Below are positions 1-64,000 of a stretch of 64,000 nt of DNA, one piece after another. The position numbers and the translations under genes were made by a program. The stretch covers positions 50,584 to 114,583 of the forward strand of contig NZ_JACDNQ010000008.1 of the NCBI RefSeq assembly GCF_013839515.1, given 5' to 3'. The stretch's first letter is position 1. Each line of letters opens with the position of its first letter. The DNA comes from Natronomonas salinimetallica (lineage in GTDB: Archaea; Halobacteriota; Halobacteria; Halobacteriales; Haloarculaceae). The notes under the pieces were generated by a model. The model was not told the DNA's origin. It worked only from the letters and a program-made list of their open reading frames with translations, and made no database searches.

Positions 1-658
1 ACGACAGCTCTCGACCCGCCAGCGCCAGAAGATGCAACGGCTCCGTACCTGGAACGAGCGCTTCCGGACGCGTGACTCCAAGGAACGCAACCTCAAACAG
101 GCCCTCGGCGAAATCGAGCGGATGGCCTCCGCGCTCGGCCTCCCCGAAAACGTCCGCGAAACCGCAAGCGTCATCTACCGACGCGCGCTCGACGAAAACC
201 TCCTCCCCGGCCGCTCCATCGAGGGTGTCGCCACCGCCGCGCTGTACACCGCCGCGAGGCAGGCGAGCATCCCCCGTAGCCTCGACGAGATCGAGCGCGT
301 CTCCCGCGTCGATCGGATGGAGTTGACCCGCACCTACCGGTACATTATCCGGGAGCTGAACCTCGAAGTCAAGCCGGCCGCCCCCGAGAGCTACATCCCA
401 CGGTTCGTGAGCGATCTCGACCTCTCCGACGAGGTCGAGCGCCGCGCACGCGATCTCATCGAGGCGGCCCGTGGCGACGGCATCCTCTCCGGGAAGTCGC
501 CGGTCGGCCTCGCCGCCGCCGCCGTCTACGCTGCAGCATTGCTCTGCAACGAGAAAGTCACGCAAAACGACGTCAGCGACGTCGCGGACATCTCGGAGGT
601 CACCATCCGTAACCGCTACAAGGAGCTGCTGGAAGCCGGCGACGTCGTGACGGCCTAA
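1..658 (+). CDS. tfb: Transcription initiation factor TFB (5' end outside window)
   Basis: TFB, the archaeal TFIIB homologue, bridges the TBP-TATA complex and RNA polymerase. The reading frame is open to the left edge and already reads LSTRQRQKMQRL before the first internal ATG at 32, so the N-terminal zinc ribbon and B-reader lie upstream. Visible are both cyclin-like repeats (first about 20-110 residues in, second from ESYIPRF onward). The C-terminal helix-turn-helix ends in EVTIRNRYKELLE, where TFB contacts the BRE. Haloarchaea usually carry several TFB paralogues; which one this is cannot be told. The family assignment is very secure. Confidence 0.95.
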   Translation, partial: RQLSTRQRQKMQRLRTWNERFRTRDSKERNLKQALGEIERMASALGLPENVRETASVIYRRALDENLLPGRSIEGVATAALYTAARQASIPRSLDEIERVSRVDRMELTRTYRYIIRELNLEVKPAAPESYIPRFVSDLDLSDEVERRARDLIEAARGDGILSGKSPVGLAAAAVYAAALLCNEKVTQNDVSDVADISEVTIRNRYKELLEAGDVVTA

Positions 659-775
659 CCCGGCGGTATCGCAGCCGCTCGCCCGAGGCAGTGACGGCCG
701 AGTCGCGGACGCGGACCGTTTTCTCCGACCGAATCCGTGGTAAAAGCTTTCATACTAGCCGGTGTAAGAGCCGGC

Positions 776-949
776 ATGGAGACGTACGCCCGACTTCTGT
801 GTCCCGAGTGCGGTAAATCGTGGCAGAAATCGCCGGCCGAACTCCCCGACCCCGGACGGACGTTTCACTGTCCCGGGTGTCACGCGAGCCGTCGGCTCTC
901 GGAGTTCGCCCGAACGGAGCACGACCTCCAGACGCTCAAAACGTTCTGA
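776..949 (+). CDS. Small zinc-ribbon protein, 57 aa
   Basis: A 57-residue protein with two CPxC knuckles (CPECGKSW near residue 9 and CPGCHASR near residue 33), the spacing of a single zinc ribbon, followed by a short charged tail. I chose the ATG at 776 rather than the upstream GTG at 737 because the zinc knuckle then begins a few residues after the start, as in other haloarchaeal mini zinc-finger proteins. It stands alone, 117 bp after the TFB gene. Such proteins are abundant in haloarchaea; nucleic-acid or protein binding is likely but the specific role is unknown. Confidence 0.75.
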   Translation: METYARLLCPECGKSWQKSPAELPDPGRTFHCPGCHASRRLSEFARTEHDLQTLKTF

Positions 950-981
950 AGGACTTCGCCGGCCGTACTGGCGCATAAGTC

Positions 982-1545
982 TCAGTAGACGTGATACAAC
1001 AGCGCGTAGATCACGAGCCCCATACAAAAAGAGACGAGCCACAGGCCCGCGGCGACACGGCCAGCACGACGGTGATTCGTGTCCGGTATCTCCGCGGCCG
1101 GGCGCGTCTCCGCCGACAGCAGCGCATAGAAGACGAACGGAACGCAAAACACCGCGAGCGAGACGTGTACCGCAAGGAACGGCAGATAGAGGTACGTTCG
1201 GACGGTTTCGGGGCCGGGGAACTCGCTCGGGCCGAGGATGGTGACGCGGTAGAGATACAGGAGTAAAAAGGCCGCGAACAGCCCGAAACTCGCGAGCATC
1301 CGGACCCGGTGGCGGGCGACGTTCCCGCGCTGGATCTCCCTGATTCCGGCGAGGATCGTTCCGATCGCGGTCAGGCTGATGAGCGCGTTGAGGTGTGGAA
1401 CGAGCGTCAAGAGCAACGCCGAACGGGGGAGGACCCCGGCCGGGACCATCCCCAACACCGCGCCGAAGACGAGCGCGAGCGAGACGGCCGAAAGGAGTAC
1501 GGTCAGCGCCGGAATGTGTTCCCGGGCCCATTCGTGAGTCGCCAT
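982..1545 (-). CDS. DUF420 family membrane protein, 187 aa
   Basis: Predicted integral membrane protein with about five hydrophobic segments. The central HLNALISL...RHRVRM...FLLLYLYRV pattern is typical of DUF420, a family found with haem-copper oxidase and electron transport genes, but whose biochemical role is not settled. I start at the ATG at 1545 (MATHEWAREH); the longer frame from 1584 would run through a 25-bp tandem duplication and adds non-conserved residues. No respiratory oxidase genes lie next to it here. Confidence 0.75.
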   Translation of the reverse strand: MATHEWAREHIPALTVLLSAVSLALVFGAVLGMVPAGVLPRSALLLTLVPHLNALISLTAIGTILAGIREIQRGNVARHRVRMLASFGLFAAFLLLYLYRVTILGPSEFPGPETVRTYLYLPFLAVHVSLAVFCVPFVFYALLSAETRPAAEIPDTNHRRAGRVAAGLWLVSFCMGLVIYALLYHVY

Positions 1546-1915
1546 ACGCACCGTACCGGCGGCGGTGGAATAGATGTTTTTCATCGGCGGTGGAATAGAT
1601 GTTTTTCATCGGCGGCAGCTCCGTCGGTAGCGGTGGTCTCGCCGGGGTCGGTTTCGTCGGTCGCCGCATTCATTCCACGAACGCCGCGAACCGCGACCGA
1701 TCGATTCACACGCACGTCGCTGGCCGGCGGACCGCTATAGTAGAGATCGGAAGACAAGACACACTCGACCGCACGGCGGCAGTGCGATCGATGTGTACGT
1801 AGTTGCGATGTTCACTATAGGGAGGAGTATCCGACGCTATCGGCGTTGTAGAAGTTTGCGTGGGTGCTGTCTGCGAGCACCCGCACTGAATCCGGCGGCG
1901 GTGGGCCGCTAACAG
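1546..1915. other. Intergenic region with hairpins, no gene seen
   Basis: This 370-bp gap contains no convincing coding frame. It holds the 25-bp duplication at 1561-1610 and a perfect 7-bp hairpin at 1862-1882 (GGGTGCT, 7-nt loop, AGCACCC) about 34 bp beyond the 3' end of the tRNA-Leu gene. The hairpin could act in 3' processing or termination of that transcript. Two CTATAG sequences near 1734 and 1815 resemble TATA boxes but have no obvious gene attached. Confidence 0.5.
1561..1610. repeat. Perfect 25-bp tandem duplication
   Basis: Positions 1561-1585 and 1586-1610 are identical 25-bp units beginning GGCGGTGGAATAG, with five bases of a third unit following. They lie upstream of the DUF420 gene, read on its template side, between its start and the rest of the intergenic region. 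The perfect identity implies a recent duplication; it could alter promoter spacing of the DUF420 gene. Confidence 0.95.
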
Positions 1916-2000
1916 TGCGTGGGACCGGATTTGAACCGGCGGACCTCTACAGGACAGCGCCCTCAACGCTGCGCCGTTGGCCTGGCTTGGCTACCCACGC
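1916..2000 (-). tRNA. tRNA-Leu (anticodon GAG)
   Basis: An 85-nt class II tRNA with a long variable arm. The 7-bp acceptor stem pairs GCGTGGG (1994-2000, complement) with CCCACGC (1917-1923, complement), and position 1916 gives the A discriminator; CCA is not encoded. The anticodon stem CAGCG/CGCTG closes a TTGAGGG loop, giving anticodon GAG (leucine CUC/CUU). The T arm reads GGTTCAAATCC. No intron. An upstream CTTTTATTG at 2039-2047 is a plausible promoter. Confidence 0.95.
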
Positions 2001-2158
2001 ACGGTGTGTCTGTCCGCACTCTTCCGTAATTCGGGGTGCAATAAAAGGGCTTTCCTTTGATGCCGCACTCCGTCCGTCTGTCGGCGATCCGACCGGTGTG
2101 CTGTGTGGGTATCGGCGTCCCGCTTCGGATCGAGTGGCCGTCCTGGCAGGGAGGGTGT

Positions 2159-2233
2159 GTGCTCACGGCGACGGCACTCGGGCGTGCTCACGGCGACGGC
2201 ACTCGGGCGTGCTCACGGCGACGGCACTCGGGC
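2159..2233. repeat. Three perfect 25-bp tandem repeats
   Basis: Three adjacent copies of a 25-bp unit (GTGCTCACGGCG...CACTCGGGC) start at 2159, 2184 and 2209, between tRNA-Leu and the MBF1 gene. There is no sequence divergence among copies. The unit has the same length as the unrelated duplication at 1561. The tract sits upstream of the MBF1 promoter region. Confidence 0.95.
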
Positions 2234-2293
2234 GTGTCCACTGTCCGGCTCCGGTACCGCAAGTTCAAGTGCGTTCCCGAAGTTCTTCCGAAC

Positions 2294-2782
2294 ATGGCTA
2301 AATACTCCACTGGCGGCGTCGGGGGCGACTCCGGCGGTGCCTGCGAACTCTGTGGGGCCGAGGAGTCGTCGCTTTCGACCGCGACCGTCGCCGGGGCGCG
2401 ACTCGACGTCTGCAGTGAGTGTGCCCAACACGGCGAGACGGAGTCGCGGACGGACACCGGCGGGGACCGCGAACGCGAGCGCCGACGGAAGGCGGCACAG
2501 AACACCGCCAAACTCGACGACGCACGATCCGTCGAGACCGACTGGGAGGAGGGTACGGAGTACGAGGACGATCCGCTGCCGTATCTCGTCGGCGGGTACG
2601 GTGAGACCGTCGAGGAAGCCCGTCAGGCGGCGGGGCTTCAGACCGACGAGCTCGCCGGCGAGGCCGGTATCGACGAGGACGATCTCGTCGCGATCGAACA
2701 GGGCCGGGCCGCCCGCGCGAACGTCGGCGGCTCCGCGATCGAAGCCCTCGAGGAGTATCTCGGCGTCGAACTCGCCGAATAA
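2294..2782 (+). CDS. Multiprotein bridging factor 1 homologue (aMBF1), 162 aa
   Basis: Archaeal MBF1-type protein: an N-terminal zinc ribbon (CELCGAEE near residue 17 and CSECAQHG near residue 40), a charged linker, and a C-terminal Cro/XRE-type helix-turn-helix (YGETVEEARQAAGLQTDELA through IEQGRAARAN). In archaea, MBF1 is linked to TBP/TFB transcription and to translating ribosomes rather than to a phage-type operator. The ATG at 2294 places the ribbon close to the N terminus as in the family; longer frames run into the tandem repeat and were rejected. It is monocistronic, with a convergent small membrane protein downstream. Confidence 0.88.
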   Translation: MAKYSTGGVGGDSGGACELCGAEESSLSTATVAGARLDVCSECAQHGETESRTDTGGDRERERRRKAAQNTAKLDDARSVETDWEEGTEYEDDPLPYLVGGYGETVEEARQAAGLQTDELAGEAGIDEDDLVAIEQGRAARANVGGSAIEALEEYLGVELAE

Positions 2783-2860
2783 CGCCGCGGCGTGAGCAGT
2801 GTCCGGTCGCCCTCGGTGTTCTTTCGAGGGCGTCGCGTGACTGTGGGTCGTCCCCCGACG

Positions 2861-3100
2861 CTACGTCGAGGCGTTCTCCCGCCGGGCGTAGAGATACACC
2901 GGAATACCGATACAGAGCCAGACGACCGCGCCGGCCCGGATCGCGAAGTTCGCCCGCTGGCCCCACGTCATCAACTCGAACGGGAGCGAGAGCAACGCGA
3001 CGGCGGGCACACCGACGACGATGGTCAGGACGAACGTCGTCTGCATGACCCACCCGTAGTCGACGCCGTCCGGATCCGTCGTCTCGACGCGGGGCGACAT
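2861..3100 (-). CDS. DUF5822-like small two-TM membrane protein, 79 aa
   Basis: A 79-residue protein with a short polar N terminus, then two hydrophobic helices (about residues 19-41 and 53-71) and a basic C-terminal YARREN tail, so the loop between helices faces the outside if the positive-inside rule holds. It matches the pattern of the haloarchaeal DUF5822 family as I recall it; function unknown. It diverges from panB with 100 bp between starts. Confidence 0.7.
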   Translation of the reverse strand: MSPRVETTDPDGVDYGWVMQTTFVLTIVVGVPAVALLSLPFELMTWGQRANFAIRAGAVVWLCIGIPVYLYARRENAST

Positions 3101-3202
3101 GTCCCGAGTTCCGTTGCTCGGCGGGTAATCGGTTACGGTTCCGGGCCGCCGGCGGGGGTCCCGAGTGGGAGCGCTTAACCCCACCGCGGCATAGTCGGAG
3201 AT

Positions 3203-4009
3203 ATGCGAGCGAAAGACATCCGCGCGAAGGCCGGCGAGGAGCCGATCACGATGCTCACCGCCTACGACGCCCCGACTGCCCGATTGATCGACGAGGTCGG
3301 CGTCGACGTGGCGCTCGTCGGTGACTCGGTCGGCAACACCCGACTCGGCTACGAGTCGACACTCCCGGTCACCGTCGACGAGATCGCAAGCCGTACCGCG
3401 GCCGTCGCTCGGGCGACCGAGGACGCCCTCGTCGTCGCCGACATGCCGTTTCTCTCCTTCGGCGCGAGCGACGACGACGCGATCGAACGCTGTGGTCGAA
3501 TGCTGAAGGAGGCCAACGCCGACGCGGTCAAACTCGAGTGTGGTCCCCACACGGTAGAGCTGACACGGCGGCTCACGGACGTCGGGATCCCCGTGCAGGC
3601 ACACCTCGGGTTGACGCCACAGCGCGAAAACGAGACGGGACTCTACCGGCAGGGAACCGACGCGGACTCGGCCAAGGACATCCTGCGTCTCGCCCGCGAA
3701 CACGAGACGGCGGGCGCGTTTTCGCTCGTCTTAGAGCACGTCCCGGCCAACCTCGCGGGGGCGATCACGGACGCCCTGACGATCCCGACGATCGGGATCG
3801 GTGCCGGGGCCGAATGCGACGGCCAGGTGCTCGTCGTCGACGAGGTGATCGGTCTCTCCGAGGGGACGGCCCCGTTCTCGAAACGGTTCGGGGACGTCCG
3901 CGGCGAAATGAAGGAGGCGATCGCCGCCTACGCCGACGCCGTCGAGGCCGGGACGTTCCCCGGCGAGGAACACAGCCACCACGAGGACGGCCTCGACGAC
4001 GTGTACTGA
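3203..4009 (+). CDS. panB: 3-methyl-2-oxobutanoate hydroxymethyltransferase
   Basis: PanB transfers a hydroxymethyl group from methylene-tetrahydrofolate to ketoisovalerate, giving ketopantoate, the first committed step toward pantothenate and CoA. At 268 aa it is of normal length for this TIM-barrel family. Diagnostic stretches are MLTAYDAPTARLIDEVGVD, LVGDSVGN (metal ligand Asp in GDS), VKLECG, PVQAHLGLTPQ and IGIGAGAECDGQVLV. The start at 3203 sits about 25 nt after a weak A/T box. It is a single-gene unit; other pantothenate genes are not in the window. Confidence 0.96.
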   Translation: MRAKDIRAKAGEEPITMLTAYDAPTARLIDEVGVDVALVGDSVGNTRLGYESTLPVTVDEIASRTAAVARATEDALVVADMPFLSFGASDDDAIERCGRMLKEANADAVKLECGPHTVELTRRLTDVGIPVQAHLGLTPQRENETGLYRQGTDADSAKDILRLAREHETAGAFSLVLEHVPANLAGAITDALTIPTIGIGAGAECDGQVLVVDEVIGLSEGTAPFSKRFGDVRGEMKEAIAAYADAVEAGTFPGEEHSHHEDGLDDVY

Positions 4010-4194
4010 TCGATCTGCCGCGGATCGGCGTCGTTCCCGTCCCCGCTTCGGTGTTTGGAGGCCCGGGATCCGATCCCCGCCGACGATACACGGACGTCCG
4101 CGCCCGTCCGGCGGATGGCGGGCGGCGGCCTCCGGCGCTCGGGGATCGGCTCCTCCGTCGGAGCGGCGCTACGCCGCTTGCGACGCGGAGGATT

Positions 4195-4629
4195 TCATTC
4201 CCACTCGCCGTCGACGATGTCCGCTTCGGCCTGATGGGCCATGTTCACCTGGTAATCCGGTAGATGGAGCGCGAGGTCCGTCGTCGTGATGATCCCGATC
4301 GCCTTACCGTCCTCGACGACGGGCAGTTTCTTGACGCCGTTGTGGCCCATCCGCTCTGCGGCCGTCCGGACCGATTCGCTCCGACGGACGGTGACGACCG
4401 GGTCGGACATCAGCCCCTCGATGGGGGTCTCGGGAGCGCGCTCCTCGCCGACCGCGGAGACGAGATCCGACTCGGTAACGATCCCGAGGATCCTGTCATC
4501 GCCGACGACGAGCGATCCGATGCTCTCTTTCGTTAGCGTCCGGGCTGCGTCGGCCATCGTCGTGTCCGATGGCACGGATTCGACCGGCGACGACATCAAC
4601 TCCTCGACGCCCGCATCCTGTTCTGTCAT
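4195..4629 (-). CDS. CBS-domain protein, 144 aa
   Basis: Two tandem CBS motifs (residues about 10-65 and 72-130) form one Bateman module and nothing else. The landmarks are MSSPVESVPSDTTMADAA, GIVTESDLV, MSDPVVTVRRSESV and GIITTTDLAL. Such stand-alone modules usually sense adenosine nucleotides or SAM for a partner protein. The start at 4629 is preferred to upstream ATGs because CTATTATG (complement of 4654-4661) lies 25-32 nt upstream, the spacing of a leaderless haloarchaeal promoter. The partner is unknown. Confidence 0.88.
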   Translation of the reverse strand: MTEQDAGVEELMSSPVESVPSDTTMADAARTLTKESIGSLVVGDDRILGIVTESDLVSAVGEERAPETPIEGLMSDPVVTVRRSESVRTAAERMGHNGVKKLPVVEDGKAIGIITTTDLALHLPDYQVNMAHQAEADIVDGEWE

Positions 4630-4737
4630 ACTCGGACGTATCTCATCAATGTTCATAATAGTGTGGCATCTACGTCGACCCAAATCGATGTCGATGGGGA
4701 TGCCGCTGCTCATCGGGCGGGCACACGGTCGCGGCGC

Positions 4738-4820
4738 TCATACTGCCGGCTGTACTCTCCCGACGATATTCGCCACTCCGGGTGGTGAGGGTCTTGCCAG
4801 ACGTACACCCGGCAGTATCA
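4738..4820. repeat. Dispersed palindromic element, copy A (83 bp)
   Basis: Inverted-repeat element: the left end reads TCATACTGCCGGCTGTAC at 4738, and the right end read from the complement is TGATACTGCCGGGTGTACG ending at 4820. The inner part has little symmetry. The right terminal TGA is the stop codon of the zinc-finger gene at 4818-5000. Related copies lie at 15792-15865, 25951-26024 and 54081-54193. No coding capacity. Confidence 0.8.
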
Positions 4821-5000
4821 GTCGCTCCGCCCTTCCCGACACGCCGGCCCACAGAAGTGCGTCGTCGAGACCGCCCCGTCCTCGATCCGGGTGACGACTC
4901 TGTGGCCCGGTTCGTTCACGATCGGCTCCCTACAAACCGCACAGCGGGGTGCCGTCTCCTCCGTTACGTCCTCGGCGAGCTCCGATGTCGGGTCGACCAT
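4818..5000 (-). CDS. Small zinc-finger protein, 60 aa
   Basis: A 60-residue protein with CAVC (about residue 20) and CGPAC (about residue 50) metal knuckles plus conserved-looking histidines, consistent with one treble-clef or zinc ribbon. I start at MVDPTSEL (5000) because CATATG at 5025-5030 would be its TATA-like box at -27; a start at 5027 is also possible. Its stop codon TGA is the first three bases of a dispersed palindromic element. Specific function unknown. Confidence 0.72.
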   Translation of the reverse strand: MVDPTSELAEDVTEETAPRCAVCREPIVNEPGHRVVTRIEDGAVSTTHFCGPACREGRSD

Positions 5001-5068
5001 CTCGTTGCACCGTTGGGTGGCGGGCATATGAACGGTTGTGTTTCGTGAGAACGCCCTCCCGTACTCGG

Positions 5069-6415
5069 TCACTCTTCGAGCGTCGTTTCGTCGAGCGCCG
5101 CCGGTTCGGTCTCGTCGGCCTGCCGACGGACGTCGACGTGGTAGTGTTCGAGGATGTCCCGCCCCAAGAGCAGCGGATACTCCATGTGACCTCTGTCTTC
5201 GATGCTCGCCGTCACGGTGTGTTGGGTACCGCCGACGCCGACGACCAAGTCGACGACCGGCCGAGAGCGACTGGATTTCACGCTCCCGGATTTGATCTTC
5301 ACGATGTCCTTTATCGGCCCGGTGCCGATCTCGGCTGCGAGGTGGGCGTCGATGCTCGTCCGCGTCGCGCCCGTATCGGACTTCGCCATCACGGTCCGCT
5401 GGCCGCTCGTCCCCATCGTGACGACCTCCTCGACGTAGCCGATGACGGGCGTCTCCGTCGGAACCGACGTCTCGGGTTTCGGCATGCATGCCGGCCGGGA
5501 GTCGTCGAGGGTCGCCGTGAGCTCGTGAACCCGCTCGGGGTCGACGTCGCCGCCGGCCCGCTCGATGGCGAGGCGGGCGATGTGGGGCGCGGGCGAGCGG
5601 CCGGTTGCTTTAAATAGTCCCCGGAAGCCGGCCGTCGGGTTCACTTCGAGGATGTAGTAGCCGTCCTCGCCCTCGACGACGTCGACACCCGCGTAGTCGA
5701 GGCCGACCTCGTCGGTCGCCCGCTTGGCCATCGTCGCGACCGCCTCGGGCAGCTCCTCGGTCGCGTTCTCGACGCGGCCCCCCAACGCGACGTTCGTCCG
5801 CCACTCGCCGTCCGGCGCATAGCGGTTCATCGCGCCGACGATCCGCTCGCCGACGACGTAGATCCGGAGGTCGTGGTGGCGCATCTCGTCGTGTTCGATG
5901 AGCTCCTGGAGGAACGCCTGCCGTGAGCCGACCATCGGGTTGATGTGGTCGTCGGTATCGAGCTTCCAGGTACCGCCGCCGTGGGTCCCGATGGCGGTCT
6001 TGTAGACGACCTCCTCGCCGAAGCGGTCCCGGCGGGTGTTCAGTATCTCGCCCGAAAGCGCCATGAGCGCGTCGGGGACCGAAAGCCCCGCCTCCGCGAG
6101 GGCGGTCCCGGACGCGAACTTGTGCATCGCGGTCATCGTCGCCGTCGGGGTGTTCAATACCGGGCGGATCCGATCGAGCATCGTCGCCAGCCCCAGCGCC
6201 TCGGCGGGCTGTTCTTCCTTCGAGAGCAACAGCCGGTTGACGACGATGTCGACGTCGGGTTCGAGCGTCACGGTCCCGTCCTCGATGTCGACGACGGTGT
6301 TTTCCGCACGGAGCCACGCGGTCCCGCAGCCGAGGTCGTCGATCGCGTTGAGTATGGCTTTCGTCTCCTTCGAACTGTGGAGGCTGAGAACGCCGACAGT
6401 AGGTGAATCGGACAT
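5069..6415 (-). CDS. RimK-like ATP-grasp ligase fused to a RimB-type retropepsin-like protease
   Basis: A 448-aa two-domain protein. Residues 1-290 are an ATP-grasp ligase of the RimK family, with nucleotide-binding KTAIGTHGGGTW (about 139-150) and metal-binding EVNPTAGF (257-264). RimK enzymes ligate glutamate or other amino acids to a protein or small-molecule carboxylate. Residues about 325-430 carry a putative aspartyl-protease-like domain (PF05618 type), with MAKSDTGATRTSID (catalytic-type DTGA at 347-350) and LLLGRDIL near the end. It diverges from an M14-type deacylase gene whose start is 107 bp away, suggesting a shared pathway. Substrate unknown. Confidence 0.85.
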   Translation of the reverse strand: MSDSPTVGVLSLHSSKETKAILNAIDDLGCGTAWLRAENTVVDIEDGTVTLEPDVDIVVNRLLLSKEEQPAEALGLATMLDRIRPVLNTPTATMTAMHKFASGTALAEAGLSVPDALMALSGEILNTRRDRFGEEVVYKTAIGTHGGGTWKLDTDDHINPMVGSRQAFLQELIEHDEMRHHDLRIYVVGERIVGAMNRYAPDGEWRTNVALGGRVENATEELPEAVATMAKRATDEVGLDYAGVDVVEGEDGYYILEVNPTAGFRGLFKATGRSPAPHIARLAIERAGGDVDPERVHELTATLDDSRPACMPKPETSVPTETPVIGYVEEVVTMGTSGQRTVMAKSDTGATRTSIDAHLAAEIGTGPIKDIVKIKSGSVKSSRSRPVVDLVVGVGGTQHTVTASIEDRGHMEYPLLLGRDILEHYHVDVRRQADETEPAALDETTLEE

Positions 6416-6521
6416 ACCGTGGGTGCGTTTGGTTTCGGCAAAACACTGCCGGTCCGGCTACGGGGCGGGACTCCGCCCCGGCGGACAGCGCTCTTATAGC
6501 CTTCCGCGTCGTGGCTCGGAT

Positions 6522-7535
6522 GTGTCCGCGAGATTCACCTACGACGGCGGGGCCGTCGACCCCGGCGAGACCGCCAACGTCCGTTTCACCGTCAGCGAGA
6601 CGTACCTGGGCGATCCGGTCCGGGTTCCCGTCACCGTCGTCAACGGCGAACACGAGGGGCCGACGCTCTGTCTGTCCGCCGCCGCCCACGGCGACGAACT
6701 CAACGGAATCGAGATCGTTCGGGAGGTCGCCCACGAGTGGGATCACTCGGATCTCTGCGGGACGCTCGTCTGTCTGCCGGTTCTCAACGTCCCCGGCTTC
6801 ATCGCCCAACAGCGGTACCTGCCGATCTACGACCGCGATCTTAACCGGTCGTTTCCGGGCGACGACTCGACGACGAGCGCAAAGCGGATCGCGGCCCGGG
6901 TGTTCGAGAACTTCATCCGGCCATGCGACGTCGGGCTGGATTTTCACACGTCGACGCGCGGCCGGACGAACATGCTTCACGTCCGTGCCGACATGGACGA
7001 TCCGTCGGTCGCTCGGGTCGCGAACGCGTTCGCCTCGAACGTCATCATCGCCGGCGAGGGGCCGAGCGGATCGTTGCGCCGTGAGGCGAGCGCCGCCGGC
7101 ACGTCGACGATCACGGTCGAACTCGGCGAGGCCCACCGGTTTCAGCGACCGCTCATCGACGCGGCGCTGGAGGGCGTCCTCTCGGTGATGTCGGAGTTCG
7201 GCATGTCGGAGACCGACCCGGTCAAGTGGCCCGGCTGGCGAACCGTCATCGACGCCGCGGAGGAGAAGACGTGGCTCCGGGCGGACACGGGCGGCCTCGT
7301 CGAGATGCACAACGACCGCGGCTCGCTGGTCGAGGCCGGCGACCCGGTCTGCACGATCACGAACCCGTTCAAGACCGACGTGACGACCGTCGAAGCGCCC
7401 TTTACCGGCGTGCTCATCGGCGTCCTCGAAAACCCCCTCGTCTACCCGGGCAACCCACTCTGTCATCTCGTGGCCCTCGACGGACCGACGCTTCGGGCGT
7501 TCCGCCGGAGCCGCCGCGCCCCGAGCGAACCATAA
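6522..7535 (+). CDS. Succinylglutamate desuccinylase/aspartoacylase-family (M14) hydrolase
   Basis: A 337-aa zinc hydrolase of the AstE/AspA branch of M14. Zinc ligands and active-site signs are SAAAHGDELNG (HxxE), YDRDLNRSFPG, LDFHTSTRGR and VELGEAH; the C-terminal third has the small beta domain (APFTGVLIGV) seen in the family. It starts at GTG 6522: TTATAG at 6494-6499 lies exactly at -27, so the transcript is probably leaderless. The divergent RimK/protease gene suggests that it removes or trims the amide product of that ligase. A T-run at 7538-7543 is a likely terminator. Confidence 0.87.
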   Translation: MSARFTYDGGAVDPGETANVRFTVSETYLGDPVRVPVTVVNGEHEGPTLCLSAAAHGDELNGIEIVREVAHEWDHSDLCGTLVCLPVLNVPGFIAQQRYLPIYDRDLNRSFPGDDSTTSAKRIAARVFENFIRPCDVGLDFHTSTRGRTNMLHVRADMDDPSVARVANAFASNVIIAGEGPSGSLRREASAAGTSTITVELGEAHRFQRPLIDAALEGVLSVMSEFGMSETDPVKWPGWRTVIDAAEEKTWLRADTGGLVEMHNDRGSLVEAGDPVCTITNPFKTDVTTVEAPFTGVLIGVLENPLVYPGNPLCHLVALDGPTLRAFRRSRRAPSEP

Positions 7536-7636
7536 CCTTTTTTAATTAGGTAGCCCTCAGTCCGATTCTTATAAATTCAGAACGGGAATATGTACGCGCG
7601 AACGGGCTCACGATCGGAAAGAAATGCCGCCGAACG

Positions 7637-7670
7637 CCTGCGAGACGTTCGCAGGTAGTAACTACTATAC
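7637..7670 (+). promoter_or_regulatory. sdhC promoter with upstream palindrome
   Basis: A perfect inverted repeat CCTGCGA-gacgt-TCGCAGG (7637-7655) lies immediately before the TATA-like CTACTATAC (7662-7670), which is at -27 relative to the sdhC ATG (7696). This geometry suits a repressor or activator acting at the sdh promoter. A second TATA candidate, CTTATAAATT near 7570, would give a leader containing the palindrome. Confidence 0.55.
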
Positions 7671-7695
7671 CAGCGGGGTACCGACCATACGATGC

Positions 7696-8088
7696 ATGAG
7701 TCAATCGTACGACCGAGGTCTGATAGAGGACTTCGGGCGGTGGCAGGAGTTCTCCGCCGGCATGTGGGCTTGGATATTCCACAAGTTCACCGGCTGGGTA
7801 CTCATCGGCTACCTCTTTACACACGTGGCGGTGTTGAGCACCGCCACCGTGGACGGGGCGACGTATACACAGACGCTCCAGGGGCTCGAGAGCCTGCTTA
7901 TCGTCCGGTTCCTCGAGGTCGGCCTGCTCGCGGTCGCCGCCTTTCACATCCTCAACGGCATCCGCTTGCTCTTCGTCGACCTGGGCGTTGGACTGGAGGC
8001 ACAGGACAAGGCGTTCTACGCCGCACTGATAGGAACCGCGGCCATCGCGGTCGCGAGTATCCCGACGTTCCTCCTGGGGGCGTTCTGA
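7696..8088 (+). CDS. sdhC: Succinate dehydrogenase, cytochrome b subunit
   Basis: First gene of sdhCDBA. The 130-aa protein has three membrane helices, with a haem-binding type histidine environment ([21 protein letters not shown]) and a second conserved [13 protein letters not shown] segment matching the SdhC/SdhD superfamily. With SdhD it anchors the dehydrogenase and passes electrons to menaquinone. The ATG at 7696 fits the TATA box at -27; longer frames lack homology. It is followed after one base by sdhD. Confidence 0.92.
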
Positions 8089-8089
8089 C

Positions 8090-8455
8090 ATGGCCGAACA
8101 CTACTCGTCGTTCGAGCCCAAGGGAACCCGCTGGCTGCTCCAGCGGATCACGGCCGCGTTCCTCGTCGTCGTGTTGGCGTACCACTTCCTGTTGTTGCAC
8201 TTCGTCAACCACGCGGCCGACATCACCTTCGCCGGGTCGCAAGTCCGGATGAGCCAGGTCGGCTACTTCTCGACGATGGTGTTGTTCTTGATCACCGCGG
8301 CGTTCCACGGCGTCAACGGCGTCTACAACGCCCTCGTCAATCAGGGTCTCGACGGCACCCAAAAGACCGTCGTTAAATGGCTTCTCATCGTCGCGGGGAC
8401 GCTCCTCGTCGTCCAGGGGACCCGCGTCGCGAGCGCCATGACGGGGCTGTTCTAA
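8090..8455 (+). CDS. sdhD: Succinate dehydrogenase, membrane anchor subunit
   Basis: The second membrane anchor, 121 aa with three helices; it has the paired pattern RITAAFLVVVLAYHFLLLHFV and ITAAFHGVNGVYNAL, where the histidines are candidate haem ligands. The ATG follows the sdhC stop by one base and the sdhB ATG comes two bases after its own stop, indicating tight translational coupling within one operon. Confidence 0.9.
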   Translation: MAEHYSSFEPKGTRWLLQRITAAFLVVVLAYHFLLLHFVNHAADITFAGSQVRMSQVGYFSTMVLFLITAAFHGVNGVYNALVNQGLDGTQKTVVKWLLIVAGTLLVVQGTRVASAMTGLF

Positions 8456-8457
8456 CA

Positions 8458-9321
8458 ATGAGCACGCAAGTCCAAGAGCGGGAGACGGATACGGAAGCCG
8501 AAGAAACGTCCGACCAGCAACAACGCCGACGCTCGGAGACGGGCGAACGCGACGACATGCGGGAGCGTGCGGAGACGGACCTCTCCGAGGCCGACGAGAC
8601 GGTTCGGATCAAGGTGTTCCGCTACGACCCCGAGGTCGAGGGGAAAAAGGACCCCCGCTTCGACACCTTCGAGGTACCGTTCCGGAAGGGAATGACGGTC
8701 CTCGACTCGCTCATCTACGCGCGGGACCACTTCGATTCGAGCCTTACCTTCCGACACTCCTGTCGGCAGGCGATCTGTGGCTCGGACGCGCTCTTCGTCA
8801 ACGGACGACAGCGACTCGGCTGTAAGACCCAGATGGTCGATTTGGAGTGGCCGGTTCGGATCGAACCGCTGCCACACGCCGAGGTCGTCAAGGACCTCGT
8901 CGTCGACATGGAGCACTTTTACGACCAGATGGAAGCAGTCGAGCCGTACTTCCAGACGAACGACCTCCCGGACGGGGAACTCGAAGAGCAGCGACAGACC
9001 CGAGAGAACCGCGAGAAGGTCAAGATGTCGACGCGCTGTATCTGGTGTAGCGCGTGTATGTCCTCGTGTAACATCGCGGCGGGCGACAACGAGTACCTCG
9101 GCCCGGCGGCCATCAACAAGGCATACCGATTCGCGATGGACAAACGGGAGGGAGCGGACATCAAAGAACACCGCCTCAACATCATCGAACAGGAACACGG
9201 CGTCTGGCGCTGTCAAACGCAGTTCTCCTGTACGGAAGTCTGTCCGAAGGATATCCCCCTGACGGAGCACATCCAGGAACTGAAACGCGAGGCAGTCAAG
9301 AGCAACCTGAAGTTCTGGTAG
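8458..9321 (+). CDS. sdhB: Succinate dehydrogenase, iron-sulfur subunit
   Basis: A 287-aa SdhB. It carries the [2Fe-2S] site as C102, C107, D110 and C122 (CRQAICGSDALF...LGC); the aspartate in the third position also occurs in E. coli SdhB. The [4Fe-4S] ligands are CIWCSACMSSC (194-204) and the [3Fe-4S] site includes CQTQFSCTEVCPKDIP. A roughly 45-residue acidic, low-complexity N-terminal extension precedes the ferredoxin fold and is a haloarchaeal trait. Electrons pass from the flavin in SdhA to quinone in SdhCD. Confidence 0.95.
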   Translation: MSTQVQERETDTEAEETSDQQQRRRSETGERDDMRERAETDLSEADETVRIKVFRYDPEVEGKKDPRFDTFEVPFRKGMTVLDSLIYARDHFDSSLTFRHSCRQAICGSDALFVNGRQRLGCKTQMVDLEWPVRIEPLPHAEVVKDLVVDMEHFYDQMEAVEPYFQTNDLPDGELEEQRQTRENREKVKMSTRCIWCSACMSSCNIAAGDNEYLGPAAINKAYRFAMDKREGADIKEHRLNIIEQEHGVWRCQTQFSCTEVCPKDIPLTEHIQELKREAVKSNLKFW

Positions 9322-9358
9322 CAGTAGTCTCAAGTCGCTCAAAACCCAACATAATACC

Positions 9359-11194
9359 ATGACAATACACGAACACGACGTGATCGTCGTCGGTGCTGGC
9401 GGTGCCGGGCTCCGGGCCGCGATCGCAGCCAACGAGGAGGGCGCGGACGTGGCAATGGTCACGAAACTCCACCCAGTCCGCTCGCACACCGGTGCCGCCG
9501 AGGGCGGGATCAACGCGGCTTTGCGGGACGGCGACGACTGGGAACTCCACGCCTACGATACGATGAAGGGGTCGGACTATCTCGGTGACGCCCCGGCCAT
9601 CGAGACGCTCGCCCAGGACGCTCCCGAGGAGGTCATCCAACTCGAACACTGGGGGATGCCCTTCTCCCGCGAGGACGACGGCCGCGTCTCCCAGCGCCCC
9701 TTCGGCGGGCTCTCGTTTCCCCGAACGACCTATGCCGGTGCCGAGACCGGCCACCACCTGCTGCACACGATGTACGAGCAGGTCGTCAAACGCGGGATCA
9801 CGGTCTACGACGAGTTCTACGTCAGCCGACTCGCGGTCACAGACCACGACGACCCCGAAGACCGGGAGTGCCACGGCTGTGTCGCCTACGACATCAAGTC
9901 CGGCGACGTCGTTGGCTTCCGAGCCAACAACGGCGTCATCCTCGCAACCGGCGGCGACGGACAGGTCTTCGATCACACCACGAACGCCGTCGCCAACACC
10001 GGGGACGGCGCGGCGATGGCGTATCGTGCAGGCGTCCCGGTCGAGGACATGGAGTTCGTCCAGTTCCACCCGACGACACTCCCGTCGACCGGCGTGCTCA
10101 TCTCCGAGGGCGTCCGAGGCGAGGGCGGCATCCTGTATAACCGCGAGGGCGAGCGGTTCATGTTCGAACACGGCTACGCCAACAACGACGGCGAACTCGC
10201 CTCCCGGGACGTGGTCTCACGCGCCGAACTGACCGAAGTCAACGAGGGCCGCGGGATCAACGACGAGTACGTCTATCTCGACATGCGGCATCTCGGCGAG
10301 GAGCGGATCTACGACCGCCTCGAGAACATCATCCACCTCGCGGAGGACTTCGAGGGCGTCAATCCGGTCGAGGAGCCGATGCCGGTCAAGCCCGGACAGC
10401 ACTACCACATGGGCGGCATCGAAACGAGCGAGCACGGCGAAACGTGTATCAACGGGCTGTACGCCGCTGGCGAGTGTGCGTGTGCGTCGGTTCACGGCTC
10501 GAACCGACTCGGCGGCAACGCCCTGCCGGAACTGATCGTCTTCGGTGCCCGTGCCGGCCACCACGCCGCCGGCCGGGACCTCGGCAAGGCCGAGGTTCCG
10601 ATCGGATCGTCAGCCGAGTCCGAGGCCGAGGAGGGTCTCGACACGCCGGTCGAACCGGGCGCGCTCGACTCGACCGACGGCGACGTCGCCGCCGATGGAG
10701 CGTTGGTCGAGCCGACCGAAGTCGTCGAACACGCCGTCGAGTACGAACGGAGCCGGGTCGAAGACATGCTCGAACGCGACGGCACCAACCACGCCGAGAT
10801 CCGTGGGGACCTCCAGAAGGCGATGACCGAGAACGTCAACGTCTTCCGGGAGAAAGAGAGCCTCAAGGACGCTCTCGAAGTCATCCGCGAGTGCCGCGAG
10901 CGCTACCAGGACGTGGCCGTCTCGGATCCTTCCCGGACGTACAATACGGATCTGATCCACACGATCGAAACCCGGAATCTCATCGACATCGCCGAGACGA
11001 TTACGCTCGGCGCGTTGGCGCGCGACGAATTCCGTGGTGCTCACTGGCGGCGCGAACACCAAGAACGAAAGGACGAGGAGTGGCTCAAACACACGATGAT
11101 CTCCTGGAACGAGGGCACGCCGAGGCTCTACTACAAGCCCGTCGTCCTCGAAGGCGAAAGCAAAGAGTACGAGCCGAAAGTCCGCTCGTACTGA
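9359..11194 (+). CDS. sdhA: Succinate dehydrogenase, flavoprotein subunit
   Basis: A 611-aa FAD subunit that oxidises succinate to fumarate. The Rossmann motif VVGAGGAGLRAA, the covalent-flavin histidine segment VRSHTGAAEGGINAAL, the substrate-binding HPTTLPSTGVLISEG and HYHMGGIETSEHG are all intact. It is the last gene of sdhCDBA, 37 bp after sdhB. A low-conservation insert of about 45 residues around residue 430 (EAEEGLDTPVEPG) is acidic and probably surface exposed. Confidence 0.96.
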   Translation: MTIHEHDVIVVGAGGAGLRAAIAANEEGADVAMVTKLHPVRSHTGAAEGGINAALRDGDDWELHAYDTMKGSDYLGDAPAIETLAQDAPEEVIQLEHWGMPFSREDDGRVSQRPFGGLSFPRTTYAGAETGHHLLHTMYEQVVKRGITVYDEFYVSRLAVTDHDDPEDRECHGCVAYDIKSGDVVGFRANNGVILATGGDGQVFDHTTNAVANTGDGAAMAYRAGVPVEDMEFVQFHPTTLPSTGVLISEGVRGEGGILYNREGERFMFEHGYANNDGELASRDVVSRAELTEVNEGRGINDEYVYLDMRHLGEERIYDRLENIIHLAEDFEGVNPVEEPMPVKPGQHYHMGGIETSEHGETCINGLYAAGECACASVHGSNRLGGNALPELIVFGARAGHHAAGRDLGKAEVPIGSSAESEAEEGLDTPVEPGALDSTDGDVAADGALVEPTEVVEHAVEYERSRVEDMLERDGTNHAEIRGDLQKAMTENVNVFREKESLKDALEVIRECRERYQDVAVSDPSRTYNTDLIHTIETRNLIDIAETITLGALARDEFRGAHWRREHQERKDEEWLKHTMISWNEGTPRLYYKPVVLEGESKEYEPKVRSY

Positions 11195-11328
11195 TACGTC
11201 CGTCGGCTGGACGGAGCAAGATTTGACGAAGAACGGGCTCCGGGACCGGCGGCGTCAGCCGATCGGGCGAGAAACCTTGCCTCCCGGCCAATGCCGGATG
11301 GAAGCCCCCTCGAAAACGCGGGAGGCGG

Positions 11329-11709
11329 TCACCCGATAAATCCGTCCGTGCTCCACTCCGCGTTGCCGTCCGCCGGTTCGATCGAGACCGGGGCGCTCAC
11401 CAACACGAACGCGCTCTCCTCGTCGTCGTTTCTGATCTGTCGGGTCGCTTCCGGCGGGATCCAGATGGCGTCGCCGCTCTCCATATCGACCGATTCGCCG
11501 TCGACGACGACCGTCGCCGAGCCCTCGATGAGGACGTATATCTCTTCGTGGCCGTTCTCCGTGTGATCGTGGGGTCTGCTGTTCCAGTTCGGCTCACACC
11601 GGGTGACCGTCACCCCGACACGCTCGCTGTCGAGGGGCTCTCTAAGAAAGTGCATCCCGCCCGAGACGGGGTCGATGTCGCGGTAGTTGACGCGTTTGTA
11701 CGTGCTCAT
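11329..11709 (-). CDS. Cupin-domain protein, 126 aa
   Basis: A single small cupin barrel: motif 1 is HDHTENGHEEIYVLIEGSA (His, His and Glu metal ligands) and motif 2 is MESGDAIWIPPEATRQI, where the usual histidine is less clear. Stand-alone cupins of this kind bind a metal and a small ligand, and may be isomerases, dioxygenases or sensors. The N-terminal TYKRVNYRDIDPVSGGMHFL is common to haloarchaeal members. Convergent to sdhA; no operon partner. Confidence 0.82.
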   Translation of the reverse strand: MSTYKRVNYRDIDPVSGGMHFLREPLDSERVGVTVTRCEPNWNSRPHDHTENGHEEIYVLIEGSATVVVDGESVDMESGDAIWIPPEATRQIRNDDEESAFVLVSAPVSIEPADGNAEWSTDGFIG

Positions 11710-11793
11710 ACCGCCGCTTCACGGGCCACCAAGATAGGTTTCACGCCCGATCCCACCGCTCGACGATTCGAGCCGCGAGACGGCGAACGGCTC

Positions 11794-12633
11794 CTACGTC
11801 GTCGCGACCCGCTCGATTCGGTCTCCCCCGTCGGTCGGCGGATCCGAACTCATTCCGGCGACCGAGTCGAGGAACGCGATCCGGTAGCTCGCCGGACCGT
11901 TCCATTCGCCCCCGTCCGCGGCGCGCTCGCCGGCGAGCCCGAACCCGACGGTTCCCGAGAGCGCGGCCTCGAGTGGTGTTTCGGTCCCGCCGCCGGCGAA
12001 CGTCGCAAGCGTTACGCCGAGCATGCAGCCGGTCCCGACGACCCGTCCCATCATGTCGTCGCCAGCCGAGATCTCGTAGGCCGCCCCGGGACCGGCGACG
12101 ACGTCCGTCTCGCCGGAGGCGACGGCGACGGTATCGTACTCGCGGGCACACGACAGCGCCGCCTCGGCGACGTCGGCGTACTCGCCGACCGACTCGACGC
12201 CGCGGACCTCCGCGTCCTCGCCCGCGAGCGCAGAGATCTCGGCGTGATTGCCCTTTACGATCGCCACGTCGAGGTCCGCTAAGAGCCGGGTCCCGACCCG
12301 CGTCCGCGTCGGTGTCGCGCCGATGCCGACGGGATCGACGACGAGGGGGACGTCGCCGTCGTTCGCCGCCTCCCCCGCGGTGAGCATCGTCGCCTCGCCG
12401 GACTCGTCGACGGTACCCATGTTCAACAGACAGGCGTCCGCGGCCGCGACCATGTCGGCGACCTCGCGTTTGTCGTCGGACATGACCGGGAGCCCACCCC
12501 AATGGAGCGTGACGTTCGCTACGTCGTTGACGGTGACGTTGTTGGTGACGGAGTTAACGAGCGGTTCGGACGTTTCGATCGCATCGAGGGCGGCCGGAAG
12601 GCCAGCGTCCGTGCCGCCGTCGATCTCAGGCAT
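11794..12633 (-). CDS. thiM: Hydroxyethylthiazole kinase
   Basis: ThiM phosphorylates 4-methyl-5-hydroxyethylthiazole in thiamine salvage. The 279-aa ribokinase-fold protein contains VNSVTNNVTVNDVANVTLH, the substrate-side PVMSDD, VVDPVGIGATPTR, VKGNHAEISAL and the catalytic VGTGCMLGVTLA. Its ATG lies inside the 3' end of thiE (8-bp overlap), so the two are co-translated. The C-terminal tail after YRIAFLDSVAGM is short and variable. Confidence 0.95.
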   Translation of the reverse strand: MPEIDGGTDAGLPAALDAIETSEPLVNSVTNNVTVNDVANVTLHWGGLPVMSDDKREVADMVAAADACLLNMGTVDESGEATMLTAGEAANDGDVPLVVDPVGIGATPTRTRVGTRLLADLDVAIVKGNHAEISALAGEDAEVRGVESVGEYADVAEAALSCAREYDTVAVASGETDVVAGPGAAYEISAGDDMMGRVVGTGCMLGVTLATFAGGGTETPLEAALSGTVGFGLAGERAADGGEWNGPASYRIAFLDSVAGMSSDPPTDGGDRIERVATT

Positions 12634-13270
12634 CGATACCCACCCCTTCGACGGCCTCGGCGATCCGACGCGTCGCGGCCTCGGGATCGTCCGACCCCGT
12701 GATCGCCGAAATGACCGCGACGCCGTCGGCACCGGCCCGGACGACGGCGGCAGCGTTGTCGGGTGTGATGCCGCCGATACCGACGAACGGAACGTCGACA
12801 GCCTCCCGGACCGCCCGGATCCGCTCGAGTCCGACGTTCGATTGCTCGGGTGTGGTCTCCTTGGAGGTCGTCCCGTAGACCGCGCCGACGCCGAGATAGT
12901 CCGCACCCGCCGACTCCGCCTCGCGGGCGGCCGCCGGTGTCGAGACGGAGCGGCCAACGATCGCGTCCTCGCCGAGTCGCTCGCGGGCGAGGGGTACCGG
13001 GAGATCGTCGTCTCCGAGGTGGACACCATCGGCGTCGATCGCCGCGGCGATGTCGATCCGGTCGTTGACGATCAACGGCACGCCGGCCGCCCGCGTCGAC
13101 TCGCGGAGTTCGAGACCGAGTTCGTATCGTTCGCGGGCGCTTGCGCCCTTCTCGCGGAGTTGGACGACATCGACGCCGCCGTCGATCGCCGCCTCGACGA
13201 TCTCGACGGTCGAGCGCCCTTCCGAAAGCCCCGCGTCGGTCACCAGATACACGCCGAAGTTCTGATTCAT
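12626..13270 (-). CDS. thiE: Thiamine-phosphate synthase
   Basis: ThiE joins HMP-pyrophosphate to thiazole phosphate. The 214-aa TIM barrel shows YLVTDAGLSEGRST, VVQLREKGA, IVNDRIDIA, DGVHLGDDD, GRSVSTPA, DYLGVGAVYGTTSKET and VGIGGITPDNA. I start at MNQNFGVYLV (13270), which fits family length; the ATG at 13300 adds ten basic residues. An AATATTAT box lies close upstream (about 13279-13286). It forms an operon with thiM. Confidence 0.95.
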   Translation of the reverse strand: MNQNFGVYLVTDAGLSEGRSTVEIVEAAIDGGVDVVQLREKGASARERYELGLELRESTRAAGVPLIVNDRIDIAAAIDADGVHLGDDDLPVPLARERLGEDAIVGRSVSTPAAAREAESAGADYLGVGAVYGTTSKETTPEQSNVGLERIRAVREAVDVPFVGIGGITPDNAAAVVRAGADGVAVISAITGSDDPEAATRRIAEAVEGVGIDA

Positions 13271-13339
13271 ACAACCAGATAATATTCGCCGGCGTGGCAT
13301 CGGTCTTTCCGTTCGGTATCGTCCGTCCGGCCCTCCGAG

Positions 13340-13540
13340 TTATAAACCGAGCGCCGAAACCAGATCGTATCCGACGTCGAAATACTCGACGATCCTGAAT
13401 CCGGCGTAGATGCCGACGATTCCGAGCACGCCGGCGATGGTCGGCGGGGCCGGGATCGGGACGCCGATCGCGGCGAAGGCCGCCCCGGCGAGGAATCCGG
13501 TCGTGAACGCCATGACCGCGACGATGACGGGGGTGCTCAT
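13340..13540 (-). CDS. XapX-family small membrane protein, 66 aa
   Basis: A 66-aa protein with two membrane helices, the characteristic Gly-rich first helix (TGFLAGAAFAAIGVPIPAPP) and GVLGIVGIYAGFRIVEYF. The VPIPAPPTIAGVLGI motif is diagnostic for XapX domain proteins, whose function is unknown. It is in tandem with, but 69 bp upstream of, the thiE region and is probably independently expressed. Confidence 0.85.
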   Translation of the reverse strand: MSTPVIVAVMAFTTGFLAGAAFAAIGVPIPAPPTIAGVLGIVGIYAGFRIVEYFDVGYDLVSALGL

Positions 13541-13628
13541 CGTTCACTACCGCGACCGGGGTCACCTAATCGCTTCGGATCCGGGGCGTGCTTTCGGGAC
13601 TGTCTGACACGGTGGGTGCGTAATCCGA

Positions 13629-14174
13629 TCACCCGGACCTCCGTTGGCGCACCTGTGTTACGTCCCCGGTGGGTTCCGCGGGGACACCCGTCACGGTCAC
13701 GCCGGGCGGGACGTCCTCGACGACGACGCTTCCGGCCCCGACTGACGCCGCCTCGCCGACGACGATATCCCCGAGCAGCGTCGCGCTCGCGCCGACGGTG
13801 ACGCCGTCCCCGAGCGTCGGATGTCGCTTCTCGCGGCGCATCGAATCGCCGCCGAGCGTGACACCGTGATACAGGAGGACGTCGTCGCCGACCTCGGCGG
13901 TTTCGCCGATCACGACGCCGGCACCGTGGTCGATGAACAGTCGGCGGCCGATCTCGGCGGCGGGATGTATTTCGATGCCGGTGAGAAACCGAACGACCTG
14001 TGAGAGAAAGCGGGCGCTAAAACGGTGCCCACGGTTCCACAGCGCGTGTGCGATACGGTATCCCCAGACGGCGTGGACACCGGAGTACAACAGTGCGACG
14101 GTCACGGCACTCCTCGCGGCCGGATCCTTCGTGCGTGCGGTCCGAACGTCCTCTTTGATCGTGTCGAGTACCAT
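13629..14174 (-). CDS. cysE: Serine O-acetyltransferase (short CysE/EpsC type)
   Basis: Left-handed beta-helix acyltransferase, 181 aa. It has the short SAT N-terminal helices (SGVHAVWGYRIAHALW), then hexapeptide repeats with IHPAAEIGRRLFIDHGAGVVIGETA and GVTLGG, the acetyl-CoA and serine sites. It makes O-acetylserine for cysteine synthesis. Start at ATG 14174. The C-terminal end (VTGVPAEPTGDVTQVRQRRSG) lacks the long inhibitory tail of enteric CysE. No cysteine synthase is adjacent. Confidence 0.88.
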   Translation of the reverse strand: MVLDTIKEDVRTARTKDPAARSAVTVALLYSGVHAVWGYRIAHALWNRGHRFSARFLSQVVRFLTGIEIHPAAEIGRRLFIDHGAGVVIGETAEVGDDVLLYHGVTLGGDSMRREKRHPTLGDGVTVGASATLLGDIVVGEAASVGAGSVVVEDVPPGVTVTGVPAEPTGDVTQVRQRRSG

Positions 14175-14508
14175 TTGTAGGGGGTTGGGGAGGGGTTAAA
14201 ACCGAAACGCGACGGGAGACTGCGTTCAGAACGGATGACAACGGGCGGGACGGCGATCACGGACCCCGGAACGGGGGCAACGAACGAAACGAAAACGGCG
14301 AAAGCGAGAGGAACGGCGAAAGCGAGAGGAACGGCGAAAGCGACGGCCCGAAAACGGAGGACGGTACCGGCGGTGGAAGCCGACGGCTATCCGATACGTG
14401 GCCGGGCCGACGTCGGTACCGGGATGCCACGCCATACCCCGTGTTGGGGAAACGATGATATAAAAACTGTCGATCACTCGGGGGACGATTCCGGTCGACC
14501 GGGGGAGA
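14175..14508. other. Intergenic region with 18-bp tandem repeat and orphan TATA box
   Basis: No convincing gene in this 334-bp gap. An 18-bp unit (CGGCGAAAGCGAGAGGAA) is repeated at 14296-14313 and 14314-14331 with a partial third copy. A strong A/T box GATATAAAAAC at 14457-14467 has no protein-coding start at leaderless distance on either strand and may drive a small RNA, or be fortuitous. Confidence 0.6.
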
Positions 14509-14661
14509 TCAACGACAGCTGGCGAACGCACCCTCGGTGACGGCGGCCCCGCAGACGGCACAGCCACACCGGATGAGGGCCTGTCTGGTCCGTGTATCGA
14601 CGGGAATCTCGCCTCGACACTCGAAGCACACGAACGTGTCGGTCGTATTCTCGTGTTGCAT
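14509..14661 (-). CDS. Small zinc-ribbon protein (DUF7560-like), 50 aa
   Basis: A 50-residue protein with CFECRGEIPVD near residue 12 and CGCAVCGAAVT near residue 33, closing with EGAFASC. The pattern of a CxxC, an IxVD segment and a second CxVCGxxVT matches the haloarchaeal DUF7560 zinc-ribbon family as I recall it. The start is ATG 14661. It is shorter than typical gene-calling cut-offs, so easily missed. Function unknown. Confidence 0.65.
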   Translation of the reverse strand: MQHENTTDTFVCFECRGEIPVDTRTRQALIRCGCAVCGAAVTEGAFASCR

Positions 14662-14771
14662 GTCCCCGACAACTCGGTGCCCACACAAACCGTCAGCTGT
14701 GATTCCTGCCGGGTGGGAATCGGATTGCGGTGAACAGAGGGCTTACATTACTGAACCTCAAATCGGCGTAT

Positions 14772-15011
14772 ATGCCCGAAGTCGAAGTCTCGTTGCCGGA
14801 TCGAATCGACAGCGAAATCGCCCGCCTGGTCGATCAAGGCGAGTTCCTCAACCGCGAACAGGCGGTCGAGGAACTCCTCTCGATGGGCGTCTCGGCGTAC
14901 GCCCCCTCCGAAACGACGGAGGAACCCGACCAGGACCTATTCACACAGATGACCGAGGATCAACAGGACCCGGCCGCCCGAACCGACGACGGCGACGATT
15001 ACTCGTTTTGA
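14772..15011 (+). CDS. CopG-like/DUF7120 family protein, 79 aa
   Basis: The N-terminal half (PEVEVSLPDRIDSEIARLVD, then GEFLNREQAVEELLSMGV) has the beta-strand/helix/helix pattern of ribbon-helix-helix DNA-binding proteins, and resembles haloarchaeal DUF7120. The C-terminal 30 residues are acidic and disordered. The ATG 14772 follows CTTACATTA at about -28, supporting a leaderless start. Its DNA target is unknown. Confidence 0.75.
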   Translation: MPEVEVSLPDRIDSEIARLVDQGEFLNREQAVEELLSMGVSAYAPSETTEEPDQDLFTQMTEDQQDPAARTDDGDDYSF

Positions 15012-15026
15012 GCGGATCGAGGGCCG

Positions 15027-15761
15027 TTACTCCGAAAACGCGGTATCGCTCCGGTAGCCATAGCACATCGAGAGCCCCCGCTCGTCGGTCGGCGGATCTG
15101 ACGGGAGCGAGCGGAGCGACTCGGGACCCGGACGTGACGTCAATCCGAGCGCGACGGCGTCGAGGACGGCGGTGATCGGGAGCCGGGAACCGGTGGTCGC
15201 CTCGGCGACCGACTGGACGGTCGGCGGCGCGTCACGGTCGAACGCCACGAGCGCCCGCATTCGTTCCGCGTGTCCCGCCGCGACGTCCGGCGGTTCGGCC
15301 ATCACTTCGCCCGCGAAGGCCAAATAACACAGTTCGGGGTGTGCTTCGAAACAGACCGGCCGGGCCTCCTCGATCGCGCCGAGGAATTCGTCGACGGCGG
15401 CGACGGACGGGGCGCGCTCGAAGGCGGCGCGCGGGAGTTCCTCGCCCGTCTTGCGCTCGTGGACCCTGTTCGCGGCCCGATATCGGTGCTTTTTGGCCGC
15501 CTCACGCACGGGGGCCGGAACGATCGCGTCGGCCCGCTCGCCCAGCACCCGTCGTCCGGCCCGCTCGTTCGGCCGCGGCGTCCTCGCGGCCTCGAGGCCG
15601 ATCGGGACGTCGATCACGATTCGTGCCGCGGACTCCTCGTATCGGGTCCAGAGTTCCCCGATACCCTCGAAGACGGCCGCGTGGTCGAACCCCTCGGCCG
15701 TGTAGGCGACGGCGAGCCACTCGCCATCGCGGGCGACGCTGCCGACGTAGTGTTCGCTCAC
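15027..15761 (-). CDS. DUF429 family protein, 244 aa
   Basis: DUF429 proteins have an RNase H-like fold and no assigned reaction. Recognisable segments are VIDVPIGL (acidic residue in the fold core), RRVLGERADAIVPAPVREA, VCFEAHPELCYLAFAG and the C-terminal DAVALGLTSR. Length is normal. It is convergent with the RHH-like gene at 14772 and is followed upstream by a dispersed palindromic element. Confidence 0.8.
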   Translation of the reverse strand: MSEHYVGSVARDGEWLAVAYTAEGFDHAAVFEGIGELWTRYEESAARIVIDVPIGLEAARTPRPNERAGRRVLGERADAIVPAPVREAAKKHRYRAANRVHERKTGEELPRAAFERAPSVAAVDEFLGAIEEARPVCFEAHPELCYLAFAGEVMAEPPDVAAGHAERMRALVAFDRDAPPTVQSVAEATTGSRLPITAVLDAVALGLTSRPGPESLRSLPSDPPTDERGLSMCYGYRSDTAFSE

Positions 15762-15791
15762 GTGCGAGCCGTCTCACCCGGACCATGTAGG

Positions 15792-15865
15792 CGTATCGCC
15801 GGCTGTCCGTCGCGAACGGACGTCGCACCGCGACTCGCATACGCTGGGGACAGCCAGCAGTATCA
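15792..15865. repeat. Dispersed palindromic element, copy B (74 bp)
   Basis: Read on the complement it starts TGATACTGCTGGCTGTCC at 15865 and ends in CGACGGACAGCCGGCGATAC near 15793. It aligns over its whole length with copy C (25951-26024), including the shared inner GCGAGTCG-GGTGCGAC. The first three bases (TGA) are the stop codon of the antiporter gene that ends at 15863. Confidence 0.82.
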
Positions 15866-17719
15866 GTCGTGGGGATGGAACCGGTTCATCGCCTGCCTGA
15901 CGGCGTCGGCATCGCCGACGAAAGTAACGTTGTCGCCGTATTCGAGCACGCGATCCGCCGACGGCACGTCGTTTTCCCCGTTGTGACTGATGATAGCGAC
16001 GAAACAGCCGTCCGGAATCTCCGAGTTGAGATCCTCGATCGTCTTGCCCGCGAGTTCCTCGGAGGTCACTTCGACCTCTTGGACATCGTGGCTGTCACCC
16101 AGTTTGTTCATCCAGTGGGTGATCGCCGGCCGCTCGATCTCGTCGTCGATGGCCACTGCCGTCGCGGTCGGAGAGTCGACGGCGGTCACGCCGATGCTTT
16201 CGAAGGCCTCGACGTTGTCCGGTTCGTTCACCTGGGCGTAGACCGCGTCGATGTCGAACGTGGTGATGGCGAGTTGGCACGCGAGGAGGTTGATATCGTC
16301 GTCCCTGGTCGCCGCGATGAACCGCTTTGCGTCCTCGATCCCCGCCCTTTTCAATACCTGCGTGTCGGTACCGTCCCCCTCGTATACGGTGAACCCCTCC
16401 GACCGTGACTGTTCGATCTCTCGGTCGTCGCTTTCGATGATAACGACGAACTCGCCTCTGTTCTCCAGCCGTGTAGCGAGCGCCCGGCCGACCCGGCCGC
16501 CGCCGATGATTATCGTGCGCATTGGTGATACCTCGAGGGCGTCCCCGATCTGTCGTGCGAGCCCGGCCTCGATCGCGACCGTCGCGAAGATGACGGCGAA
16601 CACCGTCCCGACCAACAGCTGTCCGGCCTCGATGTTGCCCGCCAGCTCCAGTTCGATGGCGAAAAGCGTCGCCACGCTCGCCGGAATGATTCCGCGCGGG
16701 CCGACGCTCGCGATGAACAGGCGTTCGGGCCAGGTAAATCGCTCGACGCCGACGGTGGCGATGATCGCCCCCACCGGCCGCAGGACGAGCATGATCACGA
16801 GCACTATCGCGACCACGCCGACGCCGAGTTGGAGGATGGCCTCGATGTCGATCAGGGCGGCAAGCGAGATGAACACGAACGAGAGGACGATGAGCGTCGC
16901 GTTCTGTGTGAACTGTTCGATCTCCTCTCTGTTGTTGAGATCGAGGTTTCCGAGGATGACCCCGCTCGTCGCCGCCGCCGCGATACCCGCCTCGGCGGCG
17001 ACGACCTCCGCGGCCGCGAACGCCCCGACCGCCGCCGACAGGACGAGAAACTGCGAGGCCTGGACGTCCCGTTCGGGGACGAGTTCGCTGTTCAACAGGA
17101 GGTAGATCGTGACCGTCGCGAGCACGCCCGCGGCCACGCCGATGCCGAAGCGCTGCAGGAACGAAAAGACGGTCGAGGGGATACCGAGATCGTCCAACAA
17201 CAGCGTCTCGAAGATGACGACGGCGACGATCGCAGCGGTCACGTCGTTGACGATTCCCTCGGTTTCGAGGGCGGTCGCGACGTGGTCTCTGACGCGGACG
17301 ACGTCGAGAATCGGCGTGATGACGGTCGGTCCCGTCGCGACCAACAACGCGCCGATGAGGAGCGCGATCTCGGGGTCGGCTCCCTCGAAGAGCCGGACCG
17401 CCGCGGCCGTCCCCAAAAACATCACGGTGGCGCTCACCGTCACCAGCCGGAACGAGACCGTCGAAGCCCCCCGGATGCGCTCGATCCGGAGCGCGAACGC
17501 GCCCTCGAAGACGATGATCGCCACGCTAATTCCGACGATCGTCTCCAGGCCGTTTCCGAAGGTGTCCAGCGTGACGAGCCCGAGCACCTCCGGCCCCAAC
17601 ACGACGCCGATAACGAGATAAAAGACCACGCTCGGGATCTTCAGGCGATGTGCGAGCAACTGGACGCCGAGTCCCGAAATGAGGATGACCGCGATGATCG
17701 GTAACAGACTGGCTGACAC
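15863..17719 (-). CDS. Cation:proton antiporter (CPA family) with TrkA-N/TrkA-C domains
   Basis: A 618-aa transporter: about twelve membrane helices in residues 1-385, then a Rossmann NAD-binding TrkA-N domain (IIIGGGRVGRALATRLE) and a TrkA-C domain at the C terminus (about 530-610). The membrane part has the CPA-type ATGPTVITPILDVVRVRDH and ASVGPRGIIPASVA elements. This arrangement is usual for Na+/H+ or K+/H+ antiporters gated by cytoplasmic nucleotides, fitting salt homeostasis in a haloarchaeon. Ion specificity cannot be read from sequence. Confidence 0.9.
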   Translation of the reverse strand: MSASLLPIIAVILISGLGVQLLAHRLKIPSVVFYLVIGVVLGPEVLGLVTLDTFGNGLETIVGISVAIIVFEGAFALRIERIRGASTVSFRLVTVSATVMFLGTAAAVRLFEGADPEIALLIGALLVATGPTVITPILDVVRVRDHVATALETEGIVNDVTAAIVAVVIFETLLLDDLGIPSTVFSFLQRFGIGVAAGVLATVTIYLLLNSELVPERDVQASQFLVLSAAVGAFAAAEVVAAEAGIAAAATSGVILGNLDLNNREEIEQFTQNATLIVLSFVFISLAALIDIEAILQLGVGVVAIVLVIMLVLRPVGAIIATVGVERFTWPERLFIASVGPRGIIPASVATLFAIELELAGNIEAGQLLVGTVFAVIFATVAIEAGLARQIGDALEVSPMRTIIIGGGRVGRALATRLENRGEFVVIIESDDREIEQSRSEGFTVYEGDGTDTQVLKRAGIEDAKRFIAATRDDDINLLACQLAITTFDIDAVYAQVNEPDNVEAFESIGVTAVDSPTATAVAIDDEIERPAITHWMNKLGDSHDVQEVEVTSEELAGKTIEDLNSEIPDGCFVAIISHNGENDVPSADRVLEYGDNVTFVGDADAVRQAMNRFHPHD

Positions 17720-17778
17720 GTATCCGGATTATGGGGTCAGGGGGTGTTTATATTGCCGGATGTACCGATCATATGCCG

Positions 17779-18750
17779 CTAGAACAGCGCGTCGCGCTCG
17801 TCAAGAACCGTCGCGGGGCCGCCGACCGCCCAGACCCGCGTCCCGACGCCGAGATCAGCGATCGCGCCTTCGACGCGGTCGACGTACGCCTCGGTCGTGT
17901 TGACGTACACCGACGCACCGGTGTCCGTCGAGAAGTAGACCGGGACGCCGTCCTCGCGGAGCTCCCGGACGGCCTCGAAGACCGACAGCGTCTCGGGCTC
18001 CCAGTAGACCCACCCTGCCGGCCCCGTCATCGTCGTGGCCGCGAGCGACAGCGAGTCGTGTTCGGCGAGTTCGAAGGCACGCTCGAAGTCGTTCTCCCGG
18101 AGGGCGTGTCGCATCGTCGCGATCTGTCCGTGAATGTGGGCCATCCTGGCCTCGAACATGTGGCTTTCGGCGGCCTCGCGGTGGGCCTCCTCGGTGTGTT
18201 TGAACGCCGGGATCTCGGCGGCGACGATCCGGAGGTCGTCCTCCAGATCGGTCTCGATGCGCTCCGAGCGGCAGTCGACGTCGTCGAGTCCCGTGCGGAG
18301 ATGCGAGAACGCGCCGGTGACCGCGCGGGCGGCCGACGAGGAGCCCCGGCGGGCCACCGCCGAGATCTCCGGCAGCGTCATCCGGAGGCCGGCCGCCTCG
18401 ACGAGCGCGACCGCGGCCGCGGCAAAGCCCGACGAGGAGGAGCCGAAGCCGATGTTCGTCGGGAAGTCGTTTTCGGACTCGAAGCGGACGCGGGCGTCGA
18501 TCCCCGAACGCTCCCGGACGTGGTCGACGACGTTCCCGATGCGTTCGGCCCCCCGTCCCGTTAGCTCCTCGCCGTCGACGACGTAGCGGTCCGCCGCCAG
18601 ATCCGACTCGAACGCGGCCGTCGTCGTGGTGTGGCTGGGGGCGGTACAGACGGAGATCGAGTCGTGATACGGGAGCCGAAGCTCCTCGTCGCGCATCCCG
18701 TGGTACTTGATGAGGCCCTGGATCGGGTGGGCCTTCGCAGTCGCCTTCAT
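17779..18750 (-). CDS. mvaD: Phosphomevalonate decarboxylase
   Basis: A GHMP-fold decarboxylase of the haloarchaeal mevalonate pathway, converting mevalonate 5-phosphate to isopentenyl phosphate. The 323-aa protein contains KAHPIQGLIKYHG, the ATP loop NIGFGSSSSGFAAAA (GHMP motif), SSAARAVTGAFS and YFSTDTGASVYVN. Haloferax uses this alternative route (with isopentenyl phosphate kinase elsewhere) to make lipids. The specific substrate is inferred from the haloarchaeal context; close relatives decarboxylate mevalonate diphosphate. Confidence 0.9.
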   Translation of the reverse strand: MKATAKAHPIQGLIKYHGMRDEELRLPYHDSISVCTAPSHTTTTAAFESDLAADRYVVDGEELTGRGAERIGNVVDHVRERSGIDARVRFESENDFPTNIGFGSSSSGFAAAAVALVEAAGLRMTLPEISAVARRGSSSAARAVTGAFSHLRTGLDDVDCRSERIETDLEDDLRIVAAEIPAFKHTEEAHREAAESHMFEARMAHIHGQIATMRHALRENDFERAFELAEHDSLSLAATTMTGPAGWVYWEPETLSVFEAVRELREDGVPVYFSTDTGASVYVNTTEAYVDRVEGAIADLGVGTRVWAVGGPATVLDERDALF

Positions 18751-19172
18751 ACCACTTCCTCCGCGGGACGCGTCTTTGCAGTTTCGTCTCCCGCCGCCGC
18801 GCGCGGGTTTTCCGTTCGTCTCCCGCCGCCGCGCGCGTCTTTGCCGTTTCGTCCCCCACTGCGACCATGCCGGCCGGGGGTGCCCCCGACGGCGCTTATT
18901 TCACGATCGCCGACGAAATAACGACAGACCGGCGCTGCGGTGGCGCGCGCTCGCGGCCGTGCCGGAGCGGTGCGGGACCGGAGGTCTCGCACCCGGAGGC
19001 CGGCCACGGATCCACGTGCGAGGGATGAGCAGCAAAGCGCCGCGACCGCAGGGAGCAAGCGAGCAGCGCAGTCGGTTGGGGAGGCGTGTGGTCTGCGGTG
19101 GCTGTCCTGACGCTGTTTTGTCGTCCGGAATCCCTGACGGAACCGATCAGCGAAAGCGGGCTATCCGGCCGC
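18751..19172. other. Intergenic region with imperfect repeats and two inverted repeats
   Basis: A 422-bp gap with no credible gene. A roughly 32-bp imperfect tandem unit (TTCGTCTCCCGCCGCCGCG) occurs at 18783-18805 and 18815-18837 with a partial third copy. A tight palindrome CGGGGG-tg-CCCCCG lies at 18875-18888 and an A/T inverted repeat TTATTTC...GAAATAA at 18896-18921. These could serve as terminator and promoter-like elements between mvaD and gdhB. Confidence 0.5.
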
Positions 19173-20432
19173 TCAGGGCCAGCTACCGGCTTCCTCGGAG
19201 GCGTTCAACACCCGCTGGATCGCGACGACGTAGGCGGCCGTCCGGAAGTTCGGGAGGTCGTACTCCTCATAACACTCGAGGAGGCCGTCGAAGGCGTCGA
19301 CGATGTGGCGTTCGAGCTCCTCGTTGACGCGCTCTTCGGTCCAGTAGAACCGCTGGCGGTTCTGGACCCACTCGAAGTACGAGACGGTGACCCCGCCCGC
19401 GTTCGCGAGGATGTCGGGGACGACGATGACGTCCTTTTCCGTAAGGACGTCGTCGGCCTCCGGCGTCAGGGGGCCGTTGGCCGCCTCGGCGATCACGTCG
19501 GCCTGGACGTCACGCGCCAACTCGCCGTCGATGGCGTTTTCCAGCGCCGCCGGGATGAGCAAGTCGACGTCGAGGGTCAAAAGCTCCTCGTTGGTCAGCT
19601 CCTCGGTCGCACCCTCATAGCCCGTCACGGAGCCGGTCTCGTTTTTGAACGCCTTCACGTCGTGGGCGTCCAGTCCCTCGGGGTTGTGGATCGCTCCCGA
19701 GGAGTCAGACACCGCAACGACGGTCACGTCGTGGGCGTCTTCCAGCAGCTCCGCCGCGATGCTGCCGGCGTTGCCGTACCCCTGGACTGCGACGGAGGCC
19801 CCCGAGAGGCTCCGCCCAAGGTAATCGAACGCCTCGCGGGCGGTGAGCATCGTCGACCGGCCGGTCGCCTCGACGCGGCCCGCGGATCCACCCGAGTCGA
19901 TCGCTTTGCCGGTGATGACGCCCGGCGCGGTCGTACCTTCGAGCGTCTCGTAGGTGTCTTTGATCCAGTTCATCTCCCGCTGGCCGGTGTTGACGTCCGG
20001 TGCCGGGACGTCCCGATCCTCGCCGATAATGGGCCGAAGCTCCGTCGCGAACGCGCGGGTGATCCGCTCGAGTTCGTCCGTGGAATACTCCTGGGGGTCG
20101 ATGACGATGCCGCCCTTCCCGCCGCCGTAGGGGATGTCGACGACGGCGCATTTATACACCATCCAGCCCGAGAGCGCTTTTACCTCGTCGCGGGAGACGC
20201 CCGGGTGATAGCGGATCCCGCCCTTGTAGGGGCCGCGATCGCCGTTGAACTGCGAGCGGTACGCCCGGAACACGCCGACGGAGTCGTCGTCGAGTTCGAC
20301 CGAGAGGTTCGTCTCGAGTATCCGCTCCGGGTTTTTGAGCCGGTCGAGCACACCGTCGCCGACGTCTATGTGCGTCGCCGCGTCCTCGATCTGTTCCTGT
20401 AGGCTCTCGAAGGGATTGACCTCGTTGGACAT
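19173..20432 (-). CDS. gdhB: Glutamate dehydrogenase
   Basis: A 419-aa hexameric-type GDH that interconverts glutamate and 2-oxoglutarate plus ammonia. Substrate site YKGGIRYHP and catalytic PYGGGKGGI lie in the N-terminal half; the dinucleotide fold [16 protein letters not shown] and [15 protein letters not shown] lie in the C-terminal half. Cofactor preference is not decided here. The promoter GCTTAATACTAA region (about 20454-20463, complement strand) is at -27 of the ATG; between them is a near-palindrome CTGGACaatcGTCCGG. Confidence 0.94.
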
Positions 20433-20597
20433 GACCGGACGATTGTCCAGTAGGTGCTTAATACTAACGACGTTAAATTGACGTATCGATGATGTAGGAC
20501 CCGCTGAATGGCAATTTTTGCGTTTTCGCTGTGAGTCCCGCGGCGGAGCAGGTCGGCGTGTTTTGCACGCCTCGCCCTCCTCGACCGGAGCTCCGAT

Positions 20598-21443
20598 TCA
20601 GTGTTCGTCGGCCGCCTCGTATCGATCGATGATCGTCTCCGCGCGCGCGATCAGCGGCGCGTCGATCATTTCGTCGTCGACGCGAATGACGCCTTGCTCC
20701 GCCGCCGAACCGGCCGCGTCGAGCACCCGCGTTGCCCACTCGACGTCCTCGGCGGCCGGCGTGAACGCCTCGTTTATGATTTCGACCTGTGCCGGGTGGA
20801 TCGCTATCTTCCCGTCGTAACCGAGCACCCTTGCGAACTCGGTCTCCTCCGTGAGTCGGTCGGTCGCCTCGATATCCGTAACGAGCGTGTCGATGGCGTC
20901 GACGCCGGCCGCCCCGGCGGCCAACACGACGTGCTGGCGGGCATGTGAGACCTCCTCGCCGCGTTCGGTCCGCGTCGCGCCGACGTCGGCCGCGAGGTCC
21001 TCGGCACCGAACGCGACGGCCCGGACGGGACCGGCCGCCGCGATCTCCTCGGCGGCGAGGATCCCGCCCGCGGATTCACACAGCGCGATGACCGGGCGGT
21101 CACAGCCCCGCGCGGCGACCAGCTCGTGGAGCTCCAACACGTCGTCGGCCGATTCGGCCTTCGGGACCATGATCGAGTCGAGCCGTGGGTCTTTCGAGGT
21201 GATCGCCTCGGCGTCCGAGAGTGCGGTATCACGGTCGGGATTGAGACGCACACACACCTCACAGTCGGGGTCAAAGGCGGGATCGGAGAGCACGTCGGCG
21301 ACGGCCGCACGTGCGGCGTTCTTGTTGGCGGGTGCGACCGCATCCTCGAGGTCGAATACGACGGTATCCGCGCCGGATGCGGGTGCTTTGCGCATCAGCG
21401 CCGGTTCGTCCCCGGGCGAAAACAGGACGCTGCGTCGTGCCAT
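20598..21443 (-). CDS. HpcH/HpaI aldolase/citrate lyase-family protein (CitE-like)
   Basis: A 281-aa CoA-ester lyase of the CitE/malyl-CoA lyase family: SVLFSPGDEPALMRKA, VVFDLEDAVAP (Mg ligand), VRLNPDRD, ALCESAGGI, AVAFGAEDLAADVG and KIAIHPAQVEIIN are present. Haloarchaeal relatives act on malyl-CoA or methylmalyl-CoA type esters; the exact ester here is unknown. The start MARRSVLFSPGD (21443) is chosen over longer frames because the family begins with this strand. Confidence 0.87.
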   Translation of the reverse strand: MARRSVLFSPGDEPALMRKAPASGADTVVFDLEDAVAPANKNAARAAVADVLSDPAFDPDCEVCVRLNPDRDTALSDAEAITSKDPRLDSIMVPKAESADDVLELHELVAARGCDRPVIALCESAGGILAAEEIAAAGPVRAVAFGAEDLAADVGATRTERGEEVSHARQHVVLAAGAAGVDAIDTLVTDIEATDRLTEETEFARVLGYDGKIAIHPAQVEIINEAFTPAAEDVEWATRVLDAAGSAAEQGVIRVDDEMIDAPLIARAETIIDRYEAADEH

Positions 21444-21482
21444 GAGTACCGTCCATCCGAAGGCGACGCAAATCAAGGTAGG

Positions 21483-21525
21483 GGTCTCTCCGGGGGTCGC
21501 GGTCTCTCCGGGGGTCGCGGTCTCT
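21483..21525. repeat. 18-bp tandem repeat at the purD stop
   Basis: Two perfect copies of GGTCTCTCCGGGGGTCGC (21483-21500, 21501-21518) and seven bases of a third run directly into the purD stop codon (21524-21526 on the complement). Copy-number change here would not affect the protein but would alter the mRNA 3' end. Confidence 0.93.
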
Positions 21526-22816
21526 AGTCGCGCAACTCGTTCATGTGATCGATGCGCTTTTCGAGGAGGTCGGACGTTCCGATGTCGTGTCGGACGCGGA
21601 GCCCCTCCGTTCCGGTTCGCTCGAAGGCGTCCTCGACGATCGCTTCGGCCTCACGGATCGACTCCGCGACGCCGACGACGGCGAACGACCGCGACGTCGT
21701 CGTGTAGATGCCGTCCTCGCGGGCGTCGACGCTGGCATAAAAAAGCGTCGCCTCACCGGCGCTTTCGGCGTCGATCGCCACCTTCGCCCCGGCCTCCGGG
21801 TCGACCGGATAGCCGTCCGGAACGGCGTATTTACACACGGTCGCACGATCCGAGAACGCGAGCTCGGGCAGCTCCTCACCCTCGCGGGCCGCGATCAAGA
21901 ACTCGACGAAATCGGTCTCCAGGATCGGCAGCGTATTCATCGCCTCGGGATCGCCGAAGCGGGCGTTGAACTCGACGACCCTCGGGCCATCGGTGGTCAA
22001 CATGAACTGGCCGTAGAGGACTCCCTTGTACTCCGGCATCGCCTCGACGACGGCGTCGATCACGTCGACCGCGGCATCGTACTCCGCGGCGGTCATGAAC
22101 GGCAACGCGTTCGTCGCATCGCTGTACGAACCCATCCCGCCCGTGTTCGGACCTTCGTCGCCCTCGTAGGCGCGTTTGTGGTCCTGGACGGCGGGGGAGA
22201 CACGGTACTCGCCGTTCGCGACGAACGCCTGTATCGTGAACTCCTCGCCGACGAGTCGCTCCTCCAAGACGAAGGCGTCGTACTCGCTTTCGAGGACGTA
22301 CTCGATGCCCTCGGACTCCGTGATCTGGTCGCCGATGACCCGGACGCCCTTCCCCCCGGTCAGTCCCCGGGGCTTAATCGCGAGGTCGCCGTCGTACTCG
22401 CGGATGTACGCCGCGGCCGCCTCGCCGTCCTCGAACGTCTCGAAGTCGGGACAGCCCGGAATCGATTCCTCGATCATGAACTCCCGCTGGAACGCCTTGT
22501 CCGTCTCTATCCGTGCCTCGGCTTCCCGTGGGCCGAACGCGTACACCCCGGCGTCGTCGAGGGCGTCCGCGACCCCCGCGTTCAGCGCCGATTCGGGGCC
22601 GATGGCCGAAAGCGTCGCCCCGACCGACTCGGCGTACTCGACGATCGAGTCGCCGTCCGTCTCGTCGAGTTCCCGATACCCCGCCGCCAGCGAGGCGATC
22701 CCGGGGTTGCGGTTCGACGCACACGCGTACAGTTCGGCCGACTCCGATCCCGCGACCGCGCGGGCGATGGCGTGTTCGCGCCCACCGCCGCCGACGAGAA
22801 GCACCGTCTCTGTCAT
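21524..22816 (-). CDS. purD: Phosphoribosylamine-glycine ligase
   Basis: PurD (GAR synthetase) performs the second step of purine synthesis. This 430-aa ATP-grasp enzyme shows the N-terminal LLVGGGGREHAIARAV, KPRGLTGGKGVRV, the PNTGGMGSYSDA loop and VVEFNARFGDPE. The start at 22816 leaves no N-terminal extension. It is monocistronic in this window. Confidence 0.96.
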   Translation of the reverse strand: MTETVLLVGGGGREHAIARAVAGSESAELYACASNRNPGIASLAAGYRELDETDGDSIVEYAESVGATLSAIGPESALNAGVADALDDAGVYAFGPREAEARIETDKAFQREFMIEESIPGCPDFETFEDGEAAAAYIREYDGDLAIKPRGLTGGKGVRVIGDQITESEGIEYVLESEYDAFVLEERLVGEEFTIQAFVANGEYRVSPAVQDHKRAYEGDEGPNTGGMGSYSDATNALPFMTAAEYDAAVDVIDAVVEAMPEYKGVLYGQFMLTTDGPRVVEFNARFGDPEAMNTLPILETDFVEFLIAAREGEELPELAFSDRATVCKYAVPDGYPVDPEAGAKVAIDAESAGEATLFYASVDAREDGIYTTTSRSFAVVGVAESIREAEAIVEDAFERTGTEGLRVRHDIGTSDLLEKRIDHMNELRD

Positions 22817-22919
22817 ACGCGAAAACGGAACTCACGGGAGTGTAAGCGTTGTCCTTCGAAGCGGACGGGTGCCCACGGACGTGCGCATACCGGCAACGTC
22901 GTCGGTTCGTCTTTGACGC

Positions 22920-23699
22920 CTAGACGTCCTCCTCGAAGCCGTATCCGAGTGACATCGTCCAGGAGACGTCGTACGCGCCGCTTCGCTCGACCGTACAGAC
23001 GCCATTTACCGACTGTGTGGCGTCGAGTTTGCCGCGCCACTCGACGGCGTAGAGCCCGCCTGCCTCCTGGATCGCCGTCGTGTCGATCGAGCCCCCACTG
23101 ACCGGGAACGTCCCCGACGGCGGCGTCTCGAAGCCGACTGACCCCTCGCCGTCCCCGACGGTCGGCGTCGCGGCACCGACGACCGTTCCGGTTCCGAAGC
23201 GGAGCCCCGTCGACAGCGTCGTCAGACGCACCTCCCGGACGAGGCGGCCGTCGGTCGGATCGGCGGCGACCCACAGCCAGTACCGATAGCGGTCGTCGCC
23301 GAGATCGTATCGCACGATACAGGTGTCGGCGATCAACATCGGCGCTTCGGGGTCGACGGCCTCGGGTGTGAGGCTAAATTCGCCCTCCGTCGGGTTTCCC
23401 GGCGTCTCCCGGGTGATCGCGTACCGTCCAGCGTAGGCGATGCCGAACGTCTCCGGGCGCTCGGTGTCGGTTCCCCAGACACCGCTGTCCCCGTACGTGT
23501 CCCGCATCCGTTCGACGTAGTTCCCGAACCCTTCGGCATCGAGAGCGACCCCCTCGTCGGCGGGGGAGAGCGTCCACGTCGCCGAATCGGTCGCCCGCGT
23601 CTCCCGTCGCGTCACGCGCTCTTCGATACAGCCCGCGACGCCTGCGGTCGCGAGCACGGAGCCGCCTGCACGGAGCACGTCCCTGCGCGATCGTTCCAT
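22920..23699 (-). CDS. Tat-exported lipoprotein of unknown function, 259 aa
   Basis: The N terminus ERSRRDVLRAGGSVLATAG has the twin-arginine motif and is followed by a lipobox (AGVAGC, Cys near residue 24), so the protein is expected to be Tat-exported and lipid-anchored. The start at 23699 is preferred to the ATG at 23726 because it places the RR motif at residue 5. The mature part is acidic and beta-rich with no domain I recognise. It diverges from the YyaL gene. Confidence 0.7.
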   Translation of the reverse strand: MERSRRDVLRAGGSVLATAGVAGCIEERVTRRETRATDSATWTLSPADEGVALDAEGFGNYVERMRDTYGDSGVWGTDTERPETFGIAYAGRYAITRETPGNPTEGEFSLTPEAVDPEAPMLIADTCIVRYDLGDDRYRYWLWVAADPTDGRLVREVRLTTLSTGLRFGTGTVVGAATPTVGDGEGSVGFETPPSGTFPVSGGSIDTTAIQEAGGLYAVEWRGKLDATQSVNGVCTVERSGAYDVSWTMSLGYGFEEDV

Positions 23700-23847
23700 A
23701 TGCCTTCGGAGACGTCGGCGACTCAAATAATGTTCCGTTGCGTGCCGAGAGGCCGCCCGGACGCCACCGCCGGGTATTCCTCCGAGGACCGATCAAAACG
23801 CTGTCGAAAGCCGCGGCGTTTAGTACCGCGAGTGCCTCCCAGTCGGT

Positions 23848-25953
23848 ATGGAAAACCGTCTCGACGAGGCCGCCTCGCCGTATCTCCGCCAGCACGCCGA
23901 CAACCCCGTCGCCTGGCAGCCCTGGGACGAGGCGGCGCTCGACCTGGCCAAAGAGCGGGACGTTCCGATCTTTCTATCGATCGGCTATGCCGCCTGCCAC
24001 TGGTGTCACGTGATGGCCGAGGAGAGTTTCGAAGACCCCGCGGTCGCCCGACGGCTCAACGAGGAGTTCGTTCCGATCAAGGTCGACCGCGAGGAGCGCC
24101 CCGACATCGATACCCTGTATATGAACGTCTGTCAGATGGTTCGGGGGTCAGGCGGGTGGCCGCTGTCGGTGTGGCTCACCCCCGAGGGAAAACCCTTCCA
24201 CGTCGGGACGTACTTCCCCCCGGAGGCGACGGGCAACATGCCGGCGTTCGGGTCCGTTCTCGACGACATCGCGGCCTCCTGGAACGACTCCGAACGGCGC
24301 CCACGGCTCGAATCCCAGGCCGACCAGTGGGCGAACTCGACGAAAAACGAACTCGAGGGGACGCCGGATCGGGCGGCCGAGGCCCCCGACGAGGGGTTTC
24401 TCGACACCGCGGCAAACGCCGCCGTTCGGGGCGCGGACCGACAGGAGGGCGGCTGGGGGCAGGGCCAGAAGTTCCCGCATCCGGGGCGGATTCACCTCCT
24501 GTTTCGGGCCTTCGAGCGAACCGACCGCGATACCTACCGCGACGTCGCCCTCGAAACGTTAGACGCGATGGCCTCCGGCGGGCTCTACGATCACGTCGGC
24601 GGCGGTTTCCATCGTTACTGTGTCGACCGCGAGTGGACGGTCCCGCACTTCGAGAAGATGCTCTACGACAACGCCGAGATCCCGCGGGCGTTTCTCGCCG
24701 GGTATCAACTGACCGGCCGAGAGCGCTACGCCGAGGTCGCCCGCGAGACCTTCGAGTTCGTCGACCGGGAGCTCACCCATCCCGACGGCGGGTTCTACTC
24801 GACGCTCGACGCCGAAAGCGAGGACAGCACCGGGACGAGAGAGGAAGGCGCGTTCTACGTCTGGACGCCCGAAACCGTCCAGGAGGCGGTCGATGACGGC
24901 ACCGCCGCGGACCTGTTCTGTAAGCGCTACGGCGTCACCGGCACGGGGAACTTCGAGAACGAAACGACGGTGCTCACCGAGTCGACGCCGGCCGGGGAAC
25001 TGGCGGCCGACGCCGTCATGGATACCGATGCCGTCGAGGCGTCGATCGACGAGGCACGAGAACGGCTCTTCGAGGCCAGAGAACGACGCTCGCGACCCCC
25101 CCGAGACGAGAAGATTCTGGCCGGCTGGAACGGGCTGATGATCTCCGCGCTCGCCGAGGGATCGGTCGTCCTCGATTCAACCTACGCCGACGTCGCCGCC
25201 GAGGCCCTCTCGTTTTGTCGCGAACGGCTGTGGAACGACGAGAAGCGCCGGCTGAACCGCCGCTTCGAGCGCGGCGAGGTCGGCATCGAGGGCTACCTCG
25301 CGGATTACGCGTACCTCGGGCGCGGAGCGTTCGACCTGTACCAGGCGACCGGTGACGTCGAACACCTCGCGTTCGCCGTAGAACTCGGCCGCGTCATCCA
25401 GGAGGCGTTCTACGACGACTCGGCGGGGACGCTGTACTTCACGCCGACGGGCGGCGAGGAGCTGCTCGCGCGGCCCCAACAGCTCGCCGACAGCTCGACG
25501 CCGTCGAGTACGGGCGTCGCCATCCGGCTGCTCGAATCGCTGTCGGCGTTCGTCCCCGACGCCGGGTTCGACGGGACCGTCGAGGCGGTGTTGGAGACAC
25601 ATACGTCGACACTGGAGTCGAACCCCCTCTCACACACCTCGCTCACCCTCGTCGCCGTCGATCGGTCGATCGGAACTCCCGAGTTGACCGTCGCCGCCGA
25701 CGGCCTGCCCGACGCCTGGCGCGAGACGCTCGAAACGTCGTATCTCCCCGCTCGAACCCTCAGCGTTCGCCCCCCGACGGAGGCGGGGCTGTCGGCGTGG
25801 CTCGATGCCCTGGGCCTCGACGCCGCGCCGCCGATCTGGGCGGGTCGAGACGCGGTCGACGGCCGCGAGACGGTGTACGCCTGCCGGTCGTTTACCTGCT
25901 CGCCGCCGAAGCACTCGATGGACGAGGCGATCGCGTGGCTGCAGGACTCCTGA
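23848..25953 (+). CDS. Thioredoxin-domain protein of the YyaL/spermatogenesis-associated 20 family
   Basis: A 701-aa protein. Residues 1-160 form a thioredoxin-like DUF255 domain with CHWCHVMAEESFED (CxxC near residues 51-54), and the rest is an alpha/alpha toroid like glycan epimerases (FEKMLYDNAEI, GLMISALAEGS). The family is widely conserved but its substrate is unknown. Its TGA stop is also the first codon-sized unit of palindromic element C. Confidence 0.9.
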   Translation: MENRLDEAASPYLRQHADNPVAWQPWDEAALDLAKERDVPIFLSIGYAACHWCHVMAEESFEDPAVARRLNEEFVPIKVDREERPDIDTLYMNVCQMVRGSGGWPLSVWLTPEGKPFHVGTYFPPEATGNMPAFGSVLDDIAASWNDSERRPRLESQADQWANSTKNELEGTPDRAAEAPDEGFLDTAANAAVRGADRQEGGWGQGQKFPHPGRIHLLFRAFERTDRDTYRDVALETLDAMASGGLYDHVGGGFHRYCVDREWTVPHFEKMLYDNAEIPRAFLAGYQLTGRERYAEVARETFEFVDRELTHPDGGFYSTLDAESEDSTGTREEGAFYVWTPETVQEAVDDGTAADLFCKRYGVTGTGNFENETTVLTESTPAGELAADAVMDTDAVEASIDEARERLFEARERRSRPPRDEKILAGWNGLMISALAEGSVVLDSTYADVAAEALSFCRERLWNDEKRRLNRRFERGEVGIEGYLADYAYLGRGAFDLYQATGDVEHLAFAVELGRVIQEAFYDDSAGTLYFTPTGGEELLARPQQLADSSTPSSTGVAIRLLESLSAFVPDAGFDGTVEAVLETHTSTLESNPLSHTSLTLVAVDRSIGTPELTVAADGLPDAWRETLETSYLPARTLSVRPPTEAGLSAWLDALGLDAAPPIWAGRDAVDGRETVYACRSFTCSPPKHSMDEAIAWLQDS

Positions 25954-26024
25954 TACTGCTGGCTGTCCAAGTGCGAGCGAGTCGGGGTGCGACAGGCGGT
26001 CGCGACGGACAGCCGGCAGTATGA
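25951..26024. repeat. Dispersed palindromic element, copy C (74 bp)
   Basis: Starts TGATACTGCTGGCTGTCC at 25951 and ends GGACAGCCGGCAGTATGA at 26024, forming near-perfect 17-bp inverted ends around a 38-bp centre. It matches copy B along its length, including an inner CGCGACGGACAGCCGGC. The leading TGA is the stop codon of the YyaL-type gene. Confidence 0.85.
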
Positions 26025-26074
26025 GACTCGATAGCGGGGCCGCGCCCGTCCACCATGGTATGCTGTCGTTCGGA

Positions 26075-26812
26075 TCACGCCCGCTCGTACGGTCCGAGCC
26101 GAGTCCCGTCGAGGAGATACGCCTCCCCGTCGGCGAGCGCGTCCGGCAGAAACGGGGAGAGAAAGCCGTCCGCCTCGTTGACCGCGGTCCCGCCCGAGAG
26201 ATCGTTGAACGCCGGACAGACGACGAGTCGGTCGCCGACCGCGTCGTCCGTCCCGGGAAACCCCGAGGCGTCGAGTCGGCCGCGGAGCCAGACGCGCTCG
26301 GTTCGACGCCCGCCGACGGCGTCGCTCAGCCGTACGAGGGGGTGCTCGTGGGCGGTGCAGACGAGCGGCGCGGAGACGACCGACCCGGCCGGCCAGGTGT
26401 GGCCGTGAGAAAAGCCCACGTCGCCGATCCGGATCCCCTCGCCGCCGGTGATCTCGACGCCGTCGATCCCGCCGACGACCGGTTCGATTCCACCGTCGTG
26501 GTTGCCCTTCACGACGGTCGCTGGGGAGTCGGCCGTCACCGCGTCCAGTAGCTCTCGAATCTCTGCGCGCTCCTCGCGGCCGGGGTCGCCGATGCTGTCA
26601 CCGAGATCCCCGAGGAAGACGACTCGATCGACCGAAACGCCCCCGAGGATTCCGAGAAGCCGCTCTCGACGACGCTTTGCTCGGCTGTCGAGTTCGACAC
26701 CGTCGCGGCGGAGACCGACCTCGATGCCGGCGTGGTAGTCCGCGACCACGAGGGCCCGCTCGGTGCCGCAGTCGGCGATCGCGACGGGCTTTTCGGGGAC
26801 CGGCTCGAGCAT
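26075..26812 (-). CDS. rpe: RPA-associated phosphoesterase
   Basis: A 245-aa calcineurin-type metallophosphoesterase with all metal motifs: ADYHAG (DxH), FLGDLGD (GDxxD), KGNHD (GNHD), SHGHTW (GHxx) and CTAHEH. It is the last gene of an rpa1-rpap1-rpe operon; its ATG abuts the rpap1 stop. The operon was described in Haloferax volcanii, where Rpe is co-transcribed with RPA1; its substrate is not defined. Confidence 0.87.
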   Translation of the reverse strand: MLEPVPEKPVAIADCGTERALVVADYHAGIEVGLRRDGVELDSRAKRRRERLLGILGGVSVDRVVFLGDLGDSIGDPGREERAEIRELLDAVTADSPATVVKGNHDGGIEPVVGGIDGVEITGGEGIRIGDVGFSHGHTWPAGSVVSAPLVCTAHEHPLVRLSDAVGGRRTERVWLRGRLDASGFPGTDDAVGDRLVVCPAFNDLSGGTAVNEADGFLSPFLPDALADGEAYLLDGTRLGPYERA

Positions 26813-28363
26813 TCAGATCCGTTTCAGCGTGTCGTCGGAGGGCTCATAACACCGCCCGTTCATCAGCGCCTCCTGGATCGCGTCCTCGACGGCTTCGGGG
26901 TCAGCCCCGTACTCCTCGACGACCGCCGCGACGAGGTCGTCCCTGTCGGCACCGTCGCCGTCGTCCAGTTCCCCCATCAGCCCGATCACCACCTCATCGA
27001 GGTCGACTCCCGCTTCCGGGGTGGCGGTGTCCTCGGCGTCCGCCGTCCCGTCCGATCCGGTGGCGGTATCGGACTCGCTGGGGGCGTGGGCGGAGTCGGC
27101 GGCCGCACTTTCGGTCGGTTCTGCGGCCGTTCCCTCCGGTTCGATGTCCGCCGGTTCGATCTCGTCGGCGGTCGAAAACTCCGTCCCGAACTCGTCTTCG
27201 ACCTCCCGGCGCTCCGCCTCGTCGAGTTCGAACTCGCCGGGGTCGACCGCCTCCGTATCGTCCGGTACGTCCTCGCCGACCGGCTCCGGGTCGACGTCGG
27301 GGGCGTCGTCCGGTTCGGTATCGACCTCCGCGGTATCGGCATCCGCGGTATCGACCTCCGCGGTATCGGCATCCGCGGTTTCGGCGTCCGCGCTTTCGGC
27401 GCCCGCTTCCGGCGTGGATGTCGGTTCCGACGGCGCCTCCGCGGGTGGGTCCCCCGTGGCGTCGGACGAGGACGTCGGCTCGTCGGTCGCGTCGACGAGT
27501 GGCTCGTCTGCGGCATCGGCTGTCGGTTCCGAATCCGCCGCCTCGCCCGCAGGGCCGACGTCGGTGTCGCTTCCGGCCCCGTCCTCGTCTTCACCGACCC
27601 CCGCTGCGGCCGCCGCGCTCCCGGGCGTCGGTGCTCCGGCGAGATCCACCGTCGACAGCGTACTCGCGTTACCGCCGCCCTCGCCCGGCGCGAGTTCGAG
27701 CCCGCGGACTTCCTCGCGCTCGCCCGCTACGACCCGGACGGCATCGAGGGCGACGTCTCGGAGTTCGTCGAGATACTCGGGTGTCGTGCCGTAGTAATCG
27801 AGCGCGAGCGCGACGCCGTCGGCCAGCCGTTCGTCGACGCCCGCCTCGACGAGCGCCGCCCGGAGCTGGTCGCCGACGAGGCCCGATTCGGCGGCCGAGG
27901 CCATCACGCCGATCCGTTCGAGCGTGCGCTCTGCGGCCGTCACGACCCACCGATCGCGCGTCTCGGCGTCGACCTGGCTCACCGATTCGGGACGGACCGA
28001 ACTATAGATCCGGTCGCCGTCGTCGGGTTCGTAGGTCCGGGCCTTCCCCGAGAGCGCAAAGAAGCCCGGCGGGTCGGCGCGTTCGAGGACGGCCAAGGCG
28101 TCGGGCTGGTACTGGCCGGCGTACGTGACGAACGCCCCCGTCGGATCGACGAGCCGGCCGCGGACCATCTCTGGGTTGACGTCGGTCACCTCGGTGAGGA
28201 CGCCGACGGCGAACAGGCGGTTGACCCGCGCGCCGGTCGGCGTCACGACGTAGTTCGGGGCGCGCTCCTCGTCGCTCTCGCTGTAGGTCAGCTCCGCGTC
28301 GTCGAACTCGGCGGCGAAGAGGCGGTAGGCGACCTCCCGACGGCCGGGCTCCGAGTCGCTCAT
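26813..28363 (-). CDS. rpap1: RPA-associated protein RPAP1
   Basis: A 516-aa partner of RPA1. Residues 1-250 and the last 70 residues (DLDEVVIGLMGELDDGDGAD... GRCYEPSD) look folded, with an OB-type N-terminal domain (YVVTPTGARVNRLFAVGVLTE). Between about 250 and 440 is an extremely acidic low-complexity stretch built of A/D/T repeats, including a 30-bp in-frame tandem repeat (27321-27380). The ATG overlaps the rpa1 stop by 4 bp. It probably forms a complex with RPA1 on single-stranded DNA. Confidence 0.83.
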   Translation of the reverse strand: MSDSEPGRREVAYRLFAAEFDDAELTYSESDEERAPNYVVTPTGARVNRLFAVGVLTEVTDVNPEMVRGRLVDPTGAFVTYAGQYQPDALAVLERADPPGFFALSGKARTYEPDDGDRIYSSVRPESVSQVDAETRDRWVVTAAERTLERIGVMASAAESGLVGDQLRAALVEAGVDERLADGVALALDYYGTTPEYLDELRDVALDAVRVVAGEREEVRGLELAPGEGGGNASTLSTVDLAGAPTPGSAAAAAGVGEDEDGAGSDTDVGPAGEAADSEPTADAADEPLVDATDEPTSSSDATGDPPAEAPSEPTSTPEAGAESADAETADADTAEVDTADADTAEVDTEPDDAPDVDPEPVGEDVPDDTEAVDPGEFELDEAERREVEDEFGTEFSTADEIEPADIEPEGTAAEPTESAAADSAHAPSESDTATGSDGTADAEDTATPEAGVDLDEVVIGLMGELDDGDGADRDDLVAAVVEEYGADPEAVEDAIQEALMNGRCYEPSDDTLKRI

Positions 28364-29634
28364 GCGTCCACCTCCGCGAGGAACGCCGCCGCACGCGCCT
28401 CGGGGTCCTCGCTTCGCTCCTCGAACTCGGCGGCGTTGAGGTTCGCGCCGTACTCGTCGACCGACAGCGCGCCGCGAACGCGGTACTCACGGCCCGCTAG
28501 TTCCTCGGCGATCCGTTCTGCGACCACGTCCCGATCCATCGCATCGCGGGCGTGATCGAGGGCGTCGTCGAGGGGTCCCCCGTAGATCTCCGCGGTCAGT
28601 TCGCGATCGAGGATGACGGTGACGGTATCGGTGCCGTCGTCGAGGATCGCTTTTACCCGGAGGTCGTCCTCGGGGCTGACCTGTCCGTGGGTGCGACACT
28701 GGTCGTTCTGGACGACTCGACCGCACTCGGGACAGCGCTGGATGAGCCCCGAGCCGTCCCGGACCTCGATGACACTCCCCCTCAACAGGACGTCGTAGAC
28801 GCCACCCGAATCGACGGCCTCTCGGACCGACATCTCGGTCGCCGAGTCGCTGACGTCGACCGCCGCGGCCGGTTCGACCGTCGAGAACGCCGTGACGTTC
28901 ACCGAGGGGACGCCACGGAACTCGTCGACGTAGACGTCCTCGAGGCGCACGGACGCGCCCTCCGATATCTCGGCGTGTGGATCCCAGTCGGTGAACGGCA
29001 GCCGTGTCGTCTCGTCGCCGAACTCCCCGCTCAGGATCTCGGTCTCGCCGTCACGGCCGTCGATCGTCCGGCGCTCGACGTCGAGAACCCGGACCTCGAT
29101 CGTCCGGCCGCGGTCGCCCGGTTCGAGGTCGATGAGGTCGCGCTCTCCTCCGACCTCGTAGGGGACCGAGAGTGGATCCTCCTCGAGCGTCACCGTCGTC
29201 GACCCGCCGAGGTTCAACTCCGGTTCGCCATCCCACTCTCTGACCCCGGCGTTGCCCGCGGTGATCGTATCGCCGGGCGACAGCGAAAAGTCGTTCCAGG
29301 CCGTGTAGGATATCCGCCCGGTCTCGTCGGCGAGTTCGCCCTCGAAAATCGTCTGCTCGTCGCCCTCGTATCGGATCGAGCGCTTGCCGACGGTCAACAC
29401 CCGTGCGGAGACGGTCACGTTGCCCGAATCCGTGGTGATGTCGACGATGTCCGTCTCCGAGGGTGCGCCACCCGTTCCCTCCGCCCCCGAGTCGCCGTAC
29501 TTACGCCGAAGGCTCTGTTTGGCTTCGTCCAGCGGCACCGAGTAGGAGACGAGTTTTTCGAGATCCGCTTTGACCTCCGTTTTGTCTACGCCGAGAGTGG
29601 AGGCGAGCTCCTCGGCCGCGTCGTCGAGACTCAT
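28360..29634 (-). CDS. rpa1: Replication protein A, RPA1-type single-stranded DNA-binding protein
   Basis: A 424-aa protein with several OB folds (about 65-165, 175-275 and a C-terminal one) and a zinc knuckle CPECGRVVQ...CRTHGQ near residues 295-312, as in haloarchaeal RPA. It coats ssDNA during replication and repair. The N-terminal 50 residues (AAEELASTLGVDKTEVKADLE) form the short helical domain of the family. First gene of rpa1-rpap1-rpe. Confidence 0.9.
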   Translation of the reverse strand: MSLDDAAEELASTLGVDKTEVKADLEKLVSYSVPLDEAKQSLRRKYGDSGAEGTGGAPSETDIVDITTDSGNVTVSARVLTVGKRSIRYEGDEQTIFEGELADETGRISYTAWNDFSLSPGDTITAGNAGVREWDGEPELNLGGSTTVTLEEDPLSVPYEVGGERDLIDLEPGDRGRTIEVRVLDVERRTIDGRDGETEILSGEFGDETTRLPFTDWDPHAEISEGASVRLEDVYVDEFRGVPSVNVTAFSTVEPAAAVDVSDSATEMSVREAVDSGGVYDVLLRGSVIEVRDGSGLIQRCPECGRVVQNDQCRTHGQVSPEDDLRVKAILDDGTDTVTVILDRELTAEIYGGPLDDALDHARDAMDRDVVAERIAEELAGREYRVRGALSVDEYGANLNAAEFEERSEDPEARAAAFLAEVDA

Positions 29635-29710
29635 ACAGAGTCGGTTCGACTGCCCGTGGCAAAAGCGTTCGTGACGAGCGGTAACTGCCCATGGATCGGG
29701 GGACCGCTCG

Positions 29711-30085
29711 TCAGTTCCCGAGCTGTTCGGCCAGGTGAACGGTGATCGGCGCGTCGGCGTCCTCGACGAAGCGGGCGCGTTCGGCCCCCGACTCGGCGTC
29801 CTCGACGATCACGGTCGGGATCAGCCCGATTTCGTACTCCTCGACGCCGGGGCCGACCTTCGAGCCGTCGTCGGCTTTCTCGACGGGATAGTGTTCGATC
29901 GCCTCGACACCCGCCGCCTCCATCGCCGCGCCGAAATCGGGGAGCTGTGAACGACAGTCCGTACACCAATCGCCGCCCCAGACCTTCACGACGACGTCGT
30001 CCGCGACGGCTTCGAAGGCATCGATCGCCTCCTCACAGGAGTCCGCATCCCACACCGGGTTCGGGCGCATCGTTTCGAGTTCCAT
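29711..30085 (-). CDS. Thioredoxin-like protein, 124 aa
   Basis: Thioredoxin fold with active-site VWGGDWCTDCRSQLPDF (WCxxC) and the cis-proline LIPTVIVED. The extra TD between the cysteines and the shorter helices differ from canonical Trx (GP). The start at 30085 is supported by CTTAAG at 30110-30115 (complement) at about -27. Probable thiol-disulfide reductase; partner unknown. Confidence 0.82.
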   Translation of the reverse strand: MELETMRPNPVWDADSCEEAIDAFEAVADDVVVKVWGGDWCTDCRSQLPDFGAAMEAAGVEAIEHYPVEKADDGSKVGPGVEEYEIGLIPTVIVEDAESGAERARFVEDADAPITVHLAEQLGN

Positions 30086-30291
30086 ACCGTGGATATTCGT
30101 CGCGCACCTCTTAAGCGGCGCGCCTCCAGACCACCGCGTTCGGAGGGGCATCCACCGCCGAACCGGCCGGTACCGACGCCGAGGGAGACACCGGTCGGCC
30201 GAAGCGACCCGGCGGAAGTGACCCTGCCGAAGCGCCCCGGCCGAAGCGACCTGGTCGGGCACTCGCCAGTACCGTGTGATACCCGTCCGTC

Positions 30292-30453
30292 TCACCCGTC
30301 CGTGACGAGAAACGTCCGGCCGCCCCGCCGCTCGAAGTGAACCCCGTCGGCCGCCGCGGCATATCCCTCGACCTGCGTGATCGGCAGGCCGCTGATATCG
30401 AGGACGCGAGCGCCGGCGAGACCGTCGGTCTGTGGGTCGGGATGTGCGGACAT
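30292..30453 (-). CDS. Small conserved-looking protein of unknown function, 53 aa
   Basis: A 53-aa frame (SAHPDPQTDGLAGARVLDIS... VHFERRGGRTFLVTDG). ATTTACTAG (complement of about 30473-30482) lies at -27 from the ATG, a good leaderless promoter, which supports it as a real gene despite its size. It has no recognised domain. Confidence 0.5.
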   Translation of the reverse strand: MSAHPDPQTDGLAGARVLDISGLPITQVEGYAAAADGVHFERRGGRTFLVTDG

Positions 30454-30491
30454 ACACGTCACTACACACGGGCCTAGTAAATCGGTCAGCC

Positions 30492-30686
30492 ATGCGCGGA
30501 GTGAAAGTGAAAGTGAACGTGGACGTGGACGTGGACATGAAAGTGGACGCGGATGTGGACGTGGATGTGGACGTGGACGTGGACGTGAAAGTGGACGTGG
30601 ACGTGAAAGTGGACGTGGACGTGGACGTGGAAATGAACTCGAACGTGGACGTGAGAGTGAAGCCGACCGCGGCCGGGGATCTATAG
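30492..30686 (+). repeat. GTGGAC microsatellite with a Val-Asp/Lys reading frame
   Basis: About 150 bp of the hexamer GTGGAC, with GTGAAA variants, lies between the ends of cheD and the 53-aa gene. On the + strand a 64-codon frame runs ATG-CGC-GGA then alternates Val with Asp, Lys or Asn (VDVDVD...). The reverse frame would give Ser/Thr/Phe repeats. There is no clear promoter for the + frame, so I treat it as a repeat first; a strange peptide gene is a second possibility. Confidence 0.8.
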
Positions 30687-31349
30687 CATCGTGTCGACGC
30701 CGTCGGTCCGCTCGACGGTGACAGCGCCCGTTGCGGCGTCGACACGCATCGTCCGCCCGCACCCGCCGCCGACCTCCTCGCCCACGAGGTCGACGCCGTA
30801 CTCGTCGAAGACCTCGCGGGCGGCCGCGATGTTTCGATCGCCGATCGACGCCCCGTCGTCGTCGCCGAAATCGACGACTGCAGCGCCGCCGGTCACCTTC
30901 GCCCGCAACGCCGACTCGCGTGCGCCCGCCTCACAGAGCGCGTCGACGACGGCGTCGATCCCCGAATCGACGAACCGGGCCGGCGGGCGGTCGTCGTCAC
31001 CGTTCCGGCTCGGGAGCATCGGGTGGAGGAGGGAACTAAGCCCCGCGTCGGGGTCGTACACCGCGATCCCGAGACACGACCCGAGCCCGCTCGTCGTGAG
31101 GGTTCCCGCCGAGGCGACGGCGAACTCGGCGATCGAGACCTTGATGCGCTTCCCGGAGCCATTCGCGTTCTCGCTCCCGTCCCTGTTCTGACCGCGACCC
31201 CTGATCCGGTCTCCGTCCCTCCCTCGGCTCCCATCACCTCCTCGGCTCTCCCGCCCACTCCGGCCGCCGCTTTCGCCCCGGTTTCCGCCCGTCCGTCGGC
31301 TTTCGCTCCCCCCTCCGTCGTCCCCCTCGCTTCCGGGGAGCCGCGCCAC
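30681..31349 (-). CDS. cheD: Chemoreceptor glutamine deamidase CheD with RG-rich N-terminal extension
   Basis: The C-terminal 150 residues are CheD: TTSGLGSCLGIAVYD (catalytic Cys), the catalytic-type His in LLHPMLPSRNG, AKVTGGAAVVDFG and GDRNIAAAREVF. CheD deamidates receptor glutamines and regulates CheC. Residues 5-68 are a disordered Gly/Arg/Ser/Asp stretch (RGRDGDRIRGRGQNRDG) absent from most CheD. No ATG, GTG or TTG lies between the GTG at 31349 and the core, so the extension seems to be translated. The GTG begins 4 bp after the cheC stop. Confidence 0.85.
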   Translation of the reverse strand: MARLPGSEGDDGGGSESRRTGGNRGESGGRSGRESRGGDGSRGRDGDRIRGRGQNRDGSENANGSGKRIKVSIAEFAVASAGTLTTSGLGSCLGIAVYDPDAGLSSLLHPMLPSRNGDDDRPPARFVDSGIDAVVDALCEAGARESALRAKVTGGAAVVDFGDDDGASIGDRNIAAAREVFDEYGVDLVGEEVGGGCGRTMRVDAATGAVTVERTDGVDTML

Positions 31350-31352
31350 AGC

Positions 31353-32549
31353 TCAAAACACCTCGTCGGGGTCGACGCGGGTCTGGTCGGCCCGTTCGAC
31401 GAGAAGCTCCTCCAGCACCTCCCGGAGTTCGGCACCATCGGGCAGCGCGAACAGTTCACATCGGAAGACGCCGTCGGTGTCGGTCTGGATCGTCGAATCG
31501 AGCAAGAACGCGTGCTCCTGTGTTTGGGCCATCCGGCCGACGATCGGGCTCATGATCGAGGTCCCCATATCCGAGACGAACGTCGGCGGCGAGTGGTCGA
31601 TCGACGATTCGAGGACGTTCGCCCAGCCGTCGATGAAGCCGCTCGTCATGATGTTCCCGAGTTCTTTCATCGCGCTCTGTTCCATTTCGCCCCACTCGCC
31701 GTCGGTCTCCATCGGTACGAGGGCGTCGACGACCGCCTCCGCGGAGGGGCGATCGAAGAGGATGGCGAGATACCCGCTCGGCTTGCCCGTATACTCCATG
31801 ACCGTCCCGACGTAGCGCCGATCGCCCACCGTGGCGGGCACCGCATCGATCGGCACGAAGCGCATCCGGTTGACCTCGACGTCGGTCTCCAGTCCCGTCA
31901 TCGTCGTGACGTTCTCGGCGGCGCGCTCGGCACCGGATTTCGTCATCTCGTTGAAGACTTCGAGCTTCTCGAAGGGGATCGCGTCGTCGGTCGCGGGATC
32001 CAACGCCTCGACCAACGACTCCCGCTCGGGGACGAGCAGGATGTGGAAATCCAGCGATCCGGAGGCGGATTCGACCCGGCTCCGGAAGACGAACACCTGC
32101 CCGTCGGCACCGGTCGTCTCGGCCGGCAGTACGTCGGTGCCCGAGCCCTCGACGTACGTCGGTGGCGAGATGTCGATGACCGCGTCGAGGTGGTCCGCCC
32201 AGCCGTCGATGAAGCCGCTCGTCAGGATGTTGCCGACCTCCTCGATCGAGCTTCGGCGCATCCCCTCGTCGGCCCCCGGTGCCAGCACGTCGGCGACGGT
32301 TTCGCGCGCCGCCGAATCGAACGTGAGCACCGTCTCGCCGTCGAGGGCCCCGTCCAGGCCGATCCGGACGCCCGAGAACTCCCCGCCGAGGTACTCGTAT
32401 TCGAGCTCCGACGGCGCCACGAGCGAGATGTTCGTCACCTCGACGTGCGTCTCGATCCCCGTCAACGCCGACAGCGCCGTCGCCGCCGACTGTGCGCCCT
32501 CGCGGGCGAGACGGTTGTAGGTCTCCAGCGAATCGATGTCGATCTGCAT
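31353..32549 (-). CDS. cheC: CheC-family CheY-P phosphatase with two CheC domains
   Basis: A 398-aa protein made of two tandem CheC repeats (about 1-190 and 195-398). Each contains the phosphatase-type ExxN helix: SSIEEVGNILTSGFIDGWAD in the first and SAMKELGNIMTSGFIDGWAN in the second, plus a partial duplicate sheet. It should dephosphorylate CheY-P and interact with CheD. It lies one base after the cheY gene and upstream of cheD in one transcript. Confidence 0.9.
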   Translation of the reverse strand: MQIDIDSLETYNRLAREGAQSAATALSALTGIETHVEVTNISLVAPSELEYEYLGGEFSGVRIGLDGALDGETVLTFDSAARETVADVLAPGADEGMRRSSIEEVGNILTSGFIDGWADHLDAVIDISPPTYVEGSGTDVLPAETTGADGQVFVFRSRVESASGSLDFHILLVPERESLVEALDPATDDAIPFEKLEVFNEMTKSGAERAAENVTTMTGLETDVEVNRMRFVPIDAVPATVGDRRYVGTVMEYTGKPSGYLAILFDRPSAEAVVDALVPMETDGEWGEMEQSAMKELGNIMTSGFIDGWANVLESSIDHSPPTFVSDMGTSIMSPIVGRMAQTQEHAFLLDSTIQTDTDGVFRCELFALPDGAELREVLEELLVERADQTRVDPDEVF

Positions 32550-32550
32550 C

Positions 32551-32907
32551 CTACCCGGCCACCACGTTCTCGATCTCCTCTAGGACGCTCGGCTTCTGGA
32601 AGGGCTTCGTGATGTACCCCTGTGCACCGGCCTGGATCGCGCTCTTCATCTTCTGTTCTTGGCCGACGCTGGTGCACATGATCACTTTCGCGCCGGGATC
32701 CGATTCGGTGATCTCGTCGGTCGCCTCGATGCCGTCCCGGATCGGCATCACGATGTCCATCATGACGAGATCGGGGTCGTTCTCGTTGTACAACTCGATG
32801 GCCTCGACGCCGTTTTCGGCCTCCCCGGCGATGGTGTACTCCTCCTCTAAGATCTCCCGCAGGAGGCTTCGCATGAATTCGGAGTCGTCCGCGATCAGGA
32901 CCTTCAT
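32551..32907 (-). CDS. cheY: Chemotaxis response regulator CheY
   Basis: A 118-aa single receiver domain: acidic pocket DDS (7-9), phosphoacceptor Asp at residue 51 in DLVMMDIVMP, switch Thr in MCTSVGQE and Lys in YITKPFQKP. It controls archaellum rotation through adaptor proteins. The ATG at 32907 gives a normal receiver; the longer frame from 32940 adds an unconserved leader. It precedes cheC by 1 bp. Confidence 0.95.
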   Translation of the reverse strand: MKVLIADDSEFMRSLLREILEEEYTIAGEAENGVEAIELYNENDPDLVMMDIVMPIRDGIEATDEITESDPGAKVIMCTSVGQEQKMKSAIQAGAQGYITKPFQKPSVLEEIENVVAG

Positions 32908-33003
32908 CTCTTCGAAGCGTTCGACCACCGAGTACGTCAAGCCGTGTTCGGGTTCAGCGCTCGAAACGGATCGGAAACGATCGGCGTTCGTCCGTCCTCG
33001 GCC

Positions 33004-33651
33004 CTACGTTCCGTCCGCTTCCTCGCGGATCGCGGCGACCAGCTCCGCGATCGAGTCGGTCCGATCGAGGTCGTGGGCGGCCAGAAGCTTCGCGAGGTTC
33101 GGCGTCTCGTCGGTCTCGAAGGTCGACTCCCGGAGCAGGATGTCGACGACCTCATCCGGCGGCGTCCCGTCGGTGACGTGGCCCGCGTACCACCGGAGGA
33201 GGTCCTCGAACGTCGCTATCACGTCGTCCGAGACCGTCCGGTGACGGGCGGTGTCGCCCTCGAACTCCGCGACGACATCGAGGCCGTAGCGGGCGTTCGA
33301 CCGCGAGAGCTCCTCGGCGAGCAGCGTCCGGGCCGTCTCGGGGCTTGCGGGTCGGTCGGCCGAGGACCGTCGGTCGGCCGGGGACTGTCGAGTTCTCGCG
33401 GACCGATCGGCGCGATTCGGCGCGTCGGGGTCGCCTCCACTACCGGATCCGGATGCGGCGTCGGGGACGTTCGGCGGCCCGGATCCCGCCGAGACGACGT
33501 AGCGCCCCGAGTCGTCTAACTCCTCGACGTACTCGCTCTCGGAGACGTCGAGTTCCTCCGGTGAGAGTACTTTCCCCTCCTCGGCGTCGCCGCCGGTCGG
33601 CGGGGCGGGATCGATGCGAGCGTCGTCGTCGGAGTCGGGATCGTCGGGCAT
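33004..33651 (-). CDS. DUF7500-like acidic protein, 215 aa, in the archaellum/chemotaxis operon
   Basis: Two conserved-looking blocks (KVLSPEELDVSESEYVEELDDSGRYVVS trimmed to its start here, and ARTLLAEELSRSNARYGLDV through VVDILLRES) are joined by an acidic disordered linker, the layout I know for haloarchaeal DUF7500. It sits between arlG and cheY on the same strand, seven bases after arlG, so a role in archaellum function or regulation is plausible but unproven. Confidence 0.62.
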   Translation of the reverse strand: MPDDPDSDDDARIDPAPPTGGDAEEGKVLSPEELDVSESEYVEELDDSGRYVVSAGSGPPNVPDAASGSGSGGDPDAPNRADRSARTRQSPADRRSSADRPASPETARTLLAEELSRSNARYGLDVVAEFEGDTARHRTVSDDVIATFEDLLRWYAGHVTDGTPPDEVVDILLRESTFETDETPNLAKLLAAHDLDRTDSIAELVAAIREEADGT

Positions 33652-33658
33652 GGGTGAT

Positions 33659-34120
33659 TTATACCGTGAATCTGATGCTGTCCTCGTTCTCGCGGACGGA
33701 GACGGTGACGCGGGTATCGCCGGCGGGGTCCGGTTCCGGTGAATCGACCGTCACCTCGACCACCGTCCCCGGCGGCCAGCGGTCCGTCGTGCCATCGTCA
33801 ACACGTACCACGGTGTCGGGGCTATTAAATGACCCTTCGATTAGTACGTCGATAGCGCTGGCGTTGGCGCGTAACTCCGTCCCGCCGGTGTTCTTGACGT
33901 AGAGGGTGAGTGCCCCCGTACCGGTATAGATGGAGTCGGGACTCCCGGTGTCGCTTACGATCCGGATGTCGGTGTCGATCCGCTCCTCGGCGGCCTCGCT
34001 TTGATCCGAGATCGACGTGCTGACGCGGTCGACCTGCGTGACGAGCGTGCCCGCGACGCCCGCCGCCACGACGATACTGGCGATAAAGATCACGAGATGG
34101 GAGGCCGAGACGCCACTCAT
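33659..34120 (-). CDS. arlG: Archaellum stator-type protein ArlG (FlaG), second copy
   Basis: A 153-aa protein with a single N-terminal helix (MSGVSASHLVIFIASIVVAAG) and a beta-sandwich domain, like ArlG/FlaG, which with ArlF links the archaellum motor to the S-layer. The N-terminal 30 residues are nearly identical to those of the adjacent arlG copy, but the beta domain has diverged strongly. It ends the arlF-arlG-arlG set; the next gene is DUF7500-like. Confidence 0.85.
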   Translation of the reverse strand: MSGVSASHLVIFIASIVVAAGVAGTLVTQVDRVSTSISDQSEAAEERIDTDIRIVSDTGSPDSIYTGTGALTLYVKNTGGTELRANASAIDVLIEGSFNSPDTVVRVDDGTTDRWPPGTVVEVTVDSPEPDPAGDTRVTVSVRENEDSIRFTV

Positions 34121-34199
34121 CGCCGGACACCTCCGGGCGTGATTGTGGCTTCGAGGGGCGCTTCGGTCGTAATGTGGGTGTTTCGGGTCATGGCTCTGT

Positions 34200-34682
34200 T
34201 CAGGTTTCGGCCGCGAATTCGAGAGAGCGTTCGGTTCCTTTCGCCGAGATCGTGAGACGGTTACCGCTACCTGAGAGTGTATCGGTCCTTTCGATAATAA
34301 TCTGCAGCACTTCGCCCTCTGCCCAGACGCCGTCGTCGGCGTCGTTTTCCGAACCGATCGTCAAATCGCTACTGACGACGTACTGTCCGTTCACCAATAC
34401 GTCGATATCGTCCGTCTCGCTCGATAACGCCGCTGAGCCGGTGTTTCTGACGTAAAACGTGATCTGTGCTGTCGGCGTTCCGGGTTCAGTATAGAACTTC
34501 GACCCCCCGCCGTCGTTCAGAATCTCGAAGTCGGCGTCAATCGATTCGGTGATCGCGTCGCCTTTCGTCTCCGCCGAGTTCGAGATGTCCCCGACGGTCG
34601 CGACGAGCGTCCCGGCCACCCCGGCGGCGACGAGGATCGAGGCGATGAAGATCACCAGCGTGGAGGCCGAGACGCCGCTCAT
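34200..34682 (-). CDS. arlG: Archaellum stator-type protein ArlG (FlaG), first copy
   Basis: A 160-aa ArlG with the same signature helix (SGVSASTLVIFIASILVAAG) and a C-terminal beta sandwich. The ATG overlaps the arlF stop by 4 bp (34679-34682), so the pair is coupled. Lower GC and a lysine/serine-rich C-terminal end than neighbours suggest that the two arlG copies arose by duplication or transfer. Confidence 0.88.
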   Translation of the reverse strand: MSGVSASTLVIFIASILVAAGVAGTLVATVGDISNSAETKGDAITESIDADFEILNDGGGSKFYTEPGTPTAQITFYVRNTGSAALSSETDDIDVLVNGQYVVSSDLTIGSENDADDGVWAEGEVLQIIIERTDTLSGSGNRLTISAKGTERSLEFAAET

Positions 34683-35113
34683 ACTACCCCGATTCCGTCG
34701 CTTATCGTCTCCGCGATGCCGTTCTCCGTGACGACTTTCACGCGCGCCGGTTTCGTTGTTTCGCCGGTGACCGTGACGGTGGCCGTATCGCCCGGAAGCC
34801 ACAGTCCGGTCCCGGTGACGCCAGCCTTGAGATCACCATCGACGAGCACACTGGTCCCTTCGAGCGTCAGCGTCGTGCTGCCGGTGTTCTTCAGTTCCAG
34901 CGTAAGTTCCTCCGCGCTCTGGTCGTACGTCGCCGAGGTGATCTCGAACTCCGTGTTCAGCGCGTCGATCCCTCTATCGACTTGCTCGCCCTGGGAGTCC
35001 GCCAGCGCGCCCATGCTGCCGACCAGCGAGGGCACGGCGATGCCGGCGGCGACCATCACGCCGACGAAGATGATGACCGCAGAGCCGCTGACGCTAAAAC
35101 CCACGTCGCCCAC
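34679..35113 (-). CDS. arlF: Archaellum stator-type protein ArlF (FlaF)
   Basis: About 140 aa with an N-terminal GFSVSGSAVIIFVGVMVAAG helix and a beta-sandwich, characteristic of ArlF, the partner of ArlG in anchoring the motor to the envelope. Two in-frame GTG codons are possible starts (35113 and 35104); the shorter form begins GFSVSGSA as is usual in the family. A TTTATAAA box lies at 35118-35125, too close for leaderless initiation at either, so the start remains uncertain by three residues. Confidence 0.85.
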   Translation of the reverse strand: MGDVGFSVSGSAVIIFVGVMVAAGIAVPSLVGSMGALADSQGEQVDRGIDALNTEFEITSATYDQSAEELTLELKNTGSTTLTLEGTSVLVDGDLKAGVTGTGLWLPGDTATVTVTGETTKPARVKVVTENGIAETISDGIGVV

Positions 35114-35227
35114 CCCATTTATAAAAGAGTCGCGGATCGACGGACGGGCGTCTGACGGGCCTGGCGTCCGTCGGGGTGTCGTCGGGTCGGCTCATTCGAG
35201 TAGCGTGGAGCGCGGTACCTGCCGGTG

Positions 35228-35333
35228 GGCGACCGGCCTGCAGACCGGTCGCCGCACTCGTCTATTGCTTCTCCCGTGTCGTACTAAATCGGGCAGTCGG
35301 TTTCAGCCCCCGAAACGGCGGGGAATATCGGGG
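35228..35333 (-). ncRNA. Candidate small RNA, copy 1
   Basis: A segment of about 105 bp that is strongly similar to 36364-36471. On the minus strand each copy has a TATA box just upstream (TATATATATA at 35349-35358), an internal CCCCGA/TCGGGG stem, and ends in a GC hairpin (35228-35253, 9-bp stem, 8-nt loop). It lies downstream of a VapB-like antitoxin remnant in both copies. No start-to-stop frame is kept between the copies. It could be an sRNA or a conserved 3' region. Confidence 0.4.
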
Positions 35334-35366
35334 CGGCGGAGCGGGCTGTATATATATAAGGGCAGG

Positions 35367-35498
35367 TCAGCGTGAGGCGGACGCGGCGTCTTCGAGTGCC
35401 TCGGCAGCGCTGTCGGGGAGCGTTCCGAAGCCCTCGCGCTTTCGGGGTTTGAGGCGCTCGTAGACCTCCTCCCGCAGGCCGATCGTCTTCGTTCCCAC
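35367..35498 (-). pseudogene. VapB-like antitoxin, internally deleted
   Basis: Reads GTKTIGLREEVYERLKPRK then jumps to REGFGTLPDSAAEALEDAA. Compared with the intact paralogue at 36502-36696, exactly 21 residues (63 bp, in frame) are missing from the middle, including most of the helix with DLVDRLVEER. It has GTG instead of ATG and has lost the TATA box. No VapC toxin follows. It is either a dead remnant or a much shortened antitoxin. Confidence 0.7.
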
Positions 35499-35651
35499 AG
35501 TTGTGTACACGAACACGAGTACGCATCGACCTAGGGGGAACGAACGGCTCATACCACCGGCCTGCAGCCCACCATACGGGACTTGACCACTCTTATCCTG
35601 CACAGCGATGCGTCCATTACATCTATTACAACAGATTACATACCGACGAGC

Positions 35652-36008
35652 ATGCCGATCGATATCGAACGCTTCGAGACTGATCCTGAGGAGGAGCTGA
35701 ACGCTCAGGGTCGCACGAACGCGGCGGCGGTCCTCTCGTTTCTCGCCTCCTCTCCCGATCGAGCGTACACGCCGAAAGAGATTCACGAAGCGACTGGTCT
35801 CCCACGCGGGAGTGTCGGCGTCGTGCTCTCTCGGTTGGAAGACCGCGGGCTCGTCCGGCACCGGGGTGAATACTGGGCGATCGCCGCCGATGAGGCCGTG
35901 GAAAAAACGCTCAGTTCGATGCGGGCAGCCCAGGCCGCGACCGATCGGTTCGGGCCGGAGGATCCCGAGGAATGGGGACCGGGGGTCGAAGACGACGAGG
36001 AGACGTGA
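35652..36008 (+). CDS. Winged-helix (MarR-like) protein, likely antitoxin or repressor
   Basis: A 118-aa protein with a winged HTH (VLSFLASSPDRAYTPKEIHEATGLPRGSVGVVLSRLEDRGLV RHRGEYW region, residues about 25-80) and an acidic C-terminal tail. ATTACATCTATTAC (35615-35628) is at -27 to the ATG at 35652. Its stop abuts the ATG of a PemK/MazF-like gene, making it a probable antitoxin or autoregulator for that gene. A degenerate copy lies at 37762-38068. Confidence 0.75.
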   Translation: MPIDIERFETDPEEELNAQGRTNAAAVLSFLASSPDRAYTPKEIHEATGLPRGSVGVVLSRLEDRGLVRHRGEYWAIAADEAVEKTLSSMRAAQAATDRFGPEDPEEWGPGVEDDEET

Positions 36009-36344
36009 ATGAAGGCCACCCAGGGGGATGTCTGGTGGGGGCCAGCACCGCACAAGTCCGATCCCGCGTACCGACCGTGGCTCGTCGTCAGCGACGACGC
36101 GCATCCGTTCGCCAGCGAGGAGTGTATCGTCGTCGGAATGACGACACAAGGGCATGCAGACGGGATCAAGGTCTCGAACGAGGCGTGGGTTCGCGGCGGT
36201 TCGGAGCAAGAGGCGTACATCTCCCCGTGGTACGTGACGACGATCAAACACCAGGACACGGAGAACCGACAGGGTGAGCTAGCGGAGCGCCTCGTTGTTG
36301 AAGCGATCGAGGCACTGCATCGCTACACGCCGATACGGAGCTGA
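36009..36344 (+). CDS. PemK/MazF-like toxin, 111 aa
   Basis: The N-terminal GDVWWGPAPHKSDPAYRPWL resembles the beta-barrel opening of PemK/MazF ribonucleases; further segments VVSDDAHPFASEECIVVGMTT and EAYISPWYVTTIK fit that fold. These toxins cut mRNA at short motifs. It begins directly after the HTH gene, giving a two-gene operon. A 60-bp nearly identical fragment of its 5' part is found at 36772-36833. Confidence 0.78.
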   Translation: MKATQGDVWWGPAPHKSDPAYRPWLVVSDDAHPFASEECIVVGMTTQGHADGIKVSNEAWVRGGSEQEAYISPWYVTTIKHQDTENRQGELAERLVVEAIEALHRYTPIRS

Positions 36345-36363
36345 TATGTGTGTACGTCACTGT

Positions 36364-36471
36364 TGACCGGCCAGGCGGCCGGTCGCTGTACTCGTCGATT
36401 ACTTCTCCCGTGTCGTACTACATCGGGCAGTGGTTTCAGCCCCCGAAACGACGGGGAATATCGGGGCGTGG
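36364..36471 (-). ncRNA. Candidate small RNA, copy 2
   Basis: The second copy of the segment at 35228-35333. TATA-like CTATTTATAAAC (complement of 36483-36494) lies just before it, and it ends in a perfect hairpin GACCGGCC-aggc-GGCCGGTC (36365-36384). The internal stem CCCCGA/TCGGGG is retained. The core GACCGG/CCGGTC pairing is conserved while outer and inner pairs differ, suggesting selection on structure. Not homologous to any RNA family I recognise. Confidence 0.4.
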
Positions 36472-36501
36472 GGGAGCGGAGCGTTTATAAATAGTGTTCG
36501 G

Positions 36502-36696
36502 TCAACGCGACGCGTTGGCCGCGTCTTCGAGTGCCTCGGCAGCGCCGTCGGGGAGCGTTCCGAAGCCCTCGCGCCAGTCCGTCCGGCGCTCCTCGACGAG
36601 TCGGTCGACGAGGTCGCTGAAGCTCTCGTCCTCGCGCTTGCGGGCCTTCAGTCGCTCGTAAACCTCCTCCCGCAGGCCGATCGTCTTCGTTCCCAT
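36502..36696 (-). CDS. VapB-family antitoxin, orphan, 64 aa
   Basis: Intact 64-aa VapB-like protein: a short strand and helix (GTKTIGLREEVYERLKARKRE) then FSDLVDRLVEERRTDW and an acidic C-terminal helix for toxin binding. The ATG at 36696 has the palindromic TATA box TGTATATATACA (36711-36722) at -27. No VapC-type PIN gene follows; instead there is the candidate small RNA copy 2. It may neutralise a toxin elsewhere or be a relic. Confidence 0.75.
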   Translation of the reverse strand: MGTKTIGLREEVYERLKARKREDESFSDLVDRLVEERRTDWREGFGTLPDGAAEALEDAANASR

Positions 36697-36771
36697 ACGT
36701 CGTGTTTGTGTGTATATATACAAATGCGTATCGCCGCGAGAGGCGACCTACCACGCCCGATACACGCAGAG

Positions 36772-36833
36772 AGATGTCCGGTGGGGGCCAGCACCGCACA
36801 AGTCCGATCCCGCGTACCGACCGTGGCTCGTCG
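36772..36833 (+). pseudogene. Fragment of PemK-like toxin gene
   Basis: About 60 bp nearly identical to codons 7-27 of the toxin gene at 36009 (peptide WGPAPHKSDPAYRPWLV). There is no start codon context or downstream continuation. It shows that the toxin gene or its template was duplicated recently and mostly lost. Confidence 0.75.
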
Positions 36834-36870
36834 CCGGGCGGTACCGGTGGTTCGGTCGAAACGGTTACGT

Positions 36871-36895
36871 ATATTCCCATCTAAAGTGGGAATAT
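36871..36895. promoter_or_regulatory. Palindromic operator of the AbrB/PIN toxin-antitoxin operon
   Basis: A perfect inverted repeat ATATTCCCA-tctaaag-TGGGAATAT with 9-bp arms covers the region from the TATA-like box to the start codon at 36894. AbrB-type antitoxins bind such palindromes and repress their own operon, so this is the expected autoregulatory site. Confidence 0.7.
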
Positions 36896-37178
36896 GTCCA
36901 GGGTAGATTCGAAAGGACGGATCGTCCTCCCGAAGGAGGTCCGCGAGCGTCTCGACATCACGCCCGGTACCGAGGTGGAAGTACACGAGGAAAACGGGAA
37001 AGCGGTCGTCAAACCCGAGGTGGACCCCGACGACATCCTCGAGCGGATGGAGCGACTGGTCGCCGAAACCTCCGCCGGCGAAAACGAGTCGCCGCCGGCC
37101 CGAGACGCTCCCGATCCGGTCGCTGAAAAACACAGGGACGCGGTCCGACGAGGGGCGGGACGGGACGACGATGCGTGA
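36894..37178 (+). CDS. AbrB/SpoVT-type antitoxin, 94 aa
   Basis: The N-terminal swapped-hairpin domain reads SRVDSKGRIVLPKEVRERLD, followed by ITPGTEVEVHEENGKAVVKPE, as in MazE/AbrB/VapB antitoxins. The C-terminal half is acidic and disordered, the toxin-binding portion. It overlaps the PIN gene by 8 bp and starts within a perfect palindrome, indicating autoregulation. Confidence 0.85.
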   Translation: MSRVDSKGRIVLPKEVRERLDITPGTEVEVHEENGKAVVKPEVDPDDILERMERLVAETSAGENESPPARDAPDPVAEKHRDAVRRGAGRDDDA

Positions 37179-37635
37179 CGGCGGGCCGTACCTGCTCGAC
37201 GTCGGTGTGATCGCCCTCGCACACGCGAACACCCCGGTCCGGGAGGCTGCGCTTCCGTACGTCCGCGAGGCCGTCGCCGGCGCTATCGACGCCGTGGTGC
37301 CGTATCCCGCGGTGGTCGGCGCACACGCGGTGTTGACGGCGTATTACGGCTACTCGAACGAGGACGCGTCCCGACTGCTCGGGAACTTCCTCGACGCGAG
37401 ACGGATCCACTGGTGTGACGGCCCCTCGGAGGGGGCCGTTCGTGGCGGACTCGCCCGGGCGGGCGAGGCGAACGTCGGCGGGTGGGACGGCTACTACGCG
37501 CAGGTGGCGATCGAGGAGGGCGTCGAAACCGTGGCGACGGTCGACGACAACTTCGAGCGCTTCGACGCGTTCGATACCGAGGTCATCCTCTCCGCCGAGG
37601 AGTTCGTGGAGTTGGATCGGTTTCTCGGTGGATGA
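37171..37635 (+). CDS. PIN-domain toxin (VapC-like), 154 aa
   Basis: PIN-fold ribonuclease: acidic residues at LLDVGVIALAH near the N terminus and at GGWDGYYAQVA and ATVDDNFERFD in the C-terminal part. The usual second acidic residue (Glu in the central helix) seems replaced in PYPAVVGAHAVLTAYYG, which is seen in this haloarchaeal PIN subfamily as I recall. With the AbrB-type antitoxin it forms a type II pair, probably cutting RNA. Confidence 0.82.
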   Translation: MRDGGPYLLDVGVIALAHANTPVREAALPYVREAVAGAIDAVVPYPAVVGAHAVLTAYYGYSNEDASRLLGNFLDARRIHWCDGPSEGAVRGGLARAGEANVGGWDGYYAQVAIEEGVETVATVDDNFERFDAFDTEVILSAEEFVELDRFLGG

Positions 37636-37761
37636 GTCGCGTGGTTGCGTCCGAAGCGCCGTTCCGTGGGTGAAGCCGAGGCGGGGTTTCTTGAGGGTCA
37701 CGATCACGAGGAGTACCCTCCGGTGCTCCGGATCGCCTCGGAAACCGACCACGAGCACCGA

Positions 37762-38068
37762 GGGGGAGTTGCAAGCCGGGGGCGTACGAACGCGGCGGAG
37801 GGCCTCTCGTTTCTCGCCTCCTCTCCCGGTCGAGCGTACACGCCAAAGGAGATTCACAAAGCGACTGGCCTCCCACGCGGGAGTGTCTCTCTCGATTGGA
37901 AGACCGCGGGCTCGTCCGGCACCGAGGTGAATACTGGGCGATCGCCGCCGATGAGGCTGTGGAAAAAACGCTCAGTTCGATACGGGCAGCCCAGGCCACG
38001 ACCGATCGGTTCGGGCCGGGAGACCCCGACAAATGGGGACCGGAGACCGAAGACAACGGGGAAAAATA
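37762..38068 (+). pseudogene. Degenerate copy of the winged-helix TA regulator
   Basis: Nearly identical to the HTH gene at 35652-36008 over about 300 bp, but a 10-bp deletion after GGGAGTGTC (missing GGCGTCGTGC) shifts the frame just after the recognition helix. The remainder continues in another frame to AAAAATAA at 38068. No toxin follows. It marks a second decayed HTH/PemK module. Confidence 0.82.
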
Positions 38069-38248
38069 AATTAAATTCCAAATTTCCCTACATCTCGCAT
38101 TCGATCTCGATTCGGTTACATCGCTACTTTTTGTCCGTCTCGGTTTTGTTCGACTCGGAGTCGCCGTCACTCTTGAGTATGAGCGTCTGTTTCTATCGTC
38201 TCGCTTATCCGCCCCCCCAGACTCGTTGGCATCCATCATGTCGTCGAG

Positions 38249-38470
38249 CTACCGCTGTGCCCACTCGGCGTCTGCGTACCTGGCCATCAGGGACTCCGCC
38301 CGGGCAAGCCCCCCAAGGCGGTCGACTGCCCACCTGCGGTCGATACGCTTGATGAACGTCATCTCAACCTCCCCGAGGTTGTCGTTCAGCGGCTCCAAAC
38401 TAGACTCGTAGCCGACCCGGATGAGGCCGTCTCTCAGTTCCATTCCTGACGATGACGCCGCGAGATTCAA
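38249..38470 (-). pseudogene. Short frame of unknown function, apparently truncated by a stop codon
   Basis: The frame MELRDGLIRVGYESSLEPLN... ESLMARYADAEWAQR ends in TAG at 38249-38251, but the same frame stays open after it (LDDMMDANESGGADK). The sequence looks protein-like before the stop (regular hydrophobic pattern). It may be a gene with a premature stop or an old remnant at the edge of the TA island. No family recognised. Confidence 0.45.
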
Positions 38471-38704
38471 TTTTGGATCGGAGTTCTGTCAGATGATCGG
38501 TCTCGTCTAAACAGCCAACAGACGCGGCAGCGAGAAACGAACATCGGTTCATACAGTATAAGAAGGTCTCAGGGTATATAATGAAAAGTGGTATTTCGGT
38601 GTTCAAACCGCGTTTATAACCGCCGCTGCACGGTTGAAGAAAGCAAAAAGGTAGATCGGTAGATTATAGCCAGACATCTTTACTACCGTTAGAAATATCT
38701 GAGC

Positions 38705-39397
38705 CTACAAACTGACTCCCTGTCCTTCTTCAATTATTTCCGGAACATTTAGTCGTACAGTACTCTGGCCACCCGAAGCAGTTGTGATGGTCACTTGTGC
38801 TTCATCACCGGACGTAAGCGGAAGATCATTAATTGGATTACTATCAACCGAACCACCGGTGCCAAATGCGTCAATAGCTCCTTCAGAACCATCTGTAACA
38901 AGGAATAAAGACACACGGTCTGAGCTACTAGCGAGTTGACCATTACCGGACGGTCCAGCATCAGACCCAAGAGCCGCACTTGAGCCTAACGCTCCCGTGA
39001 TACTACCTGACGACTGGAAGGCTGAAGCAGCAAAACTTGATTGCACGATTGGGACCGTGTCAGCGGAACCGCTTCCAACGTACTCAACAGTCCCAGAGGT
39101 GAGGTCAATCGGGTCAGATCCAGGGGTCAAACTCAATCGCAATTCAACGACCTGAATTTCAACATTGGAACTGTCGTCGGTGACGACTTCAGCACTGGCG
39201 CTACCCACTTGGACTCCATTCGATACCTGATTTGTGCTTTCTTCGCCCGTTGCCTCTGCTTGACTTTGCAGGAACCCGGCAGTGTTGATCAGCACGCCTG
39301 CCGCGATTGCCGCCACCAGCACAAGCGCGATGAACACGATGAGGGTACCAATCCCCACCTGACCGCGGTCCTCCGCTTTTGATTCGTTTCTGAACAT
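38705..39397 (-). CDS. arlB: Archaellin, third in tandem array
   Basis: A 230-aa archaellin with the class III signal [20 protein letters not shown]; pre-pilin peptidase should cut after the Gly before QVGIG. The hydrophobic helix packs into the filament core and the C-terminal beta domain is exposed. The signal and helix are nearly identical to the two upstream archaellins while the exposed domain is distinct and of lower GC. It starts three bases after the previous stop. Confidence 0.93.
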
Positions 39398-39400
39398 GAT

Positions 39401-39970
39401 TTACACTTTCTCCGGGAAGTCGGGTGATTGACCGACACGGAGCGTTTTGAATGTTTGCGCACCGCTAGCCGTCGTGAGTGTCAATTCTACCTCATCACCG
39501 GCACCAAGAGAAGTTAGTGCAGATGTCATATCGATTTCAATCTCGTATACGTCTCCTTGACTCTCTAATACGTTATTACCAGTAGTTTCTGCAGTCACAG
39601 CGCTGATACCGTTGGCGCCGAGATTGCTATCACCGTTTAGTGGATCGTTATCAAGTGTGGTAGTAGAGTCACCAACAAGCTGTATTTCGGCATCATCGAG
39701 ATTGACTGGGTCCGAACCGGATCGAAGTGAAACTGTCAGTGTGACCGTATCGCCACCACTACTGGCAACTGCTGATGTAACATCGACACCGTTCGACACC
39801 TGATTTGTGCTTTCTTCGCCCGTTGCCTCTGCTTGACTTTGCAGGAACCCGGCGGTGTTAATAAGTACCCCAGCCGCAATTGCCGCCACCAGCACGAGCG
39901 CGATGAAGACGATGAGGGTACCGATCCCTACCTGACCGCGGTCCTCCGCTTTTGATTCGTTTCTGAACAT
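39401..39970 (-). CDS. arlB: Archaellin, second in tandem array
   Basis: A 189-aa archaellin sharing the first 62 residues ([20 protein letters not shown]...) with the third copy almost exactly. The C terminus is different (ends SPDFPEKV rather than GVSL). It lies two bases after the first archaellin and three bases before the third, so all three are co-transcribed. The pattern suggests gene conversion of the N-terminal half. Confidence 0.93.
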
Positions 39971-39972
39971 TG

Positions 39973-40530
39973 TTACAGACTCACCGCACCTCCATGTCCT
40001 TCAAGCGGATCGGGGACTCTAAGAACAGTCTGGGTCTGGCCACCGTTACCAGCCGTGACCGTCACCTCAATCTCGTTACCGGGTTCTAGCCCATTAGTAC
40101 CCAGAGAATCTGTGCCAACAGTTTGAAGCTGGGACTGACTGATCGCAATATTCGCTCTCTCAGTTGAGTCGCTTAGTGTGTTTGAGCTAGGCGTGAGCGT
40201 CGTTGTGCCTCCCGGACCAATCAACTCAACTTCCGCATTACCGAGATCAATCGCATCAGATCCTGGTGCAAGGCCCACGCGAATGGTTGCAGAGTCTACG
40301 ACAGCAGGACTACTGGTGACAGTCCCGGTCGCGCCAAAGACCTGCAGCGAATCACTCACCTGACTCGTACTTTCTTCTCCCGTTGCCTCTGCCTGTGATT
40401 GCAGGAACCCGGCGGTGTTGATCAGCACCCCAGCCGCGATCGCCGCCACCAGCACGAGGGCGATGAACACGATGAGGGTGCCGATCCCCACCTGACCGCG
40501 ATCCTGCGTTTCTGTGTCTGTGTCGAACAT
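39973..40530 (-). CDS. arlB: Archaellin, first in tandem array
   Basis: A 185-aa archaellin ([20 protein letters not shown]). The same signal peptide and helix as the two following copies but with a different N-terminal leader and a beta domain ending GGAVSL. It is the first gene of the operon. No TATA box is present at -27 of the ATG (40530); the nearest strong one is at about 40674-40686. Confidence 0.93.
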
Positions 40531-40673
40531 GCTTTCTATTGCACGCCCGCCGACCCCCCTCGCTGGGGATGCGCCTCGGACGTTATCGGAGTCTACAGAC
40601 CTATTCCCCCTAAAAGCGCGAGCGAACTCCACCCGCGTATTCGGTTTCGAATTGGGGAGTAACTCGGAAGCAA

Positions 40674-40686
40674 GGTTTATATATAT
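40674..40686 (-). promoter_or_regulatory. Candidate archaellin promoter with long leader
   Basis: GATATATATAAACC read on the minus strand is the only strong TATA box upstream of the archaellin operon. Transcription from it would start near 40655 and give an untranslated leader of about 125 nt, unusual for a haloarchaeon in which most transcripts here appear leaderless. Confidence 0.5.
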
Positions 40687-40745
40687 CGACGCTGTCCCGG
40701 ACGCCTCGGCGGGGGTCGGAAATCGGTCGGGCGGCCGTGTGGGGG

Positions 40746-41432
40746 CTACCGAGTCCGCTCCTTTTCGACCTGCGTCGCCATCGCGAGATACACCGCGATC
40801 ACGAGAAGCACCACCGCCCCCGCGCCCGCGACGCCGAGGGCGTCCGCGCCGAGGAACATCGGCTCGTCGCGGGAGACCGGAAGGAACGTGTGATGGAGGT
40901 CCCCGCGGACCGGGACGAAGTAATCGACGGTCGTATCGAGGGCGTACCACGCCGTCGCGACGCCGACGCCCGCCGGCGAGAAGTCGGCGATCCGGTGTAA
41001 CACGAACGCCTGTAACACCATCGCGGCGTGACTCCAGATCAGGAACTGCCGCATCACCGGATGCAGGTAGCTGAACTCCGCCCAGAAGGTGAGATGCATC
41101 CAGACGGTCCACCCGCCCAGGACGACGTTGCCGAAGAACGCCAGGGCGATCAGCCACTCCCGTGGGTGGCCGAGTTTCCACGTCGCGAGCGCGAGGGCGA
41201 TGAGCAGCGTCGCGACGGGGCTGTCGGGGACGAAGAGCCACATCTCGGCCGGCGTTCGGGCGAACTGGAAGCCATAATAGTAGAAGCCGAAGGCCGTCCC
41301 CGCGAGGTTTACGAGGACGATCGGCCAGACGAGGTTCAACGCGAGGTTCTCGATGGACGCCGGCAGCGGCGCGACGTAACGGGGGAGATCCTCGCGGGGG
41401 ACGTCGGATTCGAAGAGCCCGCGGGCGTTCAT
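40746..41432 (-). CDS. DUF1405 family membrane protein, 228 aa
   Basis: A 228-aa protein with about six membrane segments and the DUF1405 landmarks [43 protein letters not shown]-like [14 protein letters not shown] and [16 protein letters not shown]. No enzymatic or transport role is established. It is on the same strand as, but separated from, the archaellin operon. Confidence 0.82.
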
Positions 41433-41568
41433 ACCGACCACTCCGGGCGGGCGAATAAAAACACCCCCGAGAGCGGCCGGCGGCCGATCGCGGCCCGTTC
41501 GGCGAACCGACGGTAAATGACCGGGGGGAACGACACGGATTAAGTGTGTTCGGCCCCAACCAAACGGC

Positions 41569-42474
41569 ATGAGTGAAACGGACCTCGAGGAACTCAAGCG
41601 TGGGACGGACCTCGTAAAGCGTGGTTTCGCGAAGATGCAGAAGGGCGGCGTTATCATGGACGTCGTCACGCGCGAGCAGGCCCGCGTCGCGGAGGACGCC
41701 GGCGCTGTCGCCGTCATGTCGCTCGAAGCGGTCCCCGCCGACATCCGCAAGCGCGGCGGCGTCGCCCGGATGGCCGACCCCGGCGCCCTAGAGGAGATCA
41801 TCGACGAGGTCTCGATCCCCGTGATGGGAAAGGCCCGTATCGGCCACACTGCCGAGGCCCAGATCCTCGAGGCGACCGGCGCGGACATGATCGACGAGTC
41901 GGAGGTCCTCACCACTGCCGACGAGCGATACCACATCGACAAACGGGCGTTCACGTCGCCGTTCGTCTGCGGGGCCAGAAACCTCGGGGAGGCGTTGCGC
42001 CGGATCGACGAGGGCGCGGCGCTGATCCGCACGAAGGGCGAGGCCGGGACCGGCGACGTAAACCAGGCCGTCACCCACCAGCGCAACATCCAGCGCTCGA
42101 TCCGCAAGCTCTCGGGGATGGAATACGAGGAGCGCGACGAGTGGGCCAGAGAACACGAAGCCCCCCGCGATCTCGTCCACGAGACCGCTGACATGGGCCG
42201 ACTGCCGGTCGTCAACTTCGCCGCCGGCGGGATCGCGACCCCCGCCGACGCTGCGCTCATGATGCAACTCGGCTGTGACGGCATCTTCGTCGGGTCGGGC
42301 ATCTTCGGCGCGGAGGATCCCACCGAGATGGGGACCGCGATCGTCGGGGCCGTCAACAACTACGACGATCCGGAGAAACTCCGCGACATCGCCAAGGGGA
42401 TCGGCAAGGGCATGAAAGGCCAGGCCAACGAGACGATGCCCGAAGAGGAGAAACTGCAGGGTCGCGGTGTGTGA
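41569..42474 (+). CDS. pdxS: Pyridoxal 5'-phosphate synthase, lyase subunit
   Basis: PdxS makes PLP from glyceraldehyde 3-phosphate, ribose 5-phosphate and ammonia from PdxT. The 301-aa barrel carries [17 protein letters not shown], the phosphate loop, catalytic Lys in [10 protein letters not shown] and the conserved [17 protein letters not shown] and GIFVGSGIF. pdxT is not adjacent. Start at the ATG 41569. Confidence 0.96.
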
Positions 42475-42580
42475 GTAGCTCCGGGACGCTCGGCCCGAGC
42501 CATCTGTCCCCCCGAGGCGCGGAGACCGGTCTCGCCGCACGCTCCGAAGCTTCTAATCGGTCGGGACCGAATCGGTAGAT

Positions 42581-43798
42581 ATGCCTCGGCTCCCGGGAAT
42601 CGATCCGCCCGAACAGGTGGTCTGTCACGTCGACATGGACTGTTTTTATGCGGCCTGCGAGCGCCTCCGGGACCCGGCCCTCGAGGGCGAACCGCTCGTC
42701 GTCGGGATGGGCTACGAACCGGGGGAGACACACGGTGCCGTCGCCACCGCGAGTTACGAGGCCCGCGAGCACGGAATCGAGTCCGCAATGGCGATCTCGG
42801 AGGCGCTAGAGGCGTTGCCACGTCGCTCGGACGCGGACGCGGATGGCGACGGACAGTCGGGGGTTTATCGCCCCGTCGATATGCCGTTCTACGAATCCGT
42901 CAGCGAGACGGTCCGATCCGTCCTGTCGGCGGCGGCCGAGACCGTCCGATACGTCTCGATCGACGAAGCGTACCTCGATCTCGGCGACGTCGAGTGGACG
43001 GCCGCCGAACCGATCGGCCGATCGATAAAACGGGCGATCGAAGCCGAGGCCGGCGTCGTCGCTTCGGTGGGGATCGCTCCGGACATGACGACCGCCAAAC
43101 TCGCCTCCGACGCCGATAAACCCGACGGGCTGGTGGTCGTCAATCCCGATACCGTCGGATCCTTCCTCGCGCCGATCCCCGTCGAGGAGCTCCACGGTGC
43201 CGGTCCCGTCACGGCCTCCGCGCTGCGTGAGATGGGCTTCGAGACCGCAGGCGAGATCGCCTCGGCTCGGGAGGCCGTCTTCGTCGACGCGTTCGGTGAG
43301 CGGGGGCGGGATCTCTACGCGCAGTCCCGTGGCGAGGACGACCGGGTGGTCGAGCCGAAGGGCGATCCCAAGAGTCTCTCGAGTGAGTCGGCGTTCACCG
43401 AGGCGACCGGGGCCGCCGAACGGAAAAAGACGAAGGTACGCGACCTTGCGGACGAGGTTACCGGGCGTGCAAGCGCGGAGAACGCGCTCTATCGGACGAT
43501 CGGAATCAAAGTCGTCACGCCGCCGTTCGAGGTCAACACCCGATCGCGGTCGCTCTCGGGACCGGTAGACGATCCCGGATTGGTCGAACGGGTCGCGATC
43601 GAGTTGCTCGCAGAGTTCGACGCCGAGCCGGTCCGAAAACTCGGCGTCCGGCTGTCGAACCTCTCCTTTGACGACCGCGACCAAGCGACCATCTCCGAGT
43701 GGGCCGGGACCGATGCCGACGGTCGTTCCCCCACCGTCCGTGGCCGAGACCGCGACCGAAGCGGCGGCGAGCAGGCGGAGCTCTCGTGGTTCGAGTGA
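42581..43798 (+). CDS. dinB: DNA polymerase IV (Y family)
   Basis: A 405-aa lesion-bypass polymerase. Catalytic carboxylates are in HVDMDCFYAACE and VSIDEAYLDLG; the thumb helix-hairpin-helix motif is in PIPVEELHGAGPVTASALRE and the little finger domain follows to residue about 365. The C-terminal tail (GRDRDRSGGEQAELSWFE) is charged and may end in a PCNA-binding peptide. The protein probably acts in UV tolerance. Confidence 0.93.
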   Translation: MPRLPGIDPPEQVVCHVDMDCFYAACERLRDPALEGEPLVVGMGYEPGETHGAVATASYEAREHGIESAMAISEALEALPRRSDADADGDGQSGVYRPVDMPFYESVSETVRSVLSAAAETVRYVSIDEAYLDLGDVEWTAAEPIGRSIKRAIEAEAGVVASVGIAPDMTTAKLASDADKPDGLVVVNPDTVGSFLAPIPVEELHGAGPVTASALREMGFETAGEIASAREAVFVDAFGERGRDLYAQSRGEDDRVVEPKGDPKSLSSESAFTEATGAAERKKTKVRDLADEVTGRASAENALYRTIGIKVVTPPFEVNTRSRSLSGPVDDPGLVERVAIELLAEFDAEPVRKLGVRLSNLSFDDRDQATISEWAGTDADGRSPTVRGRDRDRSGGEQAELSWFE

Positions 43799-43917
43799 TT
43801 CGACTCGAAGGAGCAAACCACCGACGAGCGACCGGGAGACGGCGTGGCCGGGACACGAGGGCGACCGCCCTATGAGGCCGCGGATAGGTTTTTGCGCCCC
43901 AGGCCCCCAGCGCGATC

Positions 43918-44193
43918 ATGAACCACCTCGCGGAAGTCGAGGACGGGCGTTGGCGACTCTCGAAACACGCACACGTCGTCGTCCACGAGACCGAAGACGG
44001 GAACGAACTCCTCACGGTCTACGACTGCGGCGCCGCACAAAAACCCCCCTCGGCACAGGTGATCGGCAACCTCGTGCGCGTCGACGCGACACACGAAATC
44101 GTCAGACAGCCAACCGGGTACATCGCCAAGTTACGCGAGCGTTCGACGCTCGAACGCCAAGACGATCACCACTGGATCGTCCGGAGCCGATAG
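43918..44193 (+). CDS. Conserved-looking protein of unknown function, 91 aa
   Basis: A compact 91-aa protein (VEDGRWRLSKHAHVVVHETE ... YDCGAAQKPPSAQVIGNLVR) predicted to be mostly beta. A GGTTTTTG box near 43887-43894 supports the ATG at 43918. No family recognised with confidence. It follows dinB by 119 bp. Confidence 0.6.
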   Translation: MNHLAEVEDGRWRLSKHAHVVVHETEDGNELLTVYDCGAAQKPPSAQVIGNLVRVDATHEIVRQPTGYIAKLRERSTLERQDDHHWIVRSR

Positions 44194-44295
44194 CGAACAG
44201 GCGGAGCATCCTCTCTCCGGCGTCGGCGCTCCGCACGACGGTCTCGACCGGTCGCCGGGGGCTGTCATCCCACAGGGTCCGTAGCCGCGTACTCG

Positions 44296-44412
44296 TATAT
44301 AAAATCGTGTGTCGATCCTGCCCCGTGCGTGCCCATCGCCTCCGTCCCGTGCGTGCCCATCGTCTCCGCTCGATCATCCTCGCAAGCCGCCCGTCTGACG
44401 GAGAACTATACC
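44296..44412 (+). promoter_or_regulatory. HerA-like gene promoter region with 24-bp tandem repeat
   Basis: Two TATA candidates precede the ATPase gene: GTATATAAAATC at 44296-44307 and AACTATACC at about 44403-44411, the latter at -27 to the ATG (44436) and so the likely leaderless promoter. Between them a 24-bp unit (CCCGTGCGTGCCCATCG...) is repeated at 44322-44345 and 44346-44369. Confidence 0.55.
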
Positions 44413-44435
44413 CGTCGAGCGTCTGAACTCCGACG

Positions 44436-46349
44436 ATGGGCGAGGAAACGATCACCGTCGGCACGATACAGGGCGAGGGCGAGAGCGGGGTCGAAAACGG
44501 GGACGGCGGCGACGTCGAGTTACCCGTCGTCGACCTGCTCACCGGCCGCGGGTTCGTCACGGGAAAATCGGGCTCGGGGAAGTCGAACTCCGCGAGCGTG
44601 ATCGCCGAAAAGATCCTCGATCGGGGATACAGCCTGCTCGCTGTCGACATCGACGGGGAGTACTACGGGCTGAAAGAGGAGTACGAGATCCTCCATGTCG
44701 GTGCCGACGAGGAGTGTGACTTACGGGTCGGGGTCGAACACGCCGAGAAAATCGCAGAACTCGCCCTCGGCGGGAGCGTCCCGATCATCCTCGACGTCTC
44801 GTCGTTTCTCGACGAATCCGACGCGAGAGAGCTGCTGACCGAGGTGACGAAACAGCTGTTCGCGAAGGGTAAAAAGCGCAAACAGCCGTTCTTGATGCTC
44901 GTCGAGGAGGTCCACGAGTATATCCCCGAGGGCGGCGGTATCGACGAGTGTGGCCGGATGTTGATCAAGATCTCGAAGCGGGGACGCAAACACGGCCTCG
45001 GGATCGTCGGAATCAGCCAGCGGCCCGCCGACGTCAAAAAAGACTTCATCACCCAGTGCGATTGGCTCGTCTGGCACCGGCTGACCTGGAACAACGATAC
45101 GAAGGTCGTCAGCCGAATTCTGGGCGGAGAGTACGCCGACGAGATCGAGGACATGGCCGACGGCGAGAGCTTTCTCATGACGGACTGGAACGAGTCGATA
45201 CGCCGCGTCCAGTTCGAACGCAAACGGACGTTCGACGCCGGCGCGACCCCCGGACTCGACGACTTCGAGCGTCCGGAGCTAAAGAGCGTCAGCGGCGATC
45301 TGGTCGACGAATTACAGGAGATCACGGACGAACAGGAGCGGCGCGCAAACCGGGTGGAGGAGCTCGAACGGGAACTCAAACAGCGCGAGGAACGCATCCG
45401 GGACCTCGAACGTCAACTCGCCGACGCACGCGATCTGAAACGGATGGCCGATCGGTTCTCGCGGGCGATGATGGAGCAGGTGACGGGCCGCCCGCTGTCG
45501 GCCGGGGTAGGTCGACAGAGCGATCTCGGGGAGGCCCTCGACGGCCCCATCGAGCGGGATCCGGAACTCGAAGCGGAACTCGATGCGGTCCGGAACGGCG
45601 ACCGGGAGCCACAGCCCTCCCCTGTCCCCGACGCGGACGCCGAGTGGGAGCGCTCGAGTGAGTCGGCTGCGATGGACACCGTCGGATCGGGCGGGACGGA
45701 CGAGACGAAGGGGGACGACCGGATCGCCGACGCGACGGAGGAGGCGCTCTCCGATACTGATACTCCCGCTTCCGAGGTCGTGACTGACGGCTTCGCCGAC
45801 CGGGGAAACACCGAGGGGGCCGCCGATGGATCGGGATCCGAGGGGACGAGAGACGCCGAGGGGACGACGGCCGCCGCCGGAAACGTCGAGGATTCACCGG
45901 AGGCCGAGGGGTCGGCGACCGACGATCCCCTGATTTCGAGGGTTCGAGACGAAATCGACGCCCTCGGAGACGTCGCCGTCGAGATGCTCCGACAGTATCG
46001 TGAGCACGGCCCGATGGAGCCCGACGATGCCCACACGGCCGCCGGCGGATCCGGCGACCGGGGCCCCGCGTACGCGACGAACCGGCGACTCAGACAGCGC
46101 GGCCTGGTCGCCCACGTCGGATGCGGCCAGTACGATTACGCCCTCGGCGAACTCGTCCGCGAGGAGTTGGCCGACCCGATACAGCCGGAAGTGCCACCGG
46201 ACGGCGACGAGGTCGCGGCCGTCCTCGGGGCCATCGAGTCGACTCTTTTGCCCCCCGACTCGGCGTCTCGGTCCTCGGAGGCGGGCCGGTCCGAGACCGA
46301 ACGACCCGCGACGGCCGACGCCGAGCCTTCGCCGTCAAGCGCCAGCTAG
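44436..46349 (+). CDS. HerA-like ATPase (DUF87) with C-terminal winged-helix region
   Basis: A 637-aa ATPase. Walker A is GKSGSGKS (43-50), Walker B is LMLVEEVHEYIPEGGG (about 152-167) with KISKRGRKHGLGIVGISQRP following, as in the HerA/VirB4 group of hexameric DNA or protein motors. Residues about 295-340 form a coiled coil. About 390-495 is acidic linker, and residues 500-610 look like a winged-helix (ATNRRLRQRGLVAHVGCGQYDY). It lacks the N-terminal HAS barrel of the true HerA; no nurA is adjacent. Confidence 0.85.
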   Translation: MGEETITVGTIQGEGESGVENGDGGDVELPVVDLLTGRGFVTGKSGSGKSNSASVIAEKILDRGYSLLAVDIDGEYYGLKEEYEILHVGADEECDLRVGVEHAEKIAELALGGSVPIILDVSSFLDESDARELLTEVTKQLFAKGKKRKQPFLMLVEEVHEYIPEGGGIDECGRMLIKISKRGRKHGLGIVGISQRPADVKKDFITQCDWLVWHRLTWNNDTKVVSRILGGEYADEIEDMADGESFLMTDWNESIRRVQFERKRTFDAGATPGLDDFERPELKSVSGDLVDELQEITDEQERRANRVEELERELKQREERIRDLERQLADARDLKRMADRFSRAMMEQVTGRPLSAGVGRQSDLGEALDGPIERDPELEAELDAVRNGDREPQPSPVPDADAEWERSSESAAMDTVGSGGTDETKGDDRIADATEEALSDTDTPASEVVTDGFADRGNTEGAADGSGSEGTRDAEGTTAAAGNVEDSPEAEGSATDDPLISRVRDEIDALGDVAVEMLRQYREHGPMEPDDAHTAAGGSGDRGPAYATNRRLRQRGLVAHVGCGQYDYALGELVREELADPIQPEVPPDGDEVAAVLGAIESTLLPPDSASRSSEAGRSETERPATADAEPSPSSAS

Positions 46350-46513
46350 GGCACCGTCGGCCGCACGTCACTCCGGCTTCCGACCGCCGGAACTGGGGGT
46401 GCGATACGTGTCGTGATACGTAGTGCTATACCAACGTAGCGATGAGCGCCGGTCCGATGGGGCGATCGCCGGTCCCTGACGACACCAGTTCGTATGGAGC
46501 CACGCCGACGGTA

Positions 46514-47149
46514 TCACGCCACCGGGTCGACGAGCGATTCGAGAGCGGCCCGCGGATCCTCCGCCTTCGCGACGCCGGACGCCAACAGAACACCCTCCGC
46601 ACCGAGGTCCGCCGCGGCGACGAGGTCCTCGCCGGTCGAGATCCCCGCCCCACAGAGCACGGCGGTGTCCGACGCCGCCTCGACGGAGTCCGTGACGACG
46701 TCCGGGTCAGCCTTCGAGACTGGCGTCCCGGTCCCGATCAGCTCCGGCGGTTCGACGGCGACCGCGTCGGGGTCCAGCCGGGCGGCGGCGGCGATCTGTC
46801 GCGGGTTGTTCGCACAGACGATCGTCTCGAGGCCGGCCCGTTCGGCCGCCTGCAGGCCCGCGTCGATGTCGGCCAACCGGAGGCGGTTCTCGGAGTGGTT
46901 TAGGAGCGTCCCCTCGGCACCGGCCCGCGAGACGGCCTCCGCGAGTGTCGACCCGGTGTGCGAACCGTGTTCGACACCAGAGACGTGTTGGGCCCACGTC
47001 TCGACGCCGGTCTCGGCGACGGCGTCGATATCGGCCGCCTGCGGTGCGACCGCGATCCGAACGCCGGTCTCCGCTGCGACGTCCGCGGCGATCGAGGCGA
47101 TCTCTACGGGGTTACACGGATACGCTTTCAGGTTGATCAGAACGAACAT
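46514..47149 (-). CDS. tpiA: Triosephosphate isomerase
   Basis: TpiA interconverts glyceraldehyde 3-phosphate and dihydroxyacetone phosphate. The 211-aa archaeal short form has VLINLKAYP (Lys), [11 protein letters not shown] (catalytic His) and [11 protein letters not shown] (catalytic Glu). The ATG at 47149 is supported by TTATTTTT (complement of 47173-47182) at about -27. Archaeal enzymes are shorter than bacterial ones, so this length is normal. Confidence 0.95.
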
Positions 47150-47180
47150 AGTATAGGTGGCGTCGGCCACGGAAAAATAA

Positions 47181-47465
47181 CTACCTATTAGCCGTGTACC
47201 GTCCCCTGGCGACGCCGTCGGCGATCAGTTTGTACCCAGCCCCGAACCCCCCGGCGAGAACTGTTAACAGTCCGACTAATAGGACGATGACCCCGGTCCC
47301 GATCAGCCCCCAGTTCGGGGCCTGGCCGAATCCGGTGTCGAACCCGGTTCCGAGCAGCCATGCGCCGCCGGCGAGCGCTACCTGCCCGAGGACGATCACG
47401 CCGAGGTAGTACGCCATCATCCGGTATCCGTACACGATGCCTTCGATCGCTGAGACTCGGTTCAC
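47181..47465 (-). CDS. Small membrane protein of unknown function, 94 aa
   Basis: Two strong membrane helices (about residues 17-40 and 51-75) joined by [15 protein letters not shown], with a basic C terminus. It starts at GTG 47465, with TATATA at 47488-47493 in the -27 position, a good example of leaderless GTG initiation. No family assigned. It is upstream of tpiA on the same strand but with its own promoter. Confidence 0.7.
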
Positions 47466-47736
47466 GGGGGGTATGGTTCGGTGATGGTATATAGGTTATC
47501 GGGTGGGTGAGTGACGCTACGGACGCGCGCTGGCCTCCGCGAGATGCATCCCGGACGGCCGCGAGACGGATGGCGTGTCGATACACCGGTCGTCGCCGGG
47601 CGGGAGGCGGGAACCGAACGGACGACGGTCCGTACGGGTCGTATGCGACACGCGTCGTGAACACACCGTCGGTCCCCGCCGTCCGCGTCCTCGCTCGTTC
47701 CGTGTGATTCTTGTCCGAACCGTTCGAGACCACCGT

Positions 47737-48918
47737 ATGGACCGACTCGCGGACCGACGGATGGGTCGACGGGCCGTACTCGCCGCGGCTGGTGTCGCGC
47801 TCGCGGGGTGTGTCGACGGTGACGACGGGGCACAGCGTCCGACGCCGATCCCCGACGACGAGCGCGATTCCGTCGGTAGCGAGTGGGCCACGTTCTCGCG
47901 GGACGCGGCGAATACCGGGTATGCACCGGATATCTCGGGACCGTACACCGAGATCGGCGAGCGCTGGCGCTTCGAGACCGACGGCTCCATCGCCGCGAGC
48001 CCGTCGGTCGCCGGTAACACCCTCTACGTCGGTGCCACCGACGGCTCCGTGTACGCCCTCGATCCGTACGTCGGCGCGGAGCTTTGGTCCTTCGAGACCA
48101 GCGGTCCCGTGACTACCACCCCGGCGATCGTCGACGACACCGTCTACGTCGGTTCCGGCGACGAGCGGCTGTACGCGATCGATGCTGACGGCGGAACCGA
48201 ACGGTGGCATTTCGACGTCGGCGACCGGATCGGATCGAGTCCGACGGTCGTCGACGACACCGTCTACGTCGGCGGCGTCAACAGTTCGGTGTTCGCCGTC
48301 GATCGGGCGTCGGGCGAGCGTCGCTGGCGGTTCGGGACCGGCGCGTCGGTGCTCAGCACGCCGGCGGTCGTCGACGGCACCGTCTACGTCGGATCGAGCG
48401 ATCGACACGTCTACGCGCTCGATGCCGACGACGGCGAGGAGGTGTGGCGCTTCCGGGCTCGCGGTATCGTCGGTGGGGGGCCGGCGGTCGCCGACGGCAC
48501 CGTCTACGCCGGATCGAGGGGTAACGTCCTCTACGCGCTCGATGCCGACGACGGCGAGCAGTCGTGGCGCTTCGACGTCGGCGCACAGATACCGGGCAGC
48601 CCGGCCGTCGCGGCGGGGACGGTGTTCGTCGGATCGAGTGACGGCTACCTCTATGCGGTCGACGCCGACGGCGGGACACCCGACGGGCGGTGGCGGTTCC
48701 GGACCGGCGGTTCAGTCATCGCCAGCCCGGCCGCGACCCAACAGCACGTCTTCGTGGCCTCGACGAGCGCCAACGTGTTCTGTCTCCTCCCGGAGGACGG
48801 CGAGACTGTCTGGCGCTTCGAGCCCGACGTCGACGTTCAGGCGGGTCCGGCAGTCACCGACGAGTGGCTCTATTTCGGCGACGCGGACGGGACCGTGTAC
48901 GGGCTCGGCTCGCGGTGA
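47737..48918 (+). CDS. PQQ-like beta-propeller lipoprotein, 393 aa
   Basis: The N terminus MGRRAVLAAAGVALAGC combines a twin-arginine signal with a lipobox, predicting a Tat-exported lipid-anchored protein. The rest is about seven PQQ-type WD-like blades with repeating VYVGSxD-xxVYALDADDGEEVWRF motifs. Such propellers are binding scaffolds; no PQQ-dehydrogenase catalytic residues are evident. Confidence 0.88.
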   Translation: MDRLADRRMGRRAVLAAAGVALAGCVDGDDGAQRPTPIPDDERDSVGSEWATFSRDAANTGYAPDISGPYTEIGERWRFETDGSIAASPSVAGNTLYVGATDGSVYALDPYVGAELWSFETSGPVTTTPAIVDDTVYVGSGDERLYAIDADGGTERWHFDVGDRIGSSPTVVDDTVYVGGVNSSVFAVDRASGERRWRFGTGASVLSTPAVVDGTVYVGSSDRHVYALDADDGEEVWRFRARGIVGGGPAVADGTVYAGSRGNVLYALDADDGEQSWRFDVGAQIPGSPAVAAGTVFVGSSDGYLYAVDADGGTPDGRWRFRTGGSVIASPAATQQHVFVASTSANVFCLLPEDGETVWRFEPDVDVQAGPAVTDEWLYFGDADGTVYGLGSR

Positions 48919-48987
48919 ACGTGTCCGCCGTGCATCCGACGAACGGCCACGGCGAGCTCGATCGGACCGACGACCGCGTGCGTTCGA

Positions 48988-51351
48988 TCACACGAGTGAT
49001 CGCCGCGAGTTCGAGACGACGATGAGGCTGCTTATCGCCATCAACACGGCCGCGATAAGCGGGTTGACGAGTCCCGAGACCGCGAGCGGAATCGCGACCA
49101 CGTTGTAGCCGACCGCCCACAGGAGGTTCTGTCGGATCCGGCTCCGGACGCGGTCGGCGATTCCGAAGAAAGCCGGGACCGTCGAGAGGTCGTCGTCCGT
49201 GACGACGGCGTCGGCGGCATCGATCGTCAGTTCGGTCCCGTGGGACATCGCGATCCCGAGATCCGCGCTCGCGAGCGCCGCGGCGTCGTTGGTCCCGTCG
49301 CCGACCATCGTCACCGTGCCGTCGGCTCGGAGCCGTCGGATCAACTCGCGTTTGGCCTCGGGGCGGACCTCCGAGAACACCTCGTCGACGTCGGGGTGGG
49401 TCTCGAAGTGCCGCGCCGCGCGCGCGTCGTCGCCGGTGATCACGACGACGTCGGTGCGTTCATCGAGGGCGGCGATGGCGTCCTCCCAGCCGGGGCGGGG
49501 CGTGTCCCGAAGCACGACGACGCCGGCCGCGGTGCCGTCCCAGCCGACGAGTGTCGGGTGGGCACCGTCCGCCCGCGCCGAACCGACGGCGTCGGCGAGA
49601 CCGTCGGGGACCGTCCAGCCCGCCCGGGCGAAGGCGTCCGGATGGCCGACCATCGTCCGATCACCGTTGACCGTCGCCGCGACGCTTCGGGGGTTTCGTT
49701 CGAACCCGGAGACGTCCGCGGCCGGATCGGGCGCCGCTTCGAGGATCGCCGCCCCGATCGGGTGATTCGAGCGTCCCTCGACGGCCGCGGCCCGGGCGAG
49801 CACTTCGTCGCGGTCCCCGACGACGTCGACGACGGACATCTCCGCGGTGGTCAGCGTTCCCGTCTTGTCGAAGGCGACCGTATCGGTGTCGGTGACCCGC
49901 TCGAAGACCGAGCCGTCGAAGACGAGTAGCCCCGATTCGGAGGCGGCGTTCGACCCCGCCGCGAGCGCCAAAGGCGTCGCGATGCCGAGCGAACACGGAC
50001 AGGAGACGACGAGTACGGAGACGCCGATCAGGATCGCCTCGCCCGGGGGCCGACCGAGCCAGAGCCACCCGAGGGTGGTCGACACGGCGATCGTCACGAC
50101 GACGGGGACGAACACGAGCGCGAAGCGGTTTGCGACCCGCTGGACGCCCGAATCGGTGCTTTGGACCGACCACAGAAGCTCCATCAGCCGATCGACCGTG
50201 CTCGTGCGCTCGTCGCCGACCTCGACGACGAGGGCGTTGTCGGTGACGATCGAGCCGCCGATGACGTGCGAGTCGGCGGATTTCGCCACCGGGATCGACT
50301 CGCCGGTCACGACCGACTCGTCGACCGCCGCGGTGCCCTCTGTGACCTCGCCGTCGACGGGAATCCGCTCGCCCGGTCGGACCAAAATTCGTTCGCCGGC
50401 GCGGATCGACTCGATCGGTACCTGCTCGGTCGAGCCGTCCTCGCCGAGCCGTCGGGCGTGTGTCACCCGCGATTCGGCCAGCTCGGAGTAGTACCCGAGC
50501 GCGCGCTCTTTGAACCGCGATTCGACGTGGTCGCCGACGGTCACGACCGCGAGGATCATCACCGCGACGTCGAAGTAGACGGTCCGGCCCTCCAAGACGA
50601 AAAGCGAGACCGCCGAGTAGAGATACGCCGCCGCCACGGCGAGGGCGATCAACACGTCCATGTTCGGCTGGCCGACCTTCAGACTGACGTAGGCCCCGCG
50701 GAAGAAGGGGTAGCCGACGCCGACGACGATGATCGTACTCCAGACGAAAAGCGGGACGAACACCATGAAATAGAGGTTCGACCCGTAGAGAAAGTCGCGG
50801 GGGTAGATCCCGAGGTAGGTCGGGTAGACGAACAGAACGTAGGGGGCCATCACGGGCATCATCACGATCACGGCGATGGCGGCGCGGTACTCCCCCAGGG
50901 AGAGCCGATCCAAGAAGCCCTCCGGCTCCTCGCCCGGTTCGGAGGCGTAGTAGCCGAATCGACTCAACGCGTCGGGGAGCGCTTCGCGGTCGCACGTCTC
51001 GGGGTCGTAACTCACCCGCGCCATGTCCGTCGAGTAGCTCGCCTCCGCGCCGTAGACGCCCTCGATGTCGGTCGCGGTGGACTCGATGAACAGCTCACAC
51101 GTCGAGCAGTGCAGCCCGTCGATGGAGAGGTAGGCGGTCTCGCTGTCGACGTCGTCGGGGATCGCCTCGCCCCCGACCCCCGGCGCGTCGGCCTCCTCCC
51201 GGAGCGCCCCGGCGTCGACCTCCTCTGGGTCGACGTCGCCGAGGGTCCGATACACCTCCAGACAGCCCCGACAGCAGAACGCGCCGTCGACGTCGGGGTC
51301 GGTGACCGGCTCCGACGGCGTCGACAGATCACACAGCGTACACGATCCCAT
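48988..51351 (-). CDS. copA: Copper-type P1B ATPase (CcoI/FixI-like N terminus)
   Basis: A 787-aa heavy-metal ATPase. The N terminus has a Cys-rich knuckle (CTLC at 4-7, CCRGC at 26-30) then an HMA domain (GLHCSTCELF at 79-88). The membrane metal site is SCPCSLGIATPLA, the phosphorylation site DKTGTLT, and the hinge MVGDGTNDAAAL is intact. The Cys-rich leader recalls CcoI/FixI exporters that feed cytochrome oxidase. Substrate copper is likely from the CPC motif, but the oxidase-assembly role is an inference. Confidence 0.88.
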   Translation of the reverse strand: MGSCTLCDLSTPSEPVTDPDVDGAFCCRGCLEVYRTLGDVDPEEVDAGALREEADAPGVGGEAIPDDVDSETAYLSIDGLHCSTCELFIESTATDIEGVYGAEASYSTDMARVSYDPETCDREALPDALSRFGYYASEPGEEPEGFLDRLSLGEYRAAIAVIVMMPVMAPYVLFVYPTYLGIYPRDFLYGSNLYFMVFVPLFVWSTIIVVGVGYPFFRGAYVSLKVGQPNMDVLIALAVAAAYLYSAVSLFVLEGRTVYFDVAVMILAVVTVGDHVESRFKERALGYYSELAESRVTHARRLGEDGSTEQVPIESIRAGERILVRPGERIPVDGEVTEGTAAVDESVVTGESIPVAKSADSHVIGGSIVTDNALVVEVGDERTSTVDRLMELLWSVQSTDSGVQRVANRFALVFVPVVVTIAVSTTLGWLWLGRPPGEAILIGVSVLVVSCPCSLGIATPLALAAGSNAASESGLLVFDGSVFERVTDTDTVAFDKTGTLTTAEMSVVDVVGDRDEVLARAAAVEGRSNHPIGAAILEAAPDPAADVSGFERNPRSVAATVNGDRTMVGHPDAFARAGWTVPDGLADAVGSARADGAHPTLVGWDGTAAGVVVLRDTPRPGWEDAIAALDERTDVVVITGDDARAARHFETHPDVDEVFSEVRPEAKRELIRRLRADGTVTMVGDGTNDAAALASADLGIAMSHGTELTIDAADAVVTDDDLSTVPAFFGIADRVRSRIRQNLLWAVGYNVVAIPLAVSGLVNPLIAAVLMAISSLIVVSNSRRSLV

Positions 51352-51733
51352 CAATATAATTTGGGGCTCCGAGAGTAATTCGGTTTGGGTTCCGGGGCGG
51401 CATCGACGGCGATGCCGCCGGCGTTGACGGCGATGCCGCCGGCATCGACGCACGCCCCCGCACCCCCAACTCCCGTATATAAACATCCACCATCCGGCGG
51501 AAGTGATCGTCGCCCACCGCGGATCCGACCCCGGCGCGAGACGACCCCGCAGGTACCCACTCAGAACCCGACACGTACCGGCTACATCCACCGGGAGATT
51601 TTTACCTCGTGCCGGCGTAGCTTTAAGCAAGCAGCCATGCGCGGGTCAGGAAACCCTCCGGCCGACCGACGGCGGGGCGAACACGGCGAACGAAACTGAA
51701 ACGACCCCCTGCCGGCTGCAACATACAACAATC
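51352..51733. other. Intergenic region with 21-bp repeat, no gene seen
   Basis: A 382-bp gap between the copper ATPase and the first pilin. A 21-bp unit (GACGGCGATGCCGCCGGCGTT) is repeated at 51405-51425 and 51426-51446, and each unit contains the palindromic GGCATCgacgGCGATGCC-type sequence. A TATATAAAC box at 51475-51484 could be a promoter, but the pilin ATG is 250 bp away. Confidence 0.5.
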
Positions 51734-52120
51734 ATGAAACTACGACAGTTATTCGACGGGTCGGAAGACGAGCGAGGCGTATCGCCCGTTATCGGTGTTA
51801 TCCTGATGGTCGCCATTACGGTGATTCTGGCGGCCGTCATCGGAACGTTCGTGTTGGGGCTTGGTGACCAGACCAGTTCAGCGCCTCAGGCATCGTTCAC
51901 TTGTGAAAGTGGCGATCTTGTTCATAATGGTGGAGATGAGCTTACAGACTCAGAATTAGTGGTTAATGGTGGCAGTAACTCGGTCGAAAGCGGCAATTCA
52001 CCATATACTGCAGGCAGTACTATAGTAACTAGCTTTGTTGATGCCAATACCCTTGTTTGGGAAGATCCAAATAGCGACGATACGCAGATCCTCCGTGATG
52101 AGGGATGCACGCAACCATAA
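51734..52120 (+). CDS. Type IV pilin, 128 aa
   Basis: An archaeal pilin (DUF1628-type N terminus): RGVSPVIGVILMVAITVILAA is the class III signal and hydrophobic core helix, with PibD expected to cut before the helix. The C-terminal part is a short AT-richer beta domain (SFTCESGDLVHNGG). The helix is nearly identical to the next pilin; the exposed domain is not. Its stop codon overlaps the next start. Confidence 0.92.
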   Translation: MKLRQLFDGSEDERGVSPVIGVILMVAITVILAAVIGTFVLGLGDQTSSAPQASFTCESGDLVHNGGDELTDSELVVNGGSNSVESGNSPYTAGSTIVTSFVDANTLVWEDPNSDDTQILRDEGCTQP

Positions 52121-52614
52121 TGAGTACTATGCAACAAAAATTCAATTTATTAGACGAAGATCGCGCCGTCTCCCCAGTTATCGGTGTGATCCTAATGGTT
52201 GCCATTACTGTTATCCTAGCAGCCGTCATCGGAACGTTCGTGCTCGGTCTGGGTGATAGCGTTGAGTCGTCACCACAAGCGTCGTGGAATATTGAGAGCG
52301 TAAATCTGAACGACGGAACTGCCGACAATGATGGTGTCAAAATCACCCACAACGGTGGAGACCAAATTGACGCAAACAATTTGAAACTTACAATTGGTTC
52401 ATCAACAGCATTTGAAGATAATTCAGTAAAAACCGGCGACTGGTCTGAGGATACAAACGACTGGGGAACCCAGACGAGTGCTGGTAATACACTAGAAGTC
52501 ACTGAAGCTGGAGCTGGTATAAGCGGGGACACGACGGTCCGACTCATCTGGGAAGATCCTAATTCGGACGACACACAGATTCTGAGACAAGCTTCGTTCA
52601 ATTTCGACAGCTAA
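52120..52614 (+). CDS. Type IV pilin, 164 aa
   Basis: A second pilin with the same core (RAVSPVIGVILMVAITVILA), starting at ATG 52120, which overlaps the previous TAA by one base. The exposed domain is longer and of markedly lower GC than the host average; both pilins end with the repeated sequence WEDPNSDDTQILR, implying duplication followed by divergence of the middle. A T-run at 52621-52628 is a possible terminator. Confidence 0.92.
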   Translation: MSTMQQKFNLLDEDRAVSPVIGVILMVAITVILAAVIGTFVLGLGDSVESSPQASWNIESVNLNDGTADNDGVKITHNGGDQIDANNLKLTIGSSTAFEDNSVKTGDWSEDTNDWGTQTSAGNTLEVTEAGAGISGDTTVRLIWEDPNSDDTQILRQASFNFDS

Positions 52615-52736
52615 ATTTCTCACTTTTTATCACGAGCTGGGTATATGAGGCGACTCTTCCGTGCAACGTTGTCGAGTGTCCGCACGGTCGACGTCGACCG
52701 AACTGCTCCTACGTCCCGCGAAGCCACTCGAGTAAG

Positions 52737-52988
52737 TGTCCGTCGAGTCGATCACCGCATCCGGTTCGGCGCGGCTCGATCACCTGGCAGCGGAACCTCG
52801 GGATTCCCGTCGAGAAGGTGGCAAGCCGAGCGGCGACGACGCCCGATGTGATCCGTCGCTACTACGATCAGCCCGATCTCGATGAAGCTCTCGACCGTCG
52901 ACGGGCCGACACCGAACACATCGATATCGAGCGGCACCTGGCTCCTGAAGATCTGTCTGAGAACGAATGTCAGGAGGGTGAAAAATGA
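52737..52988 (+). pseudogene. C-terminal remnant of a tyrosine recombinase/integrase
   Basis: The frame reads SPHPVRRGSITWQRNLGIPV then VASRAATTPDVIRRYYDQPD and an acidic tail to the TGA at 52988. This is the C terminus of a haloarchaeal phage-type integrase: the HxxR (HPVRR) of the active site and the catalytic-type Tyr in RRYYDQ are retained, but everything upstream is missing or out of frame. It lies 56 bp from the 3' end of tRNA-Trp, a typical integration site. Confidence 0.75.
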
Positions 52989-53044
52989 CGGTTTTCAGTA
53001 CCCTAGAAGTGTCAGCGAAAGGTGAAAAAATTAGAAGAATCGAG

Positions 53045-53224
53045 TGGGGACGGAGGGATTTGAACCCCCGATTTACTGATATCTCCGGTGTGCGCCTCGG
53101 AACTCCAGAGGGTCGTCAACGCGGCGCGATGATCAGTCGGCCGCTCGGTATATCAGTCTGGAGTCTCGTCACCGGGCGCGTGGCCTCTGGAGTCAGTCGC
53201 CATGCCTGGCTTGGCCACGTCCCC
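53045..53224 (-). tRNA. tRNA-Trp (CCA) with 106-nt intron
   Basis: Acceptor GGGGACG (53218-53224) pairs with CGTCCCC (53046-53052), discriminator A at 53045. Exon 1 (53187-53224) ends ACTGACTCCAG with anticodon CCA; exon 2 (53045-53080) continues ATCAGT, restoring the ACTGA/TCAGT stem. The T arm is GGGGGTTCAAATCCC. The intron at position 37/38 is the place where haloarchaeal pre-tRNA-Trp carries a box C/D RNA that guides its own 2'-O-methylation; GTGACGA and CTGA box-like sequences are visible in it. Confidence 0.95.
53081..53186 (-). ncRNA. tRNA-Trp intron, box C/D guide RNA type
   Basis: The 106-nt intron of the tRNA-Trp gene. On the transcript it contains a C-like GUGACGA, D-type CUGA sequences and two segments complementary to or repeating the anticodon region (ACTCCAGA and TCTGGAGT), consistent with the known haloarchaeal role as guide for methylation of C34 and U39 in tRNA-Trp. 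Processing requires the splicing endonuclease and the RtcB ligase. Confidence 0.75.
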
Positions 53225-53304
53225 TCGCCGATTTGTACCTCCGGTTTGCGTAAATGGGTTTCGATTCGCGGTACGGCTATAGGGCCGGCGGTCGAAGCGC
53301 CCGC

Positions 53305-53643
53305 ATGGACGGGACGATCCCGGTCACCGTCCGCGAGGACGGCGAGGAGACGACCGTCGAGGCCGAACGCGGGGCAGTCCTCCGGGACGTCCTCCGCTCG
53401 AACGGCGTCGACGTATACGGGTCCGTCTCGCGGGTGACGAACTGCGGCGGGCGCGGGCTGTGTGGCACCTGCGGCGTCCGGATCGAGGGCGGCGACGGGA
53501 CGGCGGTCCCGGCGGCGGGGCTCCACGACGCGGCGGCCAAGCGGTGGGGGTACCTCCGGCTGTCGTGTCGGATTCGGGTCACGGAACCGATGACGGTCGA
53601 GCTGGTCGAGAAGGTCCTTTGGGGGCAGTTGCTGCCGGACTAG
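53305..53643 (+). CDS. 2Fe-2S ferredoxin, 112 aa
   Basis: A plant-type [2Fe-2S] ferredoxin fold with ligands in [15 protein letters not shown] and the distal LSCRI. The N-terminal half ([20 protein letters not shown]) forms the usual ubiquitin-like sheet. The ATG at 53305 has GCTATAGG at 53274-53282, the -27 position. It is shorter than the abundant halobacterial ferredoxin and lacks its acidic insertion. Electron partner unknown. Its stop TAG overlaps that of the next gene (CTAG). Confidence 0.88.
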
Positions 53644-53864
53644 CGGTCCGTCTCGCTCCAGCCGCAGTCCTGGCATTTATACCCCGTGATGAACTCCGTG
53701 ACGCTCGGCATGTAGCCGACGGAGAGCACGTTGCCGCCGCACTCGGGGCACTCGCGGTCGGCGTCCTCGATCGCTTCGGCGTCCATGACGCCTTCGCCCT
53801 CGACGAGTTCGGCGAGCTTTTTCGGCGTTACCATCCGTCCTTCGACGACGCGGTTATCGGCCAT
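53640..53864 (-). CDS. DUF5795 zinc-ribbon protein, 74 aa
   Basis: A 74-aa protein with a helical N terminus ([19 protein letters not shown]) and a C-terminal zinc ribbon ([26 protein letters not shown]). The pattern matches haloarchaeal DUF5795. Convergent with the ferredoxin gene; the two stop codons share the palindrome CTAG. Function unknown. Confidence 0.78.
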
Positions 53865-54281
53865 ACTGGGGTAACGGACGCCGACGGACCTAAGCCTGAC
53901 CGTTGCGGTTACGGGGCGTCTCGGGCGGACGGCCCGACGCCGTCGGATCGCGCGAATGGAGAGCCCGACCGCCGTCGGATCGCGCGAGTGGACGCCCCGG
54001 CTCGTGTGGGTCGTCGGACCGACGGACCGGCGAGCGTCGATTCGGGGGGCACTCGCCGGGATCTGACGACAGCAGTCCCCTCATACTGCCGGACGTACCC
54101 AGTTGAATCGCGGGCCACTCGACACGTACGTTCGACCGGCGGTTCGGACATGTACCGAGCCGGACGTTCACGAACGTACGTCCGGCGGTATCACGAACGT
54201 CTTGCCGGCAGTACGAGCGGGTCGCCCCGCCGTTGCGGTCCGAACCCGAGCGCACTTATCGCTGCCGGCCCCACTGCCGGT
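53865..54281. other. Intergenic region with two repeat types, no gene seen
   Basis: A 417-bp gap. A roughly 31-bp imperfect direct repeat (CCGACGCCGTCGGATCGCGCG) occurs at about 53934 and 53965, then palindromic element D at 54081-54193. CACTTATCG near 54253-54261 is the -27 box for pelA. No frame looks coding. Confidence 0.5.
54081..54193. repeat. Dispersed palindromic element, copy D (113 bp)
   Basis: Left end TCATACTGCCGGACGTACCC (54081) and right end, read on the complement, TGATACCGCCGGACGTACG (54193). The centre is longer than in the other copies and contains extra inverted motifs (ACACGTACGTTCG and CGAACGTACGTC). A further CTTGCCGGCAGTACG follows at 54201. Unlike the other copies it is not next to a stop codon. 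Confidence 0.75.
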
Positions 54282-55349
54282 ATGCGCATCGCCGACCGCG
54301 AGACCGTCGAAGGGGGGCGCGAACGGATCACCGTCGTCCCCGAGAGCCTCGACGACCTGTGGCATCTCACCTATATTCTCGAACCGGGCGACGCCGTCTC
54401 GGGCGATACGACCCGCCGGATTCAGCGCGACGACGACATGACCCGCGATACCGGCGGCCAGCGCGAGCCGATGTGGCTCGAAGTCGAGGTGGCGGACGTC
54501 GAGTTCGCGAAGTTCGCGAACCGCCTCCGCGTCGGCGGCGAGATCGTCGACTGCTCGCGTGAGGACCAACTCGGCTTTCATCACACGTTCAACGTCGAAG
54601 AACACGACGAAATCACGGTCGAGAAGGACTGGCAGGTCGACCAACTCGAACGCCTACAGGAGGCCGTCGAGACGGCGGAACAGCCCGACGTCGCCATCGC
54701 GACCGTCGAGGAGGGCGAGGCCCACGTCCACACTGTCGCCCAATACGGTGTCGAAGAGCGCGCGACGATCACCGGGACGACCGGCAAGGGCGAGTACGCC
54801 CGGGGTCGCAACGAACTGTTCGAGGAGCTGGCCGCCGTCCTGAAACGCCTCGACGTGGAGGCGATCATCCTCGCCGGCCCCGGCTTTACCAAACGGGACG
54901 CCCTCGACCACATCGAGGACGCCGCCCCCGAAGCGGCCGAGCGGATCCAGACGGTCGACACCGCGAGCGTCGGCGATCGCGGCGTCCACGAGGTGTTGAA
55001 ACGCGGTGCGGTCGACCGGATCCAGACCGAGACCCGGATCTCGAAGGAGGCGGAGTACATCGACGAGCTGATGGAGCGGATCGCCGAGGGAGCAAAAGCC
55101 GCCTACGGGATCGACGAGGTGGCCGAGGCCGCCGAGTACGGGGCCGTCGAGACGCTACTCGTCCTCGACGAGCGCCTCCGGGAGGAGCGCGCGGACGAAG
55201 GCGAGTGGGCGCGCGATGTCAACGGAATCATCTCGAACGTCGAACGGCAGGGCGGCGACGTGGTCGTCTTCTCTCACGAGTTCGACCCCGGCCAGCAACT
55301 CGGGAATCTGGGCGGGATCGCAGCGCTGTTGCGGTATCGATTGAACTGA
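54282..55349 (+). CDS. pelA: mRNA surveillance protein pelota
   Basis: Archaeal pelota (aPelota) is an eRF1-like factor that rescues stalled ribosomes with aEF1-alpha and ABCE1. The 355-aa protein has the N-terminal SmR/Lsm-like domain ([22 protein letters not shown]), a central domain ([29 protein letters not shown]) and the eRF1 domain 3 at the C terminus ([34 protein letters not shown]). It lacks the GGQ of true release factors, as expected. Start ATG 54282. Confidence 0.94.
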
Positions 55350-55354
55350 TCCGG

Positions 55355-56113
55355 TCACTTCCGCCGCAGATCCACCGTCAGGCCGTCGCGAGCCACCCGA
55401 ACGTCGCCGTCGAAGGCCGCCTCGACCGAGTCGGTCATCTCGTCGTGGCGGCCCTCGGTGTGGGGATACAGATGCGTCAGATAGACGCGGCCGATTTCGT
55501 GGCCCGAAAGCACTTCACCGAGTCGGCCCGGTGTCGGGTGGTTATCCACGTCGATCTCGTCCGGGAACGAGCAGTCGTGGGCCAACACCGCGGCGCCCTC
55601 CGCGAGCTCCGCGACGGATTCGGTCGCCTCGCTATCCCCCGAAAAGGCAAAGACCGCGTCCTCGCTCTCGAATCGGTAGGCCAGACCGTACGCCGAGTGG
55701 GCGGTTTCGGCCGCCTCGACGCCGTAGCCGGCCACCGTCTCGGAGCCGGGGCCGATCTCGCGGATCGAGAGGTCGATCCGCCCGTCCATGTACTCGTAGA
55801 CGTCGAACAGTCCCCGGAGAAGCGCCTCGGTGCCATCGGGACCGACGATCTCCAGGTCGGTCTCGCCGGCCAGCCACCGGGCTTTCAAAAGTGCCATCAG
55901 GTCGGAGACGTGGTCGACGTGGTGGTGGGTCAAAAGCACCGTCTCGATCCCCTCGTAGCCGACGCTCGTCTCCGCGAGGCCGTGGAGGACGCCGCTGCCG
56001 CAATCGACGAGCAGTGGCCCCGCGTCGCCGTCGGGATCCTCGATTAGCAGGCCGGTCTGGAACCGATCGCCGGTCGGCATCGCCGAACCGGTGCCGAGAA
56101 AGGTCACTCGCAT
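55355..56113 (-). CDS. MBL-fold metallo-hydrolase (RNase Z-like), 252 aa
   Basis: Beta-lactamase fold with VDCGSG and the metal motif LTHHHVDHVSDL, followed by AHSAYGLAYRFE, FSGDSEATE and HDCSFPDE and the last His in VYLTHLYPHTE. This arrangement resembles tRNase Z and its arylsulfatase-like relatives. It lacks the flexible exosite arm of true RNase Z, so substrate is uncertain. It diverges from the broken NUDIX gene over a palindromic site. Confidence 0.86.
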   Translation of the reverse strand: MRVTFLGTGSAMPTGDRFQTGLLIEDPDGDAGPLLVDCGSGVLHGLAETSVGYEGIETVLLTHHHVDHVSDLMALLKARWLAGETDLEIVGPDGTEALLRGLFDVYEYMDGRIDLSIREIGPGSETVAGYGVEAAETAHSAYGLAYRFESEDAVFAFSGDSEATESVAELAEGAAVLAHDCSFPDEIDVDNHPTPGRLGEVLSGHEIGRVYLTHLYPHTEGRHDEMTDSVEAAFDGDVRVARDGLTVDLRRK

Positions 56114-56147
56114 ACCGACGTGGTCGGGGCCGCCGGGGAAGTATGTT

Positions 56148-56163
56148 CATACATGAATGTATG
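56148..56163. promoter_or_regulatory. Palindromic site between divergent MBL and NUDIX genes
   Basis: CATACAT-ga-ATGTATG is a perfect palindrome (7-bp arms), with an overlapping GTATG...CATAC partner at 56141-56152. It overlaps the -27 region of both divergent genes (starts 56113 and 56185). A dimeric regulator could control both. Confidence 0.55.
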
Positions 56164-56184
56164 CATCACGCCCGACGGTCCAGT

Positions 56185-56415
56185 ATGGTCGACGTCCGAG
56201 CGCTCGCGAGCGACGCCGTGATCGTCCTCGACGGGGACGTCCTGCTCCTCGAACGGGATCACCCGCCGTTCGAGGGGCAGTGGGTTCTCCCCGGCGGACT
56301 CCTCGAACGCGACGAGACCGCGAGAGAGGCTTTGCGTCCACGAGACGAGAGAGGAAGTCGGCCCCGACGTCGAGGCGATCGAGGCGTTTCTCTCGGGCGT
56401 TCCACGGGCGTGTGA
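56185..56415 (+). pseudogene. NUDIX hydrolase, frameshifted and truncated
   Basis: The first 49 codons read a proper NUDIX N terminus (ASDAVIVLDGDVLLLERDHP) and the start of the Nudix box (PGGLLERDETAREA). The second half of the box, HETREEVGPDVEAIEAF, is in another frame, so a single-base shift near 56333 breaks the catalytic motif. Soon after, a second shift follows and the last roughly 60 residues of the family are absent. No repair by in-frame coding is possible without correcting the shift. Confidence 0.8.
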
Positions 56416-56486
56416 TGGCCGAAATCGAAGCGGAAAACGGCGGGGAGTGCGTCACCGCCGATACGGACGGGTGACGCCGACAGCGG

Positions 56487-58226
56487 TCAGCCGGCCCCGG
56501 CGACCGTCTCGTTGCCCCTCGCCCGCTCGTCGTCGGGTTCGACGATCGCCGTCTCCTGGCCGGGTTCGACGGGGATCCGCTCGACTACGTCCCCGTTTTC
56601 GTCGGTGATGATCACGTAGTAGACGGCGTCGACCGTTTCGTCGCCGTCCTCGATGGGTTCGAGGTCCTCGTCGGCCACCGTGCCGGCGATGAACGACCGA
56701 ACCGCCTCGTCGTCGCGTATCTCGACCGTTCGGCCGGTGTCGGCGTTGACGAAGACGTTCCGGGTCACGTCGGTGAAGTCCGTCGGCGAGACCTTGATGT
56801 GCCACCACAACTCGCCGTCGATCGTGACCGGAACCGGTTCGGCGACGACGAAGTTCTGCCCCCAGTTCGTCCGCGAGTCGGCGGAGCGTGCGATCCCCAT
56901 CGCACGTTCCGGCCCCGTCAACGTCTCGTCGTCGGTCCCGAAGAAGGTATACTCGCCCGTCTCGGCGTCGACGAACCACACCTCGTCGAGGCCGCGGGTG
57001 TCCTCGCCGTAGGGCTCCATCGCGGTCACGTAGGACATCCGCTCGCCCTCGAGATCGATGACGAACGGCTGGGCGTTGTCGGCTCCGGAGGGGAGCCTGG
57101 CGACCTCGATTTGCCCTCTGTGTGCGCCGACGGTGGGCAGTTGGTTGATGATGCCGTTTCGGTAGCCGAGCGACCGCATCTCCGTGCGCGTAAGCGTCGT
57201 CGGATAGAGCCGCTGTCCCTCGAGGATCGGCTCCGATCGGGCCTCCTCGGGCGTGAGGTGGTCGATCCGCCCGTCGGGATGGAGCAACGCCCCGCCGTCC
57301 CACGTCGGCGTCGTGTGCGGGAACGGTGTCAGGTGCCACTCGTGGCCCGTCTTGGGGTAGTACATGTAGGGCCGCCCGTCGTGGCTGAACTCGACGGCGT
57401 CGTCGTCGTACTCGGTGACGTAGTCGGTCTTTTTGAGGTTCCAATCCGCCGAGCGGTGGAGCAACATCCCCTCGCCGTACGTGAACTCCTCTTCGTACAC
57501 CTCGATCTGTCGGTCGTCCATGCGGGTCATCTCGGTGACGAGAACCCCGCGTTGGTGCTCGATGAGGGTGTTCCGGAAGCCGTCGGGCTGGATGGCGTAG
57601 GACCACGCCAACGCGCCCGATTCCGTGCGGGCGATGTCGCTCGTCCCGAGTCTGTGTTGGCGATAGGAAACGGACCCACGCGTGGTGATGTCGGCTACCT
57701 GCCGGGGGACGACTCGGGGGTTCTCGGGGTTCGCCTGCGGGAACTCCTCGACTTCGGTCGCCTCGCCCATCGTCTGTTGGGCGAGCGTGCGCTGTTCGAA
57801 CATGCCCGCGGGCACGCTGACGAGCACGGACAGGATCGCCAACACGCCGACGGCGGTGACGAACAGCCGGAGTTTCCGCCCCGGCGAGCCCTGCAGTTCC
57901 AACAACACGTCGACGGGACTGTCGGCCTCCCGCAGGACACGTCCGAGCGGGCGGGTTCGGTCCTCGTCGACGTCGAAGGGCGGGAGAAACCACAGCACGA
58001 GCGCCGCGAGGACCGAGCCGCCGCCGAACACCGTGAGTCCGGGCGAGTAGAGGACGCCGTAGACGAACCCATGCCAGAGCGGTCGCGTGACATACCACAG
58101 AAGGACGACGACGCCGACGCCGAGGAGTCGCGTGGCGGCGTGGATTGCGAGCGATCGCCCGCCCGACCCGCCGCCGGGGACGTCGAACGATCCGTCGTCG
58201 CCTCCGGAGGGACTGTTGGCTGCCAT
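56487..58226 (-). CDS. Membrane-anchored protein of unknown function, 579 aa
   Basis: Three hydrophobic segments in the first 150 residues (ATRLLGVGVVVLLWYVT, VLAALVLWFLPPF, LFVTAVGVLAILSVLV) are followed by about 400 residues of beta-rich extracytoplasmic domain with several WWHIKVSP and VNADTGRT (PepSY-like) blocks. The ATG at 58226 is chosen because GATACTTATG (complement near 58251-58260) is at about -30; longer frames run through a tandem repeat. No family recognised with confidence. Confidence 0.7.
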   Translation of the reverse strand: MAANSPSGGDDGSFDVPGGGSGGRSLAIHAATRLLGVGVVVLLWYVTRPLWHGFVYGVLYSPGLTVFGGGSVLAALVLWFLPPFDVDEDRTRPLGRVLREADSPVDVLLELQGSPGRKLRLFVTAVGVLAILSVLVSVPAGMFEQRTLAQQTMGEATEVEEFPQANPENPRVVPRQVADITTRGSVSYRQHRLGTSDIARTESGALAWSYAIQPDGFRNTLIEHQRGVLVTEMTRMDDRQIEVYEEEFTYGEGMLLHRSADWNLKKTDYVTEYDDDAVEFSHDGRPYMYYPKTGHEWHLTPFPHTTPTWDGGALLHPDGRIDHLTPEEARSEPILEGQRLYPTTLTRTEMRSLGYRNGIINQLPTVGAHRGQIEVARLPSGADNAQPFVIDLEGERMSYVTAMEPYGEDTRGLDEVWFVDAETGEYTFFGTDDETLTGPERAMGIARSADSRTNWGQNFVVAEPVPVTIDGELWWHIKVSPTDFTDVTRNVFVNADTGRTVEIRDDEAVRSFIAGTVADEDLEPIEDGDETVDAVYYVIITDENGDVVERIPVEPGQETAIVEPDDERARGNETVAGAG

Positions 58227-58260
58227 TGGGTCCGGTAGTGTACGCATACCCATAAGTATC

Positions 58261-58369
58261 CGCGACGTGCCGGTCCGCAAGCTACGCGTCCGCGACGTGC
58301 CGGTCCGCAAGCTACGCGTCCGCGACGTGCCGGTCCGCAAGCTACGCGTCCGCGACGTGCCGGTCCGCG
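58261..58369. repeat. 30-bp tandem repeat, 3.6 perfect copies
   Basis: Units at 58261-58290, 58291-58320 and 58321-58350 (CGCGACGTGCCGGTCCGCAA...) are identical; the first 19 bases of a fourth copy follow. It lies directly upstream of the promoter of the 579-aa membrane protein, between divergent genes. At three helical turns per unit, regularly spaced protein binding is conceivable; a VNTR is equally possible. Confidence 0.95.
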
Positions 58370-58472
58370 GGCCAACCGAACCGGCGTCCATCGCTTCCGG
58401 ACGACGGGAGTGAACCCCTACCGTTTAGTCCACGAGGGCCGAAGGGCCGATACGGACGCACTACGCGAACAC

Positions 58473-59009
58473 ATGATCGGAACGCTACTTTCGGCACTCG
58501 GTGGGGGATTGGGAGCGCTGGTCGAATCGGCGACCGGCTGGGTGGGGATGGGGGTCGTCTTCGTGTACTCGTTTTTGATCGCGTTCGTCCTCCCGGGGCC
58601 GAGCGAGGTCGTGTTGCTCGCCCCGATCGATCTCGCCGGCTCGCCGGCGGTGAACCTCCTGGGCATCATGTTGGTGAGCGCGACCGGGAAGGCCGCCGGG
58701 AGCGTCCTCGCGTTTCACATCGGTCAGGAGGCGAAACGGGCCGGACCGATCACCCGGTGGCTGCGGCGCTCTCGGTTCGACGTCCTCGAGTGGTCGGAAC
58801 GACGGTCCGTACAGTTGGCACGGCGCTTCGGCTACGGCGGCCTGGCGATCGCGCTCTCGGTTCCGTTCTTTCCGGACACGATCTCCATTTACGCCTTCGC
58901 TATCCTCGAGCGGGACTACGTCAGGTTCGCCGTTGCGACGTTTCTGGGGAGCCTCGGCCGCCTCGCCGTCACGGTCGGGCTCTTCGGCGGGATCGTGACG
59001 GTGTTTTGA
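58473..59009 (+). CDS. VTT/DedA-like membrane protein, 178 aa
   Basis: Predicted membrane protein with about five helices, a conserved-type FLIAFVLPGPSEVVLLAPI re-entrant region and VPFFPDTISIYAFAIL, LGRLAVTVGLFGG at the C terminus, matching the SNARE-associated/VTT (DedA-like) superfamily; lipid transport is known for some members. ATG 58473 is preferred over GTG 58410, with CGATACGG near 58447-58454 as its -27 box. Its TGA is the start of a half palindromic element. Confidence 0.75.
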   Translation: MIGTLLSALGGGLGALVESATGWVGMGVVFVYSFLIAFVLPGPSEVVLLAPIDLAGSPAVNLLGIMLVSATGKAAGSVLAFHIGQEAKRAGPITRWLRRSRFDVLEWSERRSVQLARRFGYGGLAIALSVPFFPDTISIYAFAILERDYVRFAVATFLGSLGRLAVTVGLFGGIVTVF

Positions 59010-59112
59010 TACTGCCGGGCGGACGTCCGCGGTGTGCGTTGTCCCGTCGAGTCCGGCCGTCGAGTCCGCCGAGTCAGGCCGTCGAGTCCGCCGAGTCAGG
59101 CCGTCGAGTCCG
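59007..59112. repeat. Half palindromic element and 22-bp tandem repeat
   Basis: TGATACTGCCGGGCGGACGTCC at 59007 matches the ends of elements A-D; no second end is clear. A 22-bp unit (GTCGAGTCCGCCGAGTCAGG) is repeated at 59059-59080 and 59081-59102, with a partial third copy. The stop codon TGA of the VTT gene is the first three bases of the half element. Confidence 0.65.
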
Positions 59113-59117
59113 TCCCA

Positions 59118-60344
59118 CTAGACGAGCAGCGTGTGGAGCGCATCGGGAACGACGAGCACGTCGCTGCCCGGTTCGATCGCGTCCGCGACGCGCTCGCGTG
59201 ACTCCATCAAGCACGCGTCGACGACGTCCGGCGCGTCGCTGTTCGTTACGTAGACGTCGTACTCGGTGAGCACCCGGGCGAGGACGAAGGCCCGCTGAGC
59301 GCCCGGCTCGTAGCCCTCGCGCATCTCAGCATAAAGGGCGTCGGCATCGCTCGCGCCCGAGAGCCGATCGTAAAAACGGCGCTCGCCGGTTCCCTCGCCG
59401 GCACCCTCGGTGAGCGCCGCGGGGACGACGAGTCGGCCGCCGGACCGCAGGGGGTCGTTCGCCCCCAACGCGACGTACGTCGCGGCGCGGGTCGCCTGAT
59501 AGAGCGTCGCGTCCTTCGGCGCGCCGACGCCGGCGATGACGGCGTCGTACTCGCCGTCGACCTCGACCGAAAGCGCCTCCCTCGCGCTGTCGGCGAGGGT
59601 CTCGACGACCGGGCGCGGCGTTCCCGCCGCCACGTCGAGGATGCCGGCGGGGCCGTGGGTGACGTTGAGACAGAACCCGAGCCCACACAGATCACCGGCC
59701 TCGTCGACGGCCGCCCGGAAGGGGTTGTCCTCGATCCGGCCCAGCCTGACGCCCGGACGCGAGAGCAGTTCCGGGCCGTGGGTGTAGCTGATGAGGGATT
59801 CGCCGCCGGCACCGATCGCGACGGTCTTGCCGCCGCCGGAGAATCCGGCGTACTGGTGGGGTTCGACCATGCCCGTCGCGAGGACGAGGTCGGCGTCGGC
59901 GACGCGGCGGTTGCACTCGATCGGGACGCCGTCGACGCGGCCGACGACGACGGTGTCATCGGGGTCGTGGTTCACCGCGATGTCGGCGTGCTCGCCGAGC
60001 ATCGCCGCCAGTTCCGCGTCGGTCATCGGCCGGTGGAGGCCCAACCCGACGACGACGGTCACCTGTCCCTTTCGGACGCCCGCCCGGGCGAGTTCGGCGC
60101 ACAGGACGTCGACGAGTTCGGCGTCCGGCGTCGCCCGAGTCAGGTCGGTGACGACGATCACGACGCTGTCGTCGGGAGCGACCGAGTCGGCGAGTCCCGG
60201 CCCGATCGGCTCCGCGACGGCCGCTTCGGCCGCCGCCCGGACGTCGACGGCGGTGCCGCCGGGCGGGTCCGCGACGGTTACCGCACAGTCGGGGAGCGCG
60301 ACGTCGATCGATCGGCCGCCGAGTGGCACGCGGACCGGGGTCAT
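59118..60344 (-). CDS. larA: Nickel-dependent lactate racemase-like protein
   Basis: A 408-aa LarA homologue. Expected residues are present: GLHRPMTDAEL (His), GMVEPHQYAGFSGGGKTVA (His and the pincer Lys) and YTHGPELLS (His). LarA uses a nickel-pincer nucleotide built by LarB, LarC and LarE, none of which is next to this gene. It may racemise lactate or another 2-hydroxy acid. The C-terminal half has the typical TLYQATRAATYVALG region. Confidence 0.88.
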   Translation of the reverse strand: MTPVRVPLGGRSIDVALPDCAVTVADPPGGTAVDVRAAAEAAVAEPIGPGLADSVAPDDSVVIVVTDLTRATPDAELVDVLCAELARAGVRKGQVTVVVGLGLHRPMTDAELAAMLGEHADIAVNHDPDDTVVVGRVDGVPIECNRRVADADLVLATGMVEPHQYAGFSGGGKTVAIGAGGESLISYTHGPELLSRPGVRLGRIEDNPFRAAVDEAGDLCGLGFCLNVTHGPAGILDVAAGTPRPVVETLADSAREALSVEVDGEYDAVIAGVGAPKDATLYQATRAATYVALGANDPLRSGGRLVVPAALTEGAGEGTGERRFYDRLSGASDADALYAEMREGYEPGAQRAFVLARVLTEYDVYVTNSDAPDVVDACLMESRERVADAIEPGSDVLVVPDALHTLLV

Positions 60345-60369
60345 GTATATACGGGCCGTCGTTCGTGCG

Positions 60370-61827
60370 TCATCCTTTTATATTACAGACCGGCTCGACG
60401 CGGACGACGGCGTCGCCGATCCCGAGCGCCTCCGAGACGCGGACGACCTCGTCCACGTCCTTATATACCCCCGGCGCTTCCTCGGCGATCGTCGCGCCGC
60501 TTTGCGCTTTGACGTACACCTCGCGGCCCTCCAGTTCCGCCCGGACGTCGCCGCCCCAGAACTCGTCTTTCGCCTGCGTCCGGCTCATCAGCCGCCCAGC
60601 GCCGTGGGCCGTCGAGCCGAAAGAGACCTCCAGTGAGTTCGCGCCGCCGCGGAGGACGTACGAGCCCGCACCCATGCTGCCGGGGATGATGACCGGCTGT
60701 CCGACATCGCGGTAGGCCTCGGGGACCTCCGATCGGCCGGCGGGAAACGCCCGCGTTGCACCCTTCCGGTGGACGTACAGCTCCCGTTTCTCGCCGTCGA
60801 CGGTGTGGGTCTCTTTTTTTGCGATGTTGTGGGCCACGTCGTAGAGCAGTTCCATCTCCAGGGCCTCCCAGGGCTCGCCGAAAACGTCCGAGAAGACGGT
60901 CCGCGTCCGGTGGGTGATGAGCTGTCGGTTGACCCACGCGAAGTTGATCGCCGCACACATCGCGCCGTAGTACTCCTCGGCCAGCCGCGACCCCGCGGGA
61001 GCCGCGGCGAGTTCCCTGTCCGGGAGCGCCTCGACGAACTCCGTGTGCGTCTTTTCGATCCGTCGGAGGTACTCCGTACAGAGCTGGTGGCCGAGCCCCC
61101 GCGAGCCACAGTGGATCAACACGACCACCTGGTCGGCCTCGAGCCCGTAGGCCTCGGCGGTCGCCGCGTCGAACACCTCCGCGACGCGTTGGACCTCCAA
61201 AAAGTGATTTCCGGAGCCGAGCGACCCCATCTGGTTTTGGCCGCGGTCCTTCGCGCGCTGTGGGACGGCGTCGGGATCGGCGTCCGACCGGACCCCGTTG
61301 TCCTCGCAGTGTTCGAGATCGGACTCGACGGCGTAGCCGGCCCCGAGACACCACTCGACGCCGCCTTCGAGCGCGGCTTCGAGGACGCCGTGGTCGCCCT
61401 CGATGACGCCGCCGCCGCCGAGTCCCGACGGTATCGCCTCGAAGAGCGCGTCGACGAGCGCCTCCTCGCGGCCCCGTACGTCGCCGTATTCGAGATTTGT
61501 TTTCAGCATTCTCACACCGCAATTTATATCGTAGCCGACTGCTCCGGGCGATATACAGCCGTCTTCGGCGTCGATACCCGCGACGCCGCCGACCGGGAAC
61601 CCATAGCCTTGGTGGCCGTCGGGCATACAGATCGCGTACTGTTCGATGCCCGGAAGATGCGTCGTGTTCCGCAACTGTTCGAGGGTTCTGTCCTCGACGA
61701 TCTCCTCGAGGAGGCGCTCGCTCGCGAACACCCTCGCCGGAACCCGCATGTCGCCCGCCCTCGGGATCTCCCAGACGTAGTCGCGGACCTTCCGCAGTGT
61801 GACGTCGCCCGCCTCGTACGTAGTCAT
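60370..61827 (-). CDS. rtcB: RNA-splicing ligase RtcB
   Basis: RtcB joins 2',3'-cyclic phosphate and 5'-OH RNA ends with GTP and Mn2+, the ligase for archaeal tRNA splicing. The 485-aa protein has the metal and guanylate motifs PDGHQGYGFPVGG, GYDINCGVRML, GSLGSGNHFLEVQ, IHCGSRGLGHQ, IPGSMGAGSYVL and STAHGAGR. No intein. The start at 61827 follows family length. It should splice the tRNA-Trp precursor encoded 7 kb away. Confidence 0.96.
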   Translation of the reverse strand: MTTYEAGDVTLRKVRDYVWEIPRAGDMRVPARVFASERLLEEIVEDRTLEQLRNTTHLPGIEQYAICMPDGHQGYGFPVGGVAGIDAEDGCISPGAVGYDINCGVRMLKTNLEYGDVRGREEALVDALFEAIPSGLGGGGVIEGDHGVLEAALEGGVEWCLGAGYAVESDLEHCEDNGVRSDADPDAVPQRAKDRGQNQMGSLGSGNHFLEVQRVAEVFDAATAEAYGLEADQVVVLIHCGSRGLGHQLCTEYLRRIEKTHTEFVEALPDRELAAAPAGSRLAEEYYGAMCAAINFAWVNRQLITHRTRTVFSDVFGEPWEALEMELLYDVAHNIAKKETHTVDGEKRELYVHRKGATRAFPAGRSEVPEAYRDVGQPVIIPGSMGAGSYVLRGGANSLEVSFGSTAHGAGRLMSRTQAKDEFWGGDVRAELEGREVYVKAQSGATIAEEAPGVYKDVDEVVRVSEALGIGDAVVRVEPVCNIKG

Positions 61828-62071
61828 ACGGGCCGTTCGTGAGGGGCGGCCCAATAGCTTACGACCGGGGCGGAACGACGAGACGTCCCGGCCCCCCGGT
61901 GCTCGAAATCCGTGACGAACGCTGAGTCCGAACGGGCCTTCATATGGGTGCCCGAACAGTTCCGGGCATGAGAGTGTCGGGAGTACCGCGCCGTCGGGAG
62001 GTTCCGAGTGGTTCATACCGCCGCGGGGTCCTCGGAGAAAGCCGTCCAGTCGGGCCGGTGATCCGGGAGCC
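61828..62071. other. Intergenic region upstream of cheB
   Basis: A 244-bp gap without gene. It contains a TGCCCG-aacagttc-CGGGCA-type inverted repeat at 61949-61968 and the word TCATACCGCCGCGG at about 62014, a weak match to palindromic element ends. No clear TATA box at -27 of the annotated cheB ATG. Confidence 0.4.
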
Positions 62072-63181
62072 ATGACACGGGCGAGGACAGCGGAACGCGG
62101 CGGGAACGCCCGGGTGAGTGCCGTCGTCGTCGACGACTCACAGTTCATGCGAACGGTCATCGTCGACATACTCGAGGAGGCCGGGATCGACGTCCTCGAA
62201 ACCGCCTCGGACGGCGAGACGGGGATCGAAGCGGTCCTCGATGCCGACCCCGACGTCGTCACGATGGATCTGAAGATGCCCGGCGTCGACGGCCTCGAGG
62301 CGGTCGACCGGATCATGGCCGAACGCCCGACTCCCGTGTTGGTGTTGTCGGCCCACGCCGCCGACGGCGCGGAACTGACGTTCGAGGCGATGGAGAAGGG
62401 GGCCGTCGACTTCTTCGAGAAGCCGAGCGGCGAGGTATCGATCGGGCTCAAACAACAACAGGAGGCGTTGGTCTCGACGGTCCGATCGGTCGCGAACGCC
62501 GACGTCTCGGCGACCGAAGCGGCGGCCCAACACGCACGGGGCGGGACGGCAGGCGGGGCTTCGACGGCTGAGACGACGTCTCGGGGTACGGAGGTTCCGG
62601 ACCACCCGACGCTCGTTATCGGCTCCTCGACCGGCGGGCCGACGGTCGTCGAGGGGGTCCTCAGCGAACTCCCGATCGAGGCCGACTTCCGGGTGCTCGT
62701 CGTCCAGCACATGCCGGAGGGGTTCACCGAGCGGTTCGCAAAACGGCTCGACGATGCCAGCGACTACACGGTCCGGGAGGCCGCCGACGGCGACCGGATC
62801 GGCGGTGGCGACGCCCTCGTCGCGAGGGGTGACAGCCACCTCGAAGTATCGGGCTACGGAGGTGGCCGCCTCCGGGTCTCGCTCACCGACGACGACCCGG
62901 TCAACAACGTTCGGCCCGCGGTCGACGTGACCCTCCGAACGGCGGCCGAGCGGATCGACGGCCCGCTCTCGGTCGCCATCCTCACCGGGATGGGTGCCGA
63001 CGGTGCCGACGGCGTTCGGGCGGTGAGCGCGGTCGGCGGGGCCGTGATCGCACAGGACGAGGCGACGTCAGCGGTGTTTGGGATGCCACAACGGGCCATC
63101 GAGACGGGGGCCGTCGATGACGTCTGTCCGCGGGACGAACTCGTCGCCGGGATCGTAGACGCTACCACGGAGCAACAATGA
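62072..63181 (+). CDS. cheB: Chemotaxis protein-glutamate methylesterase/deamidase CheB
   Basis: A 369-aa protein with an N-terminal receiver domain (DDSQFMR; phosphoacceptor D66 in VVTMDLKMPGVDG) and a C-terminal methylesterase: Ser in IGSSTGGPT, His in VVQHMPEGF, Asp in TGMGADGADG. It removes methyl groups from receptors when phosphorylated by CheA. The first 15 residues (TRARTAERGGNARV) are unusual; a GTG at 62114 is an alternative start. It overlaps cheA by 4 bp. Confidence 0.93.
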   Translation: MTRARTAERGGNARVSAVVVDDSQFMRTVIVDILEEAGIDVLETASDGETGIEAVLDADPDVVTMDLKMPGVDGLEAVDRIMAERPTPVLVLSAHAADGAELTFEAMEKGAVDFFEKPSGEVSIGLKQQQEALVSTVRSVANADVSATEAAAQHARGGTAGGASTAETTSRGTEVPDHPTLVIGSSTGGPTVVEGVLSELPIEADFRVLVVQHMPEGFTERFAKRLDDASDYTVREAADGDRIGGGDALVARGDSHLEVSGYGGGRLRVSLTDDDPVNNVRPAVDVTLRTAAERIDGPLSVAILTGMGADGADGVRAVSAVGGAVIAQDEATSAVFGMPQRAIETGAVDDVCPRDELVAGIVDATTEQQ

Positions 63182-64000
63182 ACGACGACCACCTACACGC
63201 ATTCGTCTCCGAGTGTCGCGAGAGCATCACCGATCTCAATAACGCCCTGCTCACGCTCGAGGACGATCCCGGCGACGACGAGGCGATCGAATCGGTGTTC
63301 AGGACCGCCCACACGCTGAAGGGCAACTTCGGCGCGATGGGCTTTTCGAACGCGAGCGAACTCGCCCACGTCCTGGAGGACCTCCTCGACGAGATACGCG
63401 CCGGCGAGATCGACGTCACGCCCGAGATCATGGACGCCGCCTTCGAGGGCGTCGATCGGATCGAGACGATCGTCGACGAGATCGACCGGGAGGGCGACAC
63501 CGGGACGAACCCCGACGAGGCGACGGCTCAACTCCGAGCGGCGATCGAGGGCGGCGAGGGCGCGGACAACAACGGGAATGCCGGCGGAGACGAATCGGGG
63601 GATTCGGCGGACGATGCCGAGCCGGCGGACGATGCCGAGTCGGCGGACGATGCCGAGTCGGCGGACATAGGGGTCGAGTTCGCCCACGCCGACGGACCAC
63701 CCGCGATGAACGGATCGGAGGCGGTCGTTCACGCGCTGGTCGGCGTCGACCCCGACGGCATGCTCGGCGTCGATGCGATGTTGGTCCTCGAACCGCTCGC
63801 CGACGCCTTCGAGGAGTTACGGACGACCCCGGACCGGAACGTGATCGAGGAGGGCGAATACGACGGGACGTTCGACGTGTTCGTCCCCGGCGGAAACGCC
63901 GACGCACTCGCCGGAGCACTCGGCGGGATCGGTGCCGTCGAATCGTTCGACGTCTCGGAGATCGGCGCTTCGAGCGGGACCGACGCTGCCGACGTTGCCG
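63178..64000 (+). CDS. cheA: Chemotaxis histidine kinase CheA (3' end outside window)
   Basis: The first 274 residues of CheA: the HPt domain with phosphorylated His45 (FRTAHTLKGNFGAMGF), then an acidic linker containing an in-frame 18-bp repeat (SADDAE units, 63604-63657), then the start of the P2-type CheY/CheB-binding domain (VVHALVGVDPDGML...). The ATG overlaps the cheB stop (ATGA), so the two are translationally coupled. The kinase and CheW-like domains lie beyond the window. Confidence 0.94.
   Translation, partial: MNDDHLHAFVSECRESITDLNNALLTLEDDPGDDEAIESVFRTAHTLKGNFGAMGFSNASELAHVLEDLLDEIRAGEIDVTPEIMDAAFEGVDRIETIVDEIDREGDTGTNPDEATAQLRAAIEGGEGADNNGNAGGDESGDSADDAEPADDAESADDAESADIGVEFAHADGPPAMNGSEAVVHALVGVDPDGMLGVDAMLVLEPLADAFEELRTTPDRNVIEEGEYDGTFDVFVPGGNADALAGALGGIGAVESFDVSEIGASSGTDAADVA

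Follow-up and report, generated by a model that had tools for sequence, protein, structure and literature searches.

A ligase-first RimK–RimB fusion and its divergent zinc hydrolase partner in Halobacteria

RimK and RimB have been studied almost only as S6 modifiers. In the accessible part of a recent study (JBC 2025, PMC11957791), RimB is reported to cut stretches of glutamate at least about five or six residues long and to stimulate RimK, giving poly-α-glutamate of up to 28–36 units. The same text describes a RimBK hybrid that cut polyglutamylated S6, S6 glutamylation by the hybrid not being seen; the hybrid survey, as far as that text extends, contains bacterial accessions only, and the string "archae" occurs there 0 times. 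For the related retropepsin RloA, residues K46, R114, and R137 are singled out in the available text of a second report (mBio 2025, PMC12239564). Here, we describe a locus in which the ligase and the protease form a single chain and a zinc hydrolase is encoded alongside. The window, i.e., the whole stretch of DNA that was analyzed, comprises 64,000 nucleotides. The host genome is haloarchaeal and 2.78 Mb in size.

Gene layout and active sites

The initial annotation had placed a RimK-type ligase and a RimB-type protease in one polypeptide, with an AstE/AspA-type zinc hydrolase transcribed divergently. Its coordinates and domain names were correct (Table 1). The fusion product (448 aa) matches both PF08443 RimK (80.6 bits, cut-off 21) and PF05618 Zn_protease/RimB (40.9 bits, cut-off 27), bearing out the two-domain assignment. 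The mechanical ORF for the hydrolase opens at 6036, within the fusion gene on the opposite strand; conservation is first seen at the GTG at 6522, which is the likely start, and the stop ends at 7535. With this start, the two genes are indeed divergent, separated by a gap of 106 bp and without overlap. Third-position GC is strong in both genes (0.88), and orthologues of both occur in 131 of 145 genomes of the class, which together argue that the gene pair is not a chance occurrence.

Table 1. Coordinates of the fusion gene, the hydrolase gene, and their motifs within the window
Feature	Coordinates	Strand	Basis
RimK–RimB fusion gene, ligase half N-terminal, retropepsin half C-terminal, 448 aa	5069..6415	minus	
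RimK-type ATP-grasp domain, fusion residues 97–274	5594..6127	minus	Pfam PF08443
RimB/RloA-type retropepsin domain, PF05618-matched part, residues 367–432 (whole half about 318–435)	5120..5317	minus	
DTGA retropepsin active-site motif, fusion residues 347–350	5366..5377	minus	alignment
Divergent intergenic region, 106 bp	6416..6521	no strand	
AstE/AspA-type zinc hydrolase, 337 aa, GTG start	6522..7535	plus	PF24827, conservation
Hydrolase zinc-binding HGDE (H56, E59)	6687..6698	plus	alignment
Hydrolase NR pair (N108, R109)	6843..6848	plus	alignment
Hydrolase H142	6945..6947	plus	alignment
Hydrolase E200 of ExG	7119..7121	plus	alignment

The annotation had also described all active-site motifs as intact, which held for the fusion (47 aligned sequences) and for the hydrolase (37 aligned rows). 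To examine the fusion, 47 haloarchaeal sequences were aligned with E. coli RimK and 64 RimKs of RimB-bearing loci, and also with 80 RimBs. The RimK catalytic positions K100, K141, D187, R189, N213, D248, E260, and N262 (E. coli numbering) are conserved in all 47 fusions; in the numbering of the window fusion, the catalytic residues are K99, K139, D182, R184, D245, E257, and N259. Poly-glutamate contacts reported for RimK in the portion of the source available are S7, R8, S14, R64, S68, R189, and N262 (PMC10092738). Among these, R64, R189, and N262 are retained in 47/47 fusions, S7 in 45/47, and S68 in 43/47. Four positions of the poly-glutamate/ATP cleft are altered (R8 to L12, S14 to E17, H215 to A210, and R216 to L211), and these changed acceptor residues allow for a different acceptor in the haloarchaeal ligase half.

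The AlphaFold (AF2) model of the fusion has a mean pLDDT of 86, and its Foldseek matches include LysX/ArgX and RimK structures (E 1e-20 to 1e-17), the matches listed being to the ligase half. The best NCBIfam equivalogs of this half are MptN (116.4 bits, cut-off 350) and LysX/ArgX (111.3 bits, cut-off 275.6), and CofF gives 42.4 bits (cut-off 300); each identity was rejected because its cut-off is missed. The S6-ligase equivalog NF007764 reaches 60.2 bits against a cut-off of 331. In the phylogenetic tree, haloarchaeal ligase halves group with MptN/ArgX and form their own clade outside S6-RimK (AU p 0.0196 against a joint clade), a tentative placement in which long branches meet.

The DTGA motif of the retropepsin half retains D347 and G349 in 47/47 fusions and T348 in 46/47. 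Four basic residues (K345, R385, R408, and R419) are common to the 47 fusions and the 80 RimBs, and PDB 9g59 matches fusion residues 343–429 with an E value of 1.6e-6.

The 337-residue hydrolase matches PF24827 AstE_AspA_cat with 158.2 bits (cut-off 25), and H56, E59, N108, R109, H142, and E200 are invariant in 37/37 aligned rows. We take N108/R109 to be the carboxylate-binding pair of M14 enzymes, H142 to be the third zinc ligand, and E200 to be the presumed catalytic glutamate. The AlphaFold (AF2) model, with a mean pLDDT of 92, matches the folds of DoeB, CphZ (Z 28), and other M14 enzymes, with CCP5 scoring lower (Z 16.8). By sequence, the closest characterized relative is DoeB, a small-molecule deacetylase. 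The equivalog scores for DoeB (94.4 bits, cut-off 402.7), AstE (21.5, cut-off 305.65), and aspartoacylase (30.8, cut-off 180) all fall short, and the identities of DoeB (with ectoine use), AstE, and aspartoacylase were set aside on that ground.

The pair in Halobacteria and the trio beyond

The distribution of the two genes was scored in 145 Halobacteria genomes drawn across the class at a completeness of at least 90%. The fusion was called present at E ≤2.3e-116 (next best value, 3.5e-25) and the hydrolase at E ≤6.4e-136 (next best value, 4.9e-42). Both genes are found in 131 genomes, neither in 13, the hydrolase alone in 1, and the fusion alone in 0; Fisher's test gives p = 1.2e-17 when the 145 genomes are taken as independent and kinship is ignored. 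The initial annotation had named co-occurrence as the check on its proposal, and the pair passed it: independence of the hydrolase from the fusion was not seen across this sample. Within four genera from four families, one sampled member lacks both genes and the remaining members carry both, implying at least four independent joint losses.

Across the 131 genomes with both genes, the pair is divergent at 86–286 bp in 86 and divergent at 1.1–4.7 kb in 35; the genes are near each other on the same strand in 2 and far apart in 8. In two genomes, the sole fusion is diverged (50–53% identity) and unlinked to the hydrolase. Extra copies in two other genomes and on a Halolamina plasmid again form divergent pairs. 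Plasmid copies of the fusion in Salinirubellus and Natrononativus lie in examined stretches from which the hydrolase is absent, so pairing is not universal among paralogues. The neighbors that recur across haloarchaea, sdhCDBA and a DNA glycosylase gene, look like ordinary synteny. Between the hydrolase and the fusion, one family carries GNAT and flippase genes (named by eye); these were set aside as extra components because they occur in that family's setting only.

A PF05618 search across 246 Halobacteriota genomes located full-length RimB in Methanosarcinaceae. In all 14 examined loci of this family with a full RimB match, rimB, rimK, and an orthologue-like hydrolase gene are adjacent. Weak PF05618 matches in methanogens (L074–L080 and L082) have neither a RimK nor a hydrolase match nearby. 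In two of these, L074 and L079, the ORF has an HExxH-like motif and looks like a different protein. When the Methanolobus trio hydrolase is searched against the host genome of the window, the window hydrolase is its best match (1e-54 vs 5e-38); Methanolobus RimK matches three host ATP-grasp proteins about equally, which leaves a tie. A single clade of haloarchaeal and bacterial/methanosarcinal trio hydrolases is absent from the best tree and is unrejected by the AU test (p 0.261).

With a methanosarcinal RimB as the seed, 84,980 species genomes were searched and the best 80 loci kept, a set biased towards the seed. All three genes are present in 61 of these loci, RimB with RimK in 5, RimB with the hydrolase in 1, and RimB only in 13, some loci being cut by contig ends. 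Gene order is permuted and at times divergent, and the loci come from several phyla. A less biased sample of 200 Pseudomonadota genomes (hydrolase present at E ≤3.1e-75; kinship ignored) contains the hydrolase in 56, of which 55 have RimB (PF05618) and all 56 have a RimK-like match. Conversely, the hydrolase is missing from 17 of 72 RimB-bearing genomes; RimB in bacteria therefore does not require it. Among 58 Pseudomonadota hydrolase genes, 36 lie within 5 kb of a RimK-like match and 22 lie more than 5 kb from both RimB and RimK; as co-occurrence holds even with these 22 unlinked, the association rests on more than linkage. The earlier proposal that ligase, protease, and hydrolase belong together is thus upheld; in Methanosarcinaceae and bacteria, hydrolases of this type likewise occur alongside RimB and RimK that are not fused.

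No ligase-first fusion was detected outside Halobacteria: in the 200 Pseudomonadota genomes, none of the matches listed extends past fusion residue 312. Plasmid records covering at least 80% of the fusion number 11, all haloarchaeal. Trio-type hydrolases in the plasmid collection (at least 40% identity) come mostly from marine or halophilic bacteria (Vibrio, Salinivibrio, Photobacterium, Acaryochloris, and Phaeobacter; also Legionella). Within the genomes and plasmids searched, the ligase-first order is seen in Halobacteria only.

Candidate functions and the link to salinity

The initial annotation had drawn an analogy to bacterial S6, and it fails. Bacterial S6 (PF01250) is absent from 19/19 archaeal genomes (9 haloarchaeal and 10 Methanosarcinaceae), with 10 bacterial controls positive, so S6 cannot be the target in these archaea and S6-type ribosome modification was ruled out there. 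The ligase half also scores far below the S6-ligase cut-off, and its cleft is altered at the four positions noted above. One methanosarcinal RimK passes the same cut-off (469.5 vs 331 bits) in a genome without S6.

Building on the directly supported features (the fusion, the intact active sites, the near-obligate co-occurrence, and the unfused trio in methanogens and bacteria), we propose that the locus encodes a build–cut–finish cycle for α-linked glutamate chains, with a ligase, an endoprotease, and a finishing hydrolase. We regard the chances of this reading as about even. At the expense of ATP, the ATP-grasp half would attach glutamate to the carboxylate of an acceptor, either a growing glutamate chain or a protein C terminus. 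The retropepsin half, as a dimer, would cut glutamate runs and may stimulate the attached ligase in the manner published for separate RimB in Pseudomonas. Since RimB needs at least five glutamates, it should leave short stubs and oligomers. The M14-type hydrolase could then strip the terminal amino acids left by the endoprotease and release free glutamate, much as CphZ finishes cyanophycin breakdown; the conserved NR pair and the resemblance in fold to CphZ make this M14 enzyme a natural candidate for that last step. We infer this cycle from the published activity of RimB, the CphZ-like fold of the hydrolase, and the three-step logic of cyanophycin metabolism.

Other readings must be weighed against the glutamate cycle. 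In a form of reversible protein tagging, the fusion might instead lengthen and shorten a glutamate tail at the C terminus of one particular archaeal protein other than S6, with the hydrolase taking the last residues. RimK and RimB act in this way on S6 in Pseudomonas, according to the available text (PMC11957791), another protein would have to be the target in archaeal trio genomes that lack S6, and the deglutamylase CCP5 falls within the fold neighborhood of the hydrolase. However, no candidate target gene is conserved next to the haloarchaeal pair, whose shared neighbors look like synteny, and we consider tagging fairly unlikely. In a small-molecule pathway, the ligase would couple glutamate, or some other amino acid, to a coenzyme or a small acid (cf. 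MptN, CofF, ArgX, and the mammalian NAAG synthases), and cleavage of the conjugate would fall to the AspA-type hydrolase. Such a pathway would fit the top equivalogs of the ligase half (MptN and LysX), its grouping with MptN/ArgX, and the kinship of the hydrolase with DoeB, AstE, and AspA, whose substrates are N-acyl amino acids. However, there would be little reason to fuse a retropepsin to the ligase if the product were a one-residue conjugate, and the hydrolase type also accompanies classical S6-type RimK and RimB; with every equivalog cut-off missed as well, this pathway seems unlikely.

It is very improbable, in our view, that the hydrolase is a bystander held beside the fusion by old synteny and engaged in ordinary N-acyl amino acid catabolism. 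It does lie beside sdhCDBA in many genomes, where it remains at two loci whose fusion sits elsewhere, and one genome has the hydrolase without the fusion. Against this stand the joint presence or absence of the two genes in 144/145 genomes, the loss of both genes together in four or more genera, and the company of RimB in 55/56 Pseudomonadota genomes with the hydrolase, even where the genes are unlinked.

If the glutamate cycle is correct, its three activities probably serve a common role in adjustment to salinity or osmotic state. Genes for MscS-type channels occur near 28/94 RimB loci, 17 of them in Marinobacter and 11 in other groups, including Methanosarcinaceae and Desulfocapsa. A Pfam scan of 160/212 neighbor proteins, from 32/34 chosen loci, gave raw counts of 11 for MscS and 8 for CorA; by motif search, CorA is near 13/94 loci, 7 of which are Methylobacter RimB-only loci. 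Among the mostly marine or halophilic plasmid hosts of trio-type hydrolases noted above, two Photobacterium strains have rimK ending just before the hydrolase gene. We take K05844 to denote RimK. The RimK KO is reported, in the accessible text, to be commoner in brackish than in marine genomes (PMC10219603), and rimK of a further Photobacterium, P. damselae, to be 52-fold up at low salt (PMC10308900). The secreted RimB paralogue RloA is described as required under hypo-osmotic conditions, and deletion of rimB in P. aeruginosa as giving no hypo-osmotic phenotype, in the part of that report available (PMC12239564). This evidence, all from outside haloarchaea, is suggestive, not proof, of a tie between the trio and salinity. 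A broader view is possible, if doubtful: a poly-α-glutamate cycle may act as a salinity- or turgor-responsive glutamate buffer in bacteria and archaea, and may have been exchanged among marine bacteria, methanogens, and haloarchaea; in haloarchaea, its first two steps would have been fused into one self-regulated enzyme. S6 glutamylation would then be an offshoot of an older role.

The near-constant association of the hydrolase with RimK/RimB in many lineages, together with retention of the trio in archaea without S6, would point to a main product of these enzymes other than modified S6. The trio would offer a third enzyme to assay, Haloferax is an easy genetic host, and the role of RimK and RimB where S6 is absent becomes directly testable.

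Comparison with described systems

RimK, RimB, and the RimBK hybrid of opposite order are already known. In the literature consulted, we found no mention of the haloarchaeal ligase-first order or of a hydrolase that regularly joins the two enzymes; Iyer et al. 2009, reportedly a treatment of amidoligases, may describe parts of the trio. Papers pairing RimK with an aspartoacylase name are, judging from the portions available, mammalian or unrelated work.

Like the Pseudomonas RimABK/RimB–RimK system of S6 polyglutamylation and poly-α-glutamate synthesis, the locus combines an ATP-grasp ligase and the retropepsin RimB with conserved catalytic residues. Unlike that system, its two enzymes are fused, its archaeal hosts lack bacterial S6, it has a zinc hydrolase partner, and the ligase half probably stems from another RimK-family branch, in a tree with long branches. 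The RimBK hybrid of Desulfotalea and of Flavobacteriales/Rhodobacterales likewise carries ligase and retropepsin in one chain; its RimB is N-terminal in the text available (PMC11957791), whereas the haloarchaeal fusion has the ligase N-terminal. Pseudomonas RloABC likewise has a PF05618 retropepsin genetically tied to an ATP-grasp protein, and RloA cuts glutamate runs (PMC12239564). Its own features are the secretion of RloA and the inactive-transglutaminase membrane protein RloB, neither of which was apparent at the locus described here.

The hydrolase has the fold, zinc site, and NR pair of DoeB, CphZ, AstE, and aspartoacylase (PF24827) and differs from DoeB, AstE, and aspartoacylase proper in falling below their equivalog cut-offs. 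The cyanophycin cycle acts on another polymer, with an unrelated middle enzyme. As set out in the available text (PMC10206079), CphA, CphB, and CphZ/IadA nevertheless provide the same sequence of steps that we propose here: an ATP-grasp polymer synthetase, a polymer-specific peptidase, and a finishing dipeptide hydrolase.

Neighbours of the haloarchaeal genes

Directly downstream of the hydrolase in many haloarchaea (the window and L040-L059) lies a succinate dehydrogenase operon, an arrangement that persists in those haloarchaea whose ligase-protease fusion has relocated. Downstream of the fusion, the 3' part of a mechanically called ORF closes with a short Cys-rich stretch (CAVC...FCGPAC) and may encode a small zinc protein. 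Plasmids of Salinirubellus (L178) and Natrononativus (L179) carry diverged fusion copies of approximately 52% identity, which are surrounded by universal stress protein genes. The hydrolase is absent beside both copies in the stretch shown.

Coordinates of the features discussed
Feature	Location	Strand
ORF with Cys-rich end	within window 4818-5489	minus
Hydrolase and succinate dehydrogenase operon	window 6522-11194	
RuBisCO-like large-subunit gene, Methanolobus	L090:7497-8933	
Long hydrolase paralogue, Marinobacter (G346:C12)	L213:1207-2595	

Neighbours of trio and RimB loci

In several lineages that are not related to one another, a gene for an MscS-type mechanosensitive channel lies no more than 5 kb from a RimB gene (L060, L091, L092, L111, L119, L121, L126, L135, L154, L164 and L169). 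By motif search, CorA genes occur near 13 of the 94 RimB loci, seven of them RimB-only loci of Methylobacter. Among proteins neighbouring trio (separate rimB, rimK and hydrolase genes) and RimB loci, two match MATCAP tyrosine carboxypeptidase and two match N-formylglutamate amidohydrolase, families met in other ATP-grasp peptide systems. A RuBisCO-like gene, identified by eye, follows the Methanolobus trio.

A long hydrolase paralogue

One Marinobacter genome encodes a trio-hydrolase paralogue of greater length, with an open frame of 463 aa and an apparent N-terminal signal peptide. Second hydrolase copies of comparable length are present in several of 200 Pseudomonadota genomes. By analogy with RloA, the secreted RimB paralogue of the Pseudomonas Rlo system, the long form may represent a secreted counterpart of the trio hydrolase.
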